A stretch of 45,198 nucleotides of DNA from Candidatus Thalassarchaeum sp. (GTDB lineage: Archaea; Thermoplasmatota; Poseidoniia; Poseidoniales; Thalassarchaeaceae): NCBI GenBank assembly GCA_022449945.1, contig JAKURM010000002.1, forward strand, positions 22,214 to 67,411, read 5' to 3'. Of this stretch, positions 1 to 45,198 are shown one piece after another. The translations under genes were made by a program, and so were the position numbers. The notes beneath the pieces are model-generated. The model had not been told where the DNA came from, made no database searches, and saw only the letters and a program-made list of their open reading frames with translations. How positions within the stretch are numbered: position 1 is the stretch's first letter; every line of letters begins with the position of its first letter.

Positions 1-330
1 GTCGGTTCTGATGCACTACCTATAGACCAGCAACTGACCTTGGAGGTTGCTAGGATGATTAGGGAATTCTTCCTTCAGCAGAATGCATTCCATGATGTGG
101 ATACTTACAGTGATCTGAAATTGCAATACGATATGGCGAAGGCAATTCTGGCATTCCAGGAAGAGGCGAAGAAGGCCATAGCTGGGGGAGCCCAACTAGA
201 AGAAGTTGTGAACGTCCCTGCAAGGACTGACCTCATGAGAGGGAGGTTCGAGGATAGCTACGATGAAAGGATTGGCGAACTTGTTTCGGAGATGGGTAAG
301 CAAATATCGGCAAGCATGGAGGCCAATTGA
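1..330 (+). CDS. atpA: V/A-type ATP synthase subunit A, C-terminal fragment (5' truncated by window edge)
   Basis: Frame is open from base 1 (VGSDALPIDQQLTLEVARMIREFFLQQNAFHDVDTY...), typical A-subunit C-terminus; followed by subunits B and D. Confidence 0.9.
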   Translation, partial: VGSDALPIDQQLTLEVARMIREFFLQQNAFHDVDTYSDLKLQYDMAKAILAFQEEAKKAIAGGAQLEEVVNVPARTDLMRGRFEDSYDERIGELVSEMGKQISASMEAN

Positions 331-339
331 GGTGATACA

Positions 340-1725
340 ATGAGTGGAAAGGAATACAGAACAATTACTGATGTCAAGGGACCTCTGGTGTTCCTAAACA
401 AGACTGAGCCAGTGTCCTATGGAGAAATTGTGCAACTTAGGTTGAGCGATGGTTCAATGAAGAACGGGCAGGTTCTCGATACCTCGGACGATCAGGTTAT
501 CGTCCAAGTATTCGAGGGAACCGCTTCGGTCGACAGGCAGACCGGAGTGAAGTTCCTAGGGGACGTATTCAAGCTCCCCGTCAGCAAGGGACTAATCGGC
601 CGAATTCTGGACGGAGCAGGTAGGCCTAGGGACGGGGGGCCCGAGATAGTCGCCGACGAGATGGCTGACATCATCGGTGCAGCCATCAATCCCTATTCGA
701 GACAGAGTCCAGAGGCATTCATCCAAACAGGAATCTCGGCAATCGACGCCTGTACCTCCCTAGTAAGGGGGCAGAAGCTACCGATTTTCAGTGCAAGTGG
801 CCTTCCTCACAACGACATCGCTCTGCAGATTGCAAGGCAGGCCAAGCTTGTAGACAGCGACGACGATTTCGTCGTTGTGTTCTGCGCGATGGGGATAACG
901 GCAGAGGAGTACAACTTCTTCGTTCACGATCTAGAGCGAACAGGGGCCCTAGAGAACGCCGTTCTTTTCGTCAATCTAGCAGATGATCCGGCAGTTGAGC
1001 GGCTTATCACACCGAGGCTGGCCCTAACTGCAGCTGAGTACCTGGCATTCGAGCATGATTACCACGTTCTTGTAATCTATACTGACATGACGAACTACTG
1101 TGAGTCGTTGAGGCAGATTGGAGCAGCCCGAGAAGAGGTCCCAGGGAGGCGTGGATACCCCGGATACATGTACACTGACCTTGCGATGCTTTACGAAAGG
1201 GCAGGACTGGTTAAGGGGAAGAAAGGTTCAATCACACAATTCCCAATTCTAACGATGCCGGGTGATGACATCACGCATCCGATTCCAGATCTCTCAGGTT
1301 ACATCACAGAAGGCCAAATTGTCATCTCAAGAGAGCTTCACCAAAAGGGAATATACCCGCCGATTAACGTACTCCCATCCCTATCCAGGCTGATGAACGC
1401 GGGAATTGGGCCAGACAAGACTAGGGAAGACCACAAGTCCGTTTCTGACCAATTATACGCTGCATATGCCCAGGGAAGGGAGTTGCGGGGGCTGGTTGCA
1501 ATCGTTGGAGAGGACGCACTCAACGAAAGAGATCTGCAACTGCTGAAATTCTCAGACATCTTCGAGGATCAGTTCCTCAGGCAAAGCAGGGATGAGGACA
1601 GGTCAATCAAGGAAGGGACGCTCGATCTGGCATGGAACCTACTATCCAACATAGACACAAAATTCCTCGTTAGGCTGGACCAGAAATGGATCGATAAGTA
1701 CCACCCGAGCGAGAAGAAGAGCTAG
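340..1725 (+). CDS. atpB: V/A-type ATP synthase subunit B
   Basis: 461 aa; '[21 protein letters not shown]', '[18 protein letters not shown]', '[23 protein letters not shown]'; GAGGTGAT Shine-Dalgarno upstream. Confidence 0.97.
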
Positions 1726-1748
1726 TTGACGTAATTGGAGAGGATTGA

Positions 1749-2366
1749 ATGGCACTCGACATCAAACCAACTAGGTCTGAGTTGATTAACCTAAAGAGGC
1801 GAATCAAGCAGACCTCGAGTGGCTACAACCTTCTCAAAATGAAGAGGGATGGGCTTTTTCACGAGTTCAGAACCCTTCTTTCAGAGATGATCGAGGCCCG
1901 TGAAGAGCTTGTTGTTACCTACAGAGAGGCACTCCAGGCGATCAACCTTGCATCTTCGATAGAAGGAGGGTTGTCCGTAAAGAGTGCTGCAATTGCCTCA
2001 TCCAAGCACCCTGAAGTGACTGTATCGAAGAGGAACATCATGGGAGTTGTGGTTCCACAGGTCGATGGTCAGAATCTGAAGTTATCCGCAGAAGACAGGG
2101 GCCTTGGCATGGTAGGTGGCTCCCCATACATCGATGAGGCTGCGGACTCGTACTCACTGCTCGTTGAGAAAGTGGTCAAGGCAGCCGAGATGGAAGCCAC
2201 ACTGAAGAGGCTTCTAGAAGAGATTGAAGCCACAAAGAGGAGGGTCAATGCCCTAGAATTCAAGGTTATTCCCGAGATGAAAGAGGCACAGACTTTCATT
2301 CAGCTAAGACTTGAAGAAATGGAGAGGGAGGAGACCTTCCGCCTTAAGAGATTCAAGAATAAGTGA
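1749..2366 (+). CDS. atpD: V/A-type ATP synthase subunit D
   Basis: 205 aa; 'PTRSELINLKRRIKQTSSGYNLLKMKRDGL' N-terminus, coiled-coil, operon position. Confidence 0.93.
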   Translation: MALDIKPTRSELINLKRRIKQTSSGYNLLKMKRDGLFHEFRTLLSEMIEAREELVVTYREALQAINLASSIEGGLSVKSAAIASSKHPEVTVSKRNIMGVVVPQVDGQNLKLSAEDRGLGMVGGSPYIDEAADSYSLLVEKVVKAAEMEATLKRLLEEIEATKRRVNALEFKVIPEMKEAQTFIQLRLEEMEREETFRLKRFKNK

Positions 2367-4843
2367 GCTATGACTGCCTGTCTATCGGAGCGAGGGGTCA
2401 AATCCGACAACCGGCAGGATGGGTTCGGGGCGGTCCAGTGGATTCTAGGGAAAGCATCGTTGTGGACTCAGAGACATGGGGTGCAATGGAGCTCTTTGAG
2501 GTAATATCTTCTCGATACTTCGAACTAGGAAATGAAGGCCCTATACCCCCTTCCTGGGAGGTTAATGGAAAGGACGGCAGTCTTCCAGGAGAGCAACTGG
2601 TTGTCCTGAACAGGCACCTTGCCCCTATGGGGATGGTCGGTACCCTGGAGGACTCTAACCCCCCGGTATTGTCGATCTCCAGCCTACCTAGTGGACAGGT
2701 AGTTCTGAGGAATTGGCAGCAGGCACTGGTCTGGATTGCAATGGCAGGACTCTTGACGATTATCGGAGCACAATGGGTGAGTCGTTATGGCCACGGAAGT
2801 AATCCACTGGGAGTCGGGACATGGGGCCAATCGGCCCTTTACTTCACCCTCCCGATGGTGGCATCTGTTATCGGTGCAAGCGTACTAAGGAAAAAGGTAG
2901 CCAGTAGTCTTGGAGTCGAAAGTGGCCACATCATCCCCATTGTCTTGCCAATCTCCACCTGGTGGCCATTTGGGATAATTGGAACACTAGGTCAGAGGCG
3001 TAGCGACCTAGTCCCGGTTCCTGACAGGAGGTCGCTAGGGATAATCGAGACAATTATTCCAATGGCCCTTTTCACCTTCGGTAGCATTCTAACCTTTGTC
3101 GGACTATTACTGACGCCAGAGGATCCTCCAGAGCTTGATGGGGCCCCGGTAGTTTTCCAGACCAGCTTGCTAGTGGAGGCGGTATCGGAGACTTGGCTAG
3201 GCCAGGGACTTGGGCTCAGACTCCAATGGTTGCACCCAACAGGAATTGCCGGGATAGGGCTATCGATTATTGGATGGGGCCTGATACTACCCATTCCCGG
3301 CTTCCCCGGAGATCGGGCGATGCACGCGATCGTTGGTCCATCCAAAATGAGAGAGGGAAGCTTCCAGACGTCGATTTTCGTTGCATTCCTTGGCATTCTC
3401 GTGATAGTCTTCGCCACTTCGGACTACTCCCCCTGGATTTTCCTAGCTGCCATAGGGGTGTGGCAGAGGTTCTATCCAGACAGCATTCCGCATCCGATAG
3501 TGCTCGACGAGCACTCTGGCCTAGATGAGAGGAATAGTGCAAGAATAACCTCTGTTGTATTGATAATTCTCATTGCCGGGTTCCCAGGAGCGACGCCTTC
3601 CCTAGAGCTAGATGGCTACGACGCTGGGCTTTCGACAGAAGAATGGCCAGGAGAGTTGGAAATTGCGCCTGGGACCTCGGTAGAATTCGAGCTCGGACTG
3701 GAGCCAATGGGAGTGATGCCGATTTCAGGATGGCTACAATTCAGAGTAGAGGGAGCAGAATCCGAACTATGGTCCATATCCCCTTCGTGCCCCGAAGAAT
3801 CGGGAATTTGCGAATTCGAAGACGTGACACAATCCAACACAGATTCCGTAAGCATTTTCCTGGGGGCACCTGATGGGGAAATCTCCCCACACACGCTCAG
3901 GATATTGATTGACGTCCAAGGCAAAGAGTCTGAGCACGAAATCAAACTTTTCAACTCGAGCACTGAAGGACCGGAGATTCCGCTTTGGGAAATGACGGAG
4001 GATTCGGGTAGTACGATAATCTGTACTTCCCTAACAATATCTGATGAGGGTGGTAACGTTAGCTCCGATGATCCGTACTGGTACTTCGCCAACTCAACCG
4101 AGCTTAGCGAGGGGAGCAACGAGGTTTGCATGACTGGCCATCCTGGGGCCTTGCATTTCGCGGTAAAACAGGACCATCTAGGTAGGGTCTTCGGCCCCAG
4201 GATTGTGATCGAACAGGGTAACTCTACCATGGGCCCATGGGAGTTTCCAATAGGGGGCACTGGGGAAACTCTGCTAGTCTACGATGGCAGATGGGAAGTT
4301 CCAACTAGCTTCGCAGAAAGTGGGAGTCTGCTGTATCACGCGGATTCGGGTAGTCCTTTCTGTCCATCGAACAGCGTGGCCCAGGAGGTGGATACCGATG
4401 CTTCGAACTGGAGCGTCAACATGGATGATTACTCGGCAATAAGGCTAACAGGTGAATTTGGGGGAAGTGGTTTCTTGCAGATAGATGCTGCAGGTTGGCT
4501 GACAGTGTGCTCAGAGTCAAGAATATTGGAATCGTACAACCTAATCGAAGGTGTTGATGTAATATTCCCAAGCAGAATTGCCTTGGAGGGGGGCATGGCC
4601 TCGTTCCAAGTAAACAATAGGGGGGAGGAGGCACTCCCAGTTACTTTAGAGTGGTTCGGGAATTCCCCAGAGAGCGGAATATGGAACATCTCAAAGCCCG
4701 AAACGATCGGTCCGGGAGAAGAGGGCGACTTCGAAATTGAGGCAACGGGGGATTTGCCACTAGAAAGATCGGTCTGGGTAGCTGTCGATTCGACGGGGAT
4801 TGTCGTACACCTATCTGCAAGGTGCCCATTGGATGGTTGCTAA
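2363..4843 (+). CDS. Uncharacterized multi-pass membrane protein with large extracytoplasmic C-terminal region
   Basis: 826 aa; several hydrophobic segments in N-half, then long acidic Ser/Gly-rich domain; GTG start overlaps atpD stop by 4 nt (true start may be internal). Confidence 0.7.
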   Translation: MSYDCLSIGARGQIRQPAGWVRGGPVDSRESIVVDSETWGAMELFEVISSRYFELGNEGPIPPSWEVNGKDGSLPGEQLVVLNRHLAPMGMVGTLEDSNPPVLSISSLPSGQVVLRNWQQALVWIAMAGLLTIIGAQWVSRYGHGSNPLGVGTWGQSALYFTLPMVASVIGASVLRKKVASSLGVESGHIIPIVLPISTWWPFGIIGTLGQRRSDLVPVPDRRSLGIIETIIPMALFTFGSILTFVGLLLTPEDPPELDGAPVVFQTSLLVEAVSETWLGQGLGLRLQWLHPTGIAGIGLSIIGWGLILPIPGFPGDRAMHAIVGPSKMREGSFQTSIFVAFLGILVIVFATSDYSPWIFLAAIGVWQRFYPDSIPHPIVLDEHSGLDERNSARITSVVLIILIAGFPGATPSLELDGYDAGLSTEEWPGELEIAPGTSVEFELGLEPMGVMPISGWLQFRVEGAESELWSISPSCPEESGICEFEDVTQSNTDSVSIFLGAPDGEISPHTLRILIDVQGKESEHEIKLFNSSTEGPEIPLWEMTEDSGSTIICTSLTISDEGGNVSSDDPYWYFANSTELSEGSNEVCMTGHPGALHFAVKQDHLGRVFGPRIVIEQGNSTMGPWEFPIGGTGETLLVYDGRWEVPTSFAESGSLLYHADSGSPFCPSNSVAQEVDTDASNWSVNMDDYSAIRLTGEFGGSGFLQIDAAGWLTVCSESRILESYNLIEGVDVIFPSRIALEGGMASFQVNNRGEEALPVTLEWFGNSPESGIWNISKPETIGPGEEGDFEIEATGDLPLERSVWVAVDSTGIVVHLSARCPLDGC

Positions 4844-5794
4844 ATGAGGATAGCCGTACTTGGAGTTGGGTCGGTAGGGGGCATTTTAGTTGGCTCATTG
4901 GCGGACACAGATGCACACATCCTATGTGTCTCTAGGGGGCAGACAGCAGCAACTCTGGAGTCGGGCCTCGTATTGAAAACCCCAGAAGGGGCGGTAGAGA
5001 TGATCCCCAATGGGAGGTTTGCCCTTCACGACAGCGAGAAGGGGCCCGTACCCGGATCTGAGATGGGCTCATACGATGTAGCGATTATCGCTGGAAAGGC
5101 ATCTTCGACACCCATTCTGGCTTCGATAGCGAAGGACTTGCTATCGCCAGATGGCGTAGCGATGAGCATTCAGAATGGACTGGGTCACGCCGAGAATATT
5201 GCTCACGTTGTCGGAAGAGGGAGGATCCTAGCTGGCTCAACGACTCATTCGGCATGGAGGGAGGGCGGTGGAACAGTAAACTGGTCAGGAAGAGGTTCGA
5301 TTAGCATGGGGAAATTGGATGGTTCTGAGCCATCTGGTACCGCTTCTTCCCTACTCGGATACTTGGAAGATTCTAGACTGAACCCAAATTGGTCTTCCAA
5401 CATAGAAGGCGTGATTTGGATGAAGTTACTGATCAACGTTGCAATTAATCCGGTTTGTGCGATTGCAGGAGTCAGGAACGGCGCATTGTCTGAGGTTCCT
5501 GAACTCTGGGAACAGGCATTGGAGGCAATGAAGGAGGCAGAGGAGGTAGCTATTGCCTCGGGCGTAGAGCTAGGGGATTTTGAGCCGGAGAGCTTTCTTC
5601 GAAAGGTGGTTCTAGCGACATCTGGAAATAGAGTTTCGATGCTGCAAGACCTGATGGCGGGAAGGAAGACGGAGGTCGAGGTCCTGTGCGGGGCAGTGGC
5701 CTCCAGAGGCGAGGAACTAGGGATTCCCACTCCTAGAAACGAGATGCTGCTCGCCCTAGTAAGGGGAATCGAGATGTCGCAGCACTTCGACTAG
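4844..5794 (+). CDS. panE: 2-dehydropantoate 2-reductase (ketopantoate reductase family)
   Basis: N-terminal 'MRIAVLGVGSVGGILVGSL' Rossmann motif; 'SIQNGLGHAENI', 'WMKLLINVAINPVCAI' typical of PanE/ApbA. Confidence 0.88.
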   Translation: MRIAVLGVGSVGGILVGSLADTDAHILCVSRGQTAATLESGLVLKTPEGAVEMIPNGRFALHDSEKGPVPGSEMGSYDVAIIAGKASSTPILASIAKDLLSPDGVAMSIQNGLGHAENIAHVVGRGRILAGSTTHSAWREGGGTVNWSGRGSISMGKLDGSEPSGTASSLLGYLEDSRLNPNWSSNIEGVIWMKLLINVAINPVCAIAGVRNGALSEVPELWEQALEAMKEAEEVAIASGVELGDFEPESFLRKVVLATSGNRVSMLQDLMAGRKTEVEVLCGAVASRGEELGIPTPRNEMLLALVRGIEMSQHFD

Positions 5795-6456
5795 CCATCA
5801 GTGTACAGGAATGCATAGGATGCCGCACAACCTCCGAGAAGTTGGGGTGCCAAGTGGAGCCACATGTCGGCATAGGCCATCTTCCCCGCGATGGAAAGGG
5901 AGAGGGTTACTGCAGGGTTGAACGAAGCAAGGGATATTGTTCCCACGGTCAGGGCCCCGGCAAGGACGACAGAAGCGATGGCAGCCCCATAGTATCCATT
6001 TCCCTCAGTGGATTCGGAAGTAGCAACGTTCAGTATGACGTAAACCAATGCGAAAGTGAATAGGAGCTCAGACACCAATATCGGGATGGTCTGGTCCGAG
6101 TGAGGGTCGAACATATGCATGGTGAACTCGTCAGCCATTGGGCCGGAGATGATCAGGTTGGCAGTGACGAGTGCGGCAATCGCGCCTGCTGCCATCTGGG
6201 AAAGAATGTAAGGGATCAGGTCGGACTTATCGCAAGCACCCCTGATCCATATCGAAATGGTCACTGCGGGGTTGTAGTGTGCCCCCGAGATGTGCCCTCC
6301 TGCGTAAATCATGACCATTAGGGTCCCGGCTATCGCGAAGGGGGCAAGATCCCCAGCCACCCCGAAGGCGGCTGCCGTGCAGATGGTCAAGCACAGGAAG
6401 AAGGTCCCAATGAACTCGGTGATTATTTTGGCATTCATCTCGTTGTTGTCCGACAT
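5791..6456 (-). CDS. MIP/aquaporin family channel
   Basis: Two NPA boxes: 'GAHYNPAVTISIW' and 'ASFNPAVTLSLS'; six hydrophobic segments. Confidence 0.92.
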   Translation of the reverse strand: MSDNNEMNAKIITEFIGTFFLCLTICTAAAFGVAGDLAPFAIAGTLMVMIYAGGHISGAHYNPAVTISIWIRGACDKSDLIPYILSQMAAGAIAALVTANLIISGPMADEFTMHMFDPHSDQTIPILVSELLFTFALVYVILNVATSESTEGNGYYGAAIASVVLAGALTVGTISLASFNPAVTLSLSIAGKMAYADMWLHLAPQLLGGCAASYAFLYTDG

Positions 6457-6482
6457 GGAACAGATTCAGCCTAGGACGTCCA

Positions 6483-7376
6483 TCAACGTTGGCAGTGCGA
6501 GCAGAAGAAGGTCGAGCGGTTAGACTGCACGATTCTCTTCACCACCCCCTCGCAACCCTCTCTGAGGCAAGGCATCCCCTCCCTGCCGTAAACGAGGAAG
6601 TTGTGTACGAAGTACCCCATCGCTTCATCGCCGTCGACTCCCCGAAAATCCTGCAATGTGGAGCCCCCGGCGTCTATTGCTTCTGTTATGACGTCATGAG
6701 TTGCACCCGTAATCCTAACTATTCTATCAGTGATTCCCGATTTTCCTGCTATGCTATTTGCCGTTCTACGAGGGGAAACCATTGCCCGATGTAGAATCTC
6801 GCAGACGTAAATATTGCCTAGTCCTGCCACAATCCTCTGGTCTAGCAGAGCGTTCTTGATTGGCGATCTACGACCCCTGAGCCTCGAAGCCAATTCCTCG
6901 GGAGTCAAGTGATTGGGTGTCGGCTCCGGCCCTATGTCACACAGCAACCTGTGACTTCCCTCTTCCTTCGTAGGGAAGCAATCCATGAACCCAAACCTAC
7001 GATGGTCTGAGTAAACTGCTCTATTTCCATCATCCAAGTGAATAATTACCCAATCATGAGGTCCATCCCCACTGCCAACTGGGGCTCCGTTTGCAAACCT
7101 TCCCGGGCGACTCCGTATGTCGTCTCCGATAAGGGTCCACCTTCCACTCATCCCCAGGTGGCATAGCCATGTGAGTCCTTCCTCTAATCGAATTAGGAGG
7201 TACTTCGCGCGTCTATCTACGGACAATATCGTCCTTTCTCTCAGATTTGTTTCAAAATCCATGGGAAACGGGAACCTGAGATCTTTACGGCGGAGTTCGA
7301 CCTCCACAATCTGCCGGCCGAGGATGTGCCTCTCGAGACCAAGGCGGACAGTCTCAACTTCAGGCAATTCCGGCAC
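6483..7376 (-). CDS. mutM: Formamidopyrimidine-DNA glycosylase (Fpg/MutM)
   Basis: PELPEVETVRLGLERH N-terminus after GTG at 7376-7374; C-terminal zinc finger 'REGCEGVVKRIVQSNRSTFFCSHCQR'. The ORF track start at 7421 adds 15 residues before the catalytic Pro. Confidence 0.93.
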   Translation of the reverse strand: MPELPEVETVRLGLERHILGRQIVEVELRRKDLRFPFPMDFETNLRERTILSVDRRAKYLLIRLEEGLTWLCHLGMSGRWTLIGDDIRSRPGRFANGAPVGSGDGPHDWVIIHLDDGNRAVYSDHRRFGFMDCFPTKEEGSHRLLCDIGPEPTPNHLTPEELASRLRGRRSPIKNALLDQRIVAGLGNIYVCEILHRAMVSPRRTANSIAGKSGITDRIVRITGATHDVITEAIDAGGSTLQDFRGVDGDEAMGYFVHNFLVYGREGMPCLREGCEGVVKRIVQSNRSTFFCSHCQR

Positions 7377-7458
7377 GAGTTCGGAGAGGTGGGGCTGGGT
7401 CATTACTTTTCGTAAATCCAAGCGATATCGTTATCTGAAATGCCTCTGAAGGAACGCC

Positions 7459-7902
7459 ATGGAGGAGGATGCGCCACAGGAAGAAGTGCCGGACTGGGTT
7501 GTTGAAGATGGCGGTTCCGAAGAGCCAACCAGTACAACAATCCTGGAAGGTTCGGCGACTTCTTCCCCCGTGGAGAAGGAGAAGTTCTTCGTTCAGGCTG
7601 GCCAGCAGGGAGCTGGGGGCATACCTACTACCAACGCTGCGATAGCGTTGGCACTTGGGATAGTGGGGCTTTTCCTGATGTTCTTCACTTGGATTTTCGG
7701 AATCTGCTCGAGCATTCCCGGAGTGGTCCTTGCACATGGTGCCATCAATGCAATAGCACAACACCCAGGCCATCCGGACCAAGGAATTGCCAAGGCCGCC
7801 TTGGTGATCAACTGGATCGTTATCGGGCTGACTTTGATAAGCATCGTCGGAGTTGGCATATTGGTCGCTATTATTGGCTGGGAACTCAGCACTTGGGCCT
7901 AG
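7459..7902 (+). CDS. DUF4190-like small membrane protein
   Basis: 147 aa; 'NAAIALALGIVGLFLMFFTWIFGICSSIPGVVLAHGAINAI' plus second TM. Confidence 0.7.
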   Translation: MEEDAPQEEVPDWVVEDGGSEEPTSTTILEGSATSSPVEKEKFFVQAGQQGAGGIPTTNAAIALALGIVGLFLMFFTWIFGICSSIPGVVLAHGAINAIAQHPGHPDQGIAKAALVINWIVIGLTLISIVGVGILVAIIGWELSTWA

Positions 7903-7916
7903 CATTTGATTTCACA

Positions 7917-8618
7917 TCAAGGCAGAGTGCAGCAGAACGCTACGTGCTGTTCCTCTAGCCCAGAGAGGTCTATTCTTTCCATTAGCACTAGCCTGGAGTC
8001 ATTCAGAATCCTCTCGGCCTTGGCGAATCTTGAGTTATCGTCTCCGTCGGAATACCTCTCGCTAGCAGCCTTTAGACTCAATATGGCGATTCCCCCCTTG
8101 TCTAGGAATGCGGAAGTCATCCTAACGAAGGTCACAGCCTGGTCCGCGATGCTAAGATCCTGGTGCATCCACTGTGCCTTTGACCTCATGAATGGCGCAA
8201 CTTCGGGGGGACTCCTAGCATCCCCGAGAACTGGGACCAAGCCCTTTCTCTTCTGGGATAGGGAAACTAGGTCTCGAGTCATTCTGGGGGATATCTCAAC
8301 CGCAACAACTTGTCCTCCGTGATGGTTGTCAGCCCCACAGACCACATCGTGGATGTGACTAACTGTACCCCCACTAGATGCACCTAGGTACAAGCAAGTC
8401 GAACCGGGAACAGGTAGTATTTCCGAAGGTTCCCTTTTCGTCCTTAGTAATGCGGCGGCGACCTTGGACTTGCTTGGATCCCATCTCCGCCACTCGATCC
8501 GTCCATCCCTCTTCCTCCTCTCGCCCCTGACGGAGACTCCTTTCACGGCATTCCTAGTCCACAGCCCCCTGCCTTCTCTCTTCACTCCCCATCCCATGGG
8601 GGTTGCCTTCCGAGGCAC
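7917..8618 (-). CDS. flpA: Fibrillarin-like rRNA/tRNA 2'-O-methyltransferase
   Basis: 'RRWDPSKSKVAAALL', 'CLYLGASSGGTVSHIHDVV', 'VVAVEISPRMTRDL'; adjacent to Nop5. Confidence 0.93.
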   Translation of the reverse strand: MPRKATPMGWGVKREGRGLWTRNAVKGVSVRGERRKRDGRIEWRRWDPSKSKVAAALLRTKREPSEILPVPGSTCLYLGASSGGTVSHIHDVVCGADNHHGGQVVAVEISPRMTRDLVSLSQKRKGLVPVLGDARSPPEVAPFMRSKAQWMHQDLSIADQAVTFVRMTSAFLDKGGIAILSLKAASERYSDGDDNSRFAKAERILNDSRLVLMERIDLSGLEEQHVAFCCTLP

Positions 8619-8622
8619 CGTG

Positions 8623-9711
8623 TCACCTCCCCTTGGGGGGACGGGGGAACCTTGATTTGATTGCCTCGACCTCTCGATTTATCTCTTCGATTATTACGGG
8701 CCCCCATGGTTCCCCTCCGAAATGATCCACCCTTACTGCTATGCTAGCCTTACCGGCTAGGAACCGGGCAATCTTACCCCTTACCCACCGGGGGGAACGG
8801 CTAACTTGGGGCATTGAGAAAAGAACTGCTCCGTGCTTCGGAGGAGGAGCGCCTCGCCTATGGGCGGACATAGCTGCGTGGGCACCGAGTACCTGGAGTG
8901 ACCCAGAAGGCATTCTAGCAAGCCTCTCCCTTCCTCCAGCCAGAACGACAAGCTTAGCAGCAGAGATGGGTCCCATTAAAGCCCCTAAAGATGGTAAATA
9001 TGTTGCCGCTATCTCGCGAATTGAGGTCTCATGACCAAGCAGGATTTGCGAGGAGTTGGTGACTCCGGTTGCCAGAGACTTCAATGCCAGCCACTCAGAA
9101 TCTCCTGGCAAGTGTACGGGTTCGCTGACCCCGAGAATCTTGGCTGCTTCCACGATGGACTCAGAATCAGAAATCGCTTGTGGAATCTGGTGCCTCTGCA
9201 CATCCAGGTCGGCCTCGGTGATGAATAGGCCGGCCCACTCGACACAACGTGCCTCAGAGGTCGTCCACGATGAACGCAACTCCATTGCAGATGAGACCAC
9301 CATGTCCAATCGGCGGTCGATGTCACCCGAAGCATTAGCGATCCCTCTCTTTGCCAGTAGTTCCGAAGCACCTTGAAGCAACTGTTCGTCTGTCTCATCC
9401 ATTGGTGGCCAAGATGGGTCGGAAACCGATGCCATTTGGTCTGGAATTGCATCGGGGAATCTGGCCAGTAGCTCTTTCACTTCCTTCAAGTGCCTACCCT
9501 CCTGGATTTTTTGCAGCCTATCTGCTATGCTAGAGTGAGACCTTCGGGCATCCCACACTATCTCATCCACTACATGGCCAGCCTCATCGACAACCCGCGC
9601 AAGCCTCCAGTCATAGTGAATCCTCACGTACTCCCGAAGTGGGTTTACGGCTTGAACGGTGCGGAAGGTGGACTTTTCCGTAACGAATAGTTGAATAGTC
9701 GGCAGGTCCAC
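8623..9711 (-). CDS. nop5: Nop5/Nop56-family C/D box sRNP protein
   Basis: NOP domain 'GHETSIREIAATYLPSLGALMGPISAAKLVVLAGGRERLARMPSGSLQVLGA'; likely GTG start at 9711 rather than 9783, which would overlap tfs. Confidence 0.88.
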   Translation of the reverse strand: MDLPTIQLFVTEKSTFRTVQAVNPLREYVRIHYDWRLARVVDEAGHVVDEIVWDARRSHSSIADRLQKIQEGRHLKEVKELLARFPDAIPDQMASVSDPSWPPMDETDEQLLQGASELLAKRGIANASGDIDRRLDMVVSSAMELRSSWTTSEARCVEWAGLFITEADLDVQRHQIPQAISDSESIVEAAKILGVSEPVHLPGDSEWLALKSLATGVTNSSQILLGHETSIREIAATYLPSLGALMGPISAAKLVVLAGGRERLARMPSGSLQVLGAHAAMSAHRRGAPPPKHGAVLFSMPQVSRSPRWVRGKIARFLAGKASIAVRVDHFGGEPWGPVIIEEINREVEAIKSRFPRPPKGR

Positions 9712-9752
9712 CGTGACTCGGTTAGCGCTAATGCGGCAATGGACGTGAAAGC

Positions 9753-10133
9753 ATGTTTTGTCCCGAGTGTGGTTCTCTGTCATATCCCGATAGCAAGGGT
9801 TGGATCAAGTGCCCGGACTACAAATGCGGTTACGAGGGACCGCTTTCGGGAACGGATGGGAAAGGATCTGAGTTCACAGACCCAATGACCGGAGAGACAA
9901 TAGATCTCTCTAAGGCGAGAGCGACCACGGACTCAAAATCCCTGAAGCACCTGACTGAGGTAGTCGAAGAAGAAGGCCCGAGAGGGACCTTGCGAGTAGG
10001 CGACTACATCTGTCCGAAGTGCGATGCCAACAGGACTTTCGTTGAGCTCCGCCAAACCAGGTCATCAGATGAGCCGGAAACAAAGATCTGCACATGCGAG
10101 ACTTGCGGGCACAGATGGAGGGAATATCAGTAA
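9753..10133 (+). CDS. tfs: Transcription factor S (TFIIS-like / RNAP subunit M family)
   Basis: N-terminal 'MFCPECGSLSYP' zinc ribbon and C-terminal 'CPKCDANRTFVELRQTRSSDEPETKICTCETCGHRWREY' with acidic DE tip. Confidence 0.95.
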   Translation: MFCPECGSLSYPDSKGWIKCPDYKCGYEGPLSGTDGKGSEFTDPMTGETIDLSKARATTDSKSLKHLTEVVEEEGPRGTLRVGDYICPKCDANRTFVELRQTRSSDEPETKICTCETCGHRWREYQ

Positions 10134-10204
10134 TTTCCCTTCGATAACCGTCCAATAAGCATCAAGAGCCTTCAATTATCGACAGGAGTGGTAGAGGGGT
10201 TGCG

Positions 10205-10954
10205 ATGTTGAGAATCACGGCAAAGCAGCAACTGATGAAGGATATAGTCGATGTCCTGTCTGTCCTGACAGACGAGGCGAAGCTGGTTTGGGGAGAGAAA
10301 GGCCTTGGGGTCAGCGTAGTTGACGGTTCGCATGTAGCGCTCTTGTCGCTGACCATAGCAGACGAGTGCTTCGAGACCTATGAAGTCGAGCCAGTCGAGA
10401 TTGGCCTAGAACTAGGGAAGATGAGGGACCTACTCAGCCTAGCAGGAGCCAGTGATCTGGTTGAGATGGACTATGACGATGCTGTGGGTGCGATCAACGT
10501 CCGAGTAGGGGAGGTCCACAGGATTTTGAGGGGGATAGATACCAATGCCATGGACAACCCCAATCAGCCTAAACTTGAGTTCAAATCCAAGGCAACAATA
10601 GATTCTGAAAAGCTGTCCAGGGCTCTGAGGGCAGCTAAGTTCGTAGGAGAGTTAGTCGATCTTAGCATGGACAAGAACCAGATGACTGTATCTGTCACTG
10701 TAGAAGCGGGAGAGGGAGTTAATGTAAAATTCGAATCGGGCGAATTGAGTGAGTTGGTTTGCGGTTCACCGACCCATTCTACATACTCTCTGCAGTTCCT
10801 AGATCCACTTACTAGGAAACTTGCAGGAGGGATCACGAACGAGATAACTCTAGAGTTCGAGGAGAAGTACCCACTTCGGCTAACCTGGATGAGCAATGAC
10901 GGGGGGGCGAAGTGGACATACTTCCTGGCCCCTAGAGTAATGAATGACCCGTGA
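10205..10954 (+). CDS. pcn: DNA polymerase sliding clamp (PCNA)
   Basis: 249 aa; 'VVDGSHVALLSLTI', 'MRDLLSLAGASDLVEMDYDD', C-terminal 'YPLRLTWMSNDGGAKWTYFLAPRV'. Confidence 0.95.
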   Translation: MLRITAKQQLMKDIVDVLSVLTDEAKLVWGEKGLGVSVVDGSHVALLSLTIADECFETYEVEPVEIGLELGKMRDLLSLAGASDLVEMDYDDAVGAINVRVGEVHRILRGIDTNAMDNPNQPKLEFKSKATIDSEKLSRALRAAKFVGELVDLSMDKNQMTVSVTVEAGEGVNVKFESGELSELVCGSPTHSTYSLQFLDPLTRKLAGGITNEITLEFEEKYPLRLTWMSNDGGAKWTYFLAPRVMNDP

Positions 10955-12074
10955 ACTCATCAATGAGTTGTCCCTAGGGGTTCTCGTGCCTTGCAGGGTT
11001 TGCGTTATTGTCCCCACTGTGGGCAACCCCGAGGAGTTAGCAGTCGCATTGGACGGTCTGGGCAATCAGACCTTCGCCGATGTTGAGATTGTTGTAGTTG
11101 GACCAGAAAGGGATCCTGGGAGGGATGTAGTTGAACAAAGAGGGATTAGGTATCTGGACGAGGGTAAATCCAAGACCAGGGCAGATGCATGTAATCTAGC
11201 AATCGGGGAGACCGAATCGGAGCTTGTCCTATTCACGGATGACGATGTGATAGTACCAAGTGACTGGGTAGCAAATCTCGTCAGATGGTTCGAACGTCCA
11301 GAGGTCGCTGGCGTAGGTGGGCCCAACTTCGCCCCTCCGAATATTTCCACGACATGGCAGAAGGCGATTGACGTGGCTTTCTGCAATGAATTCTTCACCG
11401 CGGGAACCAACTATGGGAGAATGGCAGGTGGCGAATTGGAAGAAGTAGAGCAGCTTCCGGGGGTCAATTCGGCCTACAGAAGGTTGGTTCTGGAAGAAGT
11501 CGGGGGCTTTGACGAAGGGGCTATCGGAGCAGAGGATGTAATGCTGGACCTTAGAATCAAGAAGGCTGGACATAGGCTCTGGTCCGATGGAAGTGCAATC
11601 ATGTGGCACAGGAGAAGGGGCCTGGGTAGAGTAATGAAGCAGATTAGGAACTATGGGCTAGTTAGAAAACTGGCTGGACATAGATATCCGAGCCTATGGG
11701 GGTGGAGCCATTCAATGGTCTCAGTATTCCCTCCACTGATTCTATTATCCATCGCGCTTTTCTCGTGGGGCTCAATAAATGGGGGGATTATGTGGCCTGA
11801 GTTCTGGGATATATCGACTAAGGCAGTCCCTATTGGTGCTGAGAGGATTGCCGTGCACCAACTTCCCACGTTGGCTGTTTTGTACAATCTGATGGCTTGG
11901 ACAGGAGCTGTGAAGGGCAGTTCACCAAACAAGTCAGTGAGTACTGTTTTTCTGTCATCATTCGTATCCTTCTTGCTACACTGGAACTATGGAATTGGTG
12001 CAATTAAAGGAAGATTTGCAATAGCAAGAGGCATGAGTCTGTCTCAAATTGATGATCGTGAACGAGAAGCCTAG
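10944..12074 (+). CDS. Family 2 glycosyltransferase with C-terminal membrane segments
   Basis: 'CVIVPTVGNPEELAVALDGLGNQTFADVEIVVV', 'ELVLFTDDDVIVPSDWVANLV', 'GGFDEGAIGAEDVMLDLRIKKAGHRLW'. Confidence 0.9.
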   Translation: MTRELINELSLGVLVPCRVCVIVPTVGNPEELAVALDGLGNQTFADVEIVVVGPERDPGRDVVEQRGIRYLDEGKSKTRADACNLAIGETESELVLFTDDDVIVPSDWVANLVRWFERPEVAGVGGPNFAPPNISTTWQKAIDVAFCNEFFTAGTNYGRMAGGELEEVEQLPGVNSAYRRLVLEEVGGFDEGAIGAEDVMLDLRIKKAGHRLWSDGSAIMWHRRRGLGRVMKQIRNYGLVRKLAGHRYPSLWGWSHSMVSVFPPLILLSIALFSWGSINGGIMWPEFWDISTKAVPIGAERIAVHQLPTLAVLYNLMAWTGAVKGSSPNKSVSTVFLSSFVSFLLHWNYGIGAIKGRFAIARGMSLSQIDDREREA

Positions 12075-12077
12075 TGA

Positions 12078-12800
12078 CTAACTTCGCTGCACCATTTCTC
12101 CGGATTCGACATGCCATGTGGGCTGCCTTGGACGCCAGAAGATTCCAGTGAAGAGTCCGAAGAAGACTCCACCGAAGACTAGGTTGAACCACCCCTCGGA
12201 GATGTATGTAGGGCTGGCGTTGAAAAATGCCCAAGCGAATGAAGGAATGATGCCGAATAATATCGAGATTATCGCCTCCTCTCTGAATATTCGGGAGTTG
12301 TCCCGTCTCTTCGGGAGCAGTGGGGGATTGATGGGCCACTCGGTCGAATCGCGGACAACGAGTCGTAATTTGATGCTATTCTCGGAGCTTGGGAGTTTAT
12401 CTTTGGACATTATCGAAGGTGTCGCTTTACCCGAGCTCCAAACCCTGATTATCCTAGTCCTGGAGCCTTTCTTCACAATGGGTCTGCCATCACATGCCTT
12501 TCCCCAGTAGTCATCAGTTGAGTCGGCAAGAGCCTCAACCGGGTCCCCTTCACCTCCAGAAATCAGACCCATGGAGTATGCAAGTTCCCATTCAGATTCC
12601 GAAGCGATATCGGCCACCATTGAGTTCAGAATCTCTTCGGCATCTTTGGGTCGGACTGGTTCCATTGAGATCTTATATCGATATCCGATTGACACTTCGT
12701 GCCTAGGTCCGATCCCACCAAACAATACTGATCTGTCATCAGAACCCATCAGTACAGAGCCCGGAGAAACTTCTGCCCAAGAAACAGGGGGAATCCCCAA
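12078..12800 (-). CDS. Divergent FGE-sulfatase (SUMF1/EgtB)-like domain protein with C-terminal membrane helices
   Basis: 'GSVLMGSDDRSVLFGGIGPRHEVSIGYRYKISMEPV' and 'ASESEWELAYSMGLI' resemble FGE-fold motifs; C-terminal 'FNLVFGGVFFGLFTGIFW' TM. Confidence 0.55.
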   Translation of the reverse strand: MGIPPVSWAEVSPGSVLMGSDDRSVLFGGIGPRHEVSIGYRYKISMEPVRPKDAEEILNSMVADIASESEWELAYSMGLISGGEGDPVEALADSTDDYWGKACDGRPIVKKGSRTRIIRVWSSGKATPSIMSKDKLPSSENSIKLRLVVRDSTEWPINPPLLPKRRDNSRIFREEAIISILFGIIPSFAWAFFNASPTYISEGWFNLVFGGVFFGLFTGIFWRPRQPTWHVESGEMVQRS

Positions 12801-12802
12801 TT

Positions 12803-14701
12803 TTACTCCTCCGACTCTCCAAGTTCACCAGTCTGTATTGACCACTGTGAAGCGTACACATTCTCGTTGTAAAGTAGCTCGTGATGAGTGCCACGCTCAA
12901 CAATTGCTCCGTCTACCATCGCGATAATCTCATCCGCGTTCCTAATTGTTGCCAGTCGATGGGCCACAGCAATGGTTATCCTTTGCTTGCCGCCATTAGA
13001 ACCGCCGCCGAATAGTGACTCTTGGATACGCTTCTCGGTCTCGGCGTCCAGTGCAGCACTTGCCTCATCTAGTATCAGTAAGTCGGGGTCATTTAGCAAT
13101 GCACGAGCAAGGCTAACCCTAGCCCTCTGACCACCAGAGAGCATTACTCCTCTATCTCCTACCATGGTACTAATTCCACTGGACATTTGTGATACGAATT
13201 CCCAAGCACCTGCGGCCTCTAGTGCATTTTTGACCTGCTCATCTGTAGCATCGCGGGCATAGGCAACATTGTCTCTGACTGTTCCGAAGAAAAGGAATGG
13301 ATCCTGAGAAACGAATCCAATTCTGGCTCTGACTGACTCGATTTGGAACTCGTTGATGTCTCGGTCATTGATCATCACCCTACCACTCTGGGGCTCGTAG
13401 AATCTCTCGACAAGCTTGAGGATCGTACTCTTTCCAGCTCCGGTGTGGCCCATGACCCCTAGGAAATCGCCTGAAGAAGCAGAGAAGTCAATCTCGTTCA
13501 GAACATTGGATTCTGAGGAAGGATATGCAAATGACACATCATCGAATGTTATCGACGAGATAGGTCCGTCCAAGGGAACTGCCCCTTCCTTGTCGAAAAT
13601 GGAGGGTTCTAGGTCGATAATTGCGAAAACCCTCTTTGATGCGGCTTCGCCCCTCTGAAGCTGGTTGAGCAGCATTCCGAGGATGAACATTGGCATCGTC
13701 ATTCTAGTGGAGATGAGTAGGAACGTGACAAATTGGCCCACTGTGATTTCTCCCGACTCCATGACCCAACCTCCTGCTGAAACAAGAAGACAGAATGAGA
13801 TGCCAGCAACTACGTAAATTCCAGGAATGAATCGATTACGAACAAAGGCCGCTTGGATTGCCAGGTTCCTATAATCACCGCTTTGCCCCTCAATTCTGGA
13901 GCCTTCGAATCTAGTGGCATTGTATGCTTGTACGACTGTAATGCCAGAGAGAACGTTTTCCAGGATCGCAACAATCCCCCCAGTACTTTCTCTTTGTCTC
14001 CTGTATTTCCTCTGAACCCTAGTGGAAAACCATACAACCATGGGGACAATTAGAACAAGTGGTGCGAATAGAATCAATGCAAGTCTTGGAGACATCCAGA
14101 ACATTATTGCGAACGCTGTGCCGAATGTTGTTGCAATCCTGATCATACTCGTACTTGCATCCGAAATTATGTCCTCTAGTTGCGCAACGTCAGCAGAAAG
14201 TACAGACATCAGGTTTCCAGATTGGCGGCTCTCAAAATATGAGGCTTCCATGGCCAATAGTGAGCTTGTTGCGTCCATTCTGATGTCATGTTGTGCCTTG
14301 TAGGCTGTTGACTGCCAAAGTTGGTTACTCAAGCCCTGGAAAACGGCCAAAAATGAGAAGGAAATTAGAATGAGAAGTCCAAAGCCGAGCTCGATCGAAT
14401 TTATTGCGCCAAGGGACGGGATAAATTCAGAACTCACAAATTCCTCAACCCTAGAATCAGTGAATGTCTTGGATTGGTAGTAGTCAGCTGCCATTCCTAT
14501 TGCTATGAAGGGGATAAGGTCGAAGGCCCGTGCTCCGACATTGGCCAGCACGCCACCTAGCGCTTGCTTCCAGTATCGGGTAACATAGGGAACTATGCGC
14601 CAAATCTTTCGACCGACAACTTGCTTATCGTCCGCAAGATCGGACTCATCCTTGCTAATCGAGATGGGACTAATGGCGCCATTGCTTCCCTTTGATGTCA
14701 C
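12803..14701 (-). CDS. ABC transporter, fused permease/ATPase (MsbA/exporter type)
   Basis: Walker A 'GHTGAGKSTILKLVERFYEP', signature 'LSGGQRARVSLARALLNDPDLLILDEASAALD', six TM segments. Confidence 0.96.
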   Translation of the reverse strand: MTSKGSNGAISPISISKDESDLADDKQVVGRKIWRIVPYVTRYWKQALGGVLANVGARAFDLIPFIAIGMAADYYQSKTFTDSRVEEFVSSEFIPSLGAINSIELGFGLLILISFSFLAVFQGLSNQLWQSTAYKAQHDIRMDATSSLLAMEASYFESRQSGNLMSVLSADVAQLEDIISDASTSMIRIATTFGTAFAIMFWMSPRLALILFAPLVLIVPMVVWFSTRVQRKYRRQRESTGGIVAILENVLSGITVVQAYNATRFEGSRIEGQSGDYRNLAIQAAFVRNRFIPGIYVVAGISFCLLVSAGGWVMESGEITVGQFVTFLLISTRMTMPMFILGMLLNQLQRGEAASKRVFAIIDLEPSIFDKEGAVPLDGPISSITFDDVSFAYPSSESNVLNEIDFSASSGDFLGVMGHTGAGKSTILKLVERFYEPQSGRVMINDRDINEFQIESVRARIGFVSQDPFLFFGTVRDNVAYARDATDEQVKNALEAAGAWEFVSQMSSGISTMVGDRGVMLSGGQRARVSLARALLNDPDLLILDEASAALDAETEKRIQESLFGGGSNGGKQRITIAVAHRLATIRNADEIIAMVDGAIVERGTHHELLYNENVYASQWSIQTGELGESEE

Positions 14702-14769
14702 GTTACTTCGTACAGTAGTTGGCGTTTCAATGCTTACCTGAGAAATCTATGGTTTTCGCTATCATATTG

Positions 14770-14844
14770 TGGTGCGCCCGCCGGGATTTGAACCCGGGAC
14801 AAGAGGTTGGAAACCTCTGGTGATAACCCCTTCACTACAGGCGC
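14770..14844 (-). tRNA. tRNA-Gly (anticodon TCC), 3' CCA encoded
   Basis: Reverse complement GCGCCTG-TA-GTGA..TCAC-C-AGAGG-TTTCCAA-CCTCT-TGTC-CCGGG-TTCAAAT-CCCGG-CGGGCGC-A-CCA folds as complete cloverleaf. Confidence 0.96.
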
Positions 14845-14908
14845 TTGTACTTGGCGGGCTCATGGCATCTCTAAATCGATTCGGTAGACTGAATGATTTG
14901 AAAAGTGA

Positions 14909-15139
14909 GTGCCTAAACGGCTATTCATGATGGTCAGGCAGATTATTGGCATCTTTCTTGTACTGTTCTTTTTCCCGATAAATATACCCTTGTTGAGGAT
15001 GTTAATGGAATCCCGAGGGATGACGCCATTTGGCGAATTGCAGTTCCTAGGAATATCCCTCACAATGTTCATTGCCGGTTGCCTGATGATATTCACGCCA
15101 CCAGTAATGAAATTTCACTCGGAATCCAAGCATCCATAG
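14909..15139 (+). CDS. Small two-TM membrane protein (start GTG 14909 or ATG 14927)
   Basis: 'IIGIFLVLFFFPINIPLL' and 'FLGISLTMFIAGCLMIF' hydrophobic helices; only 76 aa. Confidence 0.45.
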   Translation: MPKRLFMMVRQIIGIFLVLFFFPINIPLLRMLMESRGMTPFGELQFLGISLTMFIAGCLMIFTPPVMKFHSESKHP

Positions 15140-16011
15140 AGTGATTTTGGCCATTCAGAATGGATATTGAGCATCAGGCTCTCCACTCGCTCCTCCGTCC
15201 ATTGGGCAGCAAGAAGATGCGAACAGAGCTGTTGCGTTCTCTTGGGCACGGTCTTCGGTCCGAGGACTGCCCCTGGCCTCTTGGGATCGTCGAGAAAGTC
15301 GGTTTCCATCCCCCAGGGTGCATCAGAATCGGCCAGGGAAGAAGACAATTGTTCGATACTGCCCTTGCCAACGCTAACTGTGGCCGGTAGATCACTAGTG
15401 AAATCCGAACTGACATCGGGAGGTGCGAAATGCCTGATTGCGCGTTCAATGGGGAGTCCGGATTTTTTGCAGAGTTCACTTAGTTCCCTGCAAGTCGTCG
15501 GACCATTCTCTTCTACATGGAGTTGAATCGCCACTCCTGCCGATGAGGCCATCGACATTACCTCCTGCAGGTTTTCATTGGCTGCTTCCCATGTAGAACC
15601 CTGTACTGGATAATGGGGGCGGCCTACCTCCCCCAGGCAATGAGCCTCCCCCGAATCTATGAACTCAATAGCAAGGCTAACTGCTTCCAAGTGCAATTCT
15701 GTGGAGGCCTCCAATCCTAAAGTCTCTATCTGTTTCTCCCAGACAACCGGATGGGGGCCCAAGGCGACTCCCACGTCAATTCCAAAAGATTCCCTAACTT
15801 CATTAGCCATAGCTATGGTATCCAAGTATGCATCTTTGTACTCATTGGAATCAATGGGTAGTGATTCATAGAATGCGGGTTTGTGAACCAACATCATCCC
15901 AGTACCTCCACACTTAACGAAGTCAGAGACCGCCCCCAGGAACCTGTGCCTCCTGTCCAAGTGGATGTGCTGATCAAAAATTGGCCCTGTCCAGACTCCG
16001 TCCTCGATCAT
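15115..16011 (-). CDS. TatD-related predicted metal-dependent hydrolase (TIM barrel)
   Basis: 'GPIFDQHIHLDRRHRF' HxH motif, 'HCLGEVGRPHYPV', 'AIQLHVEENGPTTCRELSEL'; start at ATG 16011 avoids overlap with the upstream ORF. Confidence 0.8.
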   Translation of the reverse strand: MIEDGVWTGPIFDQHIHLDRRHRFLGAVSDFVKCGGTGMMLVHKPAFYESLPIDSNEYKDAYLDTIAMANEVRESFGIDVGVALGPHPVVWEKQIETLGLEASTELHLEAVSLAIEFIDSGEAHCLGEVGRPHYPVQGSTWEAANENLQEVMSMASSAGVAIQLHVEENGPTTCRELSELCKKSGLPIERAIRHFAPPDVSSDFTSDLPATVSVGKGSIEQLSSSLADSDAPWGMETDFLDDPKRPGAVLGPKTVPKRTQQLCSHLLAAQWTEERVESLMLNIHSEWPKSLYGCLDSE

Positions 16012-16015
16012 GGTC

Positions 16016-16546
16016 TCACGCCAAGGCGCCTTCTCCTTCAAGTTGGGATAACCAATAGTTGGCAGCCATCTCCGCAACCCTACTAGATGATTGGCCCAAT
16101 ACTATCCCCCTGCCATTGTTGAACATTAGAATAGTGCAATTGTGTCTCTTTGCATCTATTCTGAGAGCATCAAGTCTCAAGTCGTGTTCCGCATCAGAGA
16201 ACCTCTCAGCAGCCAGTCCAATCATTACAGCCCTTCCAATGGAAAAACTAGCGAGAACCTCGCCCTTTTCGACCGTCAATCCTGCTTCTGTCATCCCCAT
16301 CCTGAGCAATATTTCTTCGGCGATCAAAGTGGCGGCCTCGGAGTTTGAAATTCCATGGATTAGCAATGTTCCCTCTGGTTCGATCACAATCACTGATCTT
16401 GGATTTTCGTGCTCTATTACCGCATAGGCCCCATTACTCCTAGCACCACATAGGCTCACTGCATCTTGAAGAGAAACTGGATTCTGGGAGGTCACTCTGA
16501 ATGATTGTGTTTCTACTGAAATTGTCAAATCTCCGTCAGGCATCAC
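16016..16546 (-). CDS. Divergent two-repeat TBP-fold (TATA-binding protein-like) protein
   Basis: Repeat 1 'NPRSVIVIEPEGTLLIHGISNSEAATLIAEEIL' and repeat 2 'VLASFSIGRAVMIGLAAERF...HNCTILMFNNGRGIVLGQSSSRVAEMAANYWL' parallel TBP half-repeats. Confidence 0.6.
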   Translation of the reverse strand: MMPDGDLTISVETQSFRVTSQNPVSLQDAVSLCGARSNGAYAVIEHENPRSVIVIEPEGTLLIHGISNSEAATLIAEEILLRMGMTEAGLTVEKGEVLASFSIGRAVMIGLAAERFSDAEHDLRLDALRIDAKRHNCTILMFNNGRGIVLGQSSSRVAEMAANYWLSQLEGEGALA

Positions 16547-17319
16547 TCTCTCCCCACCTTCTCCAGCGAATCGCAGGTACTTAGGCTACTCTCTAGCGAG
16601 TGCAGGTAAGCTTGCTGAACCGGAACAAGAAGAACTGGGGCGTCTGAGTTAGATTCCCTCAGATCTGAGAGCGCACCCCTGAGCCTGGATGAAAGACGGC
16701 TATCCCTTTCACGAATTAATGTAGAGGTTAGTCCGATCCTTTCTTCGGCCCACCAAGCGGCACATACCGTAGCTGCTGCACCAAGATCTGCATTGACAGA
16801 GTTATGCGGGGATACTCGTTTTATTGCTGATTTTCTTAATCGGGACCATCGCTTTGTTCGGCCCAAAGTTGCTAGTAGATTTCGGAACTTAACCTGTTCA
16901 TCGGCCCAGCGGGATTGCCAATCTAACCAATCCTGATCGTCAATTCCTGGCTCGATTGCATAAATCGGAAGACCGCCCCGGGAATTCTCGGCATGGCGGA
17001 TTAGTCGGATTCTCTCAGGATCTGGAATAGAAGGTCCGGCTATTTCCAAAGCCCTGAGATCACGAACCAGCATCCCCAGCGTTGTCCCTGAAGCGGCGGC
17101 TGATTCCACATGGACTCCGGGACTATTCTTGTCCTGCCCTTCTTCGTCTCTTATCGCCAAGAGTTCATCGGGTGATGCAATCAATGCTAGTCCATCCCAA
17201 TTTCTGGGCCTCAGTTCAGAGGGCATCCTAACACATGGAAGATATGGCCAGAGAAGGATTGTCCCTCCCAGAGGGTCTTCGAAAGGCGATGGTTCCCATC
17301 TTAGTTCCGGGATGGACAC
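16543..17319 (-). CDS. Uncharacterized protein, weak TraB/PrgY-like C-terminal motif
   Basis: 258 aa; 'LIRERDSRLSSRLRGALSDLRESNSDAPVLLVPVQQAYLHSLESSL' vaguely like the TraB 'eRD..ma..l...vl.vvGa.Hl.gi' pattern; 4-nt ATGA overlap with next gene. Confidence 0.45.
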   Translation of the reverse strand: MSIPELRWEPSPFEDPLGGTILLWPYLPCVRMPSELRPRNWDGLALIASPDELLAIRDEEGQDKNSPGVHVESAAASGTTLGMLVRDLRALEIAGPSIPDPERIRLIRHAENSRGGLPIYAIEPGIDDQDWLDWQSRWADEQVKFRNLLATLGRTKRWSRLRKSAIKRVSPHNSVNADLGAAATVCAAWWAEERIGLTSTLIRERDSRLSSRLRGALSDLRESNSDAPVLLVPVQQAYLHSLESSLSTCDSLEKVGRE

Positions 17320-17399
17320 GTACCGCCGAGACGTCTCCCTCGGTTCAATACAACGGTGAAATCACGCATCTGGTTCCCCAATTACTGTAGGATTCAAGG

Positions 17400-17879
17400 A
17401 TGATGAGTTTCCGAGGTGTTTCGATGGCAGTTGATGGACCGTTCTCAATTGACCCCGTGGTGCTTCTGAATGAGGTATTCCCTGGGCACACAAACGCATT
17501 GAATACCCTGTTTGGTGGTAGGCTGATGTCAATCATGGATACAGCAGCAGGGATGTCTGCATCGAAGTTTGCGCACAGGGAGTTTGTTACAGTCTCAGTA
17601 GATGCTTTGAAGTTCAGAAGGCCGTCTTTCCAAGGAGAGGTTATTCGAACTACTGCTAGAGTGGTTTGGACGTCCCCCCGAACAGCTGGCATTCACGTTA
17701 CTTCTTGCAGACTTTCAAGATCAGAATGGGTTGGCGAAGAGATATGTTCAGGATTCTTCTTCATGGTCGCAATCGACTCTTCGATGAAGCCAGTAGAGAT
17801 TCCTCAGTTTGTCCCAAGTTCTGACAAAGAGAAAGACCTGTGGTCTCAAGCAGAAGCTGCCCGTGAAGCAATGAGATGA
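17400..17879 (+). CDS. Acyl-CoA thioesterase, hotdog fold (YciA/BFIT-like)
   Basis: 'VFPGHTNALNTLFGGRLMSIMDTAAGMSASKFAHREFVTVSVDALKFRRPSFQGEVI'. Confidence 0.88.
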   Translation: MMSFRGVSMAVDGPFSIDPVVLLNEVFPGHTNALNTLFGGRLMSIMDTAAGMSASKFAHREFVTVSVDALKFRRPSFQGEVIRTTARVVWTSPRTAGIHVTSCRLSRSEWVGEEICSGFFFMVAIDSSMKPVEIPQFVPSSDKEKDLWSQAEAAREAMR

Positions 17880-17986
17880 GAAGAAAATCAGATTTCTGGA
17901 GAAAAAAATCTCGTATGGAAGAAGGCACCTGAGTACAATCAATATCCCATGGACTTATACCCTATGTTGGTCGCTCCGCGCATGGG

Positions 17987-19639
17987 ATGTACTTAGCCGG
18001 GCCTAAGGGCCCGATGGAGAAGAGGAATGCTGAGCTTTTTGGTGAACTCAACTTAGTCGGGACAAGAGGGAAGTGTTGCGCCATACTAACAGAGCGTCAG
18101 CTAACCATAGAGAGGTTTGACGGCAAGGGACTGAGGCTAGACTTGGCTGCAATAGATAGAATGAGGCATCTGAAGGTTCCAATGTTGCCTTCGGGGACCT
18201 ATCTCCTTGGTGGGATCGCAATCTATCTTGGAATAACTACGATCATGTCCCCCTTGAGTTGGGTGTCAATCGGAGTAGGTTTTACTGCTATAGTATCGAA
18301 CTTCATTTCCAGGTACTCGATTCTAGCCATAGAGACTGGTTCAGGTGGAAGGCATCTAGTCTCAGGAAGCGAGGGGAATCTACTGAAGCTTTGTCTGATG
18401 GTCGACCGTGTAAGGCACGGAAGTGACTTGGAAGAGGCTCGAATAGGACTGGAAGAGCTGGAAACCGGACTCCCCACATTCCCCTCAATAAGAGATGCAA
18501 AGGGGATCCTTGCCACACCTGATAAAAAAAGCAAAACAAATATGGGGATGCTTGGACTTCCATCGGGAATGGCCAGTATTGAGGCATTTGAAGTGGACAC
18601 GATTATGGATCAAGTTCCGCTAGAGTCGGTGGCAGACAATCGAAACGAAAGGCTGCCAGACAGCCCTAGCATTAGTGATTTCTCGGGCCCAGCAGTGGCG
18701 CAGAATGAGCAAAACTCACTAAATGCATACGAAAGAGCCTGGGGGGTAGATAGTACTCCCTCATGGTACAAGGAAAGGGAAATTGCTCAGGCTCCCGAGA
18801 ACAGAATTGATTCAGCTCTAAGTGATGCATCTCAAGGGATGGACCTCTTCGCTCCTGGTTGGATTTTTGATGCGGCTACGCCAAGCGAGATAGATGAATT
18901 CAGAGAAAACGGAAATAGCGATTCTGGTGTGCTCGGAGATTTGTTTGACTCGACAGAGCAGAGGGAGAGAGAACTGTCTAGTTCTCAAATGATAAAGCAG
19001 GCCCACAATTCCTTCGGTGCCCCTGAACAGCCGTATGTTCGGCCCATGCTACCTCCTCCGACAGACGAGGCAGTCAGAGAGGAGTGCAGGGCAGGAGTAG
19101 TCCGTCGGGCGAGAGCGAAGCAGGAGCTTCGCCTCAACAACATGACTGAGGCGCCAATAAAACCCGCAAATCTAGAAGAGTATCCGGCCCTAAACAAACT
19201 AGCCAATTCAATGGGTACCACGAGATTGTCAGTGAACATGGCAGATTCGAAAAAGCCATCGTCGGGTTGGCTAGGAAGGCTTCTAAGGCCAAGTGGTGGA
19301 ATGGTGGTTAGGGAAGAAAATAGAGGGGTTTCGAATCAAAAATCCGAGGTCGTTTCAGACGAAAAGCCACGCTTCCAGAGTTCCCAGCACATGAGGCTGA
19401 GAAGCGACCAGGAACATCAGGCAGAGGTTGGTGCAAGAATCCGAGGAATGAGGAATTCTGCTGAATATTCTTCTGCTAAGGATACACTGGATTCGATAGT
19501 ATCTAGGATTCAGAGTGGGGAAGAGGAGGCTCCTAGGATGATGGAGGCTCCGAGCAACTCACTGAGATTCGGCCAATTAAGGCCCACCTCCTCTAAAGAC
19601 GATCCGCATCCGCTCCCTGGTCTTCGAAGACTGGGCTAG
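17987..19639 (+). CDS. Uncharacterized protein: N-terminal membrane-hairpin domain plus long low-complexity/disordered tail
   Basis: 550 aa; 'GTYLLGGIAIYLGITTIMSPLSWVSIGVGFTAIVSNFI' TM pair, then Ser/Glu/Arg-rich region. Confidence 0.65.
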   Translation: MYLAGPKGPMEKRNAELFGELNLVGTRGKCCAILTERQLTIERFDGKGLRLDLAAIDRMRHLKVPMLPSGTYLLGGIAIYLGITTIMSPLSWVSIGVGFTAIVSNFISRYSILAIETGSGGRHLVSGSEGNLLKLCLMVDRVRHGSDLEEARIGLEELETGLPTFPSIRDAKGILATPDKKSKTNMGMLGLPSGMASIEAFEVDTIMDQVPLESVADNRNERLPDSPSISDFSGPAVAQNEQNSLNAYERAWGVDSTPSWYKEREIAQAPENRIDSALSDASQGMDLFAPGWIFDAATPSEIDEFRENGNSDSGVLGDLFDSTEQRERELSSSQMIKQAHNSFGAPEQPYVRPMLPPPTDEAVREECRAGVVRRARAKQELRLNNMTEAPIKPANLEEYPALNKLANSMGTTRLSVNMADSKKPSSGWLGRLLRPSGGMVVREENRGVSNQKSEVVSDEKPRFQSSQHMRLRSDQEHQAEVGARIRGMRNSAEYSSAKDTLDSIVSRIQSGEEEAPRMMEAPSNSLRFGQLRPTSSKDDPHPLPGLRRLG

Positions 19640-20605
19640 TTAGAGGCCCACCATTCTACGATAGCGGTCCATCCTGCCATGGTACATCCCCCTCTCAAGT
19701 GACTGCAGATTCTCCGAGCCCAGTCCGCCTAGAGCAAATGAGGAAGTGACTACGGCATGAACCATTGCTGAACGCATCCCCTCTATATCATTCAGTATTC
19801 CTTTCCTATCGGACATGTTGGCTAGAAGGGCGCCGGCGAATGAGTCCCCACATCCAGTGGGATCTACGATTTCTTTTACAGGGAAGGCGGGCAGAACAAT
19901 GGTCCCGCATGGAAGATTGGCTAGGACACCCGAGGATCCCCTCTTCACAATCAGTGCCCTTGGTCCGCTACCCGCTTCCTTCCCACCATGGAGGCAGGCC
20001 CCTGACATTATTGGCTGGATTGCCTGGGTGAATACCTGCTCCCCAGATATGGCGCAAACCTCTTCCTCGTTCAATATTGCAATATCTGCCTTCCGAAGAG
20101 CTAGGGAGAGGGTCTCGAATTCCTGCTCGATCCAAAGCATGAACGTGTCGATTGCTGAAATCTCAACACTGGGGCACTGGTCGAGAACAGCAACTTGAGA
20201 GGAAGGGTGCGTGTTGGCGCAGAAGAGAACGTTTGGATTAATCCAAGGTTGGGGAATCTCGGGTTGAAATTCGTCAAGGACTAAGATTTCAGTTGAAATT
20301 GATTCAACGTTCTCCATCGATCCCTCATATCTGCAAGACCACCGAAACGTCTTACCATCTAGACGTTGGACCCCAGAAAAGTCAATCCCTAGACCCTCCA
20401 GTATCGATTGGTGCGAGTTTGAGAAGTCGTCCCCCACTGGCCCAACAATGCCTACCCTTGATGGCCCTCCTGGAACCTTGGGCAGATGGAATGACGATGC
20501 CACTCCCGAATGGATGGCTGAGCCCCCAAGAATGTCTGAACCACTAGCCTCGGGGGTCTCGATATCATCGTATCCTATGCTCCCAACGATTAACATCTCT
20601 ACCAA
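19640..20605 (-). CDS. PfkB-family carbohydrate/nucleoside kinase
   Basis: C-terminal 'VKEIVDPTGCGDSFAGALLANM' (DTGAGD-type motif); 'ALIVKRGSSGVLA'. Confidence 0.9.
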   Translation of the reverse strand: MVEMLIVGSIGYDDIETPEASGSDILGGSAIHSGVASSFHLPKVPGGPSRVGIVGPVGDDFSNSHQSILEGLGIDFSGVQRLDGKTFRWSCRYEGSMENVESISTEILVLDEFQPEIPQPWINPNVLFCANTHPSSQVAVLDQCPSVEISAIDTFMLWIEQEFETLSLALRKADIAILNEEEVCAISGEQVFTQAIQPIMSGACLHGGKEAGSGPRALIVKRGSSGVLANLPCGTIVLPAFPVKEIVDPTGCGDSFAGALLANMSDRKGILNDIEGMRSAMVHAVVTSSFALGGLGSENLQSLERGMYHGRMDRYRRMVGL

Positions 20606-20606
20606 T

Positions 20607-21953
20607 CTAATTCCCCCCTGACAATAGCGTGGGATGACTGGTCAAGTAGTCTGTGGTAATCCTTCTTTCTCTGAAATCCTGTTCCTCCAATATGGCTCTG
20701 TGTAATGGAATCAAGGTGTCGACACCAAGTAGAATCGTCTCATCTAGTGCAGAGTCCAACTTTTCTATCGCCTCTTCTCTTGTTCCAGCCCATGCAATAA
20801 TTTTCGCCAATAGTGAGTCAAAAGAGCCAGGCATGTCATATCCAGAATGTGCGTGCGAGTCGACTCTTATTCCAGGCCCACCCGGCCAGTGACATTCCCA
20901 TATCTTTCCAGGTGATGGTTCCAATGTCATTGGATTCTCGGCATTTATCCTTGCTTGGATTGCATGGCCAGACCATCTAATCTCAGACTGTGAAATGGGA
21001 ATTGGCTCCCCTGCAGCAATTTGAATTCCAATTGAGACCAGATCCAAACCGGTGATCATCTCTGTTACTGTGTGTTCTACTTGTACTCGAGGGTTTACTT
21101 CCATGAAGTAGAATTCGCCATTTGCATTCCTGAGGAACTCAAAGGTTGCAAGGCCGCTGTACCCGATTGCCTCGGCACCAGCAACTACTCTTGAACCAAG
21201 TGCTTCCCTTTCCTCTTCACTTAGCCATGGCCCTTCCTCGATTATCTTCTGATGCCTTCTTTGGATAGAGCAGAATCTTTCCCCGATGTGTACTGCCCTT
21301 TTTCCGTCCCCAACAACCTGGAACTCGATATGTTCTGCTCTGTCGATGAACTCCTCGATGAATACCCTGTCGTCGCCGAATGCGGATAGAGCTCTGCTTT
21401 GGCACATCCTCAATGCAGAGTCGAAATCATCCTTGTCGTGGACCACCTGCATCCCAATACCACCCCCTCCTGATGCGGCCTTAATCATGAGTGGGAATCC
21501 GATGGAATTGGCAATTTCTAATGCCTCCCCCGGACTGGTGATTGGTTCGTCAGTCCCTCTTGCTACGGGAATCCCCGCATTGGACATCGCCTTCCTAGCT
21601 GCAATTTTGTCCCCCAGAAGGCGTAGTGAATCTGGAGACGGTCCGATGAAAGTAATTCCCTCTTCTGCGAGTCTCTGAGCAAAAGATGGGTTCTCCGACA
21701 AGAAGCCGTATCCCGGGTGAACTGCATCAGCACCAGTCTCTTTTGCTGCTGAGACAATTGCTTCTATATCCAAGTAGGATGCAAGTGGGTCATCCCTAGG
21801 AATGAAATATCCTTCATCAGCAAGTCTGACTGGAAGAGATAGGCGATCCTCTCTTCCGTGTATCACTACTGATGAGACGCCCATGGAGCTCAGAGAACGT
21901 ACAATCCGAAGAGCGATCTCCCCTCGATTGGCGACCAAGACGCGGCGGAACAC
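20607..21953 (-). CDS. accC: Acyl-CoA carboxylase, biotin carboxylase subunit
   Basis: 'FRRVLVANRGEIALRIVRSLSSMG', 'DAVHPGYGFLSENPSFAQ', 'KAASGGGGIGMQVV', 'FYFMEVNPRVQVEHTVTEMITGLDLV'. Confidence 0.95.
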   Translation of the reverse strand: MFRRVLVANRGEIALRIVRSLSSMGVSSVVIHGREDRLSLPVRLADEGYFIPRDDPLASYLDIEAIVSAAKETGADAVHPGYGFLSENPSFAQRLAEEGITFIGPSPDSLRLLGDKIAARKAMSNAGIPVARGTDEPITSPGEALEIANSIGFPLMIKAASGGGGIGMQVVHDKDDFDSALRMCQSRALSAFGDDRVFIEEFIDRAEHIEFQVVGDGKRAVHIGERFCSIQRRHQKIIEEGPWLSEEEREALGSRVVAGAEAIGYSGLATFEFLRNANGEFYFMEVNPRVQVEHTVTEMITGLDLVSIGIQIAAGEPIPISQSEIRWSGHAIQARINAENPMTLEPSPGKIWECHWPGGPGIRVDSHAHSGYDMPGSFDSLLAKIIAWAGTREEAIEKLDSALDETILLGVDTLIPLHRAILEEQDFRERRITTDYLTSHPTLLSGGN

Positions 21954-21995
21954 AATGGCTCGCTAGGTACACTTTCGTATCAGTGAATCGGACAG

Positions 21996-23306
21996 TTAGT
22001 ATACGTCTCTTAGGTATCTTTTCTCGGTCTTCATGAGGCCCGTCTCAACGAATTCCTTTGCTTCTTCAAGGCTCATTCCACCAAATTCTGAGCATATTCC
22101 AATGAGTGTGCTGTGTACATCTTTTGCCATGTACTGTTTATCCCCGCAGACGTAGAAGTATGCCCCGTTATCAATCCAATTCCAAATCTCCTCGCCGCTA
22201 TTCTTCATCAGATGCTGAACATAGACTTTCTCGGAACCTTGGCGGGACCATGCCAGATCATGTTTTGTGATGAGTCCTTTCTCATTCCATTTCTTCATTT
22301 CGTCCCGATATAGGTACTCCCCTTCCTCGGTCCAGTCCCCAAAGAATAACCAGTTCCTACCTGTTGAGCCGTCTATCTCCCTTTGTTGGAGGAAGGCCCG
22401 AAACGGAGCTATTCCAGTTCCCGGACCCACCATGATAATGTCCTTTGAGCCGTCTTCTGGCAAAACAAATGACCTCGTAGGTGACATGAAAACTCCCACC
22501 TCTGTTGAGTTGGTCTCGCACTCGTCTGCCATGAATCCGGTGCAAAGGCCGGCTCTGCCCCTGCCATGGTGGCTGTATCTGACGATGGCTACTGTTAGGT
22601 GCACAGTTCCCTTCTCGAAATCAGGACTGCTAGCTATCGAATATAGCCGGGGTTTCAGACGATCCATTCCGTCTACCAGCTGTTGGGGCGTGAAACCTAT
22701 TCCGCCAAAGTCTGAGATAGAGTCGATGTAGTCTCTGGACCATATGTAATCCTCCATTGCTTTGGAGTCGGATGTTAGTTCTGATAGTAGAGTGGCATAG
22801 CTTTCCCCCACTGGACCCACTTCCACATAACCCTCTGGAAGGTCGCCTTCGCTTCCTGATCCGGCCCAATCTAGAAGCAGTGTACCATCCTTTGAAGAGT
22901 ATCTCTTCCTACTTGTGATGCTAATCTTTACTTGCGCAGAATCCTCAGGAGCCCTATTTGCAAGGCCCTCGATCCATTTCTTGGAGACTCTATGTATTTC
23001 AAATCGGTCAGTTAGTGCATCCCTTAGCATACAGGATCCCAAATGGGTTTCCACTTCCTCATCACCAGAGAAATTTGTAGCCAGCAGTATCTCGTCTGCC
23101 AACTCGGGAGGGCATCTTGGGATTACTGCCAATGCGTCTCCAGCCTTGTAATTGAGGCCCGAGTCCTTTAGTTCGAAAACAATGTGTCTAGTTTCCTTTT
23201 GTGAACTCTCCCCATTAAGGACAAAGTTTTGTGAAATGGTAGTCATGTATGGATTCTTGGCACTCCAGTCTGACATGCCTATTACCAAGCCATTGGAGTT
23301 GTTCAT
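21996..23306 (-). CDS. CysJ/CPR-type FAD/NAD(P)H reductase module lacking a flavodoxin domain
   Basis: 'KAGDALAVIPRC', 'RLYSIASSPDF', 'MVGPGTGIAPFRAFLQQRE', 'FYVCGDKQYMAKDVHSTL'. Confidence 0.85.
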   Translation of the reverse strand: MNNSNGLVIGMSDWSAKNPYMTTISQNFVLNGESSQKETRHIVFELKDSGLNYKAGDALAVIPRCPPELADEILLATNFSGDEEVETHLGSCMLRDALTDRFEIHRVSKKWIEGLANRAPEDSAQVKISITSRKRYSSKDGTLLLDWAGSGSEGDLPEGYVEVGPVGESYATLLSELTSDSKAMEDYIWSRDYIDSISDFGGIGFTPQQLVDGMDRLKPRLYSIASSPDFEKGTVHLTVAIVRYSHHGRGRAGLCTGFMADECETNSTEVGVFMSPTRSFVLPEDGSKDIIMVGPGTGIAPFRAFLQQREIDGSTGRNWLFFGDWTEEGEYLYRDEMKKWNEKGLITKHDLAWSRQGSEKVYVQHLMKNSGEEIWNWIDNGAYFYVCGDKQYMAKDVHSTLIGICSEFGGMSLEEAKEFVETGLMKTEKRYLRDVY

Positions 23307-23359
23307 CGCTTAAGAACGAATGTGGAAGTTGAGACTCCCGCAGAAGGAAGCATCAAGTC

Positions 23360-24175
23360 ATGGGTACCCCAACGAGAGTCGTGGCGGAGTTGAGGTTCCT
23401 AGGATCAGGAAACGCTTTCTCACCACCTGGAAGGATGCATGCACTGACACTTCTTGATGGTTCGATACTAATTGATGTCCCTCCGACGGTACTTACCCAG
23501 ATGCGAAATTTTGGAGTTTCGCCATCTCAAATTCGTCACCTCTTGATCACTCATTGGCATGCTGATCATTGTTTCGGATTTCCATTCTTGATGCTGGACA
23601 GATGGAAAATGGGAGGGATGGAGGGTCAATTGGAAAAATTACAGATACATTGCAGACCCGGTGGAAGAAAGAGACTGGCAGAACTATGCGAGGTCGGTTT
23701 TCCTGGTTCTTTGACTGAAGAGATTGAGGAAAGATGCTCCTGGAACGAGTCTGAGAGTGGAGAGCTCCCCCCTACTGATTGGATTTTCGAGAGGTTCCCC
23801 GTCCGGCATACGCCTGAGACAGATCCGCATGGTTACAAATTGGTCCACAAGAGTGGGCTCTCCATATTGCACTGTGGAGATTCGGGGCCTTGCGAAGAAA
23901 TTGAGCAGAGAGCTCGCAATTCGGACATTGTTATCCTAGAAATGGGAGTTCCTGATTTCGTAAAAAGCCCACATCATCACAACCCATCGGACGTAGTCTC
24001 CTTCCAAATGCGGCACCCCCATACTTCGGTGTTAGTAACTCACAACTTCTCAAAGTCTCAAGGTTCCGAAATTGGCTTCGAAATCCCGATATTGCCAGAG
24101 GGAATATTACAGATCGAAGATGGGGATTGTCTAGAAATTTCAGAATCGGGACAATTTTCTTTGATAAGAAAATAA
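23360..24175 (+). CDS. Metallo-beta-lactamase fold hydrolase (RNase Z-like)
   Basis: 'LRFLGSGNAFSPPGRMHALTLLDGSILIDVPP', 'LLITHWHADHCFGFPFLML'. Confidence 0.85.
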   Translation: MGTPTRVVAELRFLGSGNAFSPPGRMHALTLLDGSILIDVPPTVLTQMRNFGVSPSQIRHLLITHWHADHCFGFPFLMLDRWKMGGMEGQLEKLQIHCRPGGRKRLAELCEVGFPGSLTEEIEERCSWNESESGELPPTDWIFERFPVRHTPETDPHGYKLVHKSGLSILHCGDSGPCEEIEQRARNSDIVILEMGVPDFVKSPHHHNPSDVVSFQMRHPHTSVLVTHNFSKSQGSEIGFEIPILPEGILQIEDGDCLEISESGQFSLIRK

Positions 24176-24575
24176 TATTTTTCTTTACTAGTATATATAT
24201 TGGAAGAATAAAAATTACTAGTGTGGAAGTGATCAAGTGAATATTTCAATAATTTTTGACGTTTCCAAAAAAGATTTGGAGTGAAATTAAGGCAAGCTCC
24301 AAGAATGCTCGTGAGGCAATGGTGAGATGTATTTTTTACACTGGCAATATATTTTCACAAACGGATGACTGGGAGATACTGTGAATGACATCGATTTTAG
24401 AAATCACTATTCGAAATTGTAACTCTTTGTACCTGTCAAAACATCAATAATCGGGCTTCTCCCAAGACACTCTTATTACCACTGTCAACCTCGCTTGGTG
24501 GCACGCACTTCTAGCAATGAACCCAATGGGGTGGAGGACTGGCGATGAGTGATGAAAATAACAAGGTGAAAAAAA
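24176..24575. promoter_or_regulatory. Candidate replication origin region upstream of orc1/cdc6
   Basis: ~400 bp non-coding, very AT-rich at start (aataatatttttctttactagtatatatattgg); TTACTAGT at 24185 and 24215; inverted repeat TCCAAA-N5-TTTGGA at 24264-24280. Confidence 0.55.
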
Positions 24576-25814
24576 ATGGACGGGAATATTTTCGAGAAGA
24601 TTCTCGGCCAAGATAGTCTATTCACTGACCGTAAGGCATTTGATCATGCGTTCGAACCAAAGAGGCTGCCACACAGGGATCACGAGGTGGATGCTTTGGT
24701 CATGAATCTAGTAGACGCCCTGAATGGGCACATACCTTCCAATATGCTACTTTACGGGGTTCCGGGTTCAGGCAAGACCGTAGTAACCAGATACGTATTG
24801 GGGCAACTCAGAGAAAAGGGGAAAGAGATGGGGCAGTTAGTGAAAACATACGAGATAAATTGCCGGAATATGGATACAAAGTACAGGGTTGTCCAGTCCA
24901 TAGCCACCCAACTAGCCCAACGTGGTGATGTCCCTGTCCCATTCACTGGATGGCCAACTGACAGAGTTCTGGAAACATTGGTGGAAAGGATGAGCAGAGC
25001 AGGAGGAGTCCACATCATTGTCCTTGACGAAGTGGACAATTTAGTGGACAAGGGAGGAGACGACCTACTGTATGCGCTAACTAGTTTGAATACCCTACTA
25101 AGTGATGGGAGATGCTCAATAATTGGGATTAGCAACGACCTAAACTTCACCCAGCACCTTGACCCTAGAGTTAGTTCCCGCCTTAGTCAGGAAGACGTTG
25201 TTTTCCACCCGTACGTAGCAACTGAGATACAAAATATTCTGAGTGAGAGAGCTGCAATGGGTATTCGAGAAGAGGTGCTTGAAGAGGGCGTGATAAGGCT
25301 CTGTGCAGCCCTAGCTGCACAGGAGCACGGGGATGCCAGGAGGGCGCTTGATCTGCTCAGGATTTCAGTACAGAAGGCCGAACAGAGGGGGCAGGGCAAG
25401 GTGAACACAAAGCATGTTAGATTGGCACAGAGTCAACTCGAGTACGATCAGGTGACCCCTGTGGTTAGGACGTTGCCTCTTCATCAGAAATTAGTCCTCT
25501 TCTCGATCTGCATAAACGAAGAGAACGGGCTCAGGAACATTTCCACGGGCGAGATATACAGGACTTACTCCGAGGCATGCTCAAAAATAGGTATTGAGCC
25601 TCTTACGACCAGAAGGGTCTCGTCACTACTAAATGAGCTAGATACCATTGGCCTAATTATGGCTAGAAATGTAAGCAAGGGCAGGGGTGGGAGAAGCAAG
25701 CAGGTTAACTCTGCGATTCCAAAGGCAATAGATGCGATTGCACTAATGAGCGAAAACGAGCCCTTGGTCAATGAGGCTGCTCTGGGCAAGTACAACCTCC
25801 AAGGCCAGCTGTAG
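24576..25814 (+). CDS. cdc6: Orc1/Cdc6 replication initiator (AAA+ ATPase with winged helix)
   Basis: 'LLYGVPGSGKTVVTRYVL' Walker A, 'IIVLDEVDNLVDKGGDDLLYALT' Walker B, 'HGDARRALDLLRISVQKAEQRG' sensor 2. Confidence 0.96.
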   Translation: MDGNIFEKILGQDSLFTDRKAFDHAFEPKRLPHRDHEVDALVMNLVDALNGHIPSNMLLYGVPGSGKTVVTRYVLGQLREKGKEMGQLVKTYEINCRNMDTKYRVVQSIATQLAQRGDVPVPFTGWPTDRVLETLVERMSRAGGVHIIVLDEVDNLVDKGGDDLLYALTSLNTLLSDGRCSIIGISNDLNFTQHLDPRVSSRLSQEDVVFHPYVATEIQNILSERAAMGIREEVLEEGVIRLCAALAAQEHGDARRALDLLRISVQKAEQRGQGKVNTKHVRLAQSQLEYDQVTPVVRTLPLHQKLVLFSICINEENGLRNISTGEIYRTYSEACSKIGIEPLTTRRVSSLLNELDTIGLIMARNVSKGRGGRSKQVNSAIPKAIDAIALMSENEPLVNEAALGKYNLQGQL

Positions 25815-25819
25815 TTTGA

Positions 25820-26398
25820 ATGCCGACAACGGTTAAACCGAGGCGTCAGGTCGGCGGCTCGATGCCAGAAGGGGAGACAGAGTGGAAGGGCTCGTTGTTG
25901 CGGCCCAGTAAGGCCGCTTCGGTTGTAGCGATAATTCTGGGTTCATGGGCCCTATTGTTGAATTTACTGAACATCGTAATTGGGGTACATTCACAAGGTC
26001 AAAAGGTTCGCTGGATTGACTTCATCACTAATGGCTCCGATACGGGTCAGGCTCATGAGATAGGAATTCTCTTCCCCGACGATTTGGTTTTTGGCGGTAT
26101 CGGGGTTGTCATCTTTGTCGCGGGTTTCATTGGAATGGGTAGATCTGTCGAGGGGGGCTTTGCAAAATGGTTCAGTGAACTTCCAAAGAGTGTGATTTTC
26201 TCTAGTCTAATCTCGACAGGCGGTGGGGCAAGTAGGACCATAGGCAGTTGGATGATTGCCGCTGGCTTACTATTCTACTTCGTATGGAGTGCGCTGAACA
26301 CCACTTGGGTTGACCCCGGGGTATACTCAGTGATGATCGCTCTAGTGGCGATTGGCTTTGGAATCCACTCGATCGAAGACTCGGGTTCTATCCAGTAG
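25820..26398 (+). CDS. Uncharacterized membrane protein
   Basis: 192 aa with about four hydrophobic segments; immediately follows cdc6. Confidence 0.65.
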   Translation: MPTTVKPRRQVGGSMPEGETEWKGSLLRPSKAASVVAIILGSWALLLNLLNIVIGVHSQGQKVRWIDFITNGSDTGQAHEIGILFPDDLVFGGIGVVIFVAGFIGMGRSVEGGFAKWFSELPKSVIFSSLISTGGGASRTIGSWMIAAGLLFYFVWSALNTTWVDPGVYSVMIALVAIGFGIHSIEDSGSIQ

Positions 26399-27413
26399 AT
26401 TTTTCAAAACCCAGAAGGAGATTCCGGCACCTTTCCTTTGAGTCCTCGTCACACCATCTCAGGACTACGCCCTTCCCAGGTTGACCATACAGGACCGCAG
26501 AACCTATTGGAGCAAGTGGATGGATCACCAATGGGGCCAAATCCTCCTCTCCGTGAACCTTAATCAGGTGTTTTGAGCCATTTCTCTTCCACGAGCTAAT
26601 TGCATCCACACAGGCGTTAATTAGGGATTCAGTTATTGTTCCCGCCGGACTCTCACATTCCATTACTGAATCGTATAGAGAAAATTGGATTTGATCGGCA
26701 TCGGCCCACTCTTGACGCTTGGTGCGGCCATCAATAAGTGCAATATCGGGAATCTTGCCAACCTTCTGAAGGGTCAGGACAGTAACATCCCCAACTGCAA
26801 TTATACAACCGGAATCCATTATATCTTCTATTTCCCCCAATGCAGAAGTCATCGCTACCTGGGGTTCTGATTCAGGTCCAGAAAATAGTCTACCAAAGGG
26901 TTCCTTCAATTCTTCTTCAACCTTTGACGTAAGCTTTGAAATTCCATCATTAAATTGTGCTGGAATCCAAGGCTGACCAGATCTGTCAATGTGGCCAGAT
27001 CGAATTCGTGAGCTCGAAATTGGTTTACCATCCCAAGCAAGATCTTTGGCCACAGAAATTATTCGTAGTCCATCTAGACCCCTTTTTACTCGAATATTGT
27101 TAATTTTTTCACATTCGGACATTGTCTCAGAGGTGCACACTATTGCTGTTGCTTGACGGTGGCTTGTCGCAGGTCCGTGTTTATCATCAAGCGAGTGGAA
27201 TGAAACCCTCGATGAGGAATCTCCGAGAAAATGCTCGACTTCTGAGCATCTTTCTTCCCAATCCTTGATCAGAGAATTCTTGGATTTTGCAATTTCATCG
27301 TTAGTTATCCAGACCTCCAATGAGTGGCATTCGGAAAGGCCAATTTCGATAAGTGACTTGTGGCCATCATGAAACCTGTCGAATGTTCCTCCGATTAAGC
27401 CGACTTCGTGCAT
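26388..27413 (-). CDS. Bifunctional phosphopantetheine adenylyltransferase (archaeal CoaD type) fused to GTP-dependent dephospho-CoA kinase (DUF359 family)
   Basis: N-term 'GLIGGTFDRFHDGHKSLIEIGL' (HxGH) and 'ISSSRIRSG'; C-term 'IAVGDVTVLTLQKVGKIPDIALIDGRTKRQE' and 'VHGEEDLAPLVIHPLAPIGSAVLYGQPGKGVV'. Confidence 0.9.
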   Translation of the reverse strand: MHEVGLIGGTFDRFHDGHKSLIEIGLSECHSLEVWITNDEIAKSKNSLIKDWEERCSEVEHFLGDSSSRVSFHSLDDKHGPATSHRQATAIVCTSETMSECEKINNIRVKRGLDGLRIISVAKDLAWDGKPISSSRIRSGHIDRSGQPWIPAQFNDGISKLTSKVEEELKEPFGRLFSGPESEPQVAMTSALGEIEDIMDSGCIIAVGDVTVLTLQKVGKIPDIALIDGRTKRQEWADADQIQFSLYDSVMECESPAGTITESLINACVDAISSWKRNGSKHLIKVHGEEDLAPLVIHPLAPIGSAVLYGQPGKGVVLRWCDEDSKERCRNLLLGFEKSTG

Positions 27414-27459
27414 TGGTTTTCCACCATTGGGACTCTGATTTCACTTCTATGGAAAATTG

Positions 27460-27760
27460 TGTGCCCCGGGGCGTAACGGCAACCTTCACTGCTTGGCTCG
27501 GGCGCCTGACCCACCCCGGGACGTCTGTCGGACTGCGTGGTAGTCCCTTGATTCATTCTATTCCGTCCTCAGGGGACCTTCGCAATCCGGCCACCTGATT
27601 TGCGCCACAGTTCATCCCGAAAATCGGTCCCAGTGGTCTTCGACAGGTGGTCACCCAATCCGTGGTACCGTGTTTCACCCTCCACCTCCGGCGAGGGGGT
27701 TTCGTCCACACGGTGTTGCCGGTTGGGCAATCTCCGCCTCCCAATGGCCCTCATGAACCC
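27460..27760 (-). ncRNA. Structured non-coding RNA candidate (possible RNase P-like RNA; identity and strand unresolved)
   Basis: No credible ORF; perfect pairings 27478-27483/27715-27720, 27667-27673/27708-27714, 27591-27597/27644-27650, 27543-27547/27573-27577, 27530-27534/27542-27546. Confidence 0.55.
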
Positions 27761-27783
27761 AACGGTCGAAGGAAAAATCGAAC

Positions 27784-30378
27784 TTATCGCAAATCAGGAT
27801 GAAATCCGGACCTTCCGGATGCCAGCCTCTCGGAAATTGGTTCGTCTCCAGCCATAACCATTTTTCTGGTAAAGTTTGGCCACCTTTCCTTGGGTTGGGC
27901 CAACCATCCGACAAGATCGTGTGTCCTACCCGACAAAGGTGGAATTCCCTCCTTCGCCGAATTCAAAGAGTCCATGAGATCCAGAATCGGATTGACGTTT
28001 TCTTCGGGGAAGTTGACTAGTTCGTTGGAGTTGATTGAATAGTTGAGCCTTTCCAAGATTTGGGGATTACATCCAGGGTGTGTTACATGTTGCATTCCAG
28101 GTGACTCGCAAATCTCGCCAATAGGGCGAAGAAGTGCAGCGCTCCAGGGGGTGGACAGAGAAAATAAATCGACCAAATCATCCCCTTCCAATAGCAGCAG
28201 AAGCATATCAGAGGAGATTGGGGCCCACCACTCATAAGGCAAGTCGTGCCTAAATCTCTGAACCATAGAAAGGTCAAGTTTGCCATCACTAGCCGAACAA
28301 TCGTATAGCTTAGACCATGTATTCAACAGGTGACCTTCTTCTAGATTGATGGCCCGATTTCTAATTCGCATAATTGAATCGTGAAATTCGGATTCGGTTG
28401 TTTCGGCAATTCTGAGCAACCAAGAGTAACCCATCAGTGCCTCTAGAGATTCTGCTGGGGGCTCGGACAGCCATGCCTCAACCGCCCAGTCAATTATGTC
28501 CGGGTGCGACTCCTTCGGAAGCCATGGAGCGTTCAATATGAATTGAGAAGCAAGCCATGCTGCGCCCCTGTTTGCCTTACTTGGATCTATAGCTGGCCAG
28601 GAACGTAGTAAGTTATCGGGATCTTCACGAAGCTTAGAGGTGATTTTTGCAGAGTAAAGTTTGAGAATTGGATCTGTAGCCTGGTCTGCTAGCTCTGAAA
28701 TCTTCTCTATTGGCAGATGGTCAACATCCATTAGGGCAAGCCACTCGTGATCCAGTCTTTTCGAAATCCGCTGCCATCTTGGCCATCTTGAACGACTGGG
28801 TGAAGCAATCCAGGCAGCAAGTGGGTACATTGCTTCCATCAGATTTGCCCATTCCTCATCTCCTTGGGGATATTGGGATAAAGCAGAACTAATGATCGAA
28901 ATCCTGTCTCCTTCTAGTTCCTCTGGAATATAATCACTATCTAAATCCAAATCCAGGATGTCCCAAGGAGAAATTGTCTTTGTCTCTGCTTCCGTAACTG
29001 TGGAAATGGTGCTGCTCTGCTCGACCAATCTAACAGGAATGCGGATACCGCTTCTAGTCGAGTACCTAAGCCAAGGAATAGTTCTGATTCTATCCATATC
29101 TAGCTGATCGAAATTTGAAAACTGCTGCATATTTTCCTCTAGAATGACCAAACGAAGATTGGCATGGGACGCTATCTCGGAAAGAAGATCGATAGGGGTT
29201 CCTGCGCCAACTTCCAGTACTAACGGCGAGTTAGTTTCATTCAATGACCATCGAACTAGGGCCTCTATTGCTGTGTCGCCAAGGCCCCTAATATCTACAA
29301 GCTTGGATTCTGACTCCGACTTGGAGAATTCCACCCGGCCCCAGTCCTTCCTGAACTTCCTATTCGTTGAGTCTTCAGTCTTCACCCGTCTTGTGGTAGA
29401 AAGCTTGTCCTTCAGCGATTGGAGTCTTCTTTTCCTCTCATTAGAAGTCAGTCTTGGATGAGCAGCCTCAATCCAATAATCCAGGGCACCCAAGGGATAT
29501 GGTCCCCCTTCGATGTCGAGCCCTGCCAAGTCAGCAACTACAAGCGCATTAGGCCTAGCAGATCTTAGGAGCACAGATCTAGGAAGCCTCTCTTTGATGA
29601 TTGCGGCGACTGGTTGGGTTGGACGGATATCTGGGTAATTGGCATGAGCAGAACCCAGGACCCAACTTCCTCTATGGTATGTGGCCTCGTCCAATGGCGG
29701 TCCCGACATCAAATCCTGTGGGACGAACCAATCTTTCTGCGAAATTGTGGAGCGAAAATCGGGATTGAGCAATTTCGCACGCATCAGTCCAATTACAGAT
29801 TTCCTACCCAAGTAAGCATCGATAAGCTCGGGTCCAGCGATCTCTGGGGGTGAATCGAGGATGGTCATGTTTCCAATGTCGAACCATCTGGGTGACTTTT
29901 CCGAAAGTACTGCCCATGCCCACGACACCCCTTTGTTTCTAGTGGATTGGATATGCCCGCCGGAATGATGTATCGGCCTATTGGGTATCTGAACCATTGG
30001 TTCATTCGGAGGAGCAAGGAAACCAAGAAGCAGTTCGGATTCATCACGGAAAACCAGACAGCATCCTTGCATTTCGGATTCAAGGATTGGGACTGAAAGT
30101 ACCTTGGACCATTCATCGTCCTCTAGAGTATCCCATCCCTTCTCAGTCAATCGAATTTTCGAACCCCTACTGCCTGGCGGAAGATCGCTGGACACCAGCC
30201 CATCGTCCCTCATCCTCCTGATCTCAGCCGATGCGTGTGGAGTTCGTAGACTCGAATCATTGGCTAATTCAGTTACTGTTGCATCCCCTTCCGAGAGGCG
30301 AGAAATAAGCCTCCAGCGATGTTTGCTCCTAATCCTCCTTGGAGAAACAGTGCGTTCTCTTTCGGAATCAATTGACAT
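27784..30378 (-). CDS. Large uncharacterized protein with N-terminal winged-helix DNA-binding domain
   Basis: 864 aa; 'RSKHRWRLISRLSEGDATVTELANDSSLRTPHASAEIRRMRDDGLVSSDLPPGSRGSKIRLTEKGWDTL' is a MarR/ArsR-like wHTH; remainder unrecognised. Confidence 0.75.
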   Translation of the reverse strand: MSIDSERERTVSPRRIRSKHRWRLISRLSEGDATVTELANDSSLRTPHASAEIRRMRDDGLVSSDLPPGSRGSKIRLTEKGWDTLEDDEWSKVLSVPILESEMQGCCLVFRDESELLLGFLAPPNEPMVQIPNRPIHHSGGHIQSTRNKGVSWAWAVLSEKSPRWFDIGNMTILDSPPEIAGPELIDAYLGRKSVIGLMRAKLLNPDFRSTISQKDWFVPQDLMSGPPLDEATYHRGSWVLGSAHANYPDIRPTQPVAAIIKERLPRSVLLRSARPNALVVADLAGLDIEGGPYPLGALDYWIEAAHPRLTSNERKRRLQSLKDKLSTTRRVKTEDSTNRKFRKDWGRVEFSKSESESKLVDIRGLGDTAIEALVRWSLNETNSPLVLEVGAGTPIDLLSEIASHANLRLVILEENMQQFSNFDQLDMDRIRTIPWLRYSTRSGIRIPVRLVEQSSTISTVTEAETKTISPWDILDLDLDSDYIPEELEGDRISIISSALSQYPQGDEEWANLMEAMYPLAAWIASPSRSRWPRWQRISKRLDHEWLALMDVDHLPIEKISELADQATDPILKLYSAKITSKLREDPDNLLRSWPAIDPSKANRGAAWLASQFILNAPWLPKESHPDIIDWAVEAWLSEPPAESLEALMGYSWLLRIAETTESEFHDSIMRIRNRAINLEEGHLLNTWSKLYDCSASDGKLDLSMVQRFRHDLPYEWWAPISSDMLLLLLEGDDLVDLFSLSTPWSAALLRPIGEICESPGMQHVTHPGCNPQILERLNYSINSNELVNFPEENVNPILDLMDSLNSAKEGIPPLSGRTHDLVGWLAQPKERWPNFTRKMVMAGDEPISERLASGRSGFHPDLR

Positions 30379-30633
30379 GAAATATCACCTACAAAATAAG
30401 TCACAGCATAAGATAGTAATAAATTATTTGTTTTAGTTACATTTTATTACATATTTCCAGTGGAAATAGCTGTAGTTTCATTATTACACCACCTCATTGG
30501 GTGAAAAAATGATAAAATCTTGTCACGATATGTAACCAACAAGACAAAGAAAATACAGAAGCGTTATATTACCACCCGCTGTCCTGTGAAAAGTGACCCG
30601 ACACGGGGGTCGCGCAACGAGAATGGTGACATC

Positions 30634-30888
30634 ATGAGAACAACAAGACTTAGGCAGAAGATCAAGAAATTCCTGGACGAAAGAGGAGAGGCGAACACGA
30701 CAGAGATTCTCGAACATGTGAACTCCACCATGAGGCATGGTACGACCCCGCAGCAGCTTGGAAACGTTCTTTCGAAGGACAAAGACATTCTCAAAGTGGC
30801 GACCACAAAGAGAGGGGGAGCGCTATCCGGACGGTACGAAATATGCGTGTGGCAGGTTCGTCCTGGTGCCCTTGAAGAAAAGGGCTAA
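30634..30888 (+). CDS. Small winged-helix-like DNA-binding protein
   Basis: 84 aa from ATG 30634: 'TRLRQKIKKFLDERGEANTTEILEHVNSTMRHGTTPQQLGNVLSKDKDILKVATTKRGGALSGRYEICVW'; upstream 38 codons of the ORF track look non-coding. Confidence 0.65.
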   Translation: MRTTRLRQKIKKFLDERGEANTTEILEHVNSTMRHGTTPQQLGNVLSKDKDILKVATTKRGGALSGRYEICVWQVRPGALEEKG

Positions 30889-31904
30889 TCTTCCAGACTC
30901 TCATCCCACTCTCCGCTTCTGGCGAGTCCGTTCATCCTTGCCCGATGGGAGAATTCTTGTTGGCTAGAAGCTTCAGAGTCAGTTTTCCCGCCTGCCCACG
31001 TTCTAAGAGCCTCGGACTGAAGAGCTCGTCCATACGAATATGAAAGCTGCCAGGGGTGTTCTACTTCCATCTGATTCATCAAATTCAGATGAGCAGTAGC
31101 ATCCTCATCCGATTGGCCCCCGGAAAGGAAGACTATACCTGGAAGTTCATGGGGGACATGATCAGTTAGGCAGTTCACAGTCTTCTGAGCTACTTCTTCT
31201 CTTGAAATCTGTTCTTCACAGTCCTTTCCGGCCATAATCATGTTTGGCTTAAGAAGGGCTCCGGGAATGTGGACTCCCTGTACTTTGCACTGGGAAAATG
31301 TCGCATCTAGAATTGCGGCTGTTACTTCGTAGCATCGATTTGCATCATGATCCCCTTCCATCAAAACCTCTGGCTCGATGATTGGGACCAGGCCCTGTTC
31401 CTGGCAAATGGCCGCATATCGTGCAAGCGCATGGGCATTTGTTGACAGGCAAGCATTGCTTGGAACACTATCGCCAATTTTGATTACGGCCCGCCACTTT
31501 GCGAACCTCGCTCCCATTGCGAAATATTCCTCGCACCGCTCTCGTAAGCCATCTAGTCCCTCTGTAATCTTCTCACCTTTATGGTGAGCAAGCTCCTTTG
31601 CCCCGGTATCAACCTTTATTCCCGGATGAACACCACGATGAGAAAGGGCATTTGGAATCGGCGTTCCATCATCCATAGATTGGCGAATGGTCTCGTCAAA
31701 GAGAATTACGCCACTAATTGACGACTCATAACCATCGGCAGAAAAGAGGTTCGACCTATACGCCCTACGAGTCTCTACAGATGGTTCAACTCCGACCGCT
31801 TCTAGCCTATTGGACATGGTGCCATTGCTTTCATCGGCCGCTAGTATCCCCCTTCCAGGTGCCACTAATTCGTTTGCAGTTTTCTCCAATAGTCCCTTGT
31901 CCAT
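30885..31904 (-). CDS. Class I fructose-bisphosphate aldolase (eukaryotic/bacterial ALDO type)
   Basis: 'GRGILAADESNGTMSNRLEAVGVE', 'SGVILFDETIRQ', 'FAKWRAVIKIGD', 'GALLKPNMIMAG', 'GIVFLSGGQSDEDATAHLNLMN', 'LSYSYGRALQSEALRTW'. Confidence 0.95.
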   Translation of the reverse strand: MDKGLLEKTANELVAPGRGILAADESNGTMSNRLEAVGVEPSVETRRAYRSNLFSADGYESSISGVILFDETIRQSMDDGTPIPNALSHRGVHPGIKVDTGAKELAHHKGEKITEGLDGLRERCEEYFAMGARFAKWRAVIKIGDSVPSNACLSTNAHALARYAAICQEQGLVPIIEPEVLMEGDHDANRCYEVTAAILDATFSQCKVQGVHIPGALLKPNMIMAGKDCEEQISREEVAQKTVNCLTDHVPHELPGIVFLSGGQSDEDATAHLNLMNQMEVEHPWQLSYSYGRALQSEALRTWAGGKTDSEASSQQEFSHRARMNGLARSGEWDESLED

Positions 31905-31983
31905 GCCCGGTTCCTCGTTCGCGGGGAAGAGTTCGGAGAAAAGAATCCATCGACCTTAGATAATAGAGGAAAATCGGGGAGTC

Positions 31984-32943
31984 TCAGTTGGAAATGGTGG
32001 ATGAAACAAAGTTGTGTTTCTTTGTCTGTACCTCGATTATCTCGGAATGGACTTTGAATTTTCCATCCCCCAAATCCTCAACCCCTTCGGTCCTTCCATC
32101 GCAGACTCCGGTTCCGATAAAGACCGAGTCTTCGGAACCGCATAGTTCATCGCGATCCCAAATCCTCTCGATATCCCCGTCCACCATAGCCTCAGCCCTC
32201 TCCCTGTGCCCTTCGTTCTTGAACACAAGTCTGCCCTCGAATGGTGCTCCCAGACCCCGCAGAGCAGTAGCGGTGATTACTCCCTCTGGAGCGGCACCGA
32301 TGCCCATTAGCATGTCAATCTCCGAGTCTGGATCGGCAGCATTCAGGGCTGCGGCTATGTCTCCATCTCCAATCAATACCGGTGTGACCCCTAGTCCCTT
32401 CAAATCCCTAATCAATTGGTCATGCCTAGGCCTTTCCATTACAACTACCTGAATTTCCCCTGCCTCCTTCCCTAGCGCGGAGCATGCCCCCTCGATGTTG
32501 TATGCAACGTCGGCTTCCAAGCTAACCTCTCCAGAGATTTCAGCTGGCCCGGCAATCTTGTCCATGTAGCAATCGGGCGCGTGAAGCATGGAGCCCCTGG
32601 GACCAGCAGCAAGGACGGCCATAGCATTTGGAAGGTCCAGAGCGACATGATTGGTACACTCCAGCGGATCGACTGCGATATCTATGGATGGAGCCGATGT
32701 GTCTCCCTGCATGGATCCCAGTGGTTCCCCTATCCAAAGCATAGGAGCATCGTCCCTCTCCCCCTCCCCAATCGCTACTCGTCCATCAAAGGGGACATTA
32801 TCGAACACAGATCGCATTGCCTCGACTGCTGCTCCATCTGCGGCCTTCCTGTCACCAAGACCCTTCCAAGCAGAGGCAGCGATGGCCGCTGCCTCGGTCG
32901 CTCTTAGGAAGTCCGGGACTAAATCCGCTGTGGCCACACCCAC
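31984..32943 (-). CDS. glpX: Class II fructose-1,6-bisphosphatase (GlpX family)
   Basis: 'DRKAADGAAVEAMRSVFDNVPFDGRVAIGEGERDDAPMLWIGEPLG', 'DIAVDPLECTNHVA', 'LMGIGAAPEGVITATALRGLGAPFEGRLVF'. Confidence 0.95.
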   Translation of the reverse strand: MGVATADLVPDFLRATEAAAIAASAWKGLGDRKAADGAAVEAMRSVFDNVPFDGRVAIGEGERDDAPMLWIGEPLGSMQGDTSAPSIDIAVDPLECTNHVALDLPNAMAVLAAGPRGSMLHAPDCYMDKIAGPAEISGEVSLEADVAYNIEGACSALGKEAGEIQVVVMERPRHDQLIRDLKGLGVTPVLIGDGDIAAALNAADPDSEIDMLMGIGAAPEGVITATALRGLGAPFEGRLVFKNEGHRERAEAMVDGDIERIWDRDELCGSEDSVFIGTGVCDGRTEGVEDLGDGKFKVHSEIIEVQTKKHNFVSSTISN

Positions 32944-32961
32944 CTGAGGAAGGATAGGAAT

Positions 32962-33447
32962 TCAATCCTGTGGTTCAGACTTCTTCTTCCTAATTCCTCG
33001 GATGTCATCGATCTTAGCACGGGGGTATTGGCCATTTCTGTCCTTCTCTATCGGCTTTAGCATATCCCAGGCACATAGTAGCCCTGCGCTAACTCCGCAA
33101 AGTGCCTCCATTTCGACCCCAGTTGACCAATGGGTTCTGACTGAGACTGTGCACCGCAGGCCGCTCTCTTCTATGATCCAGTCCACGGTACAACCCTCAA
33201 TGGGAATTGGGTGGCAGTGGGGCAGGGTTCTCGGCGTCTCTTTCACGGCCTGTATTGCTGCAATCGTAGAAGCTTCGCGGACTTCCCCCTTCGGAGATCT
33301 TCCATTTTCGACTAAATCCATGGATTGGTCGGATAGAATGAGGATTCCGGTGGCAATAGCCTCTCTAGCTACCACTGGCTTGTCCCCAATATCCACAATT
33401 CCTGTCCAGGAGTCCGTCACGTTCCCACCACCCCTCGGAGAGGGCAC
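32962..33447 (-). CDS. moaC: Cyclic pyranopterin monophosphate synthase MoaC
   Basis: 'ETPRTLPHCHPIPIEGCTVDW', 'STGVEMEALCGVSAGLLCAWDMLKPIEKD'. Confidence 0.93.
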   Translation of the reverse strand: MPSPRGGGNVTDSWTGIVDIGDKPVVAREAIATGILILSDQSMDLVENGRSPKGEVREASTIAAIQAVKETPRTLPHCHPIPIEGCTVDWIIEESGLRCTVSVRTHWSTGVEMEALCGVSAGLLCAWDMLKPIEKDRNGQYPRAKIDDIRGIRKKKSEPQD

Positions 33448-33509
33448 TTACTATTCAGGGACTCGGAAAGCGGCATTGGGATGAAATACCAACATAGTAA
33501 TGGGTCATC

Positions 33510-33770
33510 ATGGCGAAGGAGTTCCGTGACAAGGCCACGCCCGGACTTGTCCCAATTCTGAAATCTGGATTGTCACATGATAGGCCAGCCAAGGATGGTA
33601 CCAAGCTTCAGGTTCTAGACGACCTATGCGTGGGTTGCTCGTACTGCCTAATGGCCTGTGATGACGATGCTCTAATCGTTGAGGGCCTATGTGAGGTGAT
33701 TGAGCAAAACTGCACTGACTGCCTGAAATGTCTGTTGTGGTGTCCGACTGGTGCATTGGTGTACGCATGA
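33510..33770 (+). CDS. 4Fe-4S dicluster ferredoxin-like protein
   Basis: 'LDDLCVGCSYCLMACDDDALIVEGLCEVIEQNCTDCLKCLLWCPTGAL'. Confidence 0.9.
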   Translation: MAKEFRDKATPGLVPILKSGLSHDRPAKDGTKLQVLDDLCVGCSYCLMACDDDALIVEGLCEVIEQNCTDCLKCLLWCPTGALVYA

Positions 33771-33779
33771 GGTGCGCAA

Positions 33780-35120
33780 TTGGGTAAATCGAAGGCAGTC
33801 GTGATTGGTGCTGGATTGGGGGGGCTTACCTCAGCAGCCAAGCTTTCTCATTCGGGAAAGTACGAGGTAACGGTATTCGAAAGAATGTCGTTCGCAGGTG
33901 GCAGATTTACGCAGCACGACCATGATGGTTTCCAGATTCCTACAGGTGCGGTACATACCATCCCGCATGGAAGGAAGGGGCCATTCGCAAAATTGATTCT
34001 AGGAAAGAGGAACAAGGGTGGACTCGATCTGGGAAAGAGGGGGGTAGAATTCCTTCCAACTACAAAGTTCGCAGGAATGAGGCGCGAAGGAAAGCACTAT
34101 GCAGCGAATTCCGTCTACGGATTACTACCTTGGTTCCCCCTGAAGAATACTTTGAACATGCCCAGACTTCTCGCTTCCAGAGCAAAAATTCCCTGGGGCC
34201 AGGAGACAATGGATGGCAGAACATGGCTAAGCAAGATGTTCACGAACGATTTCATCGACTTCCTGGATGCATTCTCGAACTTTGCTATTAGCTTGCGGTT
34301 TGACCAAATGCCCGCCTCTACAGTAGCAAGGATGCTGCAGAACTCATTCTGGAGTGACCGCCCACACATCCCCAAAGGAGGATGCAAAGGGGTGATTGAT
34401 GGACTAAGGTCAGAGCTAAAGAACAACGGTGTCAGAGTGAAGCTTTCACACGAAATCACCGAGATATTGCCGGGTTCGGCAGAGGAAGAGACGAAAGAAA
34501 ACCGTTTCTGCATAGGAGTAAGAAGGAGAGGCAGGGAAAGCCCAACATGGATAGGTGCAGATTCGATCATTCACAATGGAGGGCACCCCAATCTGCTGAG
34601 TTCCCTATCTGATGAGTTTGAGATCTCGGAAGGAATTAGAGATCAAGTGGAGAACACTCAGGCTGTAGGGGGAATTGGTTTCGTTTTCAGTCTCGATGAC
34701 AAGATACCTCAGAGAGACAGCGGGGTTACAATGATTCCAGGAAAAGAACGAGTCGGTGGTTACATCATCCCAACATTCAGCGAGCCTGCACTAGCCCCCG
34801 AGGGAAAGCACATGATGATCACGCATCAGTATGTCCCGGATCCAAGCGTCAAATCTGAGATTTCTAAGGGTAGGGACGATATTTTCGAAGCTGTTCCATG
34901 GCTTTCCGACCACGGAGAAGAGTTGTGTGTCCATACATATCACCGAAACTGGCCATGCAACCGGGCCCCTATGGGTGCAGAGCTTCCTGCAGACGTTGGA
35001 GTAGAGGGAATCAGGCTTGTCGGAGATGGGGTAAAGGGACACGGTTGGATGATGATAGAGGGGATTGCTGCCAATGTTCCTGATGCAGTCCGGGATGTTT
35101 CCATGGCAATGGATTCCTAG
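33780..35120 (+). CDS. CrtI/phytoene desaturase-like FAD-dependent oxidoreductase (TTG start)
   Basis: 'AVVIGAGLGGLTSAAKLSHSGKYEVTVFERMSFAGGRF'; C-term 'GIRLVGDGVKGHGWMMIEGIAANVPDAV'. Confidence 0.82.
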   Translation: MGKSKAVVIGAGLGGLTSAAKLSHSGKYEVTVFERMSFAGGRFTQHDHDGFQIPTGAVHTIPHGRKGPFAKLILGKRNKGGLDLGKRGVEFLPTTKFAGMRREGKHYAANSVYGLLPWFPLKNTLNMPRLLASRAKIPWGQETMDGRTWLSKMFTNDFIDFLDAFSNFAISLRFDQMPASTVARMLQNSFWSDRPHIPKGGCKGVIDGLRSELKNNGVRVKLSHEITEILPGSAEEETKENRFCIGVRRRGRESPTWIGADSIIHNGGHPNLLSSLSDEFEISEGIRDQVENTQAVGGIGFVFSLDDKIPQRDSGVTMIPGKERVGGYIIPTFSEPALAPEGKHMMITHQYVPDPSVKSEISKGRDDIFEAVPWLSDHGEELCVHTYHRNWPCNRAPMGAELPADVGVEGIRLVGDGVKGHGWMMIEGIAANVPDAVRDVSMAMDS

Positions 35121-35123
35121 TTC

Positions 35124-35537
35124 CTAACCCAGACCGGACTTCCAAACCTCTCCATCCTCTCGGACCTCCTTCTTCCATAGCGGTGCCTGTTTCTTTAACG
35201 CGGAAATTAGCCAGGAGCACGCTGAAAAACCCTCTTCCCTATGTGCAGAACCAACGTGGATGCACACAATTGGCTCGCCGGGGGGAACCACACCTATTCT
35301 GTGGGAGATGGCTATAGAATTGACTCCGAAATCGGACAATGCCTGTTCCGCGATATCATTGAGGACTCCCGGCAGGGCATCCTCCCAAGCATCAAACTCC
35401 AGATAATCAACCCTGTGTCCATCCTCCTGGCCCCTAGTTATTCCCACGAAACTAACTATGCTGCCGCATCCTTCGGTGTCGATTTCCTTCCTAAGTGACT
35501 CAGGATCGAGATGACTGGTTTCAATTCGGATATGCAC
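35124..35537 (-). CDS. moaE: Molybdopterin synthase catalytic subunit MoaE
   Basis: 'GSIVSFVGITRGQEDGHRVDYLEFDAWEDAL', 'AISHRIGVVPPGEPIVCIHVGSAHREEGFSACSWLISALKKQAPLWKKE'; GTG start at 35537 (or 35543), not 35687. Confidence 0.9.
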   Translation of the reverse strand: MHIRIETSHLDPESLRKEIDTEGCGSIVSFVGITRGQEDGHRVDYLEFDAWEDALPGVLNDIAEQALSDFGVNSIAISHRIGVVPPGEPIVCIHVGSAHREEGFSACSWLISALKKQAPLWKKEVREDGEVWKSGLG

Positions 35538-35620
35538 GGCCACGTTACGCCATCTGCTTCTCCCGCTTGAAGACGACGGAAGACCCAACCGTTCAAGCCA
35601 GCGAATATAGTCGAGGGAAC

Positions 35621-36844
35621 GTGGGAGATGAAATTCATGTCCTCGGTGCAGGACTTTCCGGACTGTCTGCAGCAATAATTCTAGCAAGATCAGGGAGAGA
35701 AGTGCACGTTCACGAGATTCGCGAGGATAGTGGAGCTAGGTTTGATGGGGATTTCCAAGGAATAGAGAATTGGACCAGTGGAATTGACTTCTTTGACGAG
35801 ATGAAGAACTGGGGGCTGGATCCCAACGAATTCAAATCGGACTCGTTTGGCGTGATCGATCTGATTCACCCAGACGACGTGATTACCAATCCGCGAACGG
35901 ATGGAGTTGCCTTCAGAGTTGTCGAAAGGGGCACTGCGGTACACACAATTGACCAGGGATTCAAGAGAATGGCTCTTGAATCGGGTGTAAATATTCACTA
36001 CAAGTCCAAGAAGCAACCTGAGGAATGCGACATCGTAGCAGCTGGGCCCAAGGAGTCCAGTGCAGTAGCATTTGGCGAGATTTTTGAGACCGAGCATCCC
36101 AACATTGTCGCTTTCAAGCTGAATGACAAGCTCGCCCCCGGAGCATATTCCTACATGATAATTATCGATGGAGTAGGATTGATCTGCACATGCCTCTGGA
36201 GAAAGCAAAGAGGTAGTGGAAGGTTCCTGAATGAGACTATCGCATGGTATGAACAGAACTACCAACTCCATCGAAGGCCAATCAAGAGAGTTGGAGGAAA
36301 GGGAGACTTCGGTTTGCCAAAGAAGTACGTTCACGAGGGAAGGATATACGTGGGAGAGGCGGGTGGCCTTCAGGACTTCATGTGGGGTTTCGGGATGAGG
36401 TATGCAATTACCAGCGGAGTCCTGGCTGCAAAAGCAATTCTCGACGAGTGCGACTATGAAAGAGAAGTCAGGAAGCGTTTGGTGCCGCTAGTAGAGGCCA
36501 GCGCGATAAACAGATTCCTGATGAACAGGGTCGGCAATAGGGGATTCAAGTTAGTAGCAAATTACTGGATGAGGGATCAAGATCGTTCCGGAGATGGGCT
36601 TAGATTCATGAACTGGCTTTACAAACCCGGCTTCTTCAGGAGAGCACTCTGGCCGTTTGTCAGGAGGGGGATGCTGCGCAAAAAGAAGCTAAAGGACGGA
36701 AGGGACATCAGAAGGATGCCATTCAGATCATCATTAGCGAGAGACAGTTGGGAGCCGAGTGATAGGGCACTTGAGATAGCAGAAGAGTGGAAATCAGTGC
36801 AGAGGACTGGGGGAAATCTATCTTTCAGTGAGTCAGAGGCTTAG
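35621..36844 (+). CDS. FAD-dependent oxidoreductase (geranylgeranyl reductase/lycopene cyclase-like family)
   Basis: 'EIHVLGAGLSGLSAAIILARSGREVHVHEIRE', 'IYVGEAGGLQDFMWGFGMRYAITSGVLAAKAI'; GTG start at 35621. Confidence 0.82.
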   Translation: MGDEIHVLGAGLSGLSAAIILARSGREVHVHEIREDSGARFDGDFQGIENWTSGIDFFDEMKNWGLDPNEFKSDSFGVIDLIHPDDVITNPRTDGVAFRVVERGTAVHTIDQGFKRMALESGVNIHYKSKKQPEECDIVAAGPKESSAVAFGEIFETEHPNIVAFKLNDKLAPGAYSYMIIIDGVGLICTCLWRKQRGSGRFLNETIAWYEQNYQLHRRPIKRVGGKGDFGLPKKYVHEGRIYVGEAGGLQDFMWGFGMRYAITSGVLAAKAILDECDYEREVRKRLVPLVEASAINRFLMNRVGNRGFKLVANYWMRDQDRSGDGLRFMNWLYKPGFFRRALWPFVRRGMLRKKKLKDGRDIRRMPFRSSLARDSWEPSDRALEIAEEWKSVQRTGGNLSFSESEA

Positions 36845-36919
36845 AGCTACTGGCGCCGCTTGGTTGATATGACAGCACTCTGTGGAATCTACATGACATC
36901 GTGGCCCAAACTAGAGGCG

Positions 36920-37750
36920 ATGCAGAACAACCTAGTGAACTATGGAGTGACGGACAACGGGATTGCAGTAATAGAGCTGTCTTCCGATTCCTCTGGAGGC
37001 CCTTGGACAGAAGGAAAGACCTCCGTAAACACATACACCCACGAGATGATGAGGGACATAGACGAGTCAGTCCTAAGGGCACGATTCGACGACGATGTGA
37101 CCGTTATAATCCTGACAGGCCATGGGGAGAAATTCTTCTCGGCTGGAGCAAGCATCAGCATGCTAGACTCAGTTTCTCCTGGATTCAAGTATTTTTTCTG
37201 CCTTCACGCTAATGAGACTCTGAGCAGGTTGGAACAGACCCCCAAGCTAGTCATCGCGGCACTGAATGGGCACGCAGTTGGCGGGGGACTCGAGATTGCC
37301 ATGGCAGCGGATATCAGGATAGCTCGAAAGGACTCGGGGCAAGTGGGACTGCCTGAGGTTTCTCTGGGTGTGCTTGCGGGAACGGGCGGGACTGCCCGCC
37401 TAGCTCGGCTTGTCGGGAAAGCCAAGGCAATGGAAATCATGGTTACTGGTAGAAAATTCTCGTTCGAGGAGGCTCGAGAGATGTCCTTAGTACACGACAT
37501 TTGGGATGGCGGTATTGATGATTTCCACCAGGATATTATCGACTATGCAGGACAATTCACCCTTCCAATGGCGGCCAGTAAGGCGATAGGGAATATCAAG
37601 AGGAGCGTACAGAGCGGAATGGAGATACCCCTTGAATACCATCTAGCATTGGAGAGGGAGCTTCAATCGGATCTCTTTCAGAGCTCGGATGCAAAGGAAG
37701 GTATCGCGGCCTATGTGGAAAAGAAGACGCCTCGGTTCAAGGGAGAGTAG
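36920..37750 (+). CDS. Enoyl-CoA hydratase/isomerase (crotonase) family
   Basis: 'VTVIILTGHGEKFFSAGASISML', 'AALNGHAVGGGLEIAMAADIRIARKDSGQVGLPEVSLGVLAGTGGTARLARLVG'; possible starts 36860 or 36920. Confidence 0.92.
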   Translation: MQNNLVNYGVTDNGIAVIELSSDSSGGPWTEGKTSVNTYTHEMMRDIDESVLRARFDDDVTVIILTGHGEKFFSAGASISMLDSVSPGFKYFFCLHANETLSRLEQTPKLVIAALNGHAVGGGLEIAMAADIRIARKDSGQVGLPEVSLGVLAGTGGTARLARLVGKAKAMEIMVTGRKFSFEEAREMSLVHDIWDGGIDDFHQDIIDYAGQFTLPMAASKAIGNIKRSVQSGMEIPLEYHLALERELQSDLFQSSDAKEGIAAYVEKKTPRFKGE

Positions 37751-37804
37751 TCCGGCCCAGACCATCGTACTTGTACGACGCAACCTCTGAAATACCGCAA
37801 CCTC

Positions 37805-38959
37805 TTGCCGTGGACGATGGAAGATACTGAGGTCGTGGAGAGTTATCCTACAAACTTCGAAGCATGGATTGAAGAGTTCAACGATTGGCAGACCAGGATT
37901 GGATTCGACCCCTCCTGGCTTGGGGATTACAGGTTCGATATCAAGTTCGACTGGGACACCGCTGGGAGCTCAATAGAGTTCGGGGATTTCGAAGGGATGC
38001 CCAAATGGGAAAGGAGGATGCAGATACCCCAACAGAACATCAGAGATGCAATAATCAGCATGGTCAGCGTACAAGGTGACACCGAGTTCGCAAGCGTGGA
38101 ACAGCAAAATCACCTGCTTGAAACTGCTCCGACTGAATACGACAAGAAGTCGGCCATGAGAATAATGTGTGAGGAACAGAGGCATGGCTGGCAGATGGCA
38201 TACCTCCTATGCACATTCTTTGGTGAGCAGGGAGTCAGGGAGGCAGCGAAACTGCTAGAGCGGAATGCTCAGGAAGGCACCAGGATTCTTGGTTCTTTCA
38301 ATGAGCCAATAGATCACTGGCTGGACTTCTTCATGTTTACTCACTTCATTGATAGGGACGGGAAATACCAACTAAAGATGCTGAGCACGTCCTCTTTCAG
38401 ACCACTCGCAGCAAGCATGGGGCCAATGCTGAAGGAAGAGTCGTTCCATCTGGGAACTGGTGCAAACGGGCTCAGGAGAGTAGTGAAGCAGGGAGTCATC
38501 CCATGCGCACTGATCCAGAAATATGTCAACAAGTGGGTCAGCACAGGACTGGACCTATTCGGAACGGACGACTCGACGAGCGCGCAATGGGCATACGTAT
38601 ACGGAATCAAGGGAAGGTACGACGAAAGAGAGTCTGAGCTCGACGCTGACAGGGGTCACCTCAATGAGGCGAGCAGGGAGCTCTACTTCCAGGAGCTTCG
38701 TGATGAAATGAAGAGGATAAGCAAGGCTCGAAAAGAGGGGGAGCCGGAGCTATTCATTCCATCCGACAAGTTCCGGAGAAGCATCGGAAAGTATGCTGGA
38801 ATGAGGTACACCGTCGAGGGAGTTCCCTTCGAAGGTAGCGATGGAGACTGGGAAGACTACCTTACTGAAATGCTCCCGACCGATGAAGACGAGGAGCGGT
38901 TGATGAATGAGTACCTACAGCAAGAATGGATCCAGTACCGAGAGTGGAAAGGGGACTAG
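37805..38959 (+). CDS. BoxB-like (benzoyl-CoA 2,3-epoxidase oxygenase subunit family) ferritin-like diiron oxygenase
   Basis: 'MCEEQRHGWQMAYLLCTFFG', 'RILGSFNEPIDHWLDFFMFTHFIDRDGKYQLKMLSTSSFRPLAASMGPMLKEESFHLGTG' closely parallel BoxB. Confidence 0.8.
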   Translation: MPWTMEDTEVVESYPTNFEAWIEEFNDWQTRIGFDPSWLGDYRFDIKFDWDTAGSSIEFGDFEGMPKWERRMQIPQQNIRDAIISMVSVQGDTEFASVEQQNHLLETAPTEYDKKSAMRIMCEEQRHGWQMAYLLCTFFGEQGVREAAKLLERNAQEGTRILGSFNEPIDHWLDFFMFTHFIDRDGKYQLKMLSTSSFRPLAASMGPMLKEESFHLGTGANGLRRVVKQGVIPCALIQKYVNKWVSTGLDLFGTDDSTSAQWAYVYGIKGRYDERESELDADRGHLNEASRELYFQELRDEMKRISKARKEGEPELFIPSDKFRRSIGKYAGMRYTVEGVPFEGSDGDWEDYLTEMLPTDEDEERLMNEYLQQEWIQYREWKGD

Positions 38960-38976
38960 TCTCGGGAGGTTCTCAA

Positions 38977-39540
38977 ATGCAGCACGTTGCCCTAACTTCA
39001 TTTGACAAGGCCCGATGTGGGCCGTTCTTCGAGAATCTTACTGACTTCTTCTACCAACACCACCACTCGGAGGGAGAGGATGCAGAGGCATACGAGGAGT
39101 TGCTCTATATGGTTAGAAGGCCGTATACCCCTCAGATGCTAGACATGATAGATGAGTGGATGGGCATCGAAACTAGGGATTGGAGGGAGGAGACTCAGCG
39201 AGAGGTACTACTTTCCCTGTATGCGATTCGCTATCCTGATACCCTTCTGATTGAGAGCCTCACAGAATCTGCTCGCTCAGACATTAGAAGGCTGTCTGCT
39301 TATCTGCATTTCACCCATCACACGTACGCGATTTGGGATGAAGACGCACGGGCAGGCCTGTCGAAACTAGGAATTGAAATTCCTCCGATGGAGAAGGCTG
39401 ATCCATTCGTATATGGTGCTTACATTACTTCGATAGAGCTTCTCAAGGACGTCGCCCCATTCACATGCTTCCTAGAGCATGACGTGCCTCGGCAGAGGCT
39501 GTTCCAAGCAGCTCTCTCGGCATACGGACGCGAATCTTAA
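38977..39540 (+). CDS. Uncharacterized protein in oxygenase cluster
   Basis: ATG 38977 preceded by GGGAGGT; 'MQHVALTSFDKARCGPFFENLTDFFYQHHHSEGEDAEAYEELL...'; no family recognised. Confidence 0.75.
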   Translation: MQHVALTSFDKARCGPFFENLTDFFYQHHHSEGEDAEAYEELLYMVRRPYTPQMLDMIDEWMGIETRDWREETQREVLLSLYAIRYPDTLLIESLTESARSDIRRLSAYLHFTHHTYAIWDEDARAGLSKLGIEIPPMEKADPFVYGAYITSIELLKDVAPFTCFLEHDVPRQRLFQAALSAYGRES

Positions 39541-39575
39541 GGACGGCTTATTGCCAGAGGTCCACTCGGCCGCAT

Positions 39576-40451
39576 ATGGTAATCCGTGCAGTTGCGGTAA
39601 TCGGTGCTGGGACCATGGGGGCAGGTATCGCGCAGGTTTGTGCACAGGCAGGATGGGATACGCGGTTATTCGACTCGTTTTCCGAATCCCTAGAAAGGGG
39701 GATGGCTTCGATTGAGGAGTTCTGGAACAAAGGAATTGAACTGGGGAAAACCTCTTCAGACCAGAAGAGTGAATGGATGACTAGCCTAGTGGCGGCAAGC
39801 AATATCTCAGATGCGGTAGATGGAGTAGATCTGGTTGTAGAAGCAGTGCCAGAGAAAATGGATCTGAAGCAGAAGATTTTTCGTGAGCTGGAGGAAGTTG
39901 CTCCTTCACACGCAATTCTGGCGACCAATACCTCCGGCCTGCAGATTTCAATGATTGCCCATTCTACAGGATGTCCTGAAAGGGTAATCGGGATGCACTT
40001 CTTCAACCCCGTACCAGTGATGCCACTATTGGAGATAGTCGAACACGAGGGGGTTGCTCCAGAAACTATCGAGATTGCAAGGCTCGTGGCGGAAGCAATG
40101 GGCAAGACAAGCATTCTGGTCAGAGATGTTCCGGGCTTTGCCACCAGCAGATTGGGAGTAGTTCTAGGAAACGAAGCGATTCGTATGTTGGCAGAGGGAG
40201 TAGCATCGGCAAGTGACATAGACACCGCAATGAGGCTTGGCTACAGGCATCCCATGGGTCCTCTGGAGCTTTCCGATCTAGTTGGACTAGATGTTCGCAT
40301 GGACATCCTAAACAGTTTGGCCGATGCCTTCGAGGACGATTCATACAGGCCTCACCCAATGCTGGAGGAGCTCGTTGCCAAGGGATTCCTCGGAAAGAAG
40401 ACGGGTCAAGGGATATACGACTGGTCTGACGGAGAAAGGAAGGAAAGGTGA
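39576..40451 (+). CDS. 3-hydroxyacyl-CoA (3-hydroxybutyryl-CoA) dehydrogenase
   Basis: 'AVAVIGAGTMGAGIAQVCAQAGWDTRLFDS', 'ILATNTSGLQISMIA', 'GMHFFNPVPVMPLLEIV', 'YRHPMGPLELSDLVGLD'. Confidence 0.95.
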   Translation: MVIRAVAVIGAGTMGAGIAQVCAQAGWDTRLFDSFSESLERGMASIEEFWNKGIELGKTSSDQKSEWMTSLVAASNISDAVDGVDLVVEAVPEKMDLKQKIFRELEEVAPSHAILATNTSGLQISMIAHSTGCPERVIGMHFFNPVPVMPLLEIVEHEGVAPETIEIARLVAEAMGKTSILVRDVPGFATSRLGVVLGNEAIRMLAEGVASASDIDTAMRLGYRHPMGPLELSDLVGLDVRMDILNSLADAFEDDSYRPHPMLEELVAKGFLGKKTGQGIYDWSDGERKER

Positions 40452-40474
40452 GAGGGGCAAGGAGTCCTTCTTAC

Positions 40475-42550
40475 TTACCAATTTCCTTCGAAGTAGCACT
40501 CTCCAGAACAAGTGTCCGAGATGGTTCCTGAGAGAAGGAAGTCATTCGCCATATCTACTGCTGGTTCGTATCCAAGGACCTGGTTGTGTGCCAATGAGTG
40601 GTATTCCATCGGACCTTGGATATTCCCAGATGGTACTGCAGGAAATTGGCCATCGAAGTACACCACACCCGAACCAGTGGATGGTGCTAAAGAGACCTCC
40701 AATCCATGGGGATGATATGTTGAGTTTGAAATAACCGATAACCCTGATGTTCTGGAAGCCCTGTCAGCGGAAAGGGTGGTTACTTGGGCATCATTGATCG
40801 AAATGATATACAGGATTTCGTAAGGATGGAGTTCGCCATTCAATCCACCATCTCTGAAGGGAAGATATGTTTCAGGCTCAGTTGTGTCCCACATCGATTG
40901 CATAAGAGCCAGTAGAATAGAACGGTCCATTGTGGATGTGTATGCCAGAGGAGAGGCGAATAGTTGCTCAAACTGCGTATACTGAGTAGAACGCTCGGCT
41001 ATGAAATTGAAGGAAGAACCGGCGACCCAAAGCACCCCACGATCGATCTCGGGGATTAGTGAGAGCATAGATGGCCCTCTAATTCCACCCAATGAAACCC
41101 CCATATAATCGATATCACTAGTTTCAACAAGGTTTGTTCCGTTGTAGTAGAATTCGGGGCGCTCAGAACAGACTCCACTGATCGTCTTTATCATTGCAAG
41201 GTGGTTGATCACTGACTGCTGGAGTCTCTCTGCTTGGTGCTGAAGGAAATTAACATTCATCAGCCCGAAAGTCACTGCATCGAAGTCACCATCGGAGCTC
41301 CAGCCCTTGAAGTCAGTTCCGATAGAAGCGAATCCGGTCTCGTTTGCCCACCCTCTGAATGCAGAGACCATGCCTCGACCGTCGCCCAAGAAGCCATGCC
41401 CTAGGACTACCAGTGGAACGGGCTGTCCAGAATCTGCTGCAGATTGAGGGATTGTCAAAGTAAAAACCACCTCAGTATTGAAGTTGAACATAGGAGTTCC
41501 ATTTGAGTCCCTATTCATAGGAGTGGGGGGATAAACAGCATGAAGGTAGTGAGGGGTTGTGATTGTCCCACTGATTCTCCTAAAGGTAGTGTTGTCGTCA
41601 CCATAGTTCTCCTCTACTGAGTTGACTGTGCAACCCAGGCCTCCTTCGCCAAGTCGTACAGTTGCGTCGTTTCTCATTTCGACGATATCCGCAGTCAATG
41701 ATTCGGTCGATGCAGTGTGGAACCACCAAGCCGATTGAATCGAAGACCTTTCGAAACCAACACTCGAAAGTGCTGAGAACATTGTTTCGAAGCCTGCACG
41801 ACTATTCTCAATCTGAGTCGAGTCTGTTCCATTCCCATCCCTCAGAGCCCTGAAAGCATCGAATGGTTCGATTTCGTTTCCACTTTCGTCCAATAATCCT
41901 CGAAAAGCGACGGCATACTGCGTATTGTGCTCAAGCCCTTTGATTGACCTCAGATGAACCAGGGTCTCCTCACCATCCTGAGTTCTTGCAGAGACCTCTA
42001 CCCAGTGTTCGACCGGTTGGCCCGTGTCCATGTTTAGCAAAACACTCCCATGGTCCGCTTGAAGGGAAATGGCAATGTTGTCCTGAGAAGCCATTCCGGA
42101 AACATCCGGTAGATTATGGAAGGTCGTGAAAATCTGTGTTGAGGGGGAGTGCCCGTCCCTTGCGTTGATTATGTCAAATTCCTCGGAAGGAGCAGAGGCT
42201 GAGTCAGGTATTGCAGCGCCCTTGATGTGTACTCTGAATCCAGTAGTGGTCGAGGGGTCATCCACAAGGAATGCCCCGGATGGATAGGGAAGGAGGCAGT
42301 GGTCTGGATTGGTGTTGTCACATACGTTATTGTTGGGGAAGGAGATTTTCTCTGTAGTCGGTTCAGTTGATTGGTACTCGCATGATTCGTCTGAAGCAGT
42401 AGCCTCGGAGTTGAAGTTCTCTGCATTTTGGTCCATGCATCCTGGGATGTCTTCTGGCTCCGGGTTAGATTCAGTCCCGCTGCACCCAGCAAGAAGCATG
42501 GAGACAACTAGCAAAATTGCGACGGTGGCCCTTGAACGTTCAATCATCAT
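40475..42550 (-). CDS. Secreted lipoprotein, alpha/beta-hydrolase (extracellular lipase-like)
   Basis: Lipobox 'VAILLVVSMLLAGCSG' after ATG 42550/42547; 'GCMDQNAENFNSEATASDESCEY'; 'PLVVLGHGFLGDGRGMVS', 'DYMGVSLGGIRGPSML' nucleophile elbow. Confidence 0.82.
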   Translation of the reverse strand: MMIERSRATVAILLVVSMLLAGCSGTESNPEPEDIPGCMDQNAENFNSEATASDESCEYQSTEPTTEKISFPNNNVCDNTNPDHCLLPYPSGAFLVDDPSTTTGFRVHIKGAAIPDSASAPSEEFDIINARDGHSPSTQIFTTFHNLPDVSGMASQDNIAISLQADHGSVLLNMDTGQPVEHWVEVSARTQDGEETLVHLRSIKGLEHNTQYAVAFRGLLDESGNEIEPFDAFRALRDGNGTDSTQIENSRAGFETMFSALSSVGFERSSIQSAWWFHTASTESLTADIVEMRNDATVRLGEGGLGCTVNSVEENYGDDNTTFRRISGTITTPHYLHAVYPPTPMNRDSNGTPMFNFNTEVVFTLTIPQSAADSGQPVPLVVLGHGFLGDGRGMVSAFRGWANETGFASIGTDFKGWSSDGDFDAVTFGLMNVNFLQHQAERLQQSVINHLAMIKTISGVCSERPEFYYNGTNLVETSDIDYMGVSLGGIRGPSMLSLIPEIDRGVLWVAGSSFNFIAERSTQYTQFEQLFASPLAYTSTMDRSILLALMQSMWDTTEPETYLPFRDGGLNGELHPYEILYIISINDAQVTTLSADRASRTSGLSVISNSTYHPHGLEVSLAPSTGSGVVYFDGQFPAVPSGNIQGPMEYHSLAHNQVLGYEPAVDMANDFLLSGTISDTCSGECYFEGNW

Positions 42551-43640
42551 TCTCCTGACACTCGGGGGGGTTATGAATTTCCCTACTCGAAGAAAGAATC
42601 CTGTGAAAGTGATGAACCCCCAGCTCTCTTTCCGGAGAGTATCGGCCTCGATCATAGATGCTTGATGAAACGCCCCTCTGGGTTGCCTCTACAATCTCTT
42701 GATCCTCTTCTTCGACCTTGTCCAAGTCTGCTCCCGCACCTTTACCCATCATCGAATTATCACCAACGAACCCGTGATAGACTATCCGAGTTCGATTGGG
42801 CGAGACGGGGACAACTATGTTTACTGAGAGGCCCCAAGGGTAAAAGTTCAGCATCAATCCGGGAAAAATCCAGTAATAGTAGGCCGCTACATTCTCGCCA
42901 AAATCAGGAGAAGCCTCGGGTAGTTTGAACGATGGCTCATCATCACTAGATATCCCAATCTGCAACACACCTCCCTCGAAAATTTCGGTACGATAGTTGT
43001 CGTAGTCAAGGACGTCGTGGAGATCCTTGTGAACGAAAGGAATGTGGAATCCTTCTAGGTAGTTGTCAACATACAGTGCCCAGTTCGCCTCAATCTCGTA
43101 ATCACGAAACCTAGATTGATCGTGCTCAAATGAAGAGATGGGCATCCATCCTAACCTTCTCTCCAACTCTTCAAAACAACCAGAGAAATCCAAAGGACTA
43201 GTCCCGCAGAAAATGATTCCGTTCCACTCCATAGTTGGGAATCTCTGGAGGTTATCAGATTGGCTAGGGAAATCCAGCACTTCTTCGAACTCGGGCATGG
43301 ACCTGAAGCACCCGTCCAATCCAAATGTTCTCCCGTGGTAGGGGCACTGGAGAGTATTGGCTGAACATTGCTGTTCGGCGATAATCATCCCCCTATGGGT
43401 GCAAACATTGGATAGGCACCTAAACTCATCTTCTGAGGTCAATACCATGGGCTCCCCCAGAATTCCCTCAATGTGGGGAAGGGGGATTGCGGTTGATTCA
43501 TCGAACTGGCTTCTATGGGCTGCGAAATGCCAGTAGTCTGAGAATCTGGACCTGGCTTCTCTCAGCCTTTCTTCACTCGTGTAGAAATCAGAAGGCAGTG
43601 TATGGGCCTTTCTGATGTCGGGGTCGATAATGTCAGTCAA
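42540..43640 (-). CDS. Rieske [2Fe-2S] aromatic-ring-hydroxylating-type oxygenase alpha subunit
   Basis: Rieske motif 'CLSNVCTHRGMIIAEQQCSANTLQCPYHGRTFGLDG'; mononuclear iron region 'WALYVDNYLEGFHIPFVHKDL'. Confidence 0.92.
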   Translation of the reverse strand: MTDIIDPDIRKAHTLPSDFYTSEERLREARSRFSDYWHFAAHRSQFDESTAIPLPHIEGILGEPMVLTSEDEFRCLSNVCTHRGMIIAEQQCSANTLQCPYHGRTFGLDGCFRSMPEFEEVLDFPSQSDNLQRFPTMEWNGIIFCGTSPLDFSGCFEELERRLGWMPISSFEHDQSRFRDYEIEANWALYVDNYLEGFHIPFVHKDLHDVLDYDNYRTEIFEGGVLQIGISSDDEPSFKLPEASPDFGENVAAYYYWIFPGLMLNFYPWGLSVNIVVPVSPNRTRIVYHGFVGDNSMMGKGAGADLDKVEEEDQEIVEATQRGVSSSIYDRGRYSPERELGVHHFHRILSSSREIHNPPECQENDD

Positions 43641-43652
43641 GGAGAACTCCAG

Positions 43653-44156
43653 TTACTCCCCGGTGCACTCCGATGTAGGCATTTCGACGCTAGACATATG
43701 ATTTGCGAACCGGAAAACACGGTCTTCATTGACTCCGAAGTCTGAAACACCCAGCCTGGATTCAGAGTAGACGTGGATTACTGAATGCCCCTCATCACAG
43801 AAGCCCCTGATAAGGAAATCATCCGGAAATCGAAATACTAGGCTTGTGAAAACAAAGTGATGCTGATCTGGCCACTCTCCGAGAGAATTCGTCCTGGGTT
43901 GGGATTCGGCCCACTCGGAAGCCACCGACATCACGTGTTCTAGACTAGAGTTGAATCGGAGCTCGGTTTGCCCGTCACTCCTATACGGCAATGGACCGAT
44001 CATCGAGCAATTGGAAGATCCATCCGGACACTTTTCTGGGAATTCTTCAGGGGGAATCGGGACATCTGGTGCAGCTATGTGAATCGCTAGCACTGCGAAC
44101 AAGTATGCTGCAATGGCTCCGGTTGTGAAGAGCACTGCAGTTTTTCGCTCCGTCAT
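43653..44156 (-). CDS. Uncharacterized protein with N-terminal membrane anchor
   Basis: 'TAVLFTTGAIAAYLFAVLAIHIAAP' TM; ATGA overlap with grpE stop. Confidence 0.7.
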   Translation of the reverse strand: MTERKTAVLFTTGAIAAYLFAVLAIHIAAPDVPIPPEEFPEKCPDGSSNCSMIGPLPYRSDGQTELRFNSSLEHVMSVASEWAESQPRTNSLGEWPDQHHFVFTSLVFRFPDDFLIRGFCDEGHSVIHVYSESRLGVSDFGVNEDRVFRFANHMSSVEMPTSECTGE

Positions 44157-44644
44157 GTGTCACCTTCGGCAACAATAACCCTGGAAGCTCTCAGAATCCT
44201 ATCGTGCATACGAAAGCCCTGTTCAATTACCTCAATAACGCTCCCTGGCAGGGAGTCTTCGGGGCATGGGATAGTTGCTATTGCCTCCATGCATGTTGGA
44301 TCGAAAGCGTTCCCTAGTGCCTCGATCTGGACTATGCCTTCGGACTCGAGGGCCGACCTGATCCCTTCGAGGGTTAGTCGGATCCCTTCGATAACAGAGT
44401 CGTTGCCTTCCGAGGCCTCGACGGCCTTGGTCAGAACGTCAACCATTGGAATGATGCGATTTGCTAGTGATGCGCCCCCATATCTCAAGAGGTCGGAGCG
44501 TTCTCTTGCTGCCCTTTGTCTGATGTTTGCAATCTCTGCCTTTGCATACTGAATTTCCTTTTCTAGCTCCTCTACCCTTGAGCCTTCATCATCCCCCTCA
44601 TCTGGGATGTCCACGTTATCAGGTTCCGAGGTTTCACCTGTCAC
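44153..44644 (-). CDS. grpE: Nucleotide exchange factor GrpE
   Basis: 'AEIANIRQRAARERSDLLRYGGASLANRIIPMVDVLTKAVEAS', C-term 'VIEVIEQGFRMHDRILRASRVIVAEG'. Confidence 0.92.
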   Translation of the reverse strand: MTGETSEPDNVDIPDEGDDEGSRVEELEKEIQYAKAEIANIRQRAARERSDLLRYGGASLANRIIPMVDVLTKAVEASEGNDSVIEGIRLTLEGIRSALESEGIVQIEALGNAFDPTCMEAIATIPCPEDSLPGSVIEVIEQGFRMHDRILRASRVIVAEGDT

Positions 44645-44686
44645 GTCCTCGGGCTAGAATCGTCACTCATGAATCCAATGGTCATT

Positions 44687-45198
44687 TCACTTCGAGTAGA
44701 AGTATTCCCCCGATGACTTCTGCTCACGGTCCTTCCTGCTAGAGGGCTTGTTTATCCTCGGTCTTTGAGATTCGACGTCTCTGCGGAATGTCACTCCCAC
44801 ATCGGACAAAAACAAGTTCATCCCCTTGCGGAGTGATAGGGGGCCGACAGCATGCCCAGCCCTCCCCCCTTCTCCCTGGAATACCAGAAGAGAGTCGCTA
44901 ACGATATCGATGAAGTAGGTATCATGATCGATTACCATAGCTGCCTTCTCATTGCTCTCCATTGTTCTTCTGATGGCCTTTGCAGCCTCCATTCTTGCGT
45001 TAGCATCCAAATGGGCGCTTGGCTCGTCGAAGAGGTAAAGATCGGCCTCCTTACCAAGGCAAATGGCGATGCTTACGGCTTGTAATTCGCCTCCAGAGAG
45101 CTTCTTGGCCTTCAGCTCGAGTAATTGATCGACTTGTAGGGCACGGATGACCTGAGTCCGGCATTCACCTGATCTCCAAGTTGGGCCAATCTCGCCGG
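44687..45198 (-). CDS. ABCE1/Rli1 ribosome recycling ATPase, C-terminal part (5' end truncated by window edge)
   Basis: Frame open through window end: 'LELKAKKLSGGELQAVSIAICLGKEADLYLFDEPSAHLDANARMEAAKAIRRTMESNEKAAMVIDHDTYFIDIVSDSLLVFQGE'. Confidence 0.93.
   Translation of the reverse strand, partial: GEIGPTWRSGECRTQVIRALQVDQLLELKAKKLSGGELQAVSIAICLGKEADLYLFDEPSAHLDANARMEAAKAIRRTMESNEKAAMVIDHDTYFIDIVSDSLLVFQGEGGRAGHAVGPLSLRKGMNLFLSDVGVTFRRDVESQRPRINKPSSRKDREQKSSGEYFYSK

Follow-up and report, generated by a model that had tools for sequence, protein, structure and literature searches.

Few proteins of archaea and eukaryotes are as constrained as the TATA-binding protein (TBP), and a TBP-like gene whose product lacks most of the residues that bend DNA raises the question of what such a protein is and what it does in a cell. 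The gene considered here lies in a stretch of 45,198 nucleotides (the window) from Candidatus Thalassarchaeum sp., a member of the Poseidoniales, which are abundant surface-ocean archaea (Marine Group II). The genome comprises 1.34 Mb in 112 contigs, and the closest named relative contig, at 93% identity, belongs to a Candidatus Thalassarchaeaceae genome.

The preliminary description had read a 176-aa product at positions 16,016 to 16,546 as two tandem TBP half repeats. This open reading frame, here called TBPL, was indeed present, on the minus strand, which had been left unstated; it starts with GTG followed directly by ATG, and both half repeats were found in its translation (Table 1). The 4-nt overlap claimed for TBPL and its upstream ORF was recovered as well. 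A gene for a TatD-like hydrolase does follow just after the TBPL stop; its ATG at 16,011 leaves 4 nt in between. Elsewhere in the window, on the plus strand, a 550-aa ORF (17,987 to 19,639) without a Pfam match keeps 40 to 86% identity in Thalassarchaeaceae relatives.

Table 1. Positions of TBPL, its two lobes and the adjacent genes in the window
Feature	Position	Strand	Basis and remarks
TBPL (176 aa), divergent TBP-family protein with two lobes	16016..16546	minus	PF00352 at cut-off; family, profile and PDB matches; AlphaFold2 model
TBPL lobe 1 (residues ~8-85)	16292..16525	minus	Alignment; FPG stirrup and first Phe deleted; Glu56, His64, Arg17
TBPL lobe 2 (residues ~91-172)	16031..16276	minus	Alignment; PF00352 match at residues 97-169
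ORF258, orphan, first gene of the trio	16543..17319	minus	Poseidoniales only; 4-nt overlap with TBPL start
TatD-family metal-dependent hydrolase (Class II, HxH)	15115..16011	minus	PF01026, E 9e-19; ATG 4 nt past TBPL stop

Assignment of TBPL to the TBP family

The window protein alone matched PF00352 exactly at the curated Pfam cut-off (22.9 bits), so the case for TBP membership rests on the TBPL family rather than on this one sequence. PF00352 was matched by all 43 aligned family members (best E 3e-13); in several genomes the match was above the cut-off, and in G039 both repeats were recognized separately at E < 0.001. Comparison of the TBPL family with canonical TBPs by hhalign gave 96.7% with an E value of 3.8e-10 over 175 columns. 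Searched against the PDB, the family profile found TBPs at E 2.8e-10 and solely TBPs down to E 0.002, the first non-TBP appearing at E 0.23, while a single-sequence phmmer search of the PDB with TBPL returned noise only. Most of the TBP signal came from lobe 2, as seen from half-profile comparisons by hhalign (E 2e-8 and 1e-7 with the canonical lobes, the former with lobe 2); lobe 1 was weaker, at E of about 2e-4. TBPL is a true TBP-family protein, with a similarity well beyond chance.

The structure prediction is compatible with this: a modest AlphaFold2 model built from five sequences (pLDDT 68) showed strands and helices in the order of the TBP saddle fold, i.e., strand-helix-four strands-helix, repeated. 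The top 44 PDB matches of this model in Foldseek were all TBPs (E 3e-9 to 8e-6), at a TM of about 0.44 to whole TBPs; the low TM presumably reflects a badly predicted arrangement of the two lobes, whose relative orientation is poor in the model. The proposed TBP fold of two tandem half repeats was thus supported by the Pfam, hhalign, PDB profile and Foldseek results, and neither of the two outcomes that had been named in advance as speaking against it, a model without the TBP fold or a better match to an unrelated family, was encountered. Profiles from Pfam, NCBIfam and the PDB gave no match of TBPL to the RNase HIII N-domain, to the RnlA family or to the TBP-fold domains of DNA glycosylases. 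TBPL is a stand-alone ORF that carries no fused enzymatic domain, and it was not found in viral contigs with two queries.

Altered contact residues and a separate canonical TBP

The DNA-contact positions of yeast TBP, which are established from TBP-TATA structures, were mapped onto an alignment of 19 canonical TBPs and 79 TBPL sequences, all of the latter distinct (yeast numbering is used). One aromatic residue is retained from the set of four kinking phenylalanines that characterizes a functional TATA-box binding protein: the stirrup residue F99 is deleted in 79/79 sequences, F116 is replaced by Asp or Glu in 77/79 (Glu56 in the window protein) and F190 by Leu, Ile or Val in 79/79, and the position of F207 is occupied by Trp in 47, Phe in 31 and Tyr in 1 (Phe142, the LxF position, in the window protein). 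The minor-groove Asn and Thr contacts are lost as a set in both lobes. The DNA-contact threonine T124 is His in every sequence (His64 in the window protein), N159 is replaced by Pro, Glu, Asp or Gly, T215 is variable, and N69, the sole one among these contacts, is partly retained. In lobe 2 the FPG stirrup has become D-x-R-L. What had been noticed in the window protein, namely that 'QFPGL' is missing from both repeats and that a single 'xIF.SGK' aromatic remains, turned out to be constant across the 79 distinct relatives, which supports a TBP fold without the canonical TATA-bending residues. With canonical archaeal TBP (PF00352; Pyrococcus woesei 1ais/1pcz), TBPL shares the tandem lobes, the strand and helix order, a full-length profile alignment and the signature glycines (P-x(n)-G, V-x-G), but it differs in the overall identity of about 16%, in the loss of both FPG stirrups and of three of the four kinking phenylalanines, and in the invariant His in place of Thr.

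The L5.1 position (F116/F207) is a nucleic-acid contact common to TBP lobes, including those of RNase HIII and RnlA, and its mutation lowers DNA binding or transcription (PMC7221094). On this basis, lobe 1 of TBPL lacks the contact and lobe 2 retains an aromatic residue there. The Asp or Glu replacing F116, the invariant His in place of T124 and a nearly invariant Arg17 in strand 1 of lobe 1, all at what are DNA-facing positions in TBP, suggest a rebuilt polar surface. This reading of the concave face is taken from the alignment, as the five-sequence model, given its pLDDT and TM, is unreliable there. The same three residues might instead form a new site on lobe 1 that binds a small molecule or metal or is catalytic, in which case TBPL would have ceased to be a nucleic-acid protein; we consider this improbable, given that there is no independent sign of catalysis or of a ligand and that site geometry cannot be trusted in a model of such low depth.

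The residue pattern also bears on whether TBPL could still be an alternative promoter factor of non-TATA specificity, working with TFB or another bridge. Divergent TBP-like factors of this sort occur in metazoa and poxviruses. They can still act at promoters when the intercalating residues are aliphatic, and for the poxviral ones such a role is possible without the phenylalanines (PMC12917281); moreover, Trp occupies one of the L5.1 positions in TBPL1, and C.L3.2 and C.L3.4 are known as TFB-contact glutamates (PMC7221094). TBPL has an aromatic residue at C.L5.1 and is acidic at the first TFB-contact position (Asp in 77/79), but at the second, which lies beside a one-residue alignment gap, Glu is present in just 34/79 sequences. 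In addition, lobe 1 is acidic exactly at the site of Phe insertion, the stirrup is deleted, and the gene is coupled to a nuclease gene and not to genes of TFB or RNA polymerase. We therefore regard a promoter function of this kind as rather unlikely.

Furthermore, TBPL is not the TBP of the cell, since a separate canonical TBP is encoded on another contig of the same genome (one copy, repeats recognized at E of about 1e-25 and 1e-23). A canonical TBP was found in 59/60 relatives, one of them holding a fragment only. TBPL itself was found throughout a sample of about 223 Poseidoniales genomes, with 11 exceptions, none of which is more than 88% complete. This homolog count across the order upholds the idea of a lineage-specific protein, as TBPL occurs in essentially all Poseidoniales. 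It was not detected in the second family of the class that was covered (f3, 21 genomes, probably Marine Group III), where the best matches to TBPL queries reached E of about 1e-5 to 1e-4 and those inspected were the canonical TBPs of these genomes. For matches elsewhere in the phylum, orthology to TBPL was likewise considered and rejected, since these proteins are canonical TBPs or second TBP copies and TBPL is a clade of its own.

A tree of 53 proteins recovered TBPL as a single clade (support 100/100), whose stem, at about 3.3 changes per site, is too long for its origin to be placed. The tree accordingly neither supports nor excludes that TBPL arose by a duplication of the canonical TBP specific to the Poseidoniales. 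Between the two Poseidoniales families the identity was about 33% for TBPL as compared to 89% for the canonical TBPs from these genomes; judging from these values, TBPL is evolving far faster than its canonical counterpart.

Some canonical TBPs of the order carry insertions. In two genomes (L211 in G018 and L212 in G028) about 220 to 360 aa are inserted between the lobes, and the G028 insertion matches phage virion/tail modules (PHROGs, phrog_2647, E 4e-9). The remaining canonical TBPs inspected from the order have smaller insertions, which follow strand 1 of lobe 2.

The gene trio and the TBP-TatD neighborhood

The order ORF258-TBPL-TatD on one strand was observed at 52 of the 52 loci on contigs of sufficient length, mostly with overlaps or gaps below 10 nt. 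ORF258 was detected in 64 Poseidoniales genomes, and elsewhere in the phylum sample there was just one chance-level match. It had no convincing match in Pfam, NCBIfam, PHROGs, PADLOC or the PDB, and its fold prediction (pLDDT 37.5) yielded no usable fold. A weak His_Phos_1 match in 2/37 ORF258 members was judged to be due to chance and rejected. Models of defense systems gave no match at the locus, and scans for promoters and terminators of the bacterial type, which are ill-suited to archaea, gave counts near chance. In one genome (L028:712-1965, G004) ORF258 and TBPL form a single 418-aa frame lacking the first 38 residues of TBPL; the frame may reflect a genuine fusion or an artifact of assembly.

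The product of the third gene of the trio has intact metal ligands: H15, H17, E128, H165, H194 and D238 are invariant in 29/29 Poseidoniales sequences. It shares PF01026, the HxH motif and the intact Glu/His/His/Asp ligands with Class II TatD proteins (TATDN3, YcfH), but represents a distinct archaeal subfamily, with no PDB profile relative at E 1e-5 and scores under the NCBIfam cut-offs. Across the phylum, a match to this TatD, nearly always single, was found in 223/243 Thermoplasmatota genomes sampled. For TatD enzymes, Mg-dependent 3'-exonuclease and AP endonuclease activities are known (PMC10085689, PMC4176340), which makes nucleic-acid repair or turnover the likely setting of the trio.

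The linkage extends beyond the order: in 19/78 other Thermoplasmatota genomes, from 13 families, a TBP gene precedes this TatD in the same orientation, mostly at 0-150 nt and at most 1.5 kb away. About 0.15 such adjacencies are expected by chance in the 78 genomes, a comparison in which related genomes are not independent. As a TBP is encoded just upstream of the same TatD in 13 other families, TBPL occupies an old TBP slot; an origin of TBPL at the TBP locus is supported by this synteny and not by the tree. The TBP linked to TatD is divergent, too, in G267 and G323. A decayed-looking TBP directly before TatD was seen in G432 (L194:3601-3882), which has further TBPs elsewhere in the genome. 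No description of the TBPL paralog or of the TBP-TatD linkage was found in the literature searched, outside of which most subscription journals fall.

Because the adjacency is older than the divergence of TBPL, the operon neighborhood may be historical, that is, a relic of gene order, with TBPL serving a separate function such as binding of RNA, TFB or MBF1. Conserved gene order alone is no proof of interaction. However, the order does break outside the Poseidoniales, as seen from the 19/78 genomes that have it, whereas it is unbroken in the 52 Poseidoniales loci despite a free canonical TBP, and a third, lineage-specific gene has been gained. We thus regard a mere relic as rather unlikely. 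Taken together, the trio and the wider TBP-TatD neighborhood favor an accessory function associated with TatD over one at promoters.

Proposed role and comparison with known systems

Following this, we propose as the most likely explanation, with a confidence that falls just short of even, that TBPL is a TBP paralog turned accessory factor of the TatD module and freed from promoter duty. TBPL would be an ancient archaeal TBP paralog residing in the Thermoplasmatota TBP slot upstream of TatD; with the separate canonical TBP presumably doing the promoter job in Poseidoniales, it could shed the stirrup phenylalanines and the Phe and Thr contacts of lobe 1. It may then act as a non-promoter subunit of the co-encoded TatD, either for substrate recognition or for regulation, in a putative complex that would include ORF258. 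Lobe 2, with its retained aromatic residue, would contact nucleic acid, and the rebuilt concave face of lobe 1 (Asp/Glu, invariant His, conserved Arg) would contact a partner protein or ligand. TatD would carry out metal-dependent cleavage, perhaps in DNA repair, with TBPL taking a predicted part in its action. A more specific scenario, which we put forward as distinctly tentative, is that at the base of the Poseidoniales a general transcription factor became the recognition subunit of a three-protein nuclease module that serves DNA repair or nucleic-acid turnover and not transcription.

A functional analog of the proposed role is found in the RNase HIII N-domain and in RnlA, where a single TBP lobe with an L5.1 aromatic serves a nuclease (PMC7221094). 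In those enzymes the lobe is part of the nuclease, whereas TBPL is a separate two-lobe protein encoded beside TatD. Metazoan TBPL1/TRF2 and TBPL2 and the multiple TBPs of haloarchaea resemble TBPL in being gene duplicates with altered DNA-contact residues. Contrarily to TBPL, which is acidic at a former intercalation site, these paralogs retain most of the DNA-contact residues and act in transcription. From canonical TBP, TBPL is further set apart by not being the only TBP of the cell and by its coupling to TatD and ORF258.

It seems that a general transcription factor has been turned to another job in the Poseidoniales. An order-wide paralog devoid of the DNA-bending machinery, next to a near-frozen sister TBP, amounts to a natural experiment on the capacity of the TBP fold, and gene order ties TBP to TatD nucleases in at least 13 other families. 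A label of TBPL as a transcription factor, as given at the level of Pfam, would probably mislead. Divergent TBPs also occur elsewhere in the phylum in another arrangement: several Thermoplasmatota genomes of two families (f34 and f16; loci L142-L146) carry head-to-tail TBP pairs, each consisting of one canonical and one divergent copy.
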